Of a stretch of 43,425 nucleotides of DNA, positions 1-43,425 are shown one piece after another. The position numbers and the translations under genes were made by a program. The stretch spans positions 1 through 43,425 of the forward strand of contig JAUIID010000016.1 in the NCBI GenBank assembly GCA_030431615.1, given 5' to 3'. The stretch is from Alphaproteobacteria bacterium. GTDB taxonomy: Bacteria > Pseudomonadota > Alphaproteobacteria > Geminicoccales > Geminicoccaceae. A model generated the notes under the pieces. It saw nothing but the letters and a program-made list of their open reading frames with translations. It searched no databases and was not told the origin of the DNA. The first letter of the stretch is position 1. Each line of letters begins with the position of its first letter.

Positions 1-247
1 TGTCGCGCTTGTGGGGGGCGACATTGTTGATCTCGCGGCCGTCGAGATAGATCTCGCCATTGGTCGCGGTCTCGAAGCCGGCGAGCATCATCAGGCAGGT
101 GGTCTTGCCGGAGCCGGAAGGCCCGAGCATGGTCAGGAACTCGCCCCGGGCGATATCGAGGTTCAGGTCTTTGACGACGAGGGTCTCGCCATCGTAGCTC
201 TTCTGCACCTCGGCGAAGCGGACGAACGCCTCTTGCTCGTTGGTCAT
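1..247 (-). CDS. ABC transporter ATP-binding protein, PotA-like (5' end only)
   Basis: The first 82 codons of an ABC importer ATPase, cut by the left window edge. The reading frame starts at the ATG at 247. The Walker A motif GPSGSGKTT is at about residues 43-51, and the segment after it (LMMLAGFE, then NGEIYLDG) is typical of the spermidine/putrescine and Fe3+/Sfu-type family. In this family the protein hydrolyses ATP on the cytoplasmic side of an inner-membrane importer. The Walker B, signature and regulatory domains lie outside the window, so the substrate cannot be told. It is divergent from the AlaX-like gene, with about 200 bp between them that must hold both promoters. Confidence 0.85.
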   Translation of the reverse strand, partial: MTNEQEAFVRFAEVQKSYDGETLVVKDLNLDIARGEFLTMLGPSGSGKTTCLMMLAGFETATNGEIYLDGREINNVAPHKRD

Positions 248-445
248 GGGCTCTTTCGGCTGTGGTGTCGGATCGGCACATCCTATCAGTGCAGCGTGCG
301 CGCGGCGCGGCAACCGCTGCCCTCTCGCACCCCTGCGTCGTCACGTTGACGGCAATAGTGCTAGACAGGATACCGGCCACTGTAAAGCCGACCCATTGCT
401 GTACCGATTGAACCGGGCCGGATCGATTGGACTGGAGACCTCGCG

Positions 446-1165
446 ATGACCATACCTCTATTTCGCGACGACGCGTATTTGCGCGACTGCCACGCTGTCG
501 TGGTGGCGATGGACGAGCAGGGAGTCGAGCTGGATCGGTCCGTCTTCTACCCCAGTGCCGGCGGCCAGCCCGGCGACACCGGCTGGCTGGTGCTCGGCGG
601 CGAGCGGCTGGCGGTCACCGATACCCGGAAGGGGACAGGGCCGAACGCCATCATGCATCTCGTCGAGCCGCCGGCCGGGCTCGCCGCCGGCATGGCGGTG
701 CAGGCGGTGCTGGACTGGGAGCGGCGCCATCGGCTGATGCGCATGCATACCTGCCTGCATCTGCTTTGCCGGGCCGTCGACGGGGTGGTGACCGGCGGGC
801 AGATCGGCGACGGCAAGGGGCGGCTCGACTTCGACCTGCCGGAGGCGCCCGACAAGGAGGCCCTCGCTGAGCGGCTCAATGGCTGGATCGCCGAGGATCG
901 GCCGGTGAGCGAGCGGTGGATCGACGCGGACGAGCTCGATGCGCGGCCGGAGCTGGTCCGCACGCTCTCGGTCAAGCCGCCGCGCGGCGATGGTCGCGTC
1001 CGGCTGGTGGAGATCGAGGGGGTCGACCTGCAGGCCTGCGGCGGCACGCATGTGCGGCGCACCGGCGAGATCGGGCCCGTGCGGATCGCCAAGATCGAGA
1101 AGAAGGGTCGACAGAACCGGCGCGTCCAGGTGGTGTTCGCCGCGGACGATGCCGGGGGTGGTTGA
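446..1165 (+). CDS. Alanyl-tRNA editing protein, AlaX-like
   Basis: A 239-residue protein resembling the free-standing editing domain of alanyl-tRNA synthetase (AlaX). The family hydrolyses mischarged Ser- or Gly-tRNA(Ala) in the cytosol. The two zinc-binding motifs are visible: HTCLH at about residues 100-104 and CGGTH at about 198-202. The N-terminus also has the conserved SVFYPSAGGQPGD segment. There is no aminoacylation domain, so it is a trans-editing factor and not AlaRS. The ATG at 446 has GGAG about 8 nt upstream. The aldehyde dehydrogenase gene follows 67 bp later on the same strand and may be cotranscribed, though no functional link is obvious. Confidence 0.88.
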   Translation: MTIPLFRDDAYLRDCHAVVVAMDEQGVELDRSVFYPSAGGQPGDTGWLVLGGERLAVTDTRKGTGPNAIMHLVEPPAGLAAGMAVQAVLDWERRHRLMRMHTCLHLLCRAVDGVVTGGQIGDGKGRLDFDLPEAPDKEALAERLNGWIAEDRPVSERWIDADELDARPELVRTLSVKPPRGDGRVRLVEIEGVDLQACGGTHVRRTGEIGPVRIAKIEKKGRQNRRVQVVFAADDAGGG

Positions 1166-1232
1166 TCCGGGACCTGCCGACCGCCACATGCCGCACTGCA
1201 CAACCTCGAACGACCATCTTCAGGAGCGCCTC

Positions 1233-2678
1233 ATGGCCGAGAACTACCATACCGACCTCTATATCGACGGGGCCTGGCACCCGGCCATGGCCGGCGGCCG
1301 GATCGACATTCTCGACCCGGCGACCGAGGAGGTCGTGGCCACCGCGGCGCAGGCCGAGCGGGCCGACGTCGAGGCGGCGATCGCGGCCGCACAGCAGGCC
1401 TTCCAGACCTGGCGCAAGGTGCCGGCCTGGGACCGCTCGAAGGTGCTGCGCAAGGCAGCGATGCTGCTCGAGGAGCGGGCCGACAGGATCGCCCGCCTGC
1501 TCACGCTCGAATGCGGCAAGCCGCTCGGCCAGGCCAGGGCGGAGGTGATCTCGGCGGTCGAGCTGATCGACTGGTATGCCGACGAGGCGCGCCGGATCTT
1601 CGGCCAGACCCTGCCCGGGCGTGGCGCCGACAACCGCTTCATGACCATCTACGAGCCGGTCGGCGTGGTCGGTGCCTTCACCGCCTGGAACTTCCCGGTC
1701 GTGCTGCAGGCCCGCAAGATCGCCCCGGCCCTGGCGACCGGCTGCACCATTGTCACGCGGCCGGCCGAGGAGGGCACCTCGTCGGTGGCCGAGCTGGTCA
1801 AATGCTTCATCGACGCCGGTGCGCCCAAGGGCACGGTCAACCTCGTGACCGGCACGCCCGAGGTGATCTCCGAGGCCATCATGGACAGCGACGTCGTCCG
1901 CAAGGTGACCTTCACGGGCTCGATCCCGGTCGGCCAGCATCTGATGCGGCGGGCCGCCGACACGGTGAAGCGCATGTCGATGGAGCTCGGCGGCCATGCG
2001 CCGGTGATCATCCACGAGGACGTCGACCCGGTGACGGCCGCCCTCGCCTCGGCCGCCGGCAAGTCGCGCAACAACGGCCAGGTCTGCGTCTCGCCGACCC
2101 GCTTCTACGTGCACAAGAAGCACGAGCAGGCGTTCACCGACGCCTTTGCCGGGGCGCTGGCAGGCATGAAGATCGGCCACGGCCTCGAGGCCGGCACCGA
2201 GATCGGCCCGCTGGTCAACAGGAAGCGCCTCGCCTTCGTCGAGGAGATGGTCGAGCAGACCAAGGCCGAGGGTGCCCGCGTGGTCACCGGCGGCAAGCGG
2301 CCGGCGGACATGAACCAGGGCTATTTCTTCGAGCCCACGGTCTTCTCCGACGTGCGCGACGACATGCGGGTGATGAACGACGAGCCCTTCGGGCCGATCG
2401 CCCCGGTCACCACCTTCGAGAGCTTCGACGAGGTGATCGGCCGCGCCAACAGCCTGAGCTACGGCCTTGCCGGCTACGTCTTCACCGGCAACCAGAAGCT
2501 GGCCCAGGCGACCGCCGAGGCGCTGCGGACCGGCATCGTCGGCGTCAACACATTCGCCGCGGCGACGGCCGAGATGCCGTTCGGCGGGGTCAACCACTCG
2601 GGCTTCGGCCGCGAGAACGGCAGCCAGGGGCTCTACGACTACCTGGACGCCAAGTTCGTCAACATCGCCTACGGCTGA
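1233..2678 (+). CDS. NAD(P)-dependent aldehyde dehydrogenase
   Basis: A 481-residue aldehyde dehydrogenase, probably of the succinate-semialdehyde/aldehyde type. It oxidises an aldehyde to the acid in the cytosol. Visible landmarks are the cofactor-fold segment AFTAWNFPVVLQARKIAPAL, the FTGS motif, the general-base region MELGGHAP, the catalytic Cys in NNGQVCVSPTR, and EPFGPIAP near the C-terminus. The frame is open far upstream, but the ATG at 1233 was chosen because AGGAG lies 6 nt before it and the family's N-terminus starts there. The aminotransferase gene starts 13 bp after the stop, so the two are probably one operon. An amine-to-aldehyde-to-acid route is an inference; the exact substrate is unknown. 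Confidence 0.92.
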   Translation: MAENYHTDLYIDGAWHPAMAGGRIDILDPATEEVVATAAQAERADVEAAIAAAQQAFQTWRKVPAWDRSKVLRKAAMLLEERADRIARLLTLECGKPLGQARAEVISAVELIDWYADEARRIFGQTLPGRGADNRFMTIYEPVGVVGAFTAWNFPVVLQARKIAPALATGCTIVTRPAEEGTSSVAELVKCFIDAGAPKGTVNLVTGTPEVISEAIMDSDVVRKVTFTGSIPVGQHLMRRAADTVKRMSMELGGHAPVIIHEDVDPVTAALASAAGKSRNNGQVCVSPTRFYVHKKHEQAFTDAFAGALAGMKIGHGLEAGTEIGPLVNRKRLAFVEEMVEQTKAEGARVVTGGKRPADMNQGYFFEPTVFSDVRDDMRVMNDEPFGPIAPVTTFESFDEVIGRANSLSYGLAGYVFTGNQKLAQATAEALRTGIVGVNTFAAATAEMPFGGVNHSGFGRENGSQGLYDYLDAKFVNIAYG

Positions 2679-2691
2679 CGGACAGCCAGCC

Positions 2692-3807
2692 ATGACGGAG
2701 CCGCGCCCGCGGTTCACCGACCTCGTCCAGGGTCTGCCGGCGACGATCCCGTTCGTCGGCCCGGAGGCCCTGGAGCGGCGGCGCGGGCGCGGCTTCGAGC
2801 TGCGCCTCGGTGCCAACGAGAGCGCCTTCGGCCTCTCGCCCCTGGCGGCGGAGGCCATCCGGCGGGAGCTGGCGCGGGCCGCCTGGTACGGCGATCCCGA
2901 GGCCTTCGAGCTGTGCCGGCGGCTGGCGGCACTGCATGGCGTGGCCGTGGACGAGATCGTCATCGGCGCCGGCATCGACGAGCTCCTGGGCGTGCTGGTC
3001 CGGGCGGTCACCAGCCCGGGCGACCCGGTCGTCACCTCGGACGGGGCCTATCCGACCTTCAACTACCACGTCACCGGCTTCGGCGGCCGGCTGGTCACCG
3101 TACCCTACCGGGACGACCACGAGGACCCGGAAGGGCTCGCTTCGGCGGTGCGGCGGGAGGGGGCGAGGCTCGTCTATCTCGCCAATCCCGACAACCCGAT
3201 GGGCAGCTGGCATGCGGCCCCGGTCATCCAGCGCTTCCTTGCCGCCCTGCCGGCCGACGTGCTCGTGCTGCTCGACGAGGCCTATGTCGAGTTCGCCCCG
3301 GCGGATGCCGCCCCGCCGATCGACACGGCCGACCCCAGGGTCGTGCGCCTGCGCACCTTCTCCAAGGCGCACGGCATGGCCGGGCTCCGCATCGGCTACG
3401 CCATCGCCCATGCCGCGGTGATCCAGGCCATGGGCAAGATTCGCAACCACTTCGGCGTCAGCCGCATCGCCCAGGCGGCGGCCATGGCCTCGCTCGACGA
3501 TCCGGGCTTCGTCGCCGGCGTGGTCGCCGAGGTGGCGCGCGGCCGGGACGAGTATGCCGAACTCGCCGCCCGGCTCGATTTTCGCGCCCTGCCCTCCGCC
3601 ACCAATTTCGTCGCCATCGACGTCGACCCCGGGAACGGCGGATCCGCGCACAGCCAGAAGCTGCTCGAGGCCCTCGCCACAGCCGGGGTCTTCATCCGCC
3701 GCCCCGGCATCGCCCCGCTCGACCGCTGCATCCGCGTCTCCGTCGGCACTGCCCCCGAACGGGCGCGTTTCGCCGATATCCTCACCGGGATCGTCCGCGC
3801 GCAGTAG
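2692..3807 (+). CDS. HisC-like PLP-dependent aminotransferase (fold type I)
   Basis: A 371-residue class I/II aminotransferase resembling histidinol-phosphate aminotransferase. It has the N-terminal LGANESAFG segment, NPDNPMG for substrate and cofactor contact, DEAYVEF, and the PLP lysine in TFSKAHGMAGLRIGYA. The C-terminal segment RVSVGTAPE carries the carboxylate-binding Arg. It starts 13 bp after the aldehyde dehydrogenase stop, suggesting cotranscription. No other his genes are near, so a role on another amino acid is as likely as histidine synthesis. The gene runs into composite array 1, with the convergent ccoS beyond it. Confidence 0.88.
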   Translation: MTEPRPRFTDLVQGLPATIPFVGPEALERRRGRGFELRLGANESAFGLSPLAAEAIRRELARAAWYGDPEAFELCRRLAALHGVAVDEIVIGAGIDELLGVLVRAVTSPGDPVVTSDGAYPTFNYHVTGFGGRLVTVPYRDDHEDPEGLASAVRREGARLVYLANPDNPMGSWHAAPVIQRFLAALPADVLVLLDEAYVEFAPADAAPPIDTADPRVVRLRTFSKAHGMAGLRIGYAIAHAAVIQAMGKIRNHFGVSRIAQAAAMASLDDPGFVAGVVAEVARGRDEYAELAARLDFRALPSATNFVAIDVDPGNGGSAHSQKLLEALATAGVFIRRPGIAPLDRCIRVSVGTAPERARFADILTGIVRAQ

Positions 3808-3918
3808 GATTATTAGCCTATTTAACGCCTGCTGTCAAGCTGGTCGGGTTCCTTCGGCAGAATAGGGTTTCTGGAAGCAGGGAAGCCTGCAGACACAGCA
3901 ATTTCGCGAGATCTTGTT

Positions 3919-4021
3919 GGGTTCGTTCGTCGAATCCTTGGGTTCGCTCGTCGATTCGGTGGGTTCGTTGGTCGAATCGCCGGGTTCGATCGTCGTTCTG
4001 GCGGGTTCGATCGTCGCCAGC
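3919..4021 (+). repeat. Array 1, part A: five ~21-bp direct repeats
   Basis: Five units begin at 3919, 3940, 3961, 3982 and 4003, an exact 21-bp period. Each starts with GGGTTCG, followed by a variable base and TCGTCGA or a close variant. The last unit is 19 bp and abuts the first inverted repeat. Read on the minus strand the period gives seven-residue repeats (DERTxxx). However, the CGA ACC codons do not vary even at wobble positions, which points to conservation of DNA or RNA rather than of protein. A 21-bp period is two helical turns, as in iterated protein-binding sites. Confidence 0.93.
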
Positions 4022-4167
4022 TGTCGCGTTATATGCGACATCTTGGGGTTGCTGTCGCATTATACGCGACACAATTGGCCCTACTGTCGCATATAACGCG
4101 ACATCCCGAGCCCAAGTGTCGCGTTATATGCGACAACCCGAGCCGTACTGTCGCGTATAGCGCGACA
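4022..4167. repeat. Array 1, part B: five phased 19-bp inverted repeats
   Basis: Five dyads lie at 4022-4040, 4053-4071, 4085-4103, 4117-4135 and 4149-4167. All have identical arms, TGTCGC and GCGACA, around an AT-rich 7-bp core such as GTTATAT. The gaps are 12, 13, 13 and 13 bp, so repeat starts are 31-32 bp apart, about three helical turns. In RNA each could form a 6-bp stem with a 7-nt loop. The 31/32-bp period is not a multiple of three, which argues against a coding repeat. Confidence 0.95.
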
Positions 4168-4203
4168 AGCCAAGCCGTCCGGTCGGCTCCCGGACCCGAT
4201 CGG

Positions 4204-4395
4204 CTACTCCCGCCCTTCCCCTTTCCTCGCCTCGTTGTCCTCTGCTGGCTCTTCGTCATCATCATCGAAAAGAATGCGCTCGGCGGCGCCGTCGAGGTCG
4301 TCGAACTGGCCGCTGCGGAGCGCCCAGAGGAAGCCGAGGAGGCCGAGGAAGCCGAGGAGGAGGGCGATGGGGATGAGGTAGAGGAGGCCGGACAT
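4204..4395 (-). CDS. ccoS: cbb3-type cytochrome oxidase assembly protein CcoS
   Basis: A 63-residue protein matching CcoS in length and pattern. It has one N-terminal membrane segment (about residues 3-26), then WALRSGQFDDLDGAAERILF and an acidic stretch DDDDEE. In the family it is needed to put cofactors into cbb3 cytochrome c oxidase at the inner membrane. It is usually the last gene of ccoGHIS; here it stands alone, 18 bp downstream of zapE, and no other cco gene is in the window. Its 3' end faces array 1. Confidence 0.9.
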   Translation of the reverse strand: MSGLLYLIPIALLLGFLGLLGFLWALRSGQFDDLDGAAERILFDDDDEEPAEDNEARKGEGRE

Positions 4396-4413
4396 GGTGC
4401 GGTCTCCTCTGGC

Positions 4414-5586
4414 TCAGTTCAGGTCGGAGGTCAGCGCGAAGGTCTCGAGCCTCGGGGTCGGGCCGTCGGTCGGGCGGTTGCGGCAGGCTTCGAGCCAGTC
4501 CCTTGACTGCATCTCCATGAGCCGGCTGGCGGTGCGCTGGAACTCGAAGGCGCCGTCGCCCTGAGGGTAGAGCCCGGCGGCCGGGGCGGCGGCCGAGAGG
4601 AAGAGCATGACCCGGCACTCGTAGAGGGCGTCGATCAGGGTCATGAAGCGCCGCGCCTCGTTGCGGCGGTCGGGGGTGAGCAGCGGCACGCCGTCGAGGA
4701 CGACGCTGTGGTAGCGGCGGGCGATGGCGAGATAGTCGGCGGCACCCAGCGGCTGGGCGCAGAGGTCGGCGAAGCCGAAGCGGGCGGCGCCGCCGGCCGC
4801 CATGGGCACGGCGAGCCGGCGAAGCCCGACCTCGAGCTCGGCCGGGGCAGGCTCCACGCCGTCGGCGAGGGCCTTGAAGATGCCGTCGAGGGCGGCGGTG
4901 GCCTCGGGGCCGAGCGGGTAGTGATAGACCGGCAGGTCGCGCAGGCGCTCGAGGCGGTAGTCGACCGGCCCGTCGAGCGCGACGATCTCGAGGCGCTCCT
5001 TCAGGAGGTCGATGAAGGGCAGGAAACGCGCGCGGTTGAGGCCGTCCTCGTAGAGCCGGTCGGGCGGCCAGTTGGAGGTGGCGACGACCACCACCCCCTC
5101 GGCGAAGACGGCCTCGAAGAGGCGGCCGAGGATCATGGCGTCGGCGATGTTGACGACATGGAACTCGTCGAAGCAGAGCAGCCGGGCCGCGGCGGCGAGG
5201 TCGCGCGCGACCTGGGCCAGTGGCTCGCCCTTGCCGCTCGCCTGGCGGAGCGCATGCAGGCGCGCCTGCACGTCGAGCATGAAAGCGTGAAAATGCACGC
5301 GCCGCTTCGCCTCGATGTGCACCTCGGCGAAGAAGAGGTCCATGAGCATCGACTTGCCGCGGCCGACGCCGCCATGGATGTAGAGGCCTTTCGGCCCCGG
5401 GCTGGCGGGCGCGGCCGTTCGCCCGATCAGCCGGCCGAGGAGGCCCCGGGGCGCTTCCGTCGCGGGGGCCGGCTGGCGTTCCAGCGTGCGCGCCAGCGCG
5501 TCGAGCCGTTCGGCCACACAGCACTGGACGGGGTCCTGGACGATCGTGCCCGCGTCGAGCAGGGCCTGGTAGCGTTCGAGGGGCAT
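4414..5586 (-). CDS. zapE: Cell division protein ZapE / AFG1-like ATPase
   Basis: A 390-residue AFG1/ZapE-family P-loop ATPase. Walker A is GGVGRGKS at about residues 72-79, Walker B is LLCFDEFH at about 140-147, and a sensor-like ATSNWPP follows. In E. coli ZapE associates with the Z ring and affects constriction; the mitochondrial relative Afg1/Lace1 acts on respiratory complexes. The coupling to ccoS 18 bp downstream is notable because both may act around respiratory enzymes, but that is inference. The ATG at 5586 has no strong ribosome binding site. Confidence 0.9.
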   Translation of the reverse strand: MPLERYQALLDAGTIVQDPVQCCVAERLDALARTLERQPAPATEAPRGLLGRLIGRTAAPASPGPKGLYIHGGVGRGKSMLMDLFFAEVHIEAKRRVHFHAFMLDVQARLHALRQASGKGEPLAQVARDLAAAARLLCFDEFHVVNIADAMILGRLFEAVFAEGVVVVATSNWPPDRLYEDGLNRARFLPFIDLLKERLEIVALDGPVDYRLERLRDLPVYHYPLGPEATAALDGIFKALADGVEPAPAELEVGLRRLAVPMAAGGAARFGFADLCAQPLGAADYLAIARRYHSVVLDGVPLLTPDRRNEARRFMTLIDALYECRVMLFLSAAAPAAGLYPQGDGAFEFQRTASRLMEMQSRDWLEACRNRPTDGPTPRLETFALTSDLN

Positions 5587-6073
5587 GGCGGCGGCGCGGG
5601 TCGCTGGTGCAAGGGTTGCCGCGTCGTAGCAGCCGCAGGGGCAAAATCATACCGCACTCGGCGATCCCGGATCAGGTTGAGCGGGGAGGCAGCGCCTCCC
5701 CGCAGGCCCCACCAGATTTTTCGGACAGGCGTTGGTAGCAACAGCAGGCAGATGCATGAACGACAACTTGTTATAGGACTTATTTGGCGATTATATACAA
5801 AGCAAACAGTGCTGGCCTGAACCATATTAGGTGGTGCGGATGGCTTGGCACCCCCACACCTTGAGGCCGCTTGGATTCGACATCGACTTGAGGTAGAACA
5901 TCGCCCGATGAGAACGAAACGGGGCCGGGTAAGCCCGGCAAGGCCCCCGACCCCTGATCGTTCTATCCGCCAACACCTGTGAGCGCGTGGCGGACAGTGG
6001 CAATCTCCATGCCGTTTCTACGGCGATCCCCGCCCCTGGTCAAGCGCGCTCCTTTCAGTCTGGAGTGCGACAT
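5587..6073. other. Intergenic region with two hairpins
   Basis: A 487-bp stretch between divergent genes. It contains a perfect 10-bp hairpin at 5681-5703 and a 6-bp hairpin GCCGGG-TAAG-CCCGGC at 5924-5939. Base composition becomes more AT-rich between about 5740 and 5830, marking the start of the accessory segment. A frame encoding about 24 residues on the minus strand near 5825-5900 lacks a ribosome binding site and was not called. Nothing else is recognised. Confidence 0.6.
5681..5703 (+). terminator. Strong hairpin, possible terminator
   Basis: A perfect 10-bp stem (GCGGGGAGGC with its complement) around the loop AGC. On the plus strand ATTTTT follows about 12 nt downstream, too far for a classical intrinsic terminator. 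It lies about 95 bp upstream of the zapE start, so it could mark the end of a former transcript or sit in the zapE leader. Confidence 0.4.
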
Positions 6074-6535
6074 ATGTCGTTCGGTTTTGGTATGGGCTTT
6101 GGTTTTGGAAGCAGGGGCGCCCCTGTTAAGCCGAAACCGCCGGTCGATCCTGATGCGATCTGCGAGGCCATTGAGGGTCGCCACAACATCGACGCCACCT
6201 ACGGCGGAAAGAAGATCAAGGCATCTCCGTATGCCCTGATCCGCGCCAGCAGCGGAGTGCTCGTGCTCCATGCCGTGTTCTTCGATTCGCCCAAAGGGGC
6301 GCTCAACCATTGGGAGCCTCGGGCGTACGATCTGACGCAGTTCAGCGGCGCGTCAGTCTCCACCGACTGCTTTACGCCCAACACGCTCTTCCGTTCCGAA
6401 GATGTCGTCGGGGATGGCGAGATCCTTTGCGCAGTCGATCGCGACCAAGGCTCGCTCGATGGCCTCAAGATGGGATCGAGCGAGGTCGTACCCGGTCAGC
6501 AGGTCGAGGTTCTGAAAGACGCTCAGACCGGCTGA
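6074..6535 (+). CDS. Hypothetical protein, possible lone WYL-like domain
   Basis: A 153-residue protein. The frame opens at 5987, but the ATG at 6074 has GGAG 8-9 nt before it and gives a compact protein beginning MSFGFGMGFGFGSRG. From about residue 25 the pattern (IEGRHNIDATYGGKKI, then SPYALI, VLVLHAVF, RAYDLTQFSG) resembles a WYL sensor domain without its usual winged-helix partner. That assignment is tentative and from pattern only. Its last 183 bp lie antisense to the gene at 6353-6589, so at most one of the two may be real over the overlap. Confidence 0.55.
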   Translation: MSFGFGMGFGFGSRGAPVKPKPPVDPDAICEAIEGRHNIDATYGGKKIKASPYALIRASSGVLVLHAVFFDSPKGALNHWEPRAYDLTQFSGASVSTDCFTPNTLFRSEDVVGDGEILCAVDRDQGSLDGLKMGSSEVVPGQQVEVLKDAQTG

Positions 6536-6589
6536 CGTGTGCATCCTGATGCGCTCGATTTCCTCGTAGAGGATTTCCGTTGCTTGCAT
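6353..6589 (-). CDS. Small hypothetical helical protein
   Basis: A 78-residue frame starting at the ATG at 6589, which has GGAG about 6 nt upstream; another ATG at 6613 has no such signal. The sequence (TEILYEEIERIRMHTS, then LARSHLEAIERALVAIDCAK) looks mostly helical and like a real protein, but no family is recognised. It overlaps the 3' part of the gene at 6074-6535 on the other strand with codon boundaries aligned, so composition cannot decide between them. Confidence 0.45.
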   Translation of the reverse strand: MQATEILYEEIERIRMHTSAGLSVFQNLDLLTGYDLARSHLEAIERALVAIDCAKDLAIPDDIFGTEERVGRKAVGGD

Positions 6590-6637
6590 GGGGGCTCCAA
6601 GGCTCCCATGCACTCTATAGGAATAAAGACTCGGCCG

Positions 6638-6835
6638 TCAAGTAGCTTTGGCGGCCGAGCGCTTCTTGTTTCGGGCTGGCGGCCTGTCCCCACTCGACTT
6701 CTCATGCGGCTTCGGCGGCTGCGCGGCCATCGTCTTCAGCACCTCGGCGACACGCGGGTCGTTCGGGTCGCAGCCGAGTTCGCGGGCGAGGTGTTCAAAA
6801 CCGGCTGCTTCATCGTGCGTTTTTGATGCGCTCAT
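6638..6835 (-). CDS. Small hypothetical protein with basic tail
   Basis: A 65-residue frame. The ATG at 6835 was chosen because AGGAG lies about 8 nt upstream. Residues 5-35 look like a small helical domain (AAGFEHLARELGCDPNDPRV, then AEVLKTMA). The tail is rich in Lys, Arg and Pro (PPARNKKRSAAKAT), suggesting nucleic-acid contact. No family is recognised. It is transcribed away from the tRNA gene. Confidence 0.5.
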   Translation of the reverse strand: MSASKTHDEAAGFEHLARELGCDPNDPRVAEVLKTMAAQPPKPHEKSSGDRPPARNKKRSAAKAT

Positions 6836-6954
6836 TTCGATTCTCCTGCCACAAATTATTGAAATAACAGGCAAAACGGCGCGTCAAACGCAACGTTTGA
6901 CAAACCGTCTCGCCTGAGGATAGAAAGGCGCGTCGTTACGATCAACCGTCCAAC

Positions 6955-7042
6955 GGCCCCTTGGTGGAATGGTAGACACAGCGGTCTTTAAAAACCGACT
7001 GCCTTGGCGGGCGTGCGGGTTCGAGTCCCGCAGGGGCCACCA
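6955..7042 (+). tRNA. tRNA-Leu (UAA-like), with unusual anticodon loop
   Basis: An 88-nt class II tRNA with encoded CCA. The 7-bp acceptor stem (GGCCCCT with AGGGGCC) pairs fully. The D arm (GTG...CAC), a 16-nt variable arm (TGCC-TTG-GCGG) and a perfect 5-bp T arm (GCGGG-TTCGAGT-CCCGC) are present. The anticodon arm is odd: GCGGT and ACCGA enclose CTTTAAAA, an 8-nt loop where tRNA-Leu(UAA) normally has CTTAAAA. The outer G-A pair is a mismatch, and the D loop is one base shorter than usual. It may be a decaying tRNA, a mobile-element tRNA, or one that decodes unusually. The gene at 7060 starts 18 nt after the CCA. Confidence 0.8.
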
Positions 7043-7059
7043 ACCTATGGAGTTAGGTA

Positions 7060-7482
7060 GTGAGCAGGAGCCGGAACGTGAAGAGCGTGCAAGCCTATCT
7101 CGATGACTTGAAGAAGCAAAGAGACAACCTGGATCAGCAGATTCGGGGCGTGGAAGATTCTTTGCGTTTGTTCCAGGGCGAGCAGCCGAAGGCCGCAGTT
7201 CGCACCAGGAGACCCAACGTCAAGGAGCATGTTTTTCGGTTGCTCGACCGCGTCGGCACTGACGGATTGAACGCTGCGATAGCGGTTGCGATGGCCGAGA
7301 AGGAGAACGTCGCATTGGATCGCGGGACAGTGTCTAGCCTTCTCAGCAGACTCAAAAACGAGGGCGCAGTCGCCTACGACGGGGCGGTCTATAGGCTCGT
7401 GAAATTTTGTGCCGACACCCCGGCCGTCGCCAGTCAGCCGTCGCCAATTGTGAATTTCCCAGCTTCAAAGGGCGTAGGATGA
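7060..7482 (+). CDS. Hypothetical protein, coiled coil plus winged-helix-like domain
   Basis: A 140-residue protein starting at GTG 7060, with GGAG about 7 nt upstream. Residues 8-40 form a likely coiled coil (AYLDDLKKQRDNLDQQIRGV). Residues about 50-112 look like a winged helix: VKEHVFRLL, then LDRGTVSSLLSRLKNEGAV and a beta wing AYDGAVYRL. A small DNA-binding or chromatin-type protein is a fair guess, but no family is named. It begins just after the tRNA-Leu, so the two are probably cotranscribed. Confidence 0.65.
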   Translation: MSRSRNVKSVQAYLDDLKKQRDNLDQQIRGVEDSLRLFQGEQPKAAVRTRRPNVKEHVFRLLDRVGTDGLNAAIAVAMAEKENVALDRGTVSSLLSRLKNEGAVAYDGAVYRLVKFCADTPAVASQPSPIVNFPASKGVG

Positions 7483-7574
7483 GCCTGCCCTTGTGAAGGC
7501 CGCCCGTCACTCCTCAGGCCGTGGAAAGCAGGGAGTAACGGGCGGTGCAACGTGCATGAGGAAAGGACCTCGAC

Positions 7575-7727
7575 ATGCACGCCGACGACGAGCGGTATAT
7601 CTACCGCGCCTCTATCCGCCTACGTAACGGGAAGCGCATCATAGCTTCCCAGTACGGACGGCGGGCCTTCAGGATCAAGATCCGGAGGGACGTGCCGCCA
7701 AAGCAGCTCGAACTCTCCGGTATCTGA
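7575..7727 (+). CDS. Small basic hypothetical protein (50 aa)
   Basis: A 50-residue frame starting at ATG 7575, with AAAGGA about 7 nt upstream. The product starts MHADDERYIYRASIRL, has a basic middle (NGKRIIASQYGRRAF) and ends in ELSGI. It is followed closely by a perfect GC hairpin. A good ribosome binding site, strand agreement with the gene at 7060 and the downstream hairpin make it credible. No family is recognised. Confidence 0.6.
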   Translation: MHADDERYIYRASIRLRNGKRIIASQYGRRAFRIKIRRDVPPKQLELSGI

Positions 7728-7735
7728 GCCTACTG

Positions 7736-7761
7736 CGGGCGGAGCCTCACGGCTCCGCCCG
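7736..7761 (+). terminator. Terminator-like hairpin
   Basis: A perfect 11-bp stem, CGGGCGGAGCC with its complement, around the loop TCAC, starting 9 bp after the stop of the 50-residue gene. It is followed by TTCC rather than a long T run, so it would be a weak intrinsic terminator. Confidence 0.6.
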
Positions 7762-7769
7762 TTCCCTCC

Positions 7770-7805
7770 GGAAGGTAGACACAACGCTTCCGTTGCCTTG
7801 GCGGG
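7770..7805 (+). pseudogene. tRNA-Leu-like remnant
   Basis: The block GGAAGGTAGACACA and, 10 bp later, TGCCTTGGCGGG match the D loop/arm and variable arm of the tRNA at 6955-7042 (GGAATGGTAGACACA and TGCCTTGGCGGG). The anticodon arm between them is shrunk to AACG-CTTC-CGTT. No T arm or acceptor stem can be found, so this is a fragment or a degraded second copy. It lies between the terminator hairpin and the insertion sequence. Confidence 0.6.
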
Positions 7806-7899
7806 ACTTGCTACCAACCAACAACATAATGCCATTGCGTACGCTGCGGTTAAGCGAAATTTGGCGCAGGGATAGCTATCGAGCCTCTTTTCGTTGCGT

Positions 7900-8844
7900 T
7901 TATACGCGATACGTCAACCGCCGACCCTTGATACCCTCCAGCGCCTTGCTGGCGCGCATGCCGTCATCGACACCGAGCGCCGCGCGCTGGTTGTAGCGGA
8001 AATCGAACTCGGCGAGGTAGCAATGCAGATGCTTCTCGCTGCAATGCTGATAGACGCCCTTCATGCCGCGCTTGAAGATCGAGAACACGCCCTCGATCGT
8101 GTTCGTATGGGCTACGCCGCGAACGTACTCGTTGGCGCTGCGCTTCACCGTCTCGTGGCTGGCGAACTCGGTGCCCAGGGTCGTGTACAGGCGGCTCTCG
8201 TCCGTCATCAGGTTGGCCTCGCGAACCACGTTGTCTCGCACGATGCCGCCGACCGTCGCTTTGTTCGCCTGATCAACGAGGAAGGTGCGGACGTGCCCAC
8301 CACGCTCGACCAGACCGAGCACGGCACGCTTGTCGCCGGGACCGCGCTTCTTGTTCTTGTACGGGCGGCCCGCACGCTGCGCGGAAGGAGCCGGGTTCGC
8401 CTTCTGGCCGATGTAGGTTTCGTCAGCCTCGACCGTGCCGCCGTTGCCACCGAAGGGCGCCAGATCACCGGAGCGCATGGCCTCGCGAATGCGGTGGCTC
8501 ATGGACCAAGCCGTCTTGTACGTGACGCCGAGCGCGCGATGGAGCTGGTGGCTGCTGATGCCCTTCTTGCTGGACACCATCAGCACCACGGCCTGCAGCC
8601 ACTTGTAGAGCGGCACCTTGGACGACTCGAACACGGTGCCGACCTTCACTGTGAACTGCTTCTTGCAGTCGTGGCAGCGATGCAGGCCGTGACGCACGCG
8701 CTTCTCGACGTTGACCGGAATGCGGACGATCCGGTCAGTGCAGCCGCAATGCGGGCAGACCGGGCCAGTCGGCCAGAGCAGGCTTTCCAGGTGCTCGTAA
8801 GCGGCATCTTCGTTGTGCAGGTACGGGGCGCTCAGGTTCGACAT
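7900..8844 (-). mobile_element. IS1595-family transposase
   Basis: A 314-residue transposase of the IS1595/ISXO2-like group. An N-terminal zinc ribbon (CPHCGC at about 30-35, then CHDC) precedes a DDE-type domain with VEADETYIGQK and, near the C-terminus, HTNTIEGVFSIFKRG. The protein looks full length. The upstream flank ends in AAACGTGCCTGACCCC (8925-8940), which resembles an IS end. No clear matching inverted repeat was found on the other side, near 7820-7900. It lies just downstream of brnTA. Confidence 0.9.
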
Positions 8845-8983
8845 GGCTGCTCTCTCGATCTAACGGGAGCATCCTATCGAAACTCGATCGTGTTTGCAAT
8901 GTATATAATCGTGACTTATTTCCTAAACGTGCCTGACCCCTTTAGCTGATGTGCCCGGCAGCCGGGCGCCGGGTGCGCGGACG

Positions 8984-9319
8984 CTATCGGCCCCCGCCGC
9001 CTGCCTTCTGGCGCTGATGCTCGACATAGCCCTTGAGCACGGTATTCATCAAGGTCTGGTAGCCCTTCCCCTGACGCTGGAACCACCGCACGACGTCGGC
9101 ATCGAGGCGGAGCGTCATCTGCTTCTTGGGCTCGGGCAGGCCCACGACGATGGTGTCCCGCCAACTGTCGTCGGGCTGCGGCGCCTCGACGTCCGCCGCA
9201 CGTCGCCGCATGGCTTCGTCATGGCTCATGGTGCGGTCGGTCCGGTCCTCGCCGGCCTGGCGCTTCGCGGCCAGTTCTTCAGCCGAATAGCTTACGATAT
9301 TCCCGGATTTCCCAGTCAT
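8984..9319 (-). CDS. brnA: BrnA antitoxin
   Basis: A 111-residue antitoxin of type II module BrnTA. The N-terminal part (SYSAEELAAKRQAGEDRTD) and the C-terminal ribbon-helix-helix segment (KKQMTLRLDADVVRWFQRQG, then YQTLMNTVLKGYVEHQ) match BrnA. In the family BrnA neutralises BrnT and represses the operon. The start was set at ATG 9319, inside brnT, because the conserved sequence begins there; the longer open frame upstream is a shadow of brnT. The 41-bp overlap implies translational coupling. Confidence 0.87.
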   Translation of the reverse strand: MTGKSGNIVSYSAEELAAKRQAGEDRTDRTMSHDEAMRRRAADVEAPQPDDSWRDTIVVGLPEPKKQMTLRLDADVVRWFQRQGKGYQTLMNTVLKGYVEHQRQKAGGGGR

Positions 9320-9548
9320 CGGCCCGATAGGCGGAAATGATCCGCCTCCTCTCACCACGCCGGGTCCAGACCACGAGATGGAACCTGTCGTCGACAATGC
9401 CGACAGTTCCCCACCTGTCCTCACCGTCGCGCGGTGTGTGGTACGTGAAGACAGGCCGCCCATCGAAGATCGCCGTGGCACCGATGAAGTCGACACCGTG
9501 TTGGCGGATGTTCCGCAGGCGCTTGTTCTCGTCCCATTCGAAGTTCAT
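9279..9548 (-). CDS. brnT: BrnT toxin
   Basis: An 89-residue BrnT-family ribonuclease toxin. It starts with the typical FEWDENKRLRNIRQHGVDF, followed by RWGTVGIVDDRFHLVVW and a C-terminal RRIISAYRADDWEIREY. In characterised members BrnT cleaves RNA and blocks translation, and BrnA masks it. The toxin comes first and overlaps brnA. It lies at the right end of the first accessory segment, beside the IS element. Confidence 0.9.
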   Translation of the reverse strand: MNFEWDENKRLRNIRQHGVDFIGATAIFDGRPVFTYHTPRDGEDRWGTVGIVDDRFHLVVWTRRGERRRIISAYRADDWEIREYRKLFG

Positions 9549-9635
9549 TGTAACGCCAGAACGTAACTACAAGCAAGAGTTGCATTCTAGCGGCGGCCGC
9601 TGGCGGTAGGTAGATCAATCATCGCAACGAATTAA

Positions 9636-10184
9636 TCAGTGATTGAAATTCGCCTTCGCCAGCACCCGTCCCGTAAGCAGCGACACGTAGCCAGCGCCGG
9701 CGATGGTGCCGTCCTCGTCGGTGAAGACGAAGAGGGCGACGGCGGGGTCGCAGGCGGTGCGGAGGGGGGCGAGGCCGAGGGTGGGGAGTTGGGGCTCGAT
9801 GCCTTCGACGAGGACGCGGCGGGCGGCGCGCCAGTAGTCGGCGTAGAGCCAGAGGAGGCGGTGCATGATGCGCTCGAGCATGGGGCCGCCGGCCGTGATG
9901 GTGGCGGCGTCGAAGGGCTCGGAGGGGGCCAGGGTTATGATGCTGTCGGTGGCGGCACGGCGGAGTGCGGGCTCGAGGGCGAGGGCCTTGTCGTGGTCCC
10001 GGGCGAGGGCCCGGGCTTCGGGCGGGTCGGGCTCGAAGATGCCGGGGATGGGCTCGGGCGGGACGAAGAGGCAGAAGGCCTCGCCCGCATAGGCCGCAGC
10101 GATGTCGACCGCCTCGTCGGCCCTGGCAGTCGCGCCCCAGAAGCCGAGGCAGGAAAGGAGAAGAAAGAAGGTGGCGGGCTTCAG
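9636..10184 (-). CDS. Exported hypothetical protein, possible CTG start
   Basis: A 182-residue frame that begins with a signal-peptide-like segment (LKPATFFLLLSCLGFWGA, then TARADE) and has no recognised family. No ATG, GTG or TTG is present where the signal peptide should start. The only candidate is CTG at 10184, which overlaps the ferrochelatase stop as CTGA. GAGGAG lies about 14 nt before it. Translation would then depend on coupling to hemH. The mature part has helices (MLERIMHRLLWLYADYWRAA) and ends in GYVSLLTGRVLAKANFNH. The real start remains uncertain. Confidence 0.6.
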   Translation of the reverse strand: MKPATFFLLLSCLGFWGATARADEAVDIAAAYAGEAFCLFVPPEPIPGIFEPDPPEARALARDHDKALALEPALRRAATDSIITLAPSEPFDAATITAGGPMLERIMHRLLWLYADYWRAARRVLVEGIEPQLPTLGLAPLRTACDPAVALFVFTDEDGTIAGAGYVSLLTGRVLAKANFNH

Positions 10185-11263
10185 ACCCAGCCCTGGATCT
10201 CCTCCTCGGCAAGTTGCTGCAGGAACGCGATATGAGTGTCGTCGTCGTTCAGACAGGGGATGTAGGTGAACGCTTCGCCGCCGGCGGCGAGGAAGTCGTG
10301 GCGGCCTTCCTGGTCGATCTCCTCCAGGGTCTCGACGCAGTCGGTGACGAAGGCGGGCGAGATCACGGCTACCCGCTTCACGCCCTCCTTCGGCAGATGC
10401 TCGAGGGTCTTGTCGAAATAGGGCTGCAGCCACTCCTCGGCGCCGAACCTGGACTGGAAGCAGGTCATGACGCGCTCTTCGTCCCAGCCCAGACGTTCGC
10501 GCACGAGGCGCGTCGTCTTGTGGCACATGCAGTGATAGGGGTCGCCGCTGGTGAGGAAGCGCTTCGGCACGCCGTGATAGGACATGAGGAGCCGCTCGGG
10601 CTGCCAGTCGATCGTGGCGAGGTGCCGCTCGACGCTCTGGGCCAGGAGGTCGATGTAGCGGGGATCGTCGTGATAGGGGCCAAGCGTGCGGATAGCCGGC
10701 TGGCGGCGCATGGTCATGAGCGCCTCGAAGGCCTTGTCATAGGCCGTGGCGGTCGTGGGTGCGGCATATTGCGGGTAGAGCGCCATGAGCGCGATGCGGT
10801 CGCAACCGGCAGCCGCCATCCGCTCGAGGACCGCGGGGATCGAGGGGTTGCCGTAGCGCATGGCCCAATCGACGGTGATCCCGGGATGACTTTGTTCGAA
10901 GCGGGCCGCCAGCTTCTCGGCCTGGCTGCGGGTGACGGTGCGGAGCGGGCTCTCGTCCTTTTCGGTGTTCCAGATCGACTGGTAGGCCTTGCCGGAGCTG
11001 AAGGGGCGTTTGGTCAGGATCACGAGCTGCAGCAGGGGCTGCCAGAGCCAAGCGGGGTAGTCGATCACCCGCTTGTCGGAGAGGAACTCGGAGAGATAGC
11101 GGCGCATCGACCAGTAGTCGTAGCCGTCGGGCGTGCCGAGATTGATCAGGAGGATGCCGATCCGGCGCTGTGGCACGGCGGGGTGCCCCGCCGGCAGGGG
11201 GCCGGTCGCTTGGGCTCGCACGTGCTCGCCCGGCGGCCTTTCGATCGTCTCGACCTCGCTCAT
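10181..11263 (-). CDS. hemH: Ferrochelatase
   Basis: A 360-residue ferrochelatase, which inserts Fe2+ into protoporphyrin IX as the last step of protoheme synthesis. Landmarks are GILLINLGTPDGYDYWS near the start, YPQYAAPTTATAYDK, the metal-site His in SYHGVPKRF, CHKTTRLV, and the C-terminal ISPAFVTDCVETLEEI with the conserved Glu. Length is normal for bacteria. It is divergent from the class III aminotransferase, with 183 bp between them. The exported protein downstream overlaps it by 4 bp. Confidence 0.95.
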   Translation of the reverse strand: MSEVETIERPPGEHVRAQATGPLPAGHPAVPQRRIGILLINLGTPDGYDYWSMRRYLSEFLSDKRVIDYPAWLWQPLLQLVILTKRPFSSGKAYQSIWNTEKDESPLRTVTRSQAEKLAARFEQSHPGITVDWAMRYGNPSIPAVLERMAAAGCDRIALMALYPQYAAPTTATAYDKAFEALMTMRRQPAIRTLGPYHDDPRYIDLLAQSVERHLATIDWQPERLLMSYHGVPKRFLTSGDPYHCMCHKTTRLVRERLGWDEERVMTCFQSRFGAEEWLQPYFDKTLEHLPKEGVKRVAVISPAFVTDCVETLEEIDQEGRHDFLAAGGEAFTYIPCLNDDDTHIAFLQQLAEEEIQGWV

Positions 11264-11446
11264 CCGCCACCCTTTGTGCTGGCTCGTCGTCTACCCGTTC
11301 GGACATAGGCGCCCTGCGAGGACGGGCAAGCCGCCCGCATTGTCGCGCCTCCGATTGGCCGATAGGATAGCCCGATACGTTGTCCGTGGTGCCGCGTCTG
11401 CGCTTTGCCCGAGAGGCCGGCCGCCACACAGCCAGGATGCACCGCC

Positions 11447-12829
11447 ATGCCGATCGCCCCGAACTCGCTGGCCGCCCGCGATATCGCCTACAACATCCAT
11501 CCCTACACCAATCTGCGGATGCACGAGGAGAAGGGTCCCCTGGTCATCACCGGCGGCGAGGGCATCTACGTCAAGGACGACGACGGCAAGGAATATATCG
11601 AGGGGCTGGCGGGTCTCTGGTGCACCAGCCTCGGCTTCAGCAACAAGCGGCTGGTCGAGGCGGCGAGGCGGCAGATGGATGCGATGCCCTACTCGCACCA
11701 GTTCGCGCATCGCTCGACCGAGCCCGTGATCGACCTCGCCGAGAAGCTGATGGGCATCGCCCCGAAGCCTCTGCAGAAGGCGTTCTTCGTCAATTCGGGC
11801 TCGGAGGCGATCGACACCGCGATCAAGCTGATCTGGTACTACAACAACGCCCGGGGCAAGCCGGAGAAGAAGCGGATCATCGCCCGGCGCCGCGCCTATC
11901 ACGGCATCACCGTGGCGGCCGGCCACCTGACGGGGCTGCCCTACGCACGGGCCGGCTTCGACCTGCCGATGAGCGATCGCTTCTTCCACGTCACCCCGCC
12001 GACCTTCTATCGCGAGGGCCTGCCCGGCGAGTCCGAGGATGCGTTCACCGACCGGCTGGCGCAGGAGGTCGAGACGCTGATCCAGGCGCTCGGGCCCGAC
12101 ACGGTGGCGGCCTTCGTCGCCGAGCCGGTGCAGGGTGCGGGCGGCGTGCTCGTCCCGCCCGCGGACTACTTCCGGAAGATCCAGCCGATCCTGAAGAAAT
12201 ACGACGTGCTGATGGTCGCCGACGAGGTGATCTGCGGCTTCGGCCGCACTGGCCAGATGTTCGGCTGCAACACGTTCGGCATCGAGCCCGACCTGATGAC
12301 GGTGGCGAAGCAGCTCAGCTCGGCCTATCTGCCGATCGCCGGCCTCTTGATGCGCGAGGCGTTCTACGACGTCCTGGCCGACCAGACGCAGAAGCTCGGC
12401 GTGCTCGGCATGGGCTACACCTATGGCGGCCATCCGGCCGCGGCCGCGGTCGCCCTCGAGACGCTCAAGATCTACGAGGAGGACGACGTGCTGGGCCATG
12501 TCCAGTCCATCTCCCCCCGTTTCATGGAGCGGCTGCGGCAGCTCGGCGACCATCCGCTGGTCGGCGAGGCGCGCGGTGTCGGCCTCATCGGCGCCCTCGA
12601 GATCGTCGCCGACAAGGGCACCAGGGCGCAGTATCCGGTGGCCGCCAAGGCCGCGGCGATCGTTGCCGGCCACTGCCAGGCACGGGGTCTGATCCTGCGG
12701 CCGCTGCCGGGCGACGTGGTCGGCATCTGCCCGCCTTTGATCATCACCGAGCAGGAGATCGACAAGCTCTTCGACCGCCTCGGCCAGGCGCTGGACGACA
12801 CGCTGCCGGCCATGCAGCAGGCGGCTTGA
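11447..12829 (+). CDS. Class III omega-aminotransferase
   Basis: A 460-residue PLP-dependent class III aminotransferase of the omega-amine/beta-alanine:pyruvate type. Features are FFVNSGSEAIDTAIKL, RRAYHGITVAAGHLTGLP, the cofactor Asp in VADEVICGFGRTG, and the Schiff-base lysine in TVAKQLSSAYLPI. ATG 11447 was chosen over an in-frame ATG at 11405 because AGGA lies about 9 nt before it and the conserved N-terminus (NSLAARDIAYNIHPYTN) follows directly. Substrate is unknown: putrescine, beta-alanine and related amines are all possible. Confidence 0.9.
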   Translation: MPIAPNSLAARDIAYNIHPYTNLRMHEEKGPLVITGGEGIYVKDDDGKEYIEGLAGLWCTSLGFSNKRLVEAARRQMDAMPYSHQFAHRSTEPVIDLAEKLMGIAPKPLQKAFFVNSGSEAIDTAIKLIWYYNNARGKPEKKRIIARRRAYHGITVAAGHLTGLPYARAGFDLPMSDRFFHVTPPTFYREGLPGESEDAFTDRLAQEVETLIQALGPDTVAAFVAEPVQGAGGVLVPPADYFRKIQPILKKYDVLMVADEVICGFGRTGQMFGCNTFGIEPDLMTVAKQLSSAYLPIAGLLMREAFYDVLADQTQKLGVLGMGYTYGGHPAAAAVALETLKIYEEDDVLGHVQSISPRFMERLRQLGDHPLVGEARGVGLIGALEIVADKGTRAQYPVAAKAAAIVAGHCQARGLILRPLPGDVVGICPPLIITEQEIDKLFDRLGQALDDTLPAMQQAA

Positions 12830-12863
12830 GCATCTCCTCGGCAAGACCGGCGGGAACCGGGCG

Positions 12864-13061
12864 ATGAAGCCGCATCCCTGGTTCCAGCCGCTCTATCGGC
12901 GCGTGCTGGTTATGCTGTTCTGCGTCGCCTGGACGGCTTGGGAGGGCTATTACGACGCCGGCTCGATGTGGTTCCTCCTGATGCTCGGCGTCACCGCCTG
13001 GGCGGCCTGGGACTTCTTCCTGTCGAGCAATTATGCCGCAAAGCCGGCCGGCAGCGACTAG
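12864..13061 (+). CDS. Small membrane protein (DUF3329-like)
   Basis: A 65-residue protein with a basic aromatic N-terminus (MKPHPWFQPLYRRV) and two hydrophobic segments (about 13-28 and 34-50). It resembles small DUF3329-type proteins by pattern only. It starts 34 bp after the aminotransferase and may be cotranscribed. Its TAG stop shares CTAG with the stop of the convergent epimerase gene, a 4-bp tail-to-tail overlap. Confidence 0.65.
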   Translation: MKPHPWFQPLYRRVLVMLFCVAWTAWEGYYDAGSMWFLLMLGVTAWAAWDFFLSSNYAAKPAGSD

Positions 13062-13981
13062 CTGGCGGCCGCCAGCCCGGCGAGCTTCTCGGCAAAGCCG
13101 GTCCGGCAGATGAAGCCGAGGCGCTCGGCGGCGCGACTGGCGTCGTAGACCCGGTCGATGGACTGGAACATGGTCCAGCCCAGGCGGTCGTAGATCATCG
13201 GATAGGCGGGGAAGTACCGGGCGACCACGGCGGGGGCGTCGGTGATGAGCGCCGCGCAGTCGGCGGGTGCGAAGGGTGTTTGGGCCGAGACGATGAAGGT
13301 GTCGAAGCCGAGCCCGGGTGCCCGGTCCAGGGCTGCGAGGTGGGCCGCCGCCGCGTCCTCGACAGTGAGGCGGCGAAAGAGCAGCTCGTTCGCCTTGGTG
13401 TTGGCATCGGACTGCGGGATGGCGTGCGCCATGTCGTCGGCTTCGGGGAAGAAGCGGGACGTGCGCAGGATGACCACCGGCAGGCCGTGCTGCTCGTGGG
13501 CCAGGCGGCAGAGATGCTCGGCGGCGAGCTTGGTCACACCGTAGATGTTGCGGGGCCTAAGCCCCGTCATGGCCTCGGTGATCCAGGCGGCGCGCGTGGC
13601 GCCGCCTGCCCTGCCGGCGCGGATCTCGGCCGAGATCATCAGGGACGTGGTCGAGGTGAAGACGAAGCGGTCGACCGCCGAGCCCGTGGCGGTCGCGGCC
13701 TCGAGCAGGTTGAGCGTGCCCTGGACGTTGACGGCGACAAAGTCGGACTGGCTGTGCGTGGCGACATGCGGCTTGTGCAGGGTCGCGGAGTGAATGACGG
13801 CCTCGATCCCGGCCCCGGCGATGGTGCTAAAGACCAGGGGCCGGTCGGTGATCGAGCCCGTGACGTGCGTGGTGGGTGCCGGCACGAGGTCGAGGCCAGT
13901 GACGACGTGGCCTGCAGCCTCCAGCAGCGGCACCAGGGTCTGGCCGAGCCAGCCCGAGGAGCCGGTGACGAGGACGCGCAT
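13058..13981 (-). CDS. NAD-dependent epimerase/dehydratase (extended SDR)
   Basis: A 307-residue extended short-chain dehydrogenase. The Rossmann motif GSSGWLG is at about residues 7-13, and the active-site YGVTK follows at about 171-175. The Asp after the second strand (TGLDLV) favours NAD. Members act on nucleotide sugars or similar compounds in the cytosol. Nothing nearby suggests polysaccharide synthesis, so the substrate is open. It ends by overlapping the small membrane protein gene. Confidence 0.87.
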   Translation of the reverse strand: MRVLVTGSSGWLGQTLVPLLEAAGHVVTGLDLVPAPTTHVTGSITDRPLVFSTIAGAGIEAVIHSATLHKPHVATHSQSDFVAVNVQGTLNLLEAATATGSAVDRFVFTSTTSLMISAEIRAGRAGGATRAAWITEAMTGLRPRNIYGVTKLAAEHLCRLAHEQHGLPVVILRTSRFFPEADDMAHAIPQSDANTKANELLFRRLTVEDAAAAHLAALDRAPGLGFDTFIVSAQTPFAPADCAALITDAPAVVARYFPAYPMIYDRLGWTMFQSIDRVYDASRAAERLGFICRTGFAEKLAGLAAAS

Positions 13982-14004
13982 GGGCGGGGCGGCCGACGAG
14001 GCTC

Positions 14005-14550
14005 CTAGCTGGCGCGCTGGCAGGAGACGGTCGGGGCGTCGGGCTCGTCGCCGCGCATGACGAGCTCACGGGCGTCGATCTTGAAGATCTCGCTGGTGCC
14101 GTCGGCGGCGAGCTCGGTGAAGGCGGCCATGGCCTGGTTGAGGATGTCGGAGACACCGCCGGTGCTGCCGTCGGCGGCGCGGGTCGAGGCCTTGGTGTTG
14201 GTGGTCACCATGCGGTCACCCTCGACCTGCCAGTCGGCATCGATGGTCATGATGAGGTCGCCGGCGCCCGGCATCTCGTGATCCATGGGCAGGAGCGCCT
14301 CGCTGGTCAGCGTGTGGTCGCTGCGGATCTCGAGCCTGGTCTCGATCGGCGGATAGTCCGGATAGGGGTCCAGCTCGCGGCAGGTCCAGCTTCCGACCAG
14401 CTCCGCGGCGGAGACCATGGTGACCTCCTTGGCCACGGTCACCGGCGGCCGGGAGTCGCTGGCGAGCGGGTTCAGCTCGCCCGGATCGCAGGCGGCGAGC
14501 AGGCCGGCGGCAAGGACCAGAACGAGGGCGGATGCGGGATGGTTCGACAC
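14005..14550 (-). CDS. Lipoprotein, paralogue 1 of a tandem pair
   Basis: A 181-residue predicted lipoprotein. The GTG at 14550 is chosen as start: it gives a normal lipoprotein signal (ALVLVLAAGLLAAC), and GGAG lies about 10 nt upstream. The mature part carries GSWTCRELDPYPDYPP, a repeated-strand middle, and ends in ELVMRGDEPDAPTVSCQRAS. The same framework is found in the next gene upstream (GSWTCHELDPYPDQAP and ELVMRDAEAGAATLACRRS), so the two are diverged duplicates. Two conserved Cys in the mature part suggest a disulfide. No known family is recognised. Confidence 0.75.
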   Translation of the reverse strand: MSNHPASALVLVLAAGLLAACDPGELNPLASDSRPPVTVAKEVTMVSAAELVGSWTCRELDPYPDYPPIETRLEIRSDHTLTSEALLPMDHEMPGAGDLIMTIDADWQVEGDRMVTTNTKASTRAADGSTGGVSDILNQAMAAFTELAADGTSEIFKIDARELVMRGDEPDAPTVSCQRAS

Positions 14551-14622
14551 GGGTGCTGCTCTCCGGATGACGTGACGAGGCGCGAAGGTGCCGAGCGCGC
14601 CGGGGCTTGGCAAGCCCCCGGG

Positions 14623-15165
14623 TCAGGGGCCGGAGCGCCGGCAGGCGAGCGTCGCCGCACCCGCTTCGGCATCGCGCATCACGAGCTCGTCGGCGCGGAC
14701 GCGCAGGAGCTCCGTCGGGACGGCCTCGGCCGCTTGTGCCAGGGCGGCGAGGACGCCCTCCATCGAGGGTGCCGAACCGTCCGGCGTGCTGCCGTCGGCC
14801 GGGCGGCTGGTGCCGGCGACGGCACTGCGGACAAGTTGGGCGTCGTCGAGCCGCCAGTCACCTTCGAGGACGAGGACGCGCTCGAACGGGGCCGGCGGTT
14901 CTTCGAGGACGATGCGCTGCTGCCATTCGAAGCTGCCGCCCGGGTCGAGGCTGAGATCGGTCAGGACCGGGGCCTGATCGGGGTAGGGATCGAGTTCGTG
15001 GCAGGTCCAGCTGCCGGCCACCTGATCCGGGGTTGGGGCAACCGCGTCGCGGGTGATGTCCAGCGGTGGCCGCCGGGGCTCGTCCCACATGCCGTCGTCG
15101 AGGGCAGCGCAGCCGCCGAGCAGGGCGAGGACGATGCCGAGGGCTCGTTGCAGCGGTCCGGGCAT
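14623..15165 (-). CDS. Lipoprotein, paralogue 2 of a tandem pair
   Basis: A 180-residue predicted lipoprotein with lipobox LLGGC (Cys at residue 19). It shares with paralogue 1 the GSWTC-ELDPYPD motif, a beta-rich centre ending in WRLDDAQLV, the TSRPADGST segment and a C-terminal ELVMRD...LACRR. It lies 20 bp downstream of the glutathionyl-hydroquinone reductase gene, and paralogue 1 begins 72 bp after it. Probably an envelope protein of unknown role. Confidence 0.75.
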   Translation of the reverse strand: MPGPLQRALGIVLALLGGCAALDDGMWDEPRRPPLDITRDAVAPTPDQVAGSWTCHELDPYPDQAPVLTDLSLDPGGSFEWQQRIVLEEPPAPFERVLVLEGDWRLDDAQLVRSAVAGTSRPADGSTPDGSAPSMEGVLAALAQAAEAVPTELLRVRADELVMRDAEAGAATLACRRSGP

Positions 15166-15184
15166 GCCCAGGCGCCGGCCTTGC

Positions 15185-16171
15185 TCAGGCGGCGGCGAGG
15201 CGCTCGCGGCCGTGCGGCGCCTCGAAGTCGATGACGGGGCCCATGGGCACGATGCCCGTCGGGTTGATGGTGCCGTGGCTGCCGTAATAGTGCTGCTTGA
15301 TGTGCGCCATGTTCACCGTCCCGGCCACGCCCGACCACTGGTAGAGCTCGCGAGCATACGCCCAAAGGTTCGGGTAGTCGACGAGGCGCCTGACGTTGCA
15401 CTTGAAGTGGCCGACATAGACCGGATCGAAGCGCACGAGCGTGGTAAAGAGCCGCCAGTCGGCCTCGGTCACGCGGTCGCCCGCGAGGTAGCGCTGGCGG
15501 GCGAGGCGGTCGTCGAGCCAGTCGAGGCTGGCGAAAAGCGCGGTGACGGCCTCCTCGTAGGCGTCCTGGGTGGTGGCGAAGCCGGCCTTGTACACGCCGT
15601 TGTTGACCGTGTCGTAGACGCGCGCGTTGACCCGATCGATCTCCGGCCGGAGCCGGGCGGGACAGTAGTCGCAGGGGGTGGCGCCGACGTCGTCGAAGGC
15701 CGTGTTCATCATGCGGATGATCTCGGCGGATTCGTTGGAGACGATGGTCCGGCGTTCCTTGTCGAAGAGCACCGGCACCGTCACCCGGCCGGTATAGGTG
15801 GGATCGGCCCTGGTGTAGACCTCGTGCAGGTATTCGGCGCCGAAGAGCCGGTCGCCGGTGGCGGCTTCGTCGGTCTCGAACGTCCAGCCGTGGTCGGCCA
15901 TGTGCCAGTGGACGACCGAGACGTCGATCAGCCGCTCGAGGCCCTTGAGCTGCCTGAAGATCAGCGTGCGATGCGCCCAGGGGCAGGCGAGCGAGACATA
16001 GAGGTGGTAGCGGCCGGGCTCGGCCTTGAAGCCGCCCTCGCCGGTGGGACCGGGGCTGCCGTCGGCCGTGACCCAGTTGCGAAAGCGGGAATCGGAGCGG
16101 ACGAAGCGGCCGCCCGATTCCTTCGTGTCGTACCAGCGGTCCTGCCACTTGCCGTCGACGAGCAGCCCCAT
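15185..16171 (-). CDS. Glutathionyl-hydroquinone reductase
   Basis: A 328-residue xi-class glutathione transferase (YqjG/PcpF type), which reduces glutathionyl-hydroquinones using a Cys and glutathione. The catalytic Cys is in SLACPWAHRTLIF at about residues 60-72. NESAEIIRMMN is the glutathione-binding segment, and the long C-terminal extension with YYGSHGTINPTGIVP is typical of the family. It lies 13 bp downstream of wrbA, and both act on quinones, so the pair may form a quinone-detoxifying operon (inference). Confidence 0.93.
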   Translation of the reverse strand: MGLLVDGKWQDRWYDTKESGGRFVRSDSRFRNWVTADGSPGPTGEGGFKAEPGRYHLYVSLACPWAHRTLIFRQLKGLERLIDVSVVHWHMADHGWTFETDEAATGDRLFGAEYLHEVYTRADPTYTGRVTVPVLFDKERRTIVSNESAEIIRMMNTAFDDVGATPCDYCPARLRPEIDRVNARVYDTVNNGVYKAGFATTQDAYEEAVTALFASLDWLDDRLARQRYLAGDRVTEADWRLFTTLVRFDPVYVGHFKCNVRRLVDYPNLWAYARELYQWSGVAGTVNMAHIKQHYYGSHGTINPTGIVPMGPVIDFEAPHGRERLAAA

Positions 16172-16184
16172 GTCATTTCGCTCC

Positions 16185-16787
16185 CTAGGCCGTCAGCTTC
16201 TTCGCTATCGCGGCGACGTGACGGCCCTGGTAGCGGGCCATCTCGAGCTCCTGCGCCGAGGGCTGGCGGCTACCGTCGCCGCCGGCAATGGTCGAGGCGC
16301 CATAGGGCGAGCCGCCCTTGATCTCGTCGACGCCAGTCTGCAGGTCGCAGGAATAAGGCAGGCCGACGATGACGAGGCCCTGGTGCAGGAGGGTGATGTG
16401 GGTCGACAGGATCGTGCTCTCCTGCCCGCCATGCTGGGTGCCGGAGCTGGTGAAGACGCTGCCGACCTTGCCGACGAGGGCGCCCCTGGCCCAGAGCCCG
16501 CCGGTCTGGTCCCAGAAATTGCGCATCTGGGCGGCCATGTTGCCGAAGCGGGTGGGCGTGCCGACGATGATGGCGTCGTAGTCGGCGAGCTCGGCCGGGG
16601 TGGCGATGGGGGCCGCCTGGTCGAGCTTGACGCCTGCCTTCCTCGCCACGTCCTCCGGCATCAGCTCGGGCACGCGCTTGACCGTGACCTCGACACCTTC
16701 GACGCTGGCGGCGCCCTCGGCGACCGCCCCGGCCATGGTCTCGATATGGCCGTACGAGCTGTAGTAGAGCACCAGAACCCTGGTCAT
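16185..16787 (-). CDS. wrbA: NAD(P)H:quinone oxidoreductase WrbA
   Basis: A 200-residue FMN-dependent flavodoxin-like quinone reductase. It has the FMN phosphate loop [12 protein letters not shown] at about 8-19, [36 protein letters not shown] and [17 protein letters not shown]. It makes two-electron reductions of quinones, avoiding semiquinones. The ATG at 16787 was chosen because GGGAGGG lies just upstream and the family's N-terminus starts with it; the longer open frame is spurious. Confidence 0.96.
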
Positions 16788-16904
16788 CCGACCCTCCCAT
16801 GCAAGGCGTGGAATTGACATAGGTCGCCGGAGTCGGGATGGGCAGGAGCGGCGGCGGAATGGCAATGTTTCGCCGCCGGCAACGATGGCAGGAAAGGACG
16901 GTCG

Positions 16905-18590
16905 ATGAACGAGCCGAACGGGGCGGAGGCGCTGGTCCGGCTGCTCGAGCTGCAGGGGGTGCGCCATGTCTTCGGGCTCTGCGGCGACACCAGCCTGCCC
17001 TTCTATGATGCGTTCCAGCGGCTGGCGCCCGGCATCGAGCACATCCTGACCCGGGACGAGCGGCACGCCGCCTACATGGCCGACACCTATGCCAGGCTCA
17101 CCGGGCGGCCGGGCATCTGCGAGGGGCCGTCGGGGGGTGGTGCCACCTATATCCTGCCGGGCGTGGTCGAGGCGCAAGAGACGGCGGTGCCGCTTCTGGC
17201 CATCACCAGCGACATCGCCACCACGAGCCGCGGCCGGTTCGCTTTGACCGAGCTGGACCAGGTTTCTCTTTTTCGCCCGCTGACCAAGTGGAACGCGACG
17301 CTCGACCAGGCGGCGCGGCTGCCGGCCATGCTCCGGCGAGCGTTTCGCGAAATGACGTCAGGGCGGCCGGGCGCGGTGCACCTGGCCCTGCCCTTCGACA
17401 CCCAGAAAGCGCCGGTGCCGGCGGCGCAACTCTATGGCGATCCGGCCTTCACCGCCGTCCCGGCGAGCCGGCCCGCCGCCGATCCCGCCGCCGTCGAGGC
17501 GCTCGCCGAGGCGCTCGCCGCGGCCGAGCGGCCGATGGCGATCTGCGGTGGCGGCGTGCTGACCAGCGGTGCCGAGGCAGCACTTGCGTCCCTGGCGGAG
17601 CGGTTGAACCTCACCATCGCCACCACCATCACCGGCAAGGGCAGCATCGGCGACGACCATCCGCTCGCCCTCGGCGTGGTCGGCTCGAACGGCGGCACGG
17701 CGGAGACGCGGCGGCTCGTCGAGGCGGCCGATTTCGTGCTCTTCATCGGCGCCCGGGCCGGCTCCGTCACCACCGAGCGCTGGCGCCATCCAGCACCCGG
17801 CGCGGTGCCGGTCGGCCATGTCGATGTCGACCCAGCCGTGCTCGGGGCCAACTACCCCACGGCGCACAGCGTCGCCGGCGACGCCCAGACGGTGCTGGAA
17901 GCACTCCTCGAGGCACTCGGCGAGCGGCCGGCCCGCGCCCGGGACCCGCGCCCGGACATCGCCCGCGCCAGGGCCGAGAAATTCGCCCGCTTCGCAGAGC
18001 TGGCCGGGAGCGACGCCCGGCCGATCCGCCCCGAGGCGCTGGTCGCGGCCGTTCAGGCTGCTCTCCCCGAGGATGGTGTGATCGTCGCCGATCCCGGGAC
18101 ACCCTGCCCGTATTTCTCGGCCTACTGGCAGCAAAGGGGTGCCGGTCGGCGGTTCATCAGCAACCGCGCGCATGGAGCACTCGGCTACGCCCTGCCCGCC
18201 TCCATCGGTGCGGCCTTCGCCCGGCCAGGGGCGGCGGTGCTCTCGGTCATGGGCGACGGCAGCTTCGCCATGGCCCAGGGCGAGCTCGAGACCGCGCTCC
18301 GGCTGCAGGTGCCTGTCACTTTCGTCGTGGTCGCCAACAGCAGCTTCGGCTGGATCAAAGCGGGGCAGAAGAGCGGCTTCGGGGCGCGCTACTTCTCGGT
18401 CGACTTCAGCCCCTGCCCGGCCGCCGCCATCGCCCGCGCCATGGGCCTGGACGCGGTGCGCGTCGAGGAGCCGCGCGAGCTCGAGCCGGCGCTGCGGTCC
18501 GGGCTGCGCTCGGGCCGGCCGAACCTGATCGAAGTGGTGGCCCAGCCGCTCGAGGAGGCGGCGGCACCGGTCAGCGAGTGGGTGGCTTGA
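16905..18590 (+). CDS. Thiamine diphosphate enzyme, acetolactate-synthase-like
   Basis: A 561-residue ThDP enzyme with the three-domain layout of acetolactate synthase large subunits. The catalytic Glu is in [12 protein letters not shown] at about residues 48-59, the central domain has [10 protein letters not shown], and the ThDP/Mg motif runs [16 protein letters not shown] to NSSFGW. It is convergent with tctA and 15 bp from it. With no ilvN beside it, it may be a decarboxylase or lyase of a special pathway instead of branched-chain synthesis. Start ATG 16905 has AAAGGA upstream. Confidence 0.85.
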
Positions 18591-18605
18591 GGCGGGGGTG
18601 ACACC

Positions 18606-20096
18606 TCACCTCCCCCGCAACTTCGACCATAAAGGTGTCTGGCCGAGGATGATGGCGAGGAGGAAGAGGGTAAGGCCGAGCGAGATGGGGGCGGTGACGA
18701 ATTCGCTCGCGAAGGTGAGCGGGTCGTCGCGGGCAGAGATCATGGCGCGGCGGTAGGAGACGTCCATGAGGGGGCCGAGGATCACGCCCAGGATCACCGG
18801 CGCCACGGGGTAGTCGTAGACCTTCATGAAGTATCCCAAAATGCCAAAGCCGAGCATCCAGTAGATGTCGACCGGGTTGTTCTGGATGGCGTAGGTGCCG
18901 ACCGCCGAGAGCACCAGGATGAGCGGGATCAGGATGCCCTTGGGGCATTCGACCAGCTTCGTGAAGATGCGGATGCCGGTGAGGCCGAAGACCAGCAGGC
19001 AAAGATTGGCCAGGGTCAGCGAGCCCACGGTGAACCAGAAGAGGTGCGGCGTCTCGACCATCAGGAGCGGTCCCGGCTTCAGGCCGTGGATGTAGAGGGC
19101 GCCGATGATGACGGCGGTGACCGCGTCGCCCGGAATGCCGAGCGTCAGCATCGGAATGTAGGCGCCGCCGACCGCGGCGTTGTTGGCGGATTCCGGCGCC
19201 ACCAGGCCCTCGTAGGCGCCCTCGCCGAAGGGGCTCGTCGGCTCCTTCACCGTCCGCTTGGCATGGTCGTAGGCCATGAGTGCGGCGATGTCGCCGCCGG
19301 TGCCCGGCAAGGCACCGATGACCACGCCGATGGCGCCGGTGCGCAGCGAGAGCGGCAGGAGCTTCTTCACCACGCGCCAGTCGGGCAGCAGGCTGCCGAC
19401 CCGCTGCTTCACCGGTTCGAGGTCGAGATGGCGAAGCTGGTAGAGCGCCTCGGCGACGCCGAAGAAGCCGATCATCGCCGCCACGTAGGGGATGCCGCCC
19501 ATCAGGCTGAGCGAGCCGAAGGTGAAGCGGCCCTCGGCGGTCATCGGGTCGAGCCCAACCATGCCGATGGTGACGCCGAGGGCGCCGGCGAAGATGCCCC
19601 TGGCGAGCGACTTCCCGGCAAGGCTGCCGACGAGGAGGATGCCGATCATAGCCAGGAGCAGGTAGTCGCGGGGAGCCACGAGGAGGGCGAACCTGGCGAT
19701 CACGGGGGCGGCGAGGGCGAGGGCCAGGACCCCCATGAGGCCGCCGACCACCGACATGACCGTGGCGACCCCGATGGCCCGCCCGGCCTCGCCCCGCTGC
19801 GCCAGGGGATAGCCGTCGAAGGCGGTGGCGACGGCGCTGGGTGCACCCGGGATGTTGAGCAGGATGGCGCTCCTGGCCCCGCCATAGACACCGCCCACAA
19901 AGATCCCTGCGATCAGCGCCAATGCGTCGTCGACCGGCCACTTGAAGGTGAAGGAGATGAGGATCGAGACCGCCATGGTCACCGAGAGGCCCGGGATGGC
20001 GCCGATATAGATGCCGGCGAAGGTGCCGGCGGCGACCATGAGGAGCAGCCCCGGGTCGAGCCAGGCCATGAGGAACCAGAGGGCGGTCTGCTCCAT
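18606..20096 (-). CDS. tctA: Tripartite tricarboxylate transporter, large permease TctA
   Basis: A 496-residue multi-spanning permease. Typical TctA features are AIPGLSVTMAVSILISFTF near the start, GGVYGGARSAILLNIPGAPS, and the mirrored GALPGTGGDIAALMAYDHAK and ILLVG segments. It forms the channel of a TRAP-like secondary importer at the inner membrane. The ATG at 20096 fits the known N-terminus (MEQTALWFLMAWLDPG) and lies 13 bp after tctB. Transcribed third, after tctC and tctB. Confidence 0.95.
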   Translation of the reverse strand: MEQTALWFLMAWLDPGLLLMVAAGTFAGIYIGAIPGLSVTMAVSILISFTFKWPVDDALALIAGIFVGGVYGGARSAILLNIPGAPSAVATAFDGYPLAQRGEAGRAIGVATVMSVVGGLMGVLALALAAPVIARFALLVAPRDYLLLAMIGILLVGSLAGKSLARGIFAGALGVTIGMVGLDPMTAEGRFTFGSLSLMGGIPYVAAMIGFFGVAEALYQLRHLDLEPVKQRVGSLLPDWRVVKKLLPLSLRTGAIGVVIGALPGTGGDIAALMAYDHAKRTVKEPTSPFGEGAYEGLVAPESANNAAVGGAYIPMLTLGIPGDAVTAVIIGALYIHGLKPGPLLMVETPHLFWFTVGSLTLANLCLLVFGLTGIRIFTKLVECPKGILIPLILVLSAVGTYAIQNNPVDIYWMLGFGILGYFMKVYDYPVAPVILGVILGPLMDVSYRRAMISARDDPLTFASEFVTAPISLGLTLFLLAIILGQTPLWSKLRGR

Positions 20097-20109
20097 CAAC
20101 GAGCCCGCA

Positions 20110-20595
20110 TCAGAAGAGCCGGCCGGCCGGCAGCACGACCGCAAAGACGTGGCGGAAGACGAGCCAGATCAGGGCGAGACTGGCGGCGCTGACGACGAGG
20201 CTCAGGGCGAGCGAGCGGCGGTGCAGGAAGGCCATGCCGGCGAAGAGGAAGGCGAAGGAGCTGACCAGGAACCCCGCGGGCTCGAGGGCCAGCATGTAGA
20301 GGACGATCATGGCCGCGAAGAGGGCGAGCCTGGGCGGGGTGACCTCGGCGAGGAAGCGGCGGACGGCACCCTGCTCCGCTACCGGCCGGCGGCGGGCGGT
20401 CTGGCCCAGGATGACGAGGCCGGCGGCCGCCATGGTGCCGGTCGCCAGCATCGGCATGACGCCGGCCGAGGAGAGCGACGCGAAGCCGGCGATGCTCCAG
20501 GCCTGCCAGGCGAGAAAGAGGCTGGCGACGAGCAGGAGCAGGCTGAAGACGAGCTCGCCGGGCTGGCGGCGCGGCTGGTCGGGCATCGGATCCAT
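20110..20595 (-). CDS. tctB: Tripartite tricarboxylate transporter, small permease TctB
   Basis: A 161-residue protein with about four membrane segments, the usual size and pattern of TctB. The N-terminus (MDPMPDQPRRQPGEL) is cytoplasmic; an in-frame ATG at codon 4 is an alternative start. It partners TctA in the membrane. A strong hairpin separates it from tctC upstream. Confidence 0.9.
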   Translation of the reverse strand: MDPMPDQPRRQPGELVFSLLLLVASLFLAWQAWSIAGFASLSSAGVMPMLATGTMAAAGLVILGQTARRRPVAEQGAVRRFLAEVTPPRLALFAAMIVLYMLALEPAGFLVSSFAFLFAGMAFLHRRSLALSLVVSAASLALIWLVFRHVFAVVLPAGRLF

Positions 20596-20614
20596 TTGGG
20601 TGTCGAGCGTGGCA

Positions 20615-20644
20615 CCGGCTCCGGCCGGGTCTGGCCGGAGCCGG
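20615..20644 (-). promoter_or_regulatory. Strong hairpin between tctC and tctB
   Basis: A perfect 12-bp stem, CCGGCTCCGGCC with its complement, around a 6-nt loop. It lies 10 bp after the tctC stop and 20 bp before tctB. Such hairpins often protect or partly terminate the binding-protein message so that it exceeds the permease message. No T run follows, so it is probably not a full terminator. Confidence 0.7.
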
Positions 20645-20654
20645 TCGCTGTCGT

Positions 20655-21650
20655 TCAGGGCCGTGGGATGCCGAATTCCTCGGGCGAGCGCTTGGTGGCG
20701 CCGCCGTCATGCAGCACCCAGGTCGTGACCGACTGCCAGTTGTCGAGGAAGGCGTCGGCCTCGTCGCCCGAGATGTTCATCATGACGTTGCCGCGATTGG
20801 CCATCAGCGTCTGGAAGGCTTCGCTCTCGGCACCGGCCCTGAAGGCCTCCACCAGCTTCGCCTTGACGTCGTCGGGCGTCTCGTCCCTGACCCAGACGCC
20901 GTAGAACGGACCCCAAGGCAGGTATTTCGCCATCTCGGGGAACTCGTCGGTGATCGGCGGCACGTCGGGGAAGGTGTCGACGCTCTCCGCGTTGACCACG
21001 GTCAGTGCCCGGAGCTGGCCGCCCTTGATGAGCTCGGCTGCGGCCGAGATGCCTGCCGGCATGAAGTCGACATGGCCGCCCTGCAGCGCGGTGAGGCCCG
21101 GGCCCTCGCCGTCGAACGGCACGGCCGTGACCTCGTGCGGTGCGACGGAGTTCAGCAGGGCCGCCACGACATAGGGCAGCCCGCCGGGGCCGGTCGACGC
21201 CATCTTGATCTCGCCCGGCCGGGCCTGGGCGTCCTCGACCAGCTCCTTGAAGGACTGCCAGGGCGCGTCGGCCTGGACGACCACCACGGCGACGCCGCGG
21301 CCCAGGATGTTGACCGGGTAGAAGCTGCCGTAGTCGAGCTCGGAGAGGCCCATGACGCCGTGCAGCTGCGGGTTCTCCGCACCGTAGAGAAGGGTGTAGC
21401 CGTCGGCCGGGGCGGCGTTGACATAGGCGACCGAGATGGCGCCGGCGGCGCCCGCCTTGTTGAGCATGACGATGGGCTTGCCGAGCGCCTCCTCGACGGC
21501 GGGCGTGACGCCGCGGGCGACCACGTCGGTGGCGCCACCGGCACCCCACATGATGACGCCGAGCATCTCGCGCTCGGGGAAATCCTGGGCCGTGGCGACA
21601 CCTGCCACGAGCGAGAGGGCGGCAGCCGCCCCGAGCAAGTTCCTGATCAT
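20655..21650 (-). CDS. tctC: TctC-type periplasmic binding protein
   Basis: A 331-residue binding protein of the Bug/TctC family. It has a Sec signal peptide (LLGAAAALSLVAGVATAQ), then MWGAGGATDVVARG, the family's usual place for a substrate-anchoring loop, and NKAGAAGAISVAYV. TGPGGLPYVVAALL forms the second domain's loop. It captures small carboxylates in the periplasm for TctAB. First gene of tctCBA; it diverges from the racemase-like gene, with a 106-bp shared promoter region. Confidence 0.93.
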   Translation of the reverse strand: MIRNLLGAAAALSLVAGVATAQDFPEREMLGVIMWGAGGATDVVARGVTPAVEEALGKPIVMLNKAGAAGAISVAYVNAAPADGYTLLYGAENPQLHGVMGLSELDYGSFYPVNILGRGVAVVVVQADAPWQSFKELVEDAQARPGEIKMASTGPGGLPYVVAALLNSVAPHEVTAVPFDGEGPGLTALQGGHVDFMPAGISAAAELIKGGQLRALTVVNAESVDTFPDVPPITDEFPEMAKYLPWGPFYGVWVRDETPDDVKAKLVEAFRAGAESEAFQTLMANRGNVMMNISGDEADAFLDNWQSVTTWVLHDGGATKRSPEEFGIPRP

Positions 21651-21756
21651 GAATACCTCCCTGTTCCTGGCCCGCTTTCGGGCCTGTCGGCGGGATTGAT
21701 GCCCGAAGAGCGTCGGCGCAGTCTAGAGGAAGTCGTGCGGCACGGGAGGGATCGGC

Positions 21757-22497
21757 ATGCAGGCTCGGCAAGGGGGGACCGCCAGGGGCGGCAAGGCGCT
21801 ATATGGTGCGCCGGTCGGCATCCTGATGCTCGAGGCGCGCTTTGCCCGCATCCCGGGCGATGTGGGCAATGCCCTCTCCTTTCCCTTTCCGGTGCTCTAC
21901 GCGGTGGTGCCCGAGGCTTCGCCGGATCGCGTGGTGCGGCGGCGGGCGGAGGGCTTGTTCGACAGCTTCGTCGCCGAGGGGCGAAGGCTGGTGCGGCAGG
22001 GAGCCGAGGGGATCGTCACCAATTGCGGTTTTCTGGCACTTTACCAGCGCGAACTGGCAGAGGCGCTCGGCGTGCCGGTGGCGAGCTCGAGCCTGCTGCA
22101 GGTGCCGTTCGTCGAAAGGCTGCTGCCACCCGGCCGGCGGGTCGGCATTCTCACCATCGCGGCCGGGCATCTCAGTGGCGAGCATCTGGCGGCGGCCGGC
22201 GTCGCCGCCGACACGCCCGTGGCCGGGACCCCGCCGGACGGGCACTTCGTCCGGGCCATCCTCGACGACGGGCCGGAGCTCGACCCGGGACGCTGCGAGG
22301 CCGAGATCGTCGAGGCGGCAGAGGGGCTCGTGCGGCACTCGCCGGAGATCGGTGCGCTCGTGCTGGAGTGCACCAACATGTGCCCCTACAGCAGGGCGGT
22401 GCGCCGGCGGCTGGGTCTCCCGGTCTTCGACATGCTGAGCCTGATTGTCTGGTTCCAGCAGGGGCTCCGGCCGCCGCTCCACCCGCCCTTCGACTGA
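21757..22497 (+). CDS. Aspartate/glutamate racemase family protein
   Basis: A 246-residue protein of the Asp/Glu racemase superfamily. The two catalytic-Cys regions are seen: VTNCGFLALYQ at about residues 87-97 and LECTNMCPYSRA near 205-216. The group includes racemases, hydantoin racemases, arylmalonate decarboxylases and maleate isomerases. The divergent TctC transporter suggests action on an imported carboxylate (inference). ATG 21757 has GGAGGG about 6 nt upstream. Confidence 0.85.
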   Translation: MQARQGGTARGGKALYGAPVGILMLEARFARIPGDVGNALSFPFPVLYAVVPEASPDRVVRRRAEGLFDSFVAEGRRLVRQGAEGIVTNCGFLALYQRELAEALGVPVASSSLLQVPFVERLLPPGRRVGILTIAAGHLSGEHLAAAGVAADTPVAGTPPDGHFVRAILDDGPELDPGRCEAEIVEAAEGLVRHSPEIGALVLECTNMCPYSRAVRRRLGLPVFDMLSLIVWFQQGLRPPLHPPFD

Positions 22498-22607
22498 GCC
22501 TTGTCTTGAACCGGCAAGTCGCTGTCGCCTCGGCGGCGGCGGCGCGATCCGGTGCCAGCTATCTGACGGCGGAGACCGGCCGTTGCGCGCCGGCAGGGGG
22601 AACGACC

Positions 22608-24134
22608 ATGTCCAGAGAGGCACGTCGAGGTGGGCGCGGGGCAAGGCGCGCCGAGCGGCTCAGCACGGGGCTCCGCACGCTGCCCGGCGTGCAGTATCGC
22701 ATCCCCGTCTACGAGGTGCTGAACGCGGAAGGCCTCGAGCTGATCCACGACGCGTCCTGCAGGATCCTCGAGGAGATCGGCATCGAGTTCCGCGACGCGG
22801 AGGCATGCGCCATCTGGCGGGATCAGGGGGCGGACGTGCAGGGCGAGCGGGTGCACATCCCGCGCGCGCTGCTCATGGACCTCGTCGGCCGGGCGCCGGC
22901 GCGGTTTACGCTCAATGCGCGCAACCCCGAACGGTCGGTCGAGATCGGCGGCAAGGACGCGGCCTTCGCGCCGAACTACGGCTCGCCCTTCGTGCGCATG
23001 GAGGACGGCGAGCGGCGCTACGGCACGCTCGACGACCTGCACGCCCTGCACAAGCTCGCCCACCTCGCCCCGGCCATGCACAATGTCGGCTCGGTAATCT
23101 GCGAGCCGACAGATTCGCCGGTGAGCCACCGGCATCTGCACATCACCGCCTCGGCCATCCGCCACTCGGACAAGAGCTTCATGGGCCCGGTCACCGCACC
23201 CGAGCGGGCGGCCGACGCGGTCGAGATGGCGAAGCTGGTGTTCGGTGCCGACTTCGTCGCCGGGAACGCGGTCATGGTCTCGCTCGCCAATGCCAATACG
23301 CCCCTGGTCTGGGACGAGACCATGCTGGGTGCCGTCAAGGTCTATGCCCGCGCCGGCCAGGCGATGGTGCTGGCGCCCTTCACCCTGGCCGGTGCCAACA
23401 CCCCGGCCTCGGCGGTGGCGACCGTGGCCCAGCTCAATGCCGAGGCCCTGGCAGGCATCGCCTTCGCCCAGGCGGTCCGGCCGGGAGCGCCCGTGATCTA
23501 CGGCAATTTCCTCGCCACGGTCTCGATGAAGTCGGGCGCACCCATGGCAGGGACCTCCGAGATTGCCCTCATGAACTTCATGATCGGCCAGCTCGCCCGG
23601 CGCTATGGCGTGCCCTGGCGCTCGTCCGGCATGCTCACCGGCGCCAAGGTCTGCGACGCCCAGGCAGCTTATGAATCGGCCTTCAACATGCTGCCGATCC
23701 TGCTCGCCGGGGCGAATTTCGTCATGCACTGCGCCGGCTGGTCGGAGGCCGGGCTGGTCTGCAACCTCGCCAAGTTCATGCTCGACTCCGAGCAGATGGA
23801 GATGCTCCACCGCCTCGCTCAGGGGCCGCGCTTCGACGACTTCGAGGAGGCGCTGGGGGCCATAAGGGAGGTCGGGCCGGGCGGGCATTTCCTCGGCACG
23901 GACCATACCCAGGCGCATTTCCAGGACGCCTTCTTCATGAGCCGGCTCGGCGACAACAACAGCTTCGAGCAGTGGCAGCTCGACGGGGCGAAGGACGCCA
24001 CCGCCCGGGGCCTCGAGGCGGCGGCGGCGGCGCTCCAGAGCTACGAGCAGCCACCGCTCGACCCGGCGATCGACGAGGCGCTGGCTGCGTTCATCGCCGA
24101 GCGCCAGGCGACGATCCCGCCGAGCTTCGACTGA
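22608..24134 (+). CDS. MttB-family methyltransferase without pyrrolysine
   Basis: A 508-residue member of the trimethylamine methyltransferase (MttB) superfamily. It has the N-terminal HDASCRILEEIGIEFRD, PNYGSPFVRMEDGERRYGTL, and the barrel segments GNFLATVSMKSGAPMAGTSE and GGHFLGTDHTQAHFQ. The frame has no internal amber codon, so it belongs to the non-pyrrolysine branch, which includes glycine betaine methyltransferase MtgB. The open frame extends far upstream, but ATG 22608 fits the family start. No corrinoid protein or corrinoid reductive activator is nearby. It follows the racemase-like gene by 110 bp. Confidence 0.88.
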   Translation: MSREARRGGRGARRAERLSTGLRTLPGVQYRIPVYEVLNAEGLELIHDASCRILEEIGIEFRDAEACAIWRDQGADVQGERVHIPRALLMDLVGRAPARFTLNARNPERSVEIGGKDAAFAPNYGSPFVRMEDGERRYGTLDDLHALHKLAHLAPAMHNVGSVICEPTDSPVSHRHLHITASAIRHSDKSFMGPVTAPERAADAVEMAKLVFGADFVAGNAVMVSLANANTPLVWDETMLGAVKVYARAGQAMVLAPFTLAGANTPASAVATVAQLNAEALAGIAFAQAVRPGAPVIYGNFLATVSMKSGAPMAGTSEIALMNFMIGQLARRYGVPWRSSGMLTGAKVCDAQAAYESAFNMLPILLAGANFVMHCAGWSEAGLVCNLAKFMLDSEQMEMLHRLAQGPRFDDFEEALGAIREVGPGGHFLGTDHTQAHFQDAFFMSRLGDNNSFEQWQLDGAKDATARGLEAAAAALQSYEQPPLDPAIDEALAAFIAERQATIPPSFD

Positions 24135-24211
24135 GCGAGGCACGCTAACGCTATCTTCATCGCTCCGGTCCATGCTGGGAACAGATCGAGAACGGTATTG
24201 GATCGTGCTGC

Positions 24212-25225
24212 ATGGCACAGGAACGGAGCGCTGCCGCGGACATCGCCAAGGGGCTGGCGATCGTGCTGGTCGTCTACGGCCACGCGGTCGACGGCGTGCA
24301 GGCCGCGGTGCCGATGCCGGAATGGCTCTACGATTCGCTGATGAAGCCGTTCGGCCAGGTGGCGGTGCCGCTCTTCTTCCTCATCACCGGGCTTTTCGCC
24401 GCCTCGGCGCAGCGCCGCGACTGGCCGGGCTTCCTCGACCGGACGATCGCCAACCTGCTCTGGATCTTCGTCGTCTGGAACGTCCTGCAATATGCCGGAC
24501 GGGTCGCGTTCGCGGCCTATGCCAACGACCCGATCGATCCCTCGGCGATCCTCTGGTTCTGGCTCAACCCGATCAATGTCACGTGGTTCCTCTGGGCCCT
24601 GATGCTCTACTACCTGATCCTGCGCCTCGCGCGTGACGTGCCGCTGGCGCTCCTGATCGCGGCGGCCGGGGTGATGGCGGCCGACCCCTGGATCGGCGAC
24701 AATTTCGCGCTGCAGCAGGGCTCGCGCTTCTTCGTCTTCTTCCTGCTCGGCCATGCCCTGGCACCGGTGCTGCGCGAGGGCGGCTGGCGGCCCGGCGGCG
24801 GGGTGCTCGGGCTCATCCTCGCGCTCTACCTCGCGGCCAACCTGACCCTCGTGCACATGGGCTGGCTCTTCGAGCCCTTGCCCAACTTCCTCGTGCGCTG
24901 CCTCGGCATCGCCGGCGTGCTCGGGCTGTGCAGCTGGCTGGCGGCGCGCGGCCGGGCGGGGTGGCTGCAATGGCTCGGCACCTACACGCTCTCGATCTTC
25001 GTCATGCACACCATCGTCACGGCCGGGGTGCGCGAGGTGCTGCTGCGCAGCGGGCTGACCGACACGCCGCTGGTGCTGATCGTGGTCGCGACCATGGCCG
25101 GCATCGCCGTGCCGCTCGCCGTCCAGCTCGGCCTCGAGCGGCTGGGCCTGCCCTGGCTCTTCCGGCGACCGACATGGTTCCGCCTGCCGGCGCCGCGGCC
25201 AGGCCCGGTCCCGGCCGGAGGCTGA
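24212..25225 (+). CDS. Acyltransferase 3 family membrane protein
   Basis: A 337-residue multi-spanning protein with the acyltransferase-3 signature: AADIAKGLAIVLVVYGHAVDG near the start with the catalytic-type His, FFLITGLFAAS, and WFLWALMLYYL. About nine to ten membrane helices are expected. Members move acyl groups to sugars or lipids at the inner membrane. Start ATG 24212 follows 77 bp after the MttB-like gene. Its substrate is unknown, and no glycan cluster is adjacent. Confidence 0.87.
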   Translation: MAQERSAAADIAKGLAIVLVVYGHAVDGVQAAVPMPEWLYDSLMKPFGQVAVPLFFLITGLFAASAQRRDWPGFLDRTIANLLWIFVVWNVLQYAGRVAFAAYANDPIDPSAILWFWLNPINVTWFLWALMLYYLILRLARDVPLALLIAAAGVMAADPWIGDNFALQQGSRFFVFFLLGHALAPVLREGGWRPGGGVLGLILALYLAANLTLVHMGWLFEPLPNFLVRCLGIAGVLGLCSWLAARGRAGWLQWLGTYTLSIFVMHTIVTAGVREVLLRSGLTDTPLVLIVVATMAGIAVPLAVQLGLERLGLPWLFRRPTWFRLPAPRPGPVPAGG

Positions 25226-25444
25226 GCCGAGCAGGTCGGATGGGGTCTGTGTGTCGGATGGAGCAGGTGCCGAGGATCGGCCAGCCGCGCTGGCCGGGCG
25301 GGCCCGCAGACGCGGGCGACGCTGGCGGCTTGCGCCGGCCGGATGACTCTTGCGGGGCGGTTAACGCAGGCGAGCCGGGTGGCGGAGCGTGACGGTGCGG
25401 GCGGGCCGGATGGCGTGGCACGGGTGGAGGGTGCCGGCCATGAC

Positions 25445-25461
25445 ATCGGTCAATGACCGAT
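25445..25461. repeat. 17-bp perfect palindrome
   Basis: ATCGGTCAATGACCGAT, with 8-bp arms around a central A. It has the form of a dimeric regulator site, but it lies about 220 bp beyond the acyltransferase stop with no promoter or gene beside it. Confidence 0.5.
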
Positions 25462-25815
25462 CTCGCCGCCGGATTGGTCGGCGGAATGGTGGGCGGGCGG
25501 GGGCTGGATGACGTGCTCTCCGTTCGGGTAAGCCTTGGCGCGCTGCCGGCCGCCGGCGGGTTCGTCGCCTGCATGGGCAGGGCCGGGGGAGCGGTGCGGA
25601 GTGCGGCCAGGCGTTAGCAGGCAGGAGGGGTCTGGCGCCGCCGGGGGGCTCACCGGCCGGCGCGGCGGCGGCGCGGTCGGGCGTTGCGGTGGCGCGTCGG
25701 GCGGCATTCGCTGCTGTGGCTCACCATGACGGCGAGGTCGGGCGGAGCGGCGTGTGGGCCGGGGGGCTGCGCGAGGTGCTTGCTGCCGGGTCCGCCTCTG
25801 CCGACGCGGTGGCGG

Positions 25816-25865
25816 GTGGCGCGGGGTCGGGTGGCGCGGGGTCGGGTGGCGCGGGGTCGGGTGGC
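25816..25865 (+). repeat. Tandem 15-bp repeat, 3.3 copies
   Basis: Three exact head-to-tail copies of GTGGCGCGGGGTCGG at 25816, 25831 and 25846, followed by a partial GTGGC. Exact identity points to recent slippage. The period is a multiple of three, but no gene contains it. Confidence 0.9.
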
Positions 25866-26091
25866 TTTGCCTCCGCACTTGGTTCGGCAGGGTGCAGACG
25901 GGCGCGGTTCGGGGTGCCTCGTGTGGTTTCAAGAGGGAGCGTTACCTGAATGGGAATTATAGCCTTGATGGGGTGTGGGGTCAAGGGGCGTGGGGTCGTT
26001 TGGTGATTTCGGGTTTTCGGGGTCGCGGGGCGCTTCGGGGGCGGTCGGGCGGGTGGGAAACGGGGGTGATTTCAAGGGGTTGGAAGGTCGT

Positions 26092-26193
26092 GGGTTCGTT
26101 GGTCGGGGGGCGGGTTCGTTCGTCGGAAAGGTGGGTTCGTTCGTTGAAATCCCGGGTTCGCTCGTCGATTCGGTGGGTTCGTTCGTCGGCGGG
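26092..26193 (+). repeat. Array 2, part A: five ~21-bp direct repeats
   Basis: Units begin at 26092, 26112, 26133, 26154 and 26175, with lengths 20, 21, 21, 21 and 19. All start GGGTTCG. The unit at 26154 is identical over its 21 bp to the unit at 3940 in array 1. The last unit is 19 bp and abuts the first inverted repeat, just as in array 1. Confidence 0.93.
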
Positions 26194-26339
26194 TGTCGCG
26201 GAATCCGCGACAGTTGGGGGCAAGTGTCGCGCTATACGCGACATAAGGGATCGTGATGTCGCGTTATACGCGACAGTTCGGCGGGTGCTGTCGCGTTATA
26301 TGCGACATGCCGGGCCCGACTGTCGCATATAACGCGACA
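26194..26339. repeat. Array 2, part B: five phased 19-bp inverted repeats
   Basis: Dyads at 26194-26212, 26225-26243, 26257-26275, 26289-26307 and 26321-26339, with gaps of 12, 13, 13 and 13 bp, the same as array 1. All keep TGTCGC and GCGACA arms. The first, TGTCGCGGAATCCGCGACA, is perfect over 9-bp arms; the others keep AT-rich cores. The gap sequences differ from array 1, while spacing and arms do not. Confidence 0.95.
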
Positions 26340-26557
26340 ACCTGGGCGGTTCAGGTGGCCGAAAGCCGCCGGACGACGTGCGCGGCCGGGTTTTCGACGA
26401 CCAGGCATAAGCGTTCGTGATGCAGTCGAGGCGGTCGAGGTCATGCCCATGGCGACCCGCGCCGGGACGCACCGGAATGGTCTCATGTCCTTAGCCGGCC
26501 GGCTTCCCGTCGAGGGCGGGGATGGCGATTTGCGGCCCGCAAGCCTTGCCCATGCCA

Positions 26558-26752
26558 TCAGGAGAGTGGCACGTCTTCCACCAGTGGTCCGAGATCACGA
26601 GCCGAATGCACCACGCGAATGAAGACGACCTCTCCGGCAGGTTCGTCGATGACGTACAGCATGAGGTGGCGTCCCTCGACGGTCATGCGCACGCCTCCGG
26701 CACCTGCACGATGGCCGTATACTTCGTCGGGCTGCGGACGATCGGTGCTCAC
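26558..26752 (-). pseudogene. ParE/RelE-type toxin, C-terminal remnant
   Basis: A 64-codon frame whose product looks like the second half of a ParE/RelE toxin: GGVRMTVEGRHLMLYVIDE, then VVFIRVVHSARDLGPL. The N-terminal half is missing; the first residues (STDRPQPDEVYGHRAG) look like mid-protein sequence. It lies 81 bp beyond a truncated parE, so it is either that gene's displaced tail or the relic of a second toxin. Confidence 0.65.
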
Positions 26753-26833
26753 GTAGGCTGACTACGCTGCGCGCCGATCGCCTTCCCCTCCTCGTCCACG
26801 GTCACCGTGCAGGCGCCGGAGCCGGAGATCGTG

Positions 26834-26992
26834 TCAACTGGCGCCGATGAGCGGTGTCTCGGTCACTCTGCGCGCCCGTTCGAGGAAGTGGTCGACAACT
26901 CGACCGGCAGCGGAAGGATTGTCAACGGCGATGTGAGCAAAGATGGCGTCGAGATCGCGTTGCGCGAGCCTGGTGAAGCGAAGGCGATACAT
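26834..26992 (-). pseudogene. Truncated parE-like toxin
   Basis: A 52-codon frame starting 5 bp after the antitoxin stop. The product (MYRLRFTRLAQRDLDAIFAH, then NPSAAGRVVDHFLERARRV) is a typical ParE N-terminal half and then stops at ETPLIGAS. A full ParE is about 90-100 residues. The missing half may be the remnant at 26558-26752, with about 80 bp of unrelated sequence between. The toxin is almost certainly inactive. Confidence 0.7.
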
Positions 26993-26997
26993 ACGGC

Positions 26998-27222
26998 CTA
27001 TGAGCCGTATTTCCGCTTGAACGTCGCGAACATCTCCTCGCCATCGACCGTCTCGCCGTTGCGGGCCTGCTCGATCCCCGCGTCAAGATCGCGCCGCAGA
27101 GCAGCCAGCTTCGCCGCCTCGATCTCGCCAAGCCGTTGGCCGAGCGCCCGCAATGCCTCTTCCCGCTCTTCCTCGGGAAACGCCTCGAGCCGATCAGCCA
27201 GTGACTTGAGCATCTGGTCCAT
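26998..27222 (-). CDS. ParD-like antitoxin
   Basis: A 74-residue acidic helical protein (LADRLEAFPEEEREEALRAL, then LRRDLDAGIEQARNGETVDG) resembling antitoxins of parDE modules in alphaproteobacteria, with the usual C-terminal toxin-binding tail. It precedes the truncated parE by 5 bp. With its toxin broken it is a leftover, though it could still act on a related toxin elsewhere. Confidence 0.7.
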   Translation of the reverse strand: MDQMLKSLADRLEAFPEEEREEALRALGQRLGEIEAAKLAALRRDLDAGIEQARNGETVDGEEMFATFKRKYGS

Positions 27223-27836
27223 GCGCCCTCCATACCACGCTCGCCGGCTCGATCGCGAAGGATATTGTGATGATGTGGACCGGCAGCGAGTGTACCAAGC
27301 ACGACCAATAGCGGCGAAGGATGCGCAGTACGCTCAACTCAGCGGATGGTCCGTAGTTACAACACTCGCTGACCAGACGGCATGCGACGCAGAAGCTAAA
27401 TTGAGTCTTGTGGAACCAAAATTCGCGAAGCGGACTTTAGCAACTCACAACGTCGAATGAGACCCGTCGGCGCGAGATTTGCTATGCTACCCAATTTCCA
27501 GTCGGGAATGCACACATGGCTACCTGTGCCGGAACGCACCAAGATTGTCTGACGCCCTAACCCGCCCGGCTCGTAGCGGAAGCGTTGCGGCGACCAATGA
27601 GGCCCAACCCGCATTATCTCAAACAGCCAATGAGGCGAACTCGGAATCTATTGCCAAACCGCCAGTCGTGAAACTAGAGTCCCGTCCAAGCAAACTGAAA
27701 TGCGGACCGAAGGGCAGGGAAAGAGGTATAGAAAATGGCTGGACCACCTGACGCCTCGTGTCTCGCATTCGATTCCGCATGGCATAGCCCCGATCTGTCG
27801 TCGAAACAGCAAGTGCAAAATGTCTCGGAGTGTTGA
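27223..27836. other. Intergenic region, composition shift
   Basis: A 614-bp stretch between divergent genes. The parD promoter and the promoter of the DUF262 gene must lie here. Base composition falls from high GC to mixed, marking the left side of the low-GC segment. Short frames on both strands lack ribosome binding sites and protein-like sequence. Confidence 0.6.
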
Positions 27837-29753
27837 ATGTCATCAATTGAAGTTAAATCGGTCAGCATACCCAAGATTCTTGACAATCTCTTTATAGGCG
27901 AATGGTTGACACCCGAATTTCAGCGCGATTTCGTCTGGACGACCTCTCAAATAATATCCCTAATCAACTCGATCATTGATGCTAAGCCGATAGGAATGGC
28001 AACCCTATGGCAGCAGGAGGAGAAAAGCGATCTACCTCTGGAGCACATATCAGTCAATGACTTCATTTATGATAAATCCAAATCGGGACCAAGATATTTC
28101 GGTGACAATGACCATCGCCCTGGGCGTTATTATGCAATTTTAGACGGCAAGCAACGATCAACTGCAATTGCAATGGCCTTCGGGGGACTCAAGGCCGAAC
28201 ACGGAAACTACAGGTATTCCGGGGGCTATTTTATCAATGCAGATTATGATGATGTGCAGGATCGAATCCAATACCTAAACAAGGCGGAAATTGACCGGAG
28301 AGGATTAAACACACTAACCGCATACGTTCAGAATGCGTTATTTCCAATTGCCCTCAAGAAATTTGACCGCCTTGTTCAGCATTTCTTTGAGTTCATTTCC
28401 GCAATTGATAACGACCAGAATTATCCTGAAGGGCGAGCCGCCTCCAAAGCCGAAAAGGATCGAAGAAAAGAGATAGTACAAGCTGCTTATGAGGGCATTA
28501 ATAACACCCTACTTGCTGTATACATAGTGCCAAAAGAAGAAACTTTAGGCGAGATTTGCGACATCTTCGAGGTCTTGAACACTACGGGAACCAAAGTTAC
28601 TACGGTTGACCTCATTCATTCATCAATATACGCCGAAACAATGAATGAGAGTTCCCAGATTCACATTCGCGATGAAATCGATCTCCTTTCTGAACTTGAT
28701 GGGCTGCAGGGTTGGTCCACATCAAGCTTTAGACCTGAGCTGATTGCACAAAATGTGGCGGCAATTCAGATTGCCCTCGATAGAAAACATACGCCTCGAC
28801 AGGTTGCCGGTCGGAGAGAGGCCAGGATCAACTCTATAAAATCTAGCGATCTATTAGCTATTTCAAGCTTGAGTTGGAGAGACTTCTTTTTGAACCGCGA
28901 GTTTGTTGCAAGCTGCTTCTCGGACTTCCAAACTGTGACATCAGGAGGGCGCTTCTCTCTTTCGCAATGCCCCTATCCAGCAACGCTAAACGTCTACCTT
29001 GCTCTTCGATGGCACCTCGAGTTCGATCGACCCCCTGATGCCCATTGGACGCAAACCCATCTTAATCGCATATTCCGGGCCTTTTTCTGGCGAAACACCT
29101 TTTCGCGTAGATATGACCAGGGCTTTCTAACCCGAGTCAGCGTTGACATTGGAGAGTTCAAAAAGTTCCTTCTCAAGACACGCGCTAAGAGTGATGACCA
29201 AATTTGGGTTTCAGAGGCGGAGGATTTCCTCGGCACCCTTCCGCTGATGTCTCCCTTGACGGTCATTCAGGAAGAAGTTCGGAACGCGATAACTGACGGA
29301 AATATCCGAGGCGCGCTCAGATCAGGGAGTCTTTTGCTATTACACTCACGCGCTCAGAAAGATATAGTTGATCCCACCCAAGATATATCAAACATTACGA
29401 GCGCTCACGAATTGCATCATATTTATCCTCGGAGATGGTGCAGGGACAATGCCCTAGGAGTTAATGTAACTTCATTATCTGAATCAAATTATTTGACAAA
29501 CTGGGTCGAGTCATCTTCGAACCTGATCCCGATGTCAACAAAATCAAATAAACTGTGGGACACGATGGAGCCGTCTACTGCGATAAGTTTGCTGAAAATT
29601 TCGACAAGCGACCAAATAGATCAATTGAAAAGATATTTCGTGGATGAAGGTTGTTTAAGTTTGCTGAAGGGCGGCGCGATGAACGCCGGAGACTTCTTGC
29701 GAGCTAGAGCTAAGTTGATAGAGGCCGAAATTTTACGATTGATGCGAGTATAA
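27837..29753 (+). CDS. DUF262 and HNH domain protein (GmrSD-like)
   Basis: A 638-residue protein with an N-terminal DUF262 domain and a C-terminal HNH-type nuclease motif. The N-terminus has LTPEFQRDFVWTTSQI at about residues 24-39 and the nucleotide-site motif LDGKQRSTAI at about 102-111. HELHHIYPRRW lies at about 523-533. This resembles GmrS/GmrD type IV restriction enzymes, which use NTP and cut modified phage DNA. The ATG at 27837 has GGAG about 7 nt upstream. Codon use and GC are far lower than in the flanks, a sign of transfer. The AlbA_2-domain gene follows after 5 bp, so the two form an operon. Confidence 0.85.
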   Translation: MSSIEVKSVSIPKILDNLFIGEWLTPEFQRDFVWTTSQIISLINSIIDAKPIGMATLWQQEEKSDLPLEHISVNDFIYDKSKSGPRYFGDNDHRPGRYYAILDGKQRSTAIAMAFGGLKAEHGNYRYSGGYFINADYDDVQDRIQYLNKAEIDRRGLNTLTAYVQNALFPIALKKFDRLVQHFFEFISAIDNDQNYPEGRAASKAEKDRRKEIVQAAYEGINNTLLAVYIVPKEETLGEICDIFEVLNTTGTKVTTVDLIHSSIYAETMNESSQIHIRDEIDLLSELDGLQGWSTSSFRPELIAQNVAAIQIALDRKHTPRQVAGRREARINSIKSSDLLAISSLSWRDFFLNREFVASCFSDFQTVTSGGRFSLSQCPYPATLNVYLALRWHLEFDRPPDAHWTQTHLNRIFRAFFWRNTFSRRYDQGFLTRVSVDIGEFKKFLLKTRAKSDDQIWVSEAEDFLGTLPLMSPLTVIQEEVRNAITDGNIRGALRSGSLLLLHSRAQKDIVDPTQDISNITSAHELHHIYPRRWCRDNALGVNVTSLSESNYLTNWVESSSNLIPMSTKSNKLWDTMEPSTAISLLKISTSDQIDQLKRYFVDEGCLSLLKGGAMNAGDFLRARAKLIEAEILRLMRV

Positions 29754-29758
29754 GCATT

Positions 29759-30517
29759 TTGCTCGCTAGCCATACTATTTTTGAAGCAGGCAAACGCCCG
29801 TTGGCGTGCTCAATTAATGATCTTCTGGAGGAATACGGGAAAAACAGAAATTCCCTAGAAGGCCTTTCATTTTTGTTAAAAGTTCTTGAATACTATAAGA
29901 TTGACTTAGATCCCCCTGCTAGCGATTTTGACCTCGACTATCCTCGAACGTTGAAACTTCGGAAACAAGATGGCGAGATAGAAGAAGAAATCAGGGAAGT
30001 GATTGCGGCGGGAGGTGAAAACTATTTTGTCGAACTAAAGTCATCTATCCACATTGATACAAAGAGGAAGCAGCACGACCCTGGTCGAAAGATACATGAG
30101 TATGCGTCAGAGCGGCTTGCAACCAAACTAGCACAGGAGATTTGCGCCTTTCTAAATAGAGATGGCGGAAAAATTCTCTTGGGCATAGCCAATGACTTTT
30201 CCATATTGGGATGTCAAGATGACCTCGATGCCTTTCCGGGAGACGGGTCGCCACAAGATAAAGCCGATCTTTTAATCCGCTCAATTATTGAGAAGAATTT
30301 CATAAAATTTGCTTCCGTACTATCCAGAGTGCAAGTTCAGTGCGTTACTTATGAGCAAAAACTGATAGTCATTCTTAGAATTGCGAGAATGAATGGATTA
30401 GCCTTGCTAAAAGAAGACTGTCCCAGCTCGTGTCAGCTTTATCTACGCATAGGAACGAGCGCCCAACCTATAAAACTTCATGAAGTAGAAGATTATTACT
30501 TAGTGTCTCTTAAATAA
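29759..30517 (+). CDS. Schlafen/AlbA_2-type ATP-binding domain protein
   Basis: A 252-residue protein with an AlbA_2 (Schlafen-like) domain: NYFVELKSSI at about residue 87, then KLAQEICAFLNRDGGKILLG at about 122-141 and NDFSILGCQDD. Residues 1-75 are of unknown type. The start is TTG 29759, 5 bp after the DUF262 stop; no nearby ATG fits, and the ribosome binding site is weak, so coupling is likely. AlbA_2 domains occur in transcription regulators and in several defence genes. As with its partner, the DNA is low in GC. A joint antiphage role is inference. Confidence 0.8.
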   Translation: MLASHTIFEAGKRPLACSINDLLEEYGKNRNSLEGLSFLLKVLEYYKIDLDPPASDFDLDYPRTLKLRKQDGEIEEEIREVIAAGGENYFVELKSSIHIDTKRKQHDPGRKIHEYASERLATKLAQEICAFLNRDGGKILLGIANDFSILGCQDDLDAFPGDGSPQDKADLLIRSIIEKNFIKFASVLSRVQVQCVTYEQKLIVILRIARMNGLALLKEDCPSSCQLYLRIGTSAQPIKLHEVEDYYLVSLK

Positions 30518-30901
30518 AATAAAAAATAGTCTCGCATTCGTTGCATAAATCGGATTTAGTGATCAATGGCGATTTCAATTTTTCGATAACGGCGAAGTGA
30601 TTCTTAAGGAAAAGATTGAACTGCTTGCGCTTCGCAAACAACAGACTCCTCAGTCACGCAACAATGTAGGTTACCAACTTTTCTCAACTGGATCGAAAAT
30701 AAACTCGATGTGAGGAAAATTTCCATTTGCGGGCCGACAGATGTATCGAGAGTCGAGCCAATTCCCTCATTTTAATAGCTGCGTCAGAGTGCCCAATAGA
30801 TTTGCGACTTTGGTATGATCGACACTACTCGAGGGGAAGTACGATCGTGACCGCAATAGCGAATTGCTTGCCTCAATGATCTTGCCAGGAAATAAGACTG
30901 G
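30518..30901. other. AT-rich intergenic region
   Basis: About 380 bp after the AlbA_2-domain gene. It opens with an A-rich run and keeps the low GC of the pair. No gene, hairpin or repeat is seen. It ends at the duplicated 3'-end segment, where GC rises sharply, so 30.9 kb is the right border of the low-GC insert. Confidence 0.6.
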
Positions 30902-31018
30902 ATGGGTACGGGAAGGCCGGCCTTCCAGCCTTTCTTCCTTCCCTACCGCCTTGCCACCTCGCCAATGCTGATGGTTCGCCTGATCTCGTCGTTACCGGGG
31001 GCCATGGGACGGCGGGGG
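30902..31018 (-). repeat. Imperfect direct repeat copy A: relic of a TIGR03032-like gene 3' end
   Basis: This segment aligns with 31772-31905. On the minus strand it would encode PRPMAP, then DEIRRTISIGE and a stop; the intact gene at 31821-32930 ends RRPMALGLKTDEIRRTISIG with a few more residues. The 16-bp palindrome GGAAGGCCGGCCTTCC beyond the stop is also shared. The match is clear but not exact, so it is old or came from another strain. It and copy B bracket the HigBA-type module. Confidence 0.8.
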
Positions 31019-31074
31019 AGGAGAGGGGCATAAGCTTTCAGGTAGTCCAGAAGTCGACTCGCTTTCGCGTCCTG
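31019..31074. other. Short spacer before the HigA-type gene
   Basis: Fifty-six bases between repeat copy A and the antitoxin stop. Nothing is recognised. Confidence 0.5.
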
Positions 31075-31368
31075 TTACTGCAATTCGACCGACAAGGTGC
31101 GTCCGACGATCCTGGCGGCGCGGGCCAGGGTGGCGAGGCTCACGCTGTCGTTGGTGGGGTCGAGGAGGCGGTCGAGCTGGGAGCGGCTGGTGGCGAGGCG
31201 CCGGGCCATCTCGACCTTGGTGATCTTCTGCTCTGCCATTGCCGCGGCGAGCTGGAAGGCCAGGACGCGCTTGACGGCACGTTCGGTGGTCTCCTCGTAA
31301 GTTCCCTGCTCGCGCAGGAAGTCGTCGAAGAATTGTCCGGCCCTGCCCTTCTCGACATCGTTCGTCAT
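31075..31368 (-). CDS. HigA-like antitoxin (XRE family)
   Basis: A 97-residue antitoxin with a helix-turn-helix: ITKVEMARRLATSRSQLDRL at about residues 49-68, followed by SVSLATLARAARIVGRTLSV. Such proteins neutralise HigB-type toxins and repress the operon. It overlaps the toxin gene by 4 bp (ATGA). Toxin-first order is typical of HigBA. Confidence 0.87.
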   Translation of the reverse strand: MTNDVEKGRAGQFFDDFLREQGTYEETTERAVKRVLAFQLAAAMAEQKITKVEMARRLATSRSQLDRLLDPTNDSVSLATLARAARIVGRTLSVELQ

Positions 31369-31730
31369 GTCAGACCTCGCATTCGTCGTTCGGCAATGGT
31401 CAGTTCGTTGTCGGGTGTCTTCTGGGTTTTCTTGATGAAGCCATGCAGAAGAACCATGGCGCCATCATTGATACAGAAGAGCACGCGGGCGATTCGTCCA
31501 CCTTCGAGGTTGGCTCGTATCTCCCAGAGTCCCTTTCGCCCGCTGATCGAGCGGCAAAGCGGCATGCCAATCGGCCAGCCAAACTCGGCGGTCCTGATAT
31601 CGTCGCCGATGGCCTTGCGATCGGCGTCGGACAAGGACAGGAGCCAGTCCCGCACCGGCATGCGGCCGGTTTCGGACTCGAAGAACCTCGCTGGCAGTCG
31701 CTTGGCTTCATTCACGCCGGAATGTACCAA
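31365..31730 (-). CDS. HigB/Gp49-like toxin
   Basis: A 121-residue RelE-superfamily toxin of the phage Gp49/HigB type. Features are RFFESETGRMPVRDWLLSLS near the start, LWEIRANLEGGRIARVLFC and the C-terminal LHGFIKKTQKTPDNELTIAE. Members cut mRNA on the ribosome. It is the first gene of the module. The module sits exactly between two copies of the neighbouring gene's 3' end. Confidence 0.9.
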   Translation of the reverse strand: MVHSGVNEAKRLPARFFESETGRMPVRDWLLSLSDADRKAIGDDIRTAEFGWPIGMPLCRSISGRKGLWEIRANLEGGRIARVLFCINDGAMVLLHGFIKKTQKTPDNELTIAERRMRGLT

Positions 31731-31771
31731 ATATGGGGCACACTGTCCACCATCTTCCGCCCCAACAACCA

Positions 31772-31905
31772 GATGGGCGCGGGAAGGCCGGCCTTCCCGC
31801 CTCTTCCCACTTCCTAATCTCTACAGCCTGAGCGGCTCGCCGATGCTGATGGTTCGTCTGATTTCGTCGGTCTTGAGGCCGAGGGCCATGGGGCGGCGGG
31901 TGTTT
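31772..31905 (-). repeat. Imperfect direct repeat copy B: intact gene 3' end and hairpin
   Basis: The last 28 codons of the TIGR03032-like gene plus its downstream hairpin, matching copy A at 30902-31018. The hairpin is a perfect inverted repeat of 22 bp (31779-31800) that contains GGAAGGCCGGCCTTCC and may end transcription of the TIGR03032-like gene. Confidence 0.75.
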
Positions 31906-32930
31906 GGGAGGATGGCGGTGTCGTAGAGTTCCTCGACGACGCCTTCGAGGCGGAGCCAGTGGGGGATTTCGCCGGTGGTGAGGTCGACGACGAGGAGGCC
32001 GCAGCGGGGGGTGGTGCCTTTGGCGGCGAGGGCTTCGTCGAGGGGGAGGCCTTCGAAGGTCTTGTTGTCGCGGGGGCGGGAGAGGCCGATGACGGCGAAG
32101 CTGCCGTGGAGGGCGAGGCCGCGGGCGTAGCCGGGGCAGAAGGCGATTTCGGTGAAGCGGCCGGAGGCCTGGTCGATGGTGCCGAAGCGGCCGGTGCCGG
32201 AATCGAGGAGGTAGAGCTTTTCGCCGTCTCCCGCATCGTGGAGACGAGGGGAGTGGGGCATGGCGAGGTTGGTGGCGACGGTTTCGCCGGTGGCGACGTC
32301 GATGACGATGCCGCCCTTGGCGCGGTGGTCGCGCCAGCCGTCGGCGGTGTCGGATCTGGCGACGGCGGTGACGAAGGCGGGGCGGCCGCTTGCCATGGCG
32401 AGGCCGTTGAGGTGGCAGCGGTCCTCGGCGGCGAGGCGGGAGATGAAGGGGGGCTGCCAGAGGGGGCGGAAGCTCGAGGCGGTGTCGGGGGTGGCGAGGC
32501 AGGAGAAGAGGGTGTTGACGAAGACGGGGGTGGGCTCGCCGGGGGTGGGCCCTGGGCCGTCGGGCGCCAGCATGGCCACGTCATGGATATCGAGGTCGCC
32601 GGTGGTCCAGGCGAGGCGGGGGACGTAGAGGCGGTCGTGGCCCTGGTGGGTCTGGCCGGGGTTGAGGATGTCGTCGAAGCGCCAGAGCTGGAAGAGGGTG
32701 GAGAGGTAGAGCTGGCGCCCCCCTCGCGCAGATTCGTGGACGGCGAGGCCCATGGCGCGGTTGAAGGTGCGCTCGAAGACGGCGAGGCGGCCGTCGGGCT
32801 GGAGGCCCAGGAGGAAGAGCTTGCCGGACTGGTAGGTCGTGAAGGCGAGGCCGATGCCCGCTTCGGCGAGCCAGGCGGTGAAGTGACGGGACGCCTGGAT
32901 CTGGAGGGCGGGGGTCGGGTGCTTGGTCAT
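31821..32930 (-). CDS. TIGR03032/DUF4915 family protein
   Basis: A 369-residue cytosolic protein matching the TIGR03032 group. Features are HFTAWLAEAGIGLAFTTYQS, then KLFLLG, RTFNRAMGLA, DRLYVPRLAWTTGDLDIHDV, PLWQPPFISRLAAEDRCHLN and the C-terminal RRPMALGLKTDEIRRTISIG. The fold is probably a beta propeller (recurring GLAL and VVDL strands). Function of the family is not established. Its 3' end is the sequence duplicated at 30902-31018. Confidence 0.85.
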   Translation of the reverse strand: MTKHPTPALQIQASRHFTAWLAEAGIGLAFTTYQSGKLFLLGLQPDGRLAVFERTFNRAMGLAVHESARGGRQLYLSTLFQLWRFDDILNPGQTHQGHDRLYVPRLAWTTGDLDIHDVAMLAPDGPGPTPGEPTPVFVNTLFSCLATPDTASSFRPLWQPPFISRLAAEDRCHLNGLAMASGRPAFVTAVARSDTADGWRDHRAKGGIVIDVATGETVATNLAMPHSPRLHDAGDGEKLYLLDSGTGRFGTIDQASGRFTEIAFCPGYARGLALHGSFAVIGLSRPRDNKTFEGLPLDEALAAKGTTPRCGLLVVDLTTGEIPHWLRLEGVVEELYDTAILPNTRRPMALGLKTDEIRRTISIGEPLRL

Positions 32931-33103
32931 GGCTGCCGTTTAGGCATGGGGGGCGGGCGGCGTCCAGCCCGGGGCGAGAGCCGGATGGCTTGACTTGGCG
33001 GGGCGTGGCGGCAAACTGGCGTGAACATCGTTCGGGTCAGTGAACAAATGTGCAGGGAGCGCTTCAAACGGGTCGGCCCTGGCTTCGGCGTGACGGGGCC
33101 CTG

Positions 33104-34006
33104 GTGAGCACGGCCGTCCGGGGTCGCACGCCGCTTTTGCCGCGCTGGCTGACGGCGGACCATCCCCTGCCCTGGCTGGCGCCGATGTTCGCCATGATCC
33201 TGGCGTTCGGCATCTATCCGCTGGCCTATTCGATCTGGCTCAGCCTGCACCAGAGGAACCGCTTCACGCGCGTGGACGAGTTCAGCGGGCTCGCCAACTG
33301 GGTGCAGGCGTTCGGCGACCAGCGCTTCATCGATTCGCTGCTGGTGACTGTGCAGTACACGCTGACCTGCCTCGTCTTCCAGGTGGTGCTGGGGATCGCC
33401 ATCGCGCTGCTGCTGGATTGCGAGCGGCGGGGCTACGGGCTGCTCAGGGCCTTGATGACCCTGCCTTTGGTGGTGCCGCCGGCCGTCACCGGGCTCATGT
33501 TCCTTTTGATGCAGGACGGGCAGTTCGGGGTGCTCTCGTATTACCTGAAGCTGGTCGGGCTGGTGAGCCCCGAGGCTCCCATTCTGGCCAACCCACGGAC
33601 GGCGCTCTGGGGGGTGATGGCGGCGGATATCTGGCAGTGGACGCCCTTCATGGTCTTGATCCTGCTGGCCGGCTTGCGCGCCTTGCCGAAGGAGCCGTAC
33701 GAGGCGGCGGCGATCGACGGGGCGGGGTTCTTGCAGTGCCTCTGGCACCTGACCCTGCCGATGCTGAGCCGGGTGATCGCGGTGGCGGTCCTGATCCGGA
33801 CGATCGATCTCTTTCGCATTTACGATTATGTCTATGCGATGACGGCGGGGGGGCCGGGGACGGCGACGGAGACCTTGAGCTTCTATGCGGGGCGGGTCTT
33901 CGGGGTCGCCAACTTCAATTATGCCGCGACCTTGAGCCTGATCATGCTGGTCGTGCTGAACGTGGTCTGCTTCACCTTCCTCAAGCTGGCGCGGGTGCGG
34001 TTCTGA
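33104..34006 (+). CDS. ABC transporter permease, MalF-like
   Basis: A 300-residue sugar-type ABC permease with about six membrane segments. The ATPase-contact loop is EPYEAAAIDGAGFLQCLWHL at about residues 204-223. GTG 33104 is chosen as start; an in-frame GTG at 33050 is possible, but neither has a good ribosome binding site. Partner of the permease that follows with a TGATG overlap. Confidence 0.9.
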   Translation: MSTAVRGRTPLLPRWLTADHPLPWLAPMFAMILAFGIYPLAYSIWLSLHQRNRFTRVDEFSGLANWVQAFGDQRFIDSLLVTVQYTLTCLVFQVVLGIAIALLLDCERRGYGLLRALMTLPLVVPPAVTGLMFLLMQDGQFGVLSYYLKLVGLVSPEAPILANPRTALWGVMAADIWQWTPFMVLILLAGLRALPKEPYEAAAIDGAGFLQCLWHLTLPMLSRVIAVAVLIRTIDLFRIYDYVYAMTAGGPGTATETLSFYAGRVFGVANFNYAATLSLIMLVVLNVVCFTFLKLARVRF

Positions 34007-34887
34007 TGCAGGGAAGCAGGGGAGCCAGGATCGCCCGCGACGTCGTCGCCTGGCTCGTGGTGCTGGCCTTCCTCTTTCCGCTCTTCTGGTGGGTGCTCGC
34101 CTCGATCAAGCCCTATACGGCGATCTTCGCCCAGCCGCCGGTCTATGTCGGCTTCGATGCGACGGCCGAGAACTATGCGGTGACCATTGGCGGGCAGTCC
34201 AGGATCACGCTCGAGGGCGGGGTCGGCGGGCAGACGGGCGGGGCGTCGTCCTATTATTCGCTGCCGTCGATCCGGGACAGCCTGATCGTGGCGCTGGGCT
34301 CGACGGCGCTGGCGCTGGTGCTGGCGACGCTGGCCTCGTTCGGGCTCTCGCGCTTCGCCATGCGAGCCAAGGACCATGTCGTTTTCTTTGTGCTGGCGCA
34401 GCGGATGCTGCCGCCGATTGCGGTCGCTATTCCGCTCTTCTTCATCTTCCGCGATCTCGGGCTCCGCGACAGTCATCTGGGGCTGATCCTGGCGCATACG
34501 CTGATCAACCTGCCGCTGGCGGTGCTGCTCTTGAAGAGCTTCTTCGACGACGTGCCGGTGGAGCTCGACGAATCGGCGATGCTGGACGGGGCGACGCGGT
34601 TTCAGGTGTTTCGGATGGTGGTGCTGCCCCTGGTCAAGGGCGGGCTCGCGGCGACGGCGGTGCTCTGCTTCATCTTCTCCTGGACGGAGTTTTTGATCTC
34701 GCTGCTGCTCACCACCGGCATCCGGACGATCCCGGTGAAGATCACGACCTTCGTCACCTCGACGGGCACAGAATGGGGACTGATCACGGCACTCGGCAGT
34801 GCAGCACTGGTGCCGAGCTTCATCTTCATTCTCTTGGTGCAGAAGCATCTCGTGCGCGGCCTCACCCTCGGCTCCCTGAAGAGCTGA
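34006..34887 (+). CDS. ABC transporter permease, MalG-like
   Basis: A 293-residue second permease. It begins at ATG 34006, overlapping the first permease's stop by one base. The contact loop is VELDESAMLDGATRFQVFRM at about 185-204. Between the first two membrane segments is a longer than usual periplasmic part (about residues 45-85) with a Gly-rich stretch. It is the usual inner-membrane partner of a MalF-like permease. No ATPase gene is in this cluster. Confidence 0.9.
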   Translation: MQGSRGARIARDVVAWLVVLAFLFPLFWWVLASIKPYTAIFAQPPVYVGFDATAENYAVTIGGQSRITLEGGVGGQTGGASSYYSLPSIRDSLIVALGSTALALVLATLASFGLSRFAMRAKDHVVFFVLAQRMLPPIAVAIPLFFIFRDLGLRDSHLGLILAHTLINLPLAVLLLKSFFDDVPVELDESAMLDGATRFQVFRMVVLPLVKGGLAATAVLCFIFSWTEFLISLLLTTGIRTIPVKITTFVTSTGTEWGLITALGSAALVPSFIFILLVQKHLVRGLTLGSLKS

Positions 34888-34942
34888 GCGGGCCGGGCGC
34901 GGGAGTAAAGCGAAACGCGGCTCAACCTTAGGGAGGTTTTCC

Positions 34943-36466
34943 ATGAGCTTTCGCGAATACGACAGGAAAACGTTCATCGCCGATACGGCGCGGGCGTTCG
35001 CAGCACGGCGGATCGGCCGGCGGGCCTTCTTCCGGCGGATGGCCATGGCCGGCGTCGGCTTCTCGGGCTTCGCCTCGACGTTCCTGGGCGGTGCCCGGCC
35101 GTTCGGCGGGCTCACCAATCTCGGCACGCCCATGGCGATGGCGCAGACGCCGGACGACGTGACGGCCTGGCTCAAGGATGTGGGCCAGCAATTCGCCGGG
35201 TCGACCGTGCGCTACACCTCGGAGGCGACGCCGCCGACGGTGGTGGCATCCGAGCTCAAGAGCGAGTTCGAGGAGGCGACGGGGATCACGGTCGAGATCG
35301 AGATCGTGCCGCTCGAGCAGGTGCTGGCCAAGGCGACGCTGGACGCGCAGGGGCAGCTCGGCACGTACGACCTCTATTATCTCGACCAGGCCTGGTCGGC
35401 GCTCTTCCAGCCGGATGTCTACAACCCGCGCGAGTACTACGAGGAGAAGCCCGAGCTGGCGATGCCGGGCTATGACTGGGACGATTTCTCGCCGGAGCTG
35501 GTCAAGGCGATCACCACGGCGAACGGGTCGGTGATGGGCGTGCCGTTCGACATTCCGATCTTCATCCTGATGTACCGGAAGGACCTCTACGACAAGCACG
35601 GCCTGGCGGTGCCGGAGACGCTCGAGCAGTTCATGGAGGTGACCAAGGCGCTGCACGAGGCGGAGAGCGGCAACGGCATCTTCGGCACCACGGGCCAGCT
35701 GCGCTCCGGCCATTACAGCCTGAACTGCGACTGGACGGCCTGGCTCTGGGCCAATGGCGGCTCGATCTTCGACGCGAACCGGATGTTCGCCGGGAACGAC
35801 GCGGCCGGGATGAAGGGGCTCGAGTTCATGCTCGAGCTGGTCGACTACATGCCGCCCGACGCCAAGACCTGGACCTGGGACGGCGAGTGGCAGTCGGTGG
35901 CGCAGGGTCTGGCCGGGCACGTCATCTCCTGGGGCGAGTTCTTCCCCGGGCTCGACGGCGGCGACAGCAAGGTGGCGGGGCTCATGGAGGCGGCGATCCC
36001 GCCGAAGGAGACGGCACTCCGCGCACCGGGCGATTGCGGCTTCAACGAGATCCCGCATATCGGCCACCAGGGCGGCTCCTCGATCGCCCTCTCGCGCTAC
36101 TCGAAGAACCCGGACGCGGCTTGGCTCTTCATGCAGTGGGTGACCTCGAAGGACGTGGTGGCGCGCTCGTCGACGGTCGGCGGCGGCGCCTCGCCGGTCC
36201 GGCTCTCGTCCTTCAAGGACCCGCGCGTGCTGGAGGCGGCGAAGCCCGGTGCGGGCACGACGCGGCACTTCCCGGCGATCGAGTGGACGATCAACAACCG
36301 CATGGGCTCCGAGCCCTCGGACCTGCCGTCCTGGGCCGAGATCGCCAACAACGTCATCCCGGTGGAGCTCGGCAAGCTCTTGGTCGGCCAGACCGGCTCG
36401 CCCGAGGAGGCGATGGCGGCGATCCAGAGCCAGACCGACGAGCTGGCGGCGCCGTTCCGGGGCTGA
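34943..36466 (+). CDS. ABC transporter extracellular binding protein, probable Tat export
   Basis: A 507-residue type 1 (sugar-like) binding protein. The long N-terminus has the twin-arginine-like RRIGRRAFFRRMAMAGVGFS and a likely cut after AMAQ at about residue 67. Mature segments include ATGITVEIEIVPLEQVLAKA, YDLYYLDQAWSALF and GVPFDIPIFILMYRKDLYDK. The gene is third in the operon and has a strong AGGGAGG site just upstream. A terminator hairpin follows. Substrate is unknown; the FGGY kinase at the right edge hints at a sugar or polyol, but about 6.6 kb separates the two. Confidence 0.9.
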   Translation: MSFREYDRKTFIADTARAFAARRIGRRAFFRRMAMAGVGFSGFASTFLGGARPFGGLTNLGTPMAMAQTPDDVTAWLKDVGQQFAGSTVRYTSEATPPTVVASELKSEFEEATGITVEIEIVPLEQVLAKATLDAQGQLGTYDLYYLDQAWSALFQPDVYNPREYYEEKPELAMPGYDWDDFSPELVKAITTANGSVMGVPFDIPIFILMYRKDLYDKHGLAVPETLEQFMEVTKALHEAESGNGIFGTTGQLRSGHYSLNCDWTAWLWANGGSIFDANRMFAGNDAAGMKGLEFMLELVDYMPPDAKTWTWDGEWQSVAQGLAGHVISWGEFFPGLDGGDSKVAGLMEAAIPPKETALRAPGDCGFNEIPHIGHQGGSSIALSRYSKNPDAAWLFMQWVTSKDVVARSSTVGGGASPVRLSSFKDPRVLEAAKPGAGTTRHFPAIEWTINNRMGSEPSDLPSWAEIANNVIPVELGKLLVGQTGSPEEAMAAIQSQTDELAAPFRG

Positions 36467-36490
36467 TCGGTCGGATATCTCTGGTTGACG

Positions 36491-36517
36491 GGGGGTCGGC
36501 GCGCGCCGGCCCCCTTT
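36491..36517 (+). terminator. Intrinsic terminator of the ABC importer operon
   Basis: A 10-bp stem, GGGGGTCGGC with GCCGGCCCCC (one T-G pair), around the loop GCGC, followed by TTTCT. It lies 24 bp after the binding-protein stop and also just beyond the convergent marR stop. Confidence 0.8.
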
Positions 36518-36533
36518 CTGCATGGTGCCAGCG

Positions 36534-36983
36534 TCAGATCGGGTCCGCGGTTTCGGCACCCCTTTCGGCCGCGATCACCTTGCGCATCAGGGTCAGGAAC
36601 TGCGCGCGCTCGGCCTCGGACAGGAGGGCCAGCGCCGCCTCGTTCTCGGCCATGGCCGCCCGCAGCGCCGGGGCACGCAGGCCGCGCGCCTTCGCGGTCA
36701 GCCAGATCCGCTGGATGCGGCCGTCCGCCGGATCCTTCTTCCGCACGACCAGGCCGTCGCGCTCCATGCGTGCCAGGGTGTTGGCCATGGTGGCCTGCTC
36801 GATGTCGAGCCGCTCGACCAGCTCCCTCTGCGTCAGCCCCTCCTGCTCCCAAAGCTCGAGCAGGGCGGGAAAGGTGCCGGTCGTCAGGCCGAGCGGCCTG
36901 ATCCGCGCCTGCAGCCCCCGGGCGAAGAGCCGGGCCATGTGGTTGGCCAGATAGCCGGCCGACTGCTCCTTCACGAACGCCAT
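36534..36983 (-). CDS. MarR-family transcription regulator
   Basis: A 149-residue winged-helix regulator. The recognition region is LTQRELVERLDIEQATMANT, then LARMERDGLVVRKKDPADGR, which includes the wing. ATG 36983 is chosen: AGGAA lies 6 nt upstream; GTG 36998 is a possible earlier start. It diverges from the membrane protein gene, and a two-part operator-like sequence lies between them, so it probably represses both and responds to a small ligand. The ligand is unknown. Confidence 0.92.
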   Translation of the reverse strand: MAFVKEQSAGYLANHMARLFARGLQARIRPLGLTTGTFPALLELWEQEGLTQRELVERLDIEQATMANTLARMERDGLVVRKKDPADGRIQRIWLTAKARGLRAPALRAAMAENEAALALLSEAERAQFLTLMRKVIAAERGAETADPI

Positions 36984-37002
36984 GCCTCGTTCCTGCACTT
37001 GA

Positions 37003-37036
37003 ATAGCAAGCTATGCAATGATACATAGCTTGCTAT
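37003..37036. promoter_or_regulatory. Probable MarR operator (paired palindromes)
   Basis: ATAGCAAGCTATG and CATAGCTTGCTAT form a perfect 13-bp inverted repeat with an 8-bp gap. Each arm also contains its own palindrome, ATAGC-AA-GCTAT and ATAGC-TT-GCTAT, with starts 22 bp apart, about two helical turns. It lies 20 bp before the marR start and 39 bp before the membrane protein start, where it could block both promoters. Confidence 0.85.
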
Positions 37037-37074
37037 GTTATGACGTGTACAGCATGCGGAAGGAGGAACGTCCG

Positions 37075-37545
37075 ATGATGAAGCACATCCACCCGCTCGC
37101 CGGCGGCACGGCGCTGCTGATCATCCTCGTGTTCTGGCTCACGACCGCCCTCGTCGAGCTCTTCGGCGACGCGGCGACCATCACCCTGGTCAAGACGGCG
37201 ATTCCCTGGGGCTTTCTCGTCCTGATCCCGGCGCTGGCACTGACCGGCCTCTCGGGGATGCGCCGGGCGCAGGGACGGGACGTCCCGGCCCTACGTGCCA
37301 AGCGGCGGCGCATGCCGCTCGTCGCCGCCAACGGCATCCTGATCCTCGTCCCGGCGGCACTCTACCTCGCCATGAAGGCCGGCGCCGGCGAGTTCGATAC
37401 GGGCTTCGGCGTCGTCCAGACGGTCGAGCTGGTGGCCGGCGCCGTCAATATCGTGCTCCTCGGCCTGAACATGCGCGACGGGCTGCGCCTGACGGGCAGG
37501 CTGCAACGGCGTCCCGGGACCGCGCGCCGCGAGGCTTTGCCATGA
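37075..37545 (+). CDS. Four-helix membrane protein, MarR-linked
   Basis: A 156-residue protein with four likely membrane segments (about 9-28, 38-56, 77-97 and 108-126) and a basic loop and C-terminus. ATG 37075 is chosen (37078 is equivalent), with AGGAGG about 8 nt upstream; upstream in-frame ATGs lack a site. No family is recognised. The operator and divergent MarR gene suggest induction by a compound that it may help export or resist (inference). Confidence 0.8.
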   Translation: MMKHIHPLAGGTALLIILVFWLTTALVELFGDAATITLVKTAIPWGFLVLIPALALTGLSGMRRAQGRDVPALRAKRRRMPLVAANGILILVPAALYLAMKAGAGEFDTGFGVVQTVELVAGAVNIVLLGLNMRDGLRLTGRLQRRPGTARREALP

Positions 37546-37572
37546 CACGCATGTCCCACGGCTGAGGTGCCT

Positions 37573-38301
37573 TCAGCGTTGTGCCATGCCGGCCTGGGCG
37601 GTGGGCTGGCCGGCCTGCTGCCAGGCCTCGATGCCGCCGCGATACCAGAGCACGTTGCGGTAGCCGAGATTGATGGCGCGAAGGGCGGCGTTGTAGGACA
37701 TCCAGCATTCCGGGTTGAGGCAGTAGAAGACGAGCGGGGCCTCCAGGTTGCCTTGTGTGACCTGCCGCAGGTAGTCGCCGAAATCCCGCTGCACCTGGTC
37801 GTCGAAGCTGCCCGGCTGGTGCGCCGGGACGGCGGGGATGGCGCCGGGGAGCGACTGCGGGCCGCCCAGGATGTCGAAGACCAGCGTCGGCATGTCCTGG
37901 CGCCGCAGCAGCTCGACGAGGCCGGCGGTGGTGATCACCTGGCCGCCGGGGATGCTGGCCGGGGTCGGGCCGTGCATGGCGCCCTGGTGGAGCTGGCTGG
38001 TCGGCGGCACGCCGAAATCGCGGCGCTCCGGGTCGATGGCGGCCTGCTGCTGGCCGAAGCCTTGCTGCTGGCCGGCCCCTTGCTGTTGTCCGAATCCCTG
38101 TTGTTGACCGAACCCTTGCTGCTGGCCGGTGCCCGGCTGCTGGCCCCAGCCTTGCTGTTGAGCCGGGCCTTGCTGCTGCGGCTGGGCGGCGGGGCCGGGC
38201 AGCGTGGTCTGGAGCTGGGGGAAGGCGTCCTGGGCGCCGGCCGCCAACGGCGCTGCGAGAACGAGGGCCAGCGGCAGGGTCCGAAGGCTCGGGCGTCTCA
38301 T
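37573..38301 (-). CDS. Exported rhodanese-like protein with Gln/Gly repeats
   Basis: A 242-residue protein. A Sec signal (LPLALVLAAPLAAGAQ) is followed at about residues 38-86 by a low-complexity tract of QQQGFGQ-type repeats, then a rhodanese-like domain ending VFYCLNPECWMSYNAALRAI, then GYRNVLWYRGGIEAWQQ. The CxxxxCW motif resembles the CXXCW group linked to PQQ-dependent catabolism. The gene overlaps the upstream one by 4 bp (ATGA). A periplasmic sulfur or redox role is inference. Confidence 0.8.
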   Translation of the reverse strand: MRRPSLRTLPLALVLAAPLAAGAQDAFPQLQTTLPGPAAQPQQQGPAQQQGWGQQPGTGQQQGFGQQQGFGQQQGAGQQQGFGQQQAAIDPERRDFGVPPTSQLHQGAMHGPTPASIPGGQVITTAGLVELLRRQDMPTLVFDILGGPQSLPGAIPAVPAHQPGSFDDQVQRDFGDYLRQVTQGNLEAPLVFYCLNPECWMSYNAALRAINLGYRNVLWYRGGIEAWQQAGQPTAQAGMAQR

Positions 38302-39383
38302 GGCAGGCGCTCCATCTCGGTGCCGTTGACGCCGAGGTCGCGCCAAGGCTCGAAGTTCAGATCGTTGGAGAGGAGGTAGTCGCCGCCGTCGAGGCGCCAG
38401 GCGCGGTCGTAGTGGCTCGGCAGCTCGACCTGGCCCTCGAGCGGGTCGTTGTAGACCTCGACCTCGCGGATGACGCGGGAGAAGCGGTCGTGGCCCTCGT
38501 CGATGATCCGCTGTCGGCTCTCGTAGCCCTGGTGGATGATGTCGAGCATCTCCTCGCCGTGCTGCCTCGTCGCGGCGGCACGGTCCGCAGCACCCTTGGC
38601 CTGGATGCGCCCCATCGTCTGGTAGTGGGCGGCCATGCGGCGGTCGTACTCGGGATCGCTGCGGATCGAGCTGCGCAGCGATTCCGCCATGGTGAAGTCG
38701 AGCCGGCCGTCGGGGGCGCGGAAGGCGAAGGCGGGCATGGCGAAGACCGCGAGTGTCTCCATGGTGCCGCCCGTGGCGACGTTCTGCATGATCGAGTGGG
38801 TGAAGACGACGGTGGCCTGGATGACCTCGCGGCGGGGCGTGCCGTCATAGGTGTAGCCGAGCAGCACCTCGCCGGCCTCCGCCCACTGGCGGAGCTCGCC
38901 CATCGCCATGGGCGTACGCTGCTCGGCAACGCCGGCGGCCTGGGCGAGGTCCGGCCGGTCGCGGTAGTCGAGGAGGCGGGCACCCGGGCGGCGCTCCTGC
39001 GCGAGCTGTTCCAGGTACTGGCGGGCGGAGGTGGCGTTGCGCTTCGGGCAGGGGTCCTGCGTCTGGAACTCGGGCGGCAGGTTGTTCATCTGCCAGGTGG
39101 CGTTGGGCATCAGCTCGACGCCGTAGAGCCCGTCCGGCGACCAGGCGGCCCACTCGAAGATGCCGCTCTGGCCGCATGGGCTCGCCGGGTTCCACATGAC
39201 GCCGCCCTGGGCCTGCCAGTCGTGCGGGACGAGCATGTGGGCCGCGGGCACCGGCCGCTCGAAGCCGTTATGGTCGATGATCTCGACTTCGCGCACCCGG
39301 AGCGCATCACCGCCCTGCGCCAGGGCGGTGGCGGCATGCCCGAGCAGAGCCGCGGCAAGTCCCGCAATAACCAATGGTTGCAT
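38298..39383 (-). CDS. Exported protein of unknown function
   Basis: A 361-residue protein with a Sec signal (MQPLVIAGLAAALLGHAATA). ATG 39383 was chosen because the signal begins there. The mature part has HMLVPHDWQAQGGVMWNP and two possible disulfide Cys (SPCGQS and DPCPKR), a helical centre around GYESRQRIIDEGHDRFSRVI, and ends VELPSHYDRAWRLDGGDYLL. No family is recognised. The rhodanese-like gene overlaps its 3' end, implying coupled translation and a joint periplasmic role. Confidence 0.75.
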   Translation of the reverse strand: MQPLVIAGLAAALLGHAATALAQGGDALRVREVEIIDHNGFERPVPAAHMLVPHDWQAQGGVMWNPASPCGQSGIFEWAAWSPDGLYGVELMPNATWQMNNLPPEFQTQDPCPKRNATSARQYLEQLAQERRPGARLLDYRDRPDLAQAAGVAEQRTPMAMGELRQWAEAGEVLLGYTYDGTPRREVIQATVVFTHSIMQNVATGGTMETLAVFAMPAFAFRAPDGRLDFTMAESLRSSIRSDPEYDRRMAAHYQTMGRIQAKGAADRAAATRQHGEEMLDIIHQGYESRQRIIDEGHDRFSRVIREVEVYNDPLEGQVELPSHYDRAWRLDGGDYLLSNDLNFEPWRDLGVNGTEMERLP

Positions 39384-39443
39384 GGTGCAGCTCCGGATTT
39401 CCGGCCCGAAGTCGATCAACAGGTGATCTTAACCGCATCACCC

Positions 39444-39462
39444 AGGTGCGACAATTGCACCT
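39444..39462. promoter_or_regulatory. 19-bp inverted repeat upstream of the exported-protein pair
   Basis: AGGTGCGACAATTGCACCT has 6-bp arms and a 7-bp core, in the promoter region about 60 bp before the start at 39383. It shares the 6-7-6 layout of the array dyads but not their arm sequence. A regulator site is plausible. Confidence 0.45.
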
Positions 39463-39505
39463 CGCCCCGAAGGCATACGCGGGGAGCAGCAATCGATCGG
39501 ACGGA

Positions 39506-41764
39506 CTACTCGCGAGGCAGGAAGTGGTCCCCCACCTGGATGCCCTCCTCGGTCTCCTCGACCTCGATCGTCTCGGGCGGCGTGGCGGGGTCCGGCGGGG
39601 GGACGTTGAGCGGTCCCGGGAGGAGCATGTGCGCCCCGCCCTTGTCGAAGCCGGCATAGCTGGCGAACAGGCCGCCCGGACGGAAGAGGACGAGGGCTTC
39701 GGCGAGGCGTTCGCGGAGGGTGTCGAAGGGGGTGATCAGGGTTTCCGGGATCAGGCGGCGGGCACGGTGCAGGCGCTCTGCCTGGCTCGCGGCGTAGCTC
39801 AGCGCCTCGGCGGTGAAGGGCAGGCCGCGCTCGTTGAGGCGGACGAGCGTTTTCGTGGCCCTGGCGATGGCTTTCTCGCGGTCCTTTTCCTGGCGCAGGA
39901 TCTGCTCGGCGCTGAGGACGGCGCCGTCGGGGAGCATGGGGAACCAGTTGTAGAGGTTCCTGAGCCAGTGCCGGATCAGGTCGAGGCGCCCGGCGCGCAG
40001 GAGCACGAGCCCGGCGACAGTCGCTGCAAGCGGTGACTTGGTCTTTTTCCGGACCAGTTCCCGCAACTGCCCGGCCTCGAACTCGTCGACCGCCGTTTCG
40101 GCGTCGGCGGTGGCGTAGGTGCGCCAGAGGCGGGCCGCCTCGCCGACCTGTCCCTCGGTCGAAGGAGCGATCCAGGCATCGAGGCGCCTGAGGCGGCGGC
40201 TGTAGAGGTTCGGGCCGTCGAGCCGCTCGATCTCGGCCTCGAACCTGTAGGTCAGCGGCCCGGAGGGGTCGGTCGGCAGGACGACGCCGTGCCGTTCCTC
40301 GCCTGCCATGCTGCCGCCAGCCTCGACCCAGTAGCCGAGCGGATCGGGCACATCGATCCGGACGTCCAGCCGGTAGACCCGGGCGGTGTCGTCATAGGCG
40401 ACGCTCAGGAGCTCGATGTCGTCGGCGCCGACCGGGCGCAGGCCGCTCAGCGCGGTGACGCGGGTGTCGTTCTGCCAGAGGTCGGTGACCCGCTCGCTGC
40501 CGAAGAGCTCGTGGCCGAGGTCGAAGTCGCGCGCCCAGAGGCCGCGCATCTGGCCGGGGTCGAGCTCCGTGCGGTGGACGAGCACATCGGCGCGCATGCG
40601 GCGCGCCTCGAAGCCGCGAGTGGCGGCGGTACGGGCCGGCGGGGCCATGCCGGCGGGACCGAAGCCGCCCGGGCCACCGCCCATCGGACGGCCTCCTCCA
40701 CCTTCGCCCGGACCCGGCAGGCGGACGATCGGCGGGGGCGACACCGGCCCGGGGCGGAGGGCCGCCACGGCTTCTGGGTCGAGCTCGGTGATCGTGGTCT
40801 CCTCGGCGCGCGGGCCGTCCAGCATCACCGACTGCAGCGCCAGTGACTGGTGCTGCTTCATCAGCTCGAGGACCCGCCCGCGGGTGAAGCCGTGCAGCTT
40901 GGTCAGGACCACGGCGAGCCGGTCGTCCATGGGCAGGAGCTCGATGTCGGGCCGGCCGGCGAGGCCCTCGAGCACGGCCTGGCCGAAGAGCGAGACGCCC
41001 TGGTTGGGGTCGGTCGGCTGCCAGGCCTGGAGGGAATTGTTGGTGGCGAAGAAGAGGGCACCGGTGCGCAGTCCGGCGAAGGCCAGGGCGGCCTCGTCCT
41101 CGGAGAGGATGCGCTGGCCCTCGGGGCGCTTGGCCCGAAGCTTCGGCAGGTCGTTGCGGCAGGCGTCGAGGAAGTAGAAGCGGTCGGGGATCTCGAGCGA
41201 TTCCAGGCCGTAGAGCAGGTTGCTCGTGCCGATCGCCTCGTCCCAGCTCGGCTCGTCGCCGCCGAGATAGCTCGATGGCAGGAGGAGGTGCTTACCGTGG
41301 TGGACCTGCAGCCCGTGGCCGCTGAAGAAGAAGAAGGCGCGACTGTCGTGCTGGGCTGGCTTGGGCAGGGCGCGGATGGCGCTCCGCCAGGCCTTGAGCG
41401 CCGTGGCGCAATTGGCGAGCGTCGGCTCCAGGGCATGGTCGTCGACGGCCGGCTCGTGCGCCCGCTCGGCGTCGGTCGGCGAGAGCAGGAGCCAGCACCT
41501 GGCGATAGGCGCCTTCACATAGCGGTAGTCGGTGGCGAGCCAGTCGAAGAAGCGCTTGGCGGTCAGGGCCGAGACGAAGAGCTGGCGGAGCGTGCGGGTT
41601 TCGGCGATCCACTCCTGGCCGTGGTCCGGGGCCGGCTCGGTGCCGCCGTCGAGATGGGGATAGGCGCTGACGCCGATGATCACGGCGAAGCTGCCCGGCA
41701 TGCCCTCCTGCCAGGCGGGATTGACCCAGAGCCCGGGTGTCGCCGGGTCCGGCTGGAGGTTCAA
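39506..41764 (-). CDS. Caspase-like (peptidase C14) protein
   Basis: A 752-residue protein. The N-terminal 330 residues look like a caspase-family peptidase: SFAVIIGVSAYPHL at about 25-38, the catalytic His in FFFFSGHGLQ (His150) and the catalytic Cys in YFLDACRNDL (Cys202). A Pro/Gly-rich linker near 385-430 leads to beta-rich and then helical parts. The start is TTG 41764, overlapping the hydrolase stop, with GGAAG 5 nt upstream. No signal peptide is seen, so it probably acts in the cytosol. It ends in an acidic tail (EVEETEEGIQ). Coupling to a hydrolase suggests a two-part effector or signalling unit (inference). Confidence 0.82.
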   Translation of the reverse strand: MNLQPDPATPGLWVNPAWQEGMPGSFAVIIGVSAYPHLDGGTEPAPDHGQEWIAETRTLRQLFVSALTAKRFFDWLATDYRYVKAPIARCWLLLSPTDAERAHEPAVDDHALEPTLANCATALKAWRSAIRALPKPAQHDSRAFFFFSGHGLQVHHGKHLLLPSSYLGGDEPSWDEAIGTSNLLYGLESLEIPDRFYFLDACRNDLPKLRAKRPEGQRILSEDEAALAFAGLRTGALFFATNNSLQAWQPTDPNQGVSLFGQAVLEGLAGRPDIELLPMDDRLAVVLTKLHGFTRGRVLELMKQHQSLALQSVMLDGPRAEETTITELDPEAVAALRPGPVSPPPIVRLPGPGEGGGGRPMGGGPGGFGPAGMAPPARTAATRGFEARRMRADVLVHRTELDPGQMRGLWARDFDLGHELFGSERVTDLWQNDTRVTALSGLRPVGADDIELLSVAYDDTARVYRLDVRIDVPDPLGYWVEAGGSMAGEERHGVVLPTDPSGPLTYRFEAEIERLDGPNLYSRRLRRLDAWIAPSTEGQVGEAARLWRTYATADAETAVDEFEAGQLRELVRKKTKSPLAATVAGLVLLRAGRLDLIRHWLRNLYNWFPMLPDGAVLSAEQILRQEKDREKAIARATKTLVRLNERGLPFTAEALSYAASQAERLHRARRLIPETLITPFDTLRERLAEALVLFRPGGLFASYAGFDKGGAHMLLPGPLNVPPPDPATPPETIEVEETEEGIQVGDHFLPRE

Positions 41765-43047
41765 TTGCGCTTCCAGCCCCCGGCCTTGGCGGCCTCCAGC
41801 TTCGAGGCGAACTGGCGGAAGAAGCTCGGCCGCTCGAGATAGCCGCCATGCGCGGAGACCAGCCCCATGCCGCTTGAGTAGGCCTCGTCGTCGACGCCAT
41901 CGACGATGCCCCTGGCGGTGAAGCTGATGAAGTCGTTGTGGTCCCAGACGTTCCACCAGTGGCCGAGATGGGCCTTGGGGAACGGCACGGGATTGCCGGT
42001 CTTGAAGGCGGGGTCACGCTCGATGAAGAGCTTGGCGTCCTCGAAGAAGCCGACCTGGCTCGCCGTGGCGCACCAGAAGTCGATGCGCAGGTCCGCGAGT
42101 GCCGGGTTGCGCGGCAGGAAGTGCGAGACGGCGTCCCACATGAGCTGGCCGCCCATGCTGTGGGTGAGGACGACGAGCGGCTCGTCGCCCCGGCTGGCGG
42201 CATTGGCCCGGGCGGCGCCCAGCTTCTCCAGGAGGAGGCGCGGGATCGGTCCCGGCTCCGGCACGGAGCCCCTTCCCTGCAGGTAGACCATGACGTCGCC
42301 GAGGAAGATGCTCACCATGTCGTTGAGCGGCTTTCGGAGCTCGGCCGCGACCACCGAAGCGGCATAGGCCGGCACACCCAGGGCGCGGCGGGTGGCTTCC
42401 GAGACCCGGTCGCCGAGATTGGCCCAGAAGCCGCCGCCGCCCATGCCCGCCAGGGCATCGGCCGGCGCCTTGGCGCGAACCAGGTCGAGAGCGATCCGGA
42501 CCTCGTCGGCAGGCGTGGCGGCCCGCGCCAAAGCAGCGCCGGTCGCGGGGTCCATGGCGACCTCGTCGGCGGCGAGGATGCGCTCGGTGCGCGCCGGCGA
42601 GGGCTCGGGGTCGGCGGCGACGATGGCGGCCGTGAGGAAGTCGGAGAGCTCCTCGCGCGAGAGCTGGCTGAGGCGGAGCTCGGCCTGGGCCGGTTGCGGC
42701 GCGCCACCCGGGCCGCCGGCGGCGAGGCCACCCGGGGCGGCCGGTGCCGGCTGCGCGGGCGCCGGCACGCGGTCCAGGGCCTCGGCGAAGGCGGTGGCGG
42801 CGAGCGCACCCTCGACCGGCTGCAAACCGCGGGCGCCGGCGCCCATGCCGATGAGCTGCGAGCGCGGTCGCGAGCTGCCGCCCCAGGCGAAGGTGACGCC
42901 CTTGTCGCCCCAGAAGACGTCGTCGATCAGCACGTTCTCGGGGTCGTCGGCGATGACCGGGGCGATGTAGCGGCGGAGATAGTCGGTGAGCGCGAGGAAT
43001 CCGTCGCGTGAGCGCACATTGACGCCGTGGACATAGATGATCGGCAT
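41761..43047 (-). CDS. Alpha/beta hydrolase with large insert
   Basis: A 428-residue cytosolic hydrolase. It opens with IIYVHGVNVRSRDGF (oxyanion HG at residues 7-8), and the nucleophile elbow is LVVLTHSMGGQL with Ser297. Between them are about 280 residues, far longer than usual, with a Pro/Ala/Gly-rich linker (about 94-120). A late HGGYLERP may hold the catalytic His. It resembles PGAP1/lipase-type hydrolases only in these motifs. The caspase-like gene starts within its stop codon, so the two are coupled. Confidence 0.82.
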   Translation of the reverse strand: MPIIYVHGVNVRSRDGFLALTDYLRRYIAPVIADDPENVLIDDVFWGDKGVTFAWGGSSRPRSQLIGMGAGARGLQPVEGALAATAFAEALDRVPAPAQPAPAAPGGLAAGGPGGAPQPAQAELRLSQLSREELSDFLTAAIVAADPEPSPARTERILAADEVAMDPATGAALARAATPADEVRIALDLVRAKAPADALAGMGGGGFWANLGDRVSEATRRALGVPAYAASVVAAELRKPLNDMVSIFLGDVMVYLQGRGSVPEPGPIPRLLLEKLGAARANAASRGDEPLVVLTHSMGGQLMWDAVSHFLPRNPALADLRIDFWCATASQVGFFEDAKLFIERDPAFKTGNPVPFPKAHLGHWWNVWDHNDFISFTARGIVDGVDDEAYSSGMGLVSAHGGYLERPSFFRQFASKLEAAKAGGWKRN

Positions 43048-43109
43048 GAACCGCCCTCCCCTGATCCGGTCACAGAGTGCGGGAAGTATCTGCCGAGTTC
43101 AGGCGGCGA

Positions 43110-43425
43110 TCAAGATGTGGCAAACCTCGGGTAGAGCGGCTTCAGGCGCTCATAGGTCTCACGGTAGAGGTCATAGAGGTGATCATAGGCTTCGGCCCTG
43201 GCCGGATCGGGCGCGAAGGTGGCGGCCGGGCGGGTGAAGCGGGCGATGGCGGACCAGTCGTCGGCGGCACCGGTGCCCATGGCGGCGACCCAGGCGGCAC
43301 CGAGGCAGGAGCCGGGGTGGCCTTCGAGCGTGGTCACCGGCAGCTGCATGGCGTCGGCGGCGATCTGCATCCAGAGTGCACTCTTCGAGCCGCCGTCGCT
43401 GGCGACCAGCCGCTCGACCGGGTGG
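43110..43425 (-). CDS. FGGY-family carbohydrate kinase (3' end only)
   Basis: The C-terminal 104 codons of a sugar kinase, cut by the right window edge. The segment ASDGGSKSALWMQIAADAMQ, then LPVTTLEGHPGSCLGAAWVA, is the ATP-binding region of FGGY kinases such as ribulokinase and xylulokinase. It ends with YRETYERLKPLYPRFA. The substrate domain is outside the window. It precedes the hydrolase by 62 bp on the same strand. Confidence 0.88.
   Translation of the reverse strand, partial: HPVERLVASDGGSKSALWMQIAADAMQLPVTTLEGHPGSCLGAAWVAAMGTGAADDWSAIARFTRPAATFAPDPARAEAYDHLYDLYRETYERLKPLYPRFATS

Follow-up and report, generated by a model that had tools for sequence, protein, structure and literature searches.

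Bacterial interspersed repeats are usually short, and they are mostly regarded as decaying or selfish sequences. Iteron plasmid origins combine direct repeats at about two helical turns with an IHF-like site and a promoter. The Correia or NEMIS elements of Neisseria are dispersed, non-coding units of about 107-155 bp with terminal inverted repeats, a target duplication and putative promoters, where the 155-bp form contains an IHF site (PMC2229807). The CIR repeats of Caulobacter and Brucella, as summarised in a review, are intergenic inverted repeats of about 110 bp with two inverted-repeat arms and GANTC motifs (Chen and Shapiro, 2003, as reviewed in PMC2229807). REPIN/RAYT systems, in turn, are populations of short sequences kept inside a genome (PMC8049555). 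The element described here is, in our best reading, most like the Correia or CIR repeats and a member of neither. No described element with such a layout was found, with none in Rfam, plasmid, phage or class-wide searches.

Like the Correia family, the element is dispersed and non-coding, and its sequence contains an internal IHF-like site and an outward promoter. Unlike that family, it is about 440 bp long, carries helically phased arrays of sites, and has no visible terminal inverted repeat; when its termini were compared for Correia-type inverted repeats of about 24 bp, the left end TAGGAWTWATAGCC and the right end CATAAGCGTTCGTGATG were not inverted copies of each other. A TA target-site duplication is not evident at the copies on contigs C4, C120 and C150, and the empty site in the congeners is too diverged to read. 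With CIR, as far as the reviewed account describes it, the element shares its nature as an intergenic alphaproteobacterial repeat with inverted repeats and GANTC motifs, while differing from the 110-bp, two-armed form given there in that GANTC is only partial: it reaches 16.5 per kb in the head units versus about 1.4, yet occurs in 60 of 175 units. The CcrM-type RAMA domain (PF18755) was not found in this genome, while the control matched in Caulobacter, and control through CcrM and GANTC was rejected on this absence and the incomplete occupancy of the heads, even with GAWTC enriched in them. As in REPIN/RAYT, a sequence population is maintained within one genome, but its members are far longer and are not paired REP hairpins.

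The window, the whole stretch of DNA analysed, is 43,425 nucleotides long and belongs to a MAG of 5.3 Mb in 314 contigs. Here, the earlier note had described a composite array of 21-bp units and phased dyads, and we recovered this array (copy 1) with exactly the layout given there (Table 1). It is far from a product of chance, since the dyad pattern has 169 exact matches genome-wide, 168 of them in array-carrying contigs, against 0 for a reversed control pattern. A second array, copy 2, lies at 26092-26339 (Tandem Repeats Finder). Besides this copy, the analysis adds to the earlier description a leftward extension to about 3805 with a promoter and the site GGGTTCCTTCGGCA, about 38 genome copies, an IHF-like bend site, paired 17-bp boxes and an orientation by GC skew.

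Table 1. Features of the two element copies in the window (strand as given; a dot marks features listed on neither strand).
Feature	Position	Strand	Remarks
Copy 1 left end, TAGGATTATTAGCC	3805..3818	-	Holds the -10-like box of the putative leftward promoter; basis: sequence, family-wide conservation and spacing
Copy 1 -35 box, TTGACA	3833..3838	-	17 bp from the -10-like box TAATAA (3810-3815); basis: sequence
Copy 1 promoter-proximal site H0, GGGTTCCTTCGGCA	3846..3859	+	Offset -176 from dyad 1; 41 bp from TAGGA
Copy 1 head units, five GGGTTCG-NTCGTCG	3919..4016	+	Starts 3919, 3940, 3961, 3982, 4003; exact 21-bp period
Copy 1 dyads, five exact TGTCGC-N7-GCGACA	4022..4167	+	Starts 4022, 4053, 4085, 4117, 4149; steps 31, 32, 32, 32 bp
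Copy 2 leftward promoter-like sequence	25956..25984	-	TTGACC (25984-25979), 17 bp, TATAAT (25961-25956)
Copy 2 IHF-like site, TTTCAAGGGGTTG	26070..26082	+	One mismatch to WATCAANNNNTTR; family offset -124
Copy 2 head units, five GGGTTCG	26092..26188	+	Periods 20, 21, 21, 21
Copy 2 dyads, five TGTCGC-N7-GCGACA	26194..26339	+	Steps 31, 32, 32, 32
Copy 2 inner C box, CATAAGGGATCGTGATG	26242..26258	.	Between dyads 2 and 3
Copy 2 right-end C box, CATAAGCGTTCGTGATG	26406..26422	.	Offset +212 relative to dyad 1; the element ends here on the right

The roughly 38 copies collected are each a discrete intergenic unit of about 440 bp, of which the array is only part. Each is ordered as a sigma70-type promoter sequence facing away from the array, a GGGTTCG site termed H0, an IHF-like bend site (in about half of the copies), four to six GGGTTCG head units at 21 bp and then five TGTCGC-N7-GCGACA dyads. 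When the copies are aligned on the first dyad, the dyads fall at 0, 31, 63, 95 and 127 in nearly all of them, and the heads at about -19, -40, -61, -82 and -102. The copies on C4, C120 and C150 form a subgroup in which two head units are inverted with respect to the rest. Across the interval from -213 to +230, C4 and C120 share 87.5% identity, with unrelated flanks beyond, and C150 has the same limits; because the identity between C4 and C120 is confined to this interval, the element is a discrete, copied unit. A regulon of single sites was considered and rejected, as the one isolated AT-centred dyad outside the arrays, in contig C168, itself lies beside an array. The LexA box of alphaproteobacteria (GTTC-N7-GTTC) was also rejected, the motif being present in just 4 of 111 GGGTTCG units.

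The far left of the element, TAGGAWTWATAGCC, reads on the minus strand as a sigma70-type promoter (TTG..., 17 bp, TATAAT or TATAAA, TCCTA). Called from consensus sequences, this left-end promoter scores at least 9 of 12 in 18 of 37 copies versus 2 of 259 control windows, and the spacer between the -35 and -10 boxes is 17 bp in 33 of 37 copies. The H0 site, GGGTTCGTTCGGCA, lies at -202/-203 from dyad 1 in 18 copies and near -181/-182 and -223/-224 in further copies, that is, one 21-bp unit off, while its distance from TAGGA is 41-44 bp in 20 copies and 51-53 bp, one helical turn more, in 4. The IHF-like site, likewise called from a consensus and preceded by an A-tract, is found at the fixed offset of -124 in 14 of the 15 copies having at most two mismatches, a level reached by about 12% of Markov-shuffled windows and by 4 of 152 flanking windows. 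In some copies, one of these two sites is absent or weak: copy 2 has no recognisable H0, and in copy 1 the IHF-like site is weak. The C box, a near-palindrome of 17 bp, lies between dyads 2 and 3 in 13-15 copies (15 at two mismatches or fewer), nearly always paired with a second box on the right. Both boxes are present in 12 copies, only the inner one in 3, only the right one in 0 and neither in 23 (p = 1.7e-7), copy 1 being without them. Of the 12 right boxes, 10 begin precisely at +212.

The genes next to the copies are ordinary ones, with no unusual family recurring in the fetched flanks. The left neighbour reads toward the element in 24 of 35 cases, such that the promoter aims into the 3′ end of a convergent gene and would often give antisense RNA (in about two thirds of copies). 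That it simply serves as the promoter of the adjoining gene was rejected on the same count, with the left neighbour correctly oriented in just 11 of 35. In the window, the left end of copy 1 overlaps the TAG stop of a gene assigned by Pfam to the class I/II aminotransferases (2692-3807), and 6955-7042 on the plus strand holds a tRNA gene that scores 48.5 bits in Rfam and whose anticodon ARAGORN does not clearly assign. To the left of copy 2, the 15-bp unit CGCGGGGTCGGGTGG is repeated in tandem, in four copies (25805-25865). Beside copy 2 are two short minus-strand ORFs (26558-26752 and 26998-27222) that by eye resemble a ParE/RelE-type toxin and antitoxin, and to its right, on the plus strand, lies a defence-like gene for a GmrSD/DUF262-type protein (27837-29753; Pfam GmrSD_N).

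Between related copies, the spacers are 19-31% different. Across seven related pairs, differences fall at 398 of 1555 spacer positions but at only 2 of 420 positions in the dyad half-sites and 16 of 419 in the heads, a very large contrast, even though the pair masks were made from one member per pair, with some ascertainment favouring conserved sites. The dyad centres, differing at 57 of 242 positions, behave like spacer. Near-invariant half-sites amid drifting spacers point to selection on the sites in place, and sites almost unchanged within drifted DNA suggest that the element probably does something. The spacings (21 bp, 31/32 bp, and 41-44 or 51-53 bp) are also held despite spacer drift, which agrees with the earlier proposal of a multi-protein DNA complex on one helical face.

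The best explanation, to which we give slightly less than an even chance and which is read from the sequence, is that the element is a dispersed, looped and regulated cis-acting promoter module with conditional outward transcription, antisense in about two thirds of copies. Here, the sigma70 promoter at the left end would fire away from the array. One protein, or a close relative of it, would probably bind both H0 and the distal 21-bp heads, with an IHF-type bend between them. The upstream complex would comprise the heads and five dimer-bound dyads, fixed by the paired C boxes in some copies, and may fold back to control the promoter. Copies would have spread by duplication and been lost at some loci, with the remaining ones kept by selection on their sites. 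Against this explanation, an ordinary regulon would not be expected to have 24 of 35 promoters facing the 3′ end of a convergent gene, some copies have a missing or weak H0 or IHF-like site, the strict orientation by GC skew is not accounted for by promoter control alone, and no candidate binding protein was found.

A search of relatives, as the earlier note had suggested, showed two same-genus MAGs, Geminicoccaceae S10.Bin091 and CSSed165cm_57, which have the same layout, heads and promoter-like left end, with TGAGTCGGTATATGCGCCA-type units replacing the TGTCGC dyads. The TGTCGC two-dyad pattern was found in none of 59 relatives, and the head pattern in none of 384 other genomes of the class. 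Two further MAGs hold element copies; in one of them, filed as Myxococcales, the contig with the element (L172, JAGQIT010000410.1) is probably Geminicoccaceae DNA that was misbinned. To the right of several copies in the congeners G001 and G002 (L076, L082, L085, L086 and L088) is a terminator-like hairpin, GGGGAGGCAGCGCCTCCCC, that is widespread in these genomes. Both congeners are syntenic with this genome for the two genes that flank the copy on contig C229, and have a short intergenic gap there that is empty of the element; at four other loci of this genome, no element adjoins the congener orthologue of the left gene, and the hisC-like gene beside copy 1 is directly followed by another gene in both congeners. 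Conversely, 2 of 17 congener copies lie about 20 bp past the stop of the same gene as a copy here, in the same orientation. The empty syntenic locus and the two positions that look shared suggest that copies come and go, with positions partly old.

Discrete copies with unrelated flanks and a fully syntenic locus that is empty in both congeners are also what a non-autonomous, MITE-like mobile element might leave, where the heads, dyads and bend site would serve a transposase or recombinase, encoded elsewhere, as its synaptic complex and the orientation bias would arise from insertion into lagging-strand single-stranded DNA. Some transposons have IHF-type sites and polarity, which adds to the resemblance. 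We nevertheless consider this origin unlikely: transposition competence alone does not require sites to be kept while spacers drift, neither terminal inverted repeats nor a clear target duplication were seen, and no recurrent gene lies near the copies. A RAYT, the Y1 transposase (PF01797), was rejected as a candidate, being found in neither this genome nor G001, with two matches in G002.

The orientation of the element agrees with the fourfold GC skew, corrected for gene strand, in 20 of 21 copies with |z|>2 and in 18 of 19 informative contigs (Wilcoxon p = 4e-5), and significant half-contig skews have the same sign. Gene strand bias does not explain this, as the genes themselves are unbiased with respect to skew (118 versus 124). 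If the G-rich strand is the leading strand, as is generally the case, the promoter would face the fork. This polarity, along with neighbours that are ordinary and varied, would suit a chromosome-level DNA platform, be it nucleoid, segregation or fork-related, for which direction relative to replication would be the essential property and where the promoter would serve the platform, for example by setting local supercoiling. Such a platform is doubtful, however, as GC skew is a proxy for replication direction against which genes are unbiased, the copies lie at irregular distances, with pairs 10-22 kb apart, and show turnover between species, and the small congener orientation test is weak (about 5 for, 2 against).

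The earlier note had also raised a centromere or an origin left by a replicon, and neither fits well. A parS-like centromere, with parAB linkage and few clustered sites, differs from about 38 dispersed copies beside ordinary chromosomal genes with no recurrent neighbour, and a single centromere is thus unlikely. A plasmid or phage family that left iteron-type origins or decoys in the chromosome would account for five 21-bp direct repeats at about two helical turns, the IHF-like site and the AT-rich promoter region, but is very improbable for dispersed chromosomal copies that have no match among 72,556 plasmids and 50,697 phages at blastn sensitivity. Matches of the pattern in viral contigs were an unrelated repeat, and no replication initiator gene was found beside the repeats, either in the fetched flanks, which share no recurrent gene, or by Pfam among the window neighbours.

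Least credible of all are RNA hairpins, another idea of the earlier note, here taken as terminators or mRNA stabilisers in read-through transcripts, because, although each dyad in this genome is a 6-bp inverted repeat and two thirds of left neighbours read toward the array, the seventh stem position is A..C 53 times versus 11 for the pairable A..T, compensated half-site changes are found in 0 of 14 imperfect dyads, congener units are by inspection mostly not self-complementary, and Rfam matches fall below gathering scores and to eukaryotic or snoRNA families. Instead, the dyad unit reads as two independent half-sites, TGTCGCR-N5-YGCGACA, and the evidence favours a DNA-bound protein.

Throughout their genomes, congeners differ in the dyad recognition sequence, suggesting that it changes in step with a binding protein. 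It is possible, though we put this forward tentatively and as rather unlikely, that the promoter modules are chromosomal control elements of a new kind, nucleoprotein structures oriented by replication and maintained by the host. They would fire antisense or outward at dozens of loci, and their binding sites would change together throughout the genome as the protein that binds them evolves. In essence, the element forms a large family whose sub-sites and spacings are all legible in the sequence, under selection in every copy and polar relative to GC skew. With sites that are readable, conserved and polar, the function of such repeats becomes directly testable by pull-down and TSS mapping.

Follow-up and report, generated by a model that had tools for sequence, protein, structure and literature searches.

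The two adjacent low-GC genes at positions 27837-30517 of the 43,425-nucleotide stretch of DNA analyzed here (the window) probably constitute one antiviral system that strikes both foreign DNA and translation. Gene 1 encodes a DUF262-HNH protein and gene 2 a Schlafen/AlbA_2 protein. On balance, we favor a model in which the pair is a single horizontally transferred anti-phage module, with gene 1 acting as a DNA sensor and nuclease that switches on a gene 2 ribonuclease (RNase). The observations on which this model is built are the conserved adjacency of the two genes, the fusion of their domains in other lineages, the repeated association of the two families, the intact ExxxxExK motif of gene 2, the Schlafen fold of its predicted model, and defense or mobile neighborhoods in several relatives.

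The open reading frames (ORFs) of the 43-kb window place gene 1 (638 aa, ATG start) directly upstream of gene 2 (252 aa, TTG start), whose open frame extends 15 codons further upstream. The short spacing between them suggests translational coupling. The features of the locus, with the evidence for each, are as follows.

27837..29753, + strand: gene 1, DUF262 (GmrSD_N, ParB/Srx-like NTPase), helical region, HNH motif (Pfam, BrxU, HEC-05, conserved HNH residues)
29754..29758, + strand: gene 1-gene 2 junction, 5 bp (ORF coordinates)
29759..30517, + strand: gene 2, ~80-aa N-terminal domain followed by a Schlafen fold (Pfam, PDB profile matches, AlphaFold, Foldseek, VIA-align)
27400..30900, no strand: low-GC, putatively acquired segment, approximate extent (43-55% GC vs 68% GC background)
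27001-27222, - strand: ParD-like ORF of the left flank (Pfam scan)
31078-31368, - strand: HTH antitoxin beside the HigB/Gp49-type toxin (Pfam scan)
31368-31730, - strand: HigB/Gp49-type toxin, apparently intact (PF05973, E=3e-21)

The original prediction, made from the sequence of this locus, described a two-gene set 5 bp apart and far below its surroundings in GC, and both the ORFs and the base composition agree with it. GC content is 45.4% in gene 1 and 42.0% in gene 2 (~44% for the pair), whereas other 2.7-kb stretches of the window have 68.3 ± 2.8%, with a minimum of 59.4%. Third-position GC (GC3) differs even more, at 40-47% in the pair vs 90-95% in four neighboring genes. These gaps in GC and GC3 point to a fairly recent horizontal acquisition of both genes. 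The GC of the pair is also below that of its flanks in three relatives, from Thalassovita, Phyllobacterium and Rhizobium.

The flanking toxin-antitoxin (TA) modules that had also been proposed were found to be half right: the right flank carries an apparently intact higBA-like pair, whereas the toxin of the parDE-like pair on the left is broken. The latter region (26558-27222, - strand) is a decayed TA module in which the ParD-like ORF is followed by a ParE-like toxin in two pieces, separated by stop codons. The right-hand margin of the low-GC segment holds a diverged direct duplication (30901-31016 and 31772-31900; 76% over 129 bp, gaps included) of the 3' end of an SMP-30-like gene (31821-32930, - strand), with the partial copy lying across the higBA-like pair; this duplication may be the trace of an insertion or a recombination. 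Further to the left, positions 26194-26339 contain palindromic 19-mers that resemble TGTCGCGTTATACGCGACA, four to five of them in tandem at a spacing of 31-32 bp, with one perfect 19-bp inverted repeat pair; this could possibly be an operator array or a REP-like element. An Rfam scan gave no match, no obvious BREX genes were seen among the ORF translations around the pair, and the search for an empty site in congeners found synteny with the window limited to one neighboring gene.

Gene 1 matches PF03235 (GmrSD_N/DUF262; E=2.5e-25, 90 bits against a cut-off of 33) and PADLOC HEC-05 (E=3e-22), and among solved structures it is closest in sequence to BrxU (7p9k; phmmer E=1.8e-10; hhalign 97.4% over residues 11-284). 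Its predicted model was poor (pLDDT 39). The canonical nucleotide-binding motif is (I/V)DGQQR (PMC10952713), whereas gene 1 has the close variant LDGKQR at residues 102-107, a form shared with Thalassovita and replaced by LDGRQR in Phyllobacterium. The HNH motif consists of ELHHIYP (residues 525-531) and SNLIPM...SNK (residues 561-572), and H527, H528, P531, N562 and N571 are invariant across three gene-1 orthologs, which also have in common FQRxFVW, an LDGKQR-type motif, FExLNTTGTK and an HNH-type C-terminus (HHIYP ... N ... SNxxW). GmrSD_C (PF07510) gave no match above threshold in the window, and one ortholog scored 18 bits against a cut-off of 23. Because of the non-canonical DGKQR and the sub-threshold GmrSD_C, we classify gene 1 on its sequence as BrxU/GmrSD-like, short of a proven type IV enzyme. 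Judged from its family, restriction of modified DNA by gene 1 is plausible, and DUF262 proteins in general are found in defense islands (PMC4619093).

Several lines of comparison place gene 2 among the Schlafen-like proteins. It matches PF04326 (SLFN_AlbA_2) with E=2.4e-11 (44.6 bits; cut-off 25.3), and the best PDB matches of a profile of its family were vertebrate Schlafens (SLFN11, E=3.6e-11; SLFN12 and SLFN14, about 1e-9). Residues ~70-250 of the AlphaFold model (pLDDT 78) gave Z 9.3-11.8 to SLFN13/14, the SAMD9 tRNase domain and bacterial DIP2311 (Foldseek, VIA-align); in VIA-align, Z was 9.3-10.2 to SLFN14/SLFN13 and 11.1 to SAMD9. In the viral fold library, only distant Schlafen-like proteins, from large DNA viruses, were found. 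The 252-aa protein has a single AlbA_2 lobe rather than the two-lobe pseudo-dimeric core of vertebrate SLFN proteins. Ahead of the fold lie ~80 extra residues that are present in gene 2 of the split pairs and absent from the single-chain fusions described below.

The Schlafen nuclease motif ExxxxExK is present in gene 2 as E87-NYFV-E92-L-K94, and its three residues are unchanged in all 11 split and fused proteins tabulated, at 25-48% overall identity; both later-found orthologs have the motif as well. Each of the corresponding residues of SLFN14 (E206/E211/K213) is essential (PMC12215978). ExxxxExK occurs too in other AlbA_2 proteins of unproven function, so the motif alone is no proof of RNase activity. 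At the third acidic position, Asn145, within GIANDF (residues 142-147), stands at the position of SLFN14 D249 (rSLFN13 D248). This residue is Asn in the window and Thalassovita and Asp in the other nine of the 11, and we therefore call gene 2 Schlafen-like and not a proven Schlafen RNase. In SLFN14, the D249N substitution only moderately affected tRNA cleavage (PMC12215978). Throughout the aligned family, an (L/F)(Y/F)xR motif keeps its arginine without exception (R230 in gene 2), and by analogy this residue may correspond in role to R133 of SLFN14.

The D-to-N change in the window protein is also what could be expected if gene 2 were a non-nucleolytic subunit that binds nucleic acid as an accessory or specificity factor, helping gene 1 to recognize or hold DNA and leaving all killing to the HNH domain. 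Annotations frequently describe AlbA_2 domains as DNA-binding, as in pAgo operons (PMC6299218), and human SLFN5 has the fold but did not show cleavage of type II tRNAs or of DNA (PMC8789055). However, the invariance of E87, E92 and K94 among proteins this divergent goes beyond the needs of binding, and tRNases are among the closest folds to the gene 2 model. We consider a purely binding role unlikely. A role for gene 2 as a transcriptional or activity regulator of gene 1, such as an autorepressor or an antitoxin-like restraint, would suit a small protein encoded in the same operon, and many AlbA_2 genes are annotated as regulators. Over residues 1-69, the model has one weak match, to a C-terminal stretch in a Fic protein (Z 4.5), and this part of gene 2 is possibly a winged helix. 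Nonetheless, gene 2 lies downstream of gene 1, whereas most autoregulators lie upstream; the catalytic motif is conserved; and in at least three lineages AlbA_2 sits on the C-terminus of a DUF262-HNH protein with no N-terminal domain, an arrangement ill-suited to a transcription factor. Regulation is thus the less probable of these two alternatives. The original prediction had regarded the AlbA_2 gene as an unusual partner, an accessory sensor or regulator in a possibly undescribed variant. The unusual partnership is upheld by the conserved pairing and by the fusions, whereas the sensor or regulator role now seems less likely than that of a Schlafen-type RNase effector, given the invariant ExxxxExK, the tRNase-like model and the effector position of AlbA_2 beside HNH in the fusions.

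The pairing of the two genes is conserved. Three gene-1 orthologs, in Thalassovita mediterranea, Phyllobacterium sp. and a Rhizobium MAG (in which gene 1 is frameshifted), came from an alignment-guided scan that covered 85,000 species genomes; in 3/3 an AlbA_2 gene lies directly 3' of gene 1 (4/4 with the window). As an out-of-sample test, 321 genomes of Thalassovita's order were searched with gene 1 only; this yielded two new orthologs (G879 and G727), each with AlbA_2 directly downstream (2/2), for an overall count of 6/6 with the window included. The two genes are separated by 0 bp in Thalassovita, 3 bp in Phyllobacterium and 9 bp in Rhizobium, and their open frames overlap in G879 and G727. 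Identities fall into the same grouping for both proteins: 61% for gene 1 and 47% for gene 2 between the window and Thalassovita, 61% and 35% between Phyllobacterium and Rhizobium, and 44-48% and 26-28% across groups. This matching grouping indicates, at the level of sequence, that the two genes travel together and that gene 2 evolves faster. The Phyllobacterium pair adjoins hsdS and hsdM, IS3 genes are near the Thalassovita pair, IS3 and integrase-like genes are near the Rhizobium pair, and an integrase-like gene is near the G879 pair. Single-sequence scans of genome and viral contigs found no close relative of gene 2, and the viral contigs held no close relative of gene 1 either; plasmid and phage collections contained no gene 2 ortholog and, for gene 1, only distant DUF262 proteins.

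The same domains also occur in one chain. DUF262-HNH-AlbA_2 fusions of 700-760 aa are present in proteobacteria and haloarchaea, and Pfam confirmed both DUF262 and AlbA_2 domains in 6/6 fused chains scanned. The fusions include a 712-aa protein (G270); a 711-aa protein on S. meliloti pSymA, annotated merely as 'DUF262 domain-containing protein' and located near a type I RM system and an abortive-infection (Abi) gene; three further proteobacterial proteins (G545, G454 and G574); and proteins encoded by two haloarchaeal plasmids. In H. walsbyi, a restriction endonuclease gene is in the neighborhood. In hhalign, the split and fused AlbA_2 parts align at 98.8%. On the plasmid of haloarchaeon DL31, AAA-4 (AlbA_2) and DUF262 additionally occur as distinct genes (L020, 24-935 and 2854-4716), within 5 kb of the fusion and on the opposite strand.

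Phylogenetic analysis of the DUF262-HNH part groups the split pairs in a single clade (100/100 support) and scatters the fusions over three other positions, so that linkage to AlbA_2 needs at least four state changes, forced by supported branches. This repeated, apparently independent pairing is the strongest argument from sequence for a joint function. The pair is thus neither confined to the window nor formed with a randomly placed AlbA_2 gene, either of which would have counted against the original prediction.

The pairing is also specific. Among 289 alphaproteobacterial genomes, 54 AlbA_2 and about 100 DUF262 matches were linked only in the window and in the G270 fusion, with about 0.04 linkages expected by chance when the window is excluded. 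A general link between DUF262 and AlbA_2 across the whole class is ruled out by this survey, and ten distant viral DUF262 homologs (22-30% identity) had no AlbA_2; these controls indicate that AlbA_2 is linked to DUF262 in only a few clades, that of the window among them. Repeated insertions in the area (the TA remnants and the partial 3' gene duplication) and the missing class-wide link would suit two independent defense genes whose adjacency within a shared island is meaningless, but this reading is strongly disfavored and highly improbable in light of 6/6 adjacent orthologs with 0-9 bp spacing or overlapping frames, fusions in both bacteria and archaea, and at least four independent associations.

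The AlbA_2 subfamily of gene 2 is joined to other partners as well, including transmembrane segments, an N6-methylase-like protein and an unrelated N-terminal region, as expected of a portable effector. In three genomes, AlbA_2 of the gene 2 type is fused to N-terminal hydrophobic segments (L028 1102-2019, L029 1219-2022 and L051 5245-5844), and these proteins are apparently membrane-anchored and Schlafen-like, as judged from their sequences. A restriction-linked architecture is found at L007 1249-2907 (G175), where AlbA_2 is fused to an N6-methylase-like protein with a type I HsdM-like N-terminus, and a 719-aa protein at L045 4016-6172 (G409) fuses a TPR-like N-terminal region to a gene-2-type AlbA_2.

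In the model that we favor, the DUF262 NTPase domain of gene 1 would recognize foreign DNA, probably modified or otherwise marked, using NTP, and the HNH domain would cut or nick it. DNA sensing by a DUF262 NTPase and cutting by HNH have been described for BrxU and SspE (PMC10952713). Gene 2 would be a Schlafen-fold, metal-dependent RNase that is held by gene 1 and switched on through it. Once gene 1 engaged its target, gene 2 would cleave RNA, most likely tRNA, and the resulting translation arrest would abort the infection if DNA restriction were insufficient. In the split form, the extra N-terminal domain of gene 2 may dock gene 1. The physical complex, the DNA sensing, the gating, the RNA substrate and the anti-phage effect of the pair are the parts of this model that we infer. 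More broadly, and more tentatively than the model for this pair, we propose a possible widespread and hitherto undescribed class of defense systems. Here a DUF262-HNH protein that senses and cuts DNA would control a tRNase of Schlafen type and so couple DNA restriction to translational suicide; the class would have arisen several times independently, both as operons and as single-chain fusions, among bacteria and haloarchaea.

Type IV-like DUF262-HNH enzymes are known for cleaving phage DNA that carries modifications, and in animals Schlafens act as antiviral tRNases. Both domains are known, as is the general logic of a DUF262 sensor plus an effector. What appears to be undescribed is their combination, DUF262-HNH with Schlafen, in split or fused form: none of the papers searched mentions DUF262 together with AlbA_2 and, with a 2025 bacterial-Schlafen preprint left aside, none of those listed pairs DUF262 with a Schlafen. 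If our model is correct, a recurrent bacterial and archaeal module ties the sensing of DNA to a suicide effector that cleaves RNA, which would explain the extra domain of many '700-aa DUF262 proteins' and would provide a prokaryotic relative, compact and testable, of a nuclease of animal innate immunity. Natural comparisons for working out gating are available between the fused proteins of S. meliloti and the haloarchaea and the split pairs of alphaproteobacteria.

Among known systems, gene 1 most resembles BrxU, a GmrSD-family type IV restriction enzyme (7p9k, PMC8565348), and GmrSD (PMC4619093), with which it shares the order of motifs in the DUF262 N-terminus, a probable C-terminal DUF1524-type HNH, and a defense-island and mobile context. 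It differs from them in belonging to another DUF262 clade, in having LDGKQR instead of DGQQR, in its divergent HNH region and in its constant Schlafen/AlbA_2 partner, for which neither BrxU nor GmrSD has an equivalent. PADLOC HEC-05 models (566-621 positions) match gene 1 and the fusions, but the matches end before the AlbA_2 part, and PADLOC has no model for gene 2. Gene 2 has the fold and the ExxxxExK motif in common with the nuclease core of SLFN11/12/13/14 and with the SAMD9 tRNase domain. Unlike these proteins, it has a single lobe rather than a pseudo-dimer, lacks a helicase part, carries an additional ~80-aa domain at its N-terminus and Asn at the third acidic position, and has a DUF262-HNH partner. 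For BREX, both HNH nucleases of GmrSD type and Schlafen RNases have been reported as auxiliary effectors, with the Schlafens serving as suicidal back-ups (PMC12839542); there, however, nuclease and Schlafen are separate add-ons to the core genes (PMC12839542), whereas here the two appear to make up a stand-alone module. Parallels in logic are seen in other DUF262-containing defense systems, Menshen, Dazbog, PD-T4-2 and Ssp (PMC10952713), in which a DUF262 NTPase is likewise coupled to a second effector or sensor, although the partners in those systems include an OLD nuclease and phosphorothioate sensing, and none is described with an AlbA_2/Schlafen partner (PMC10952713).
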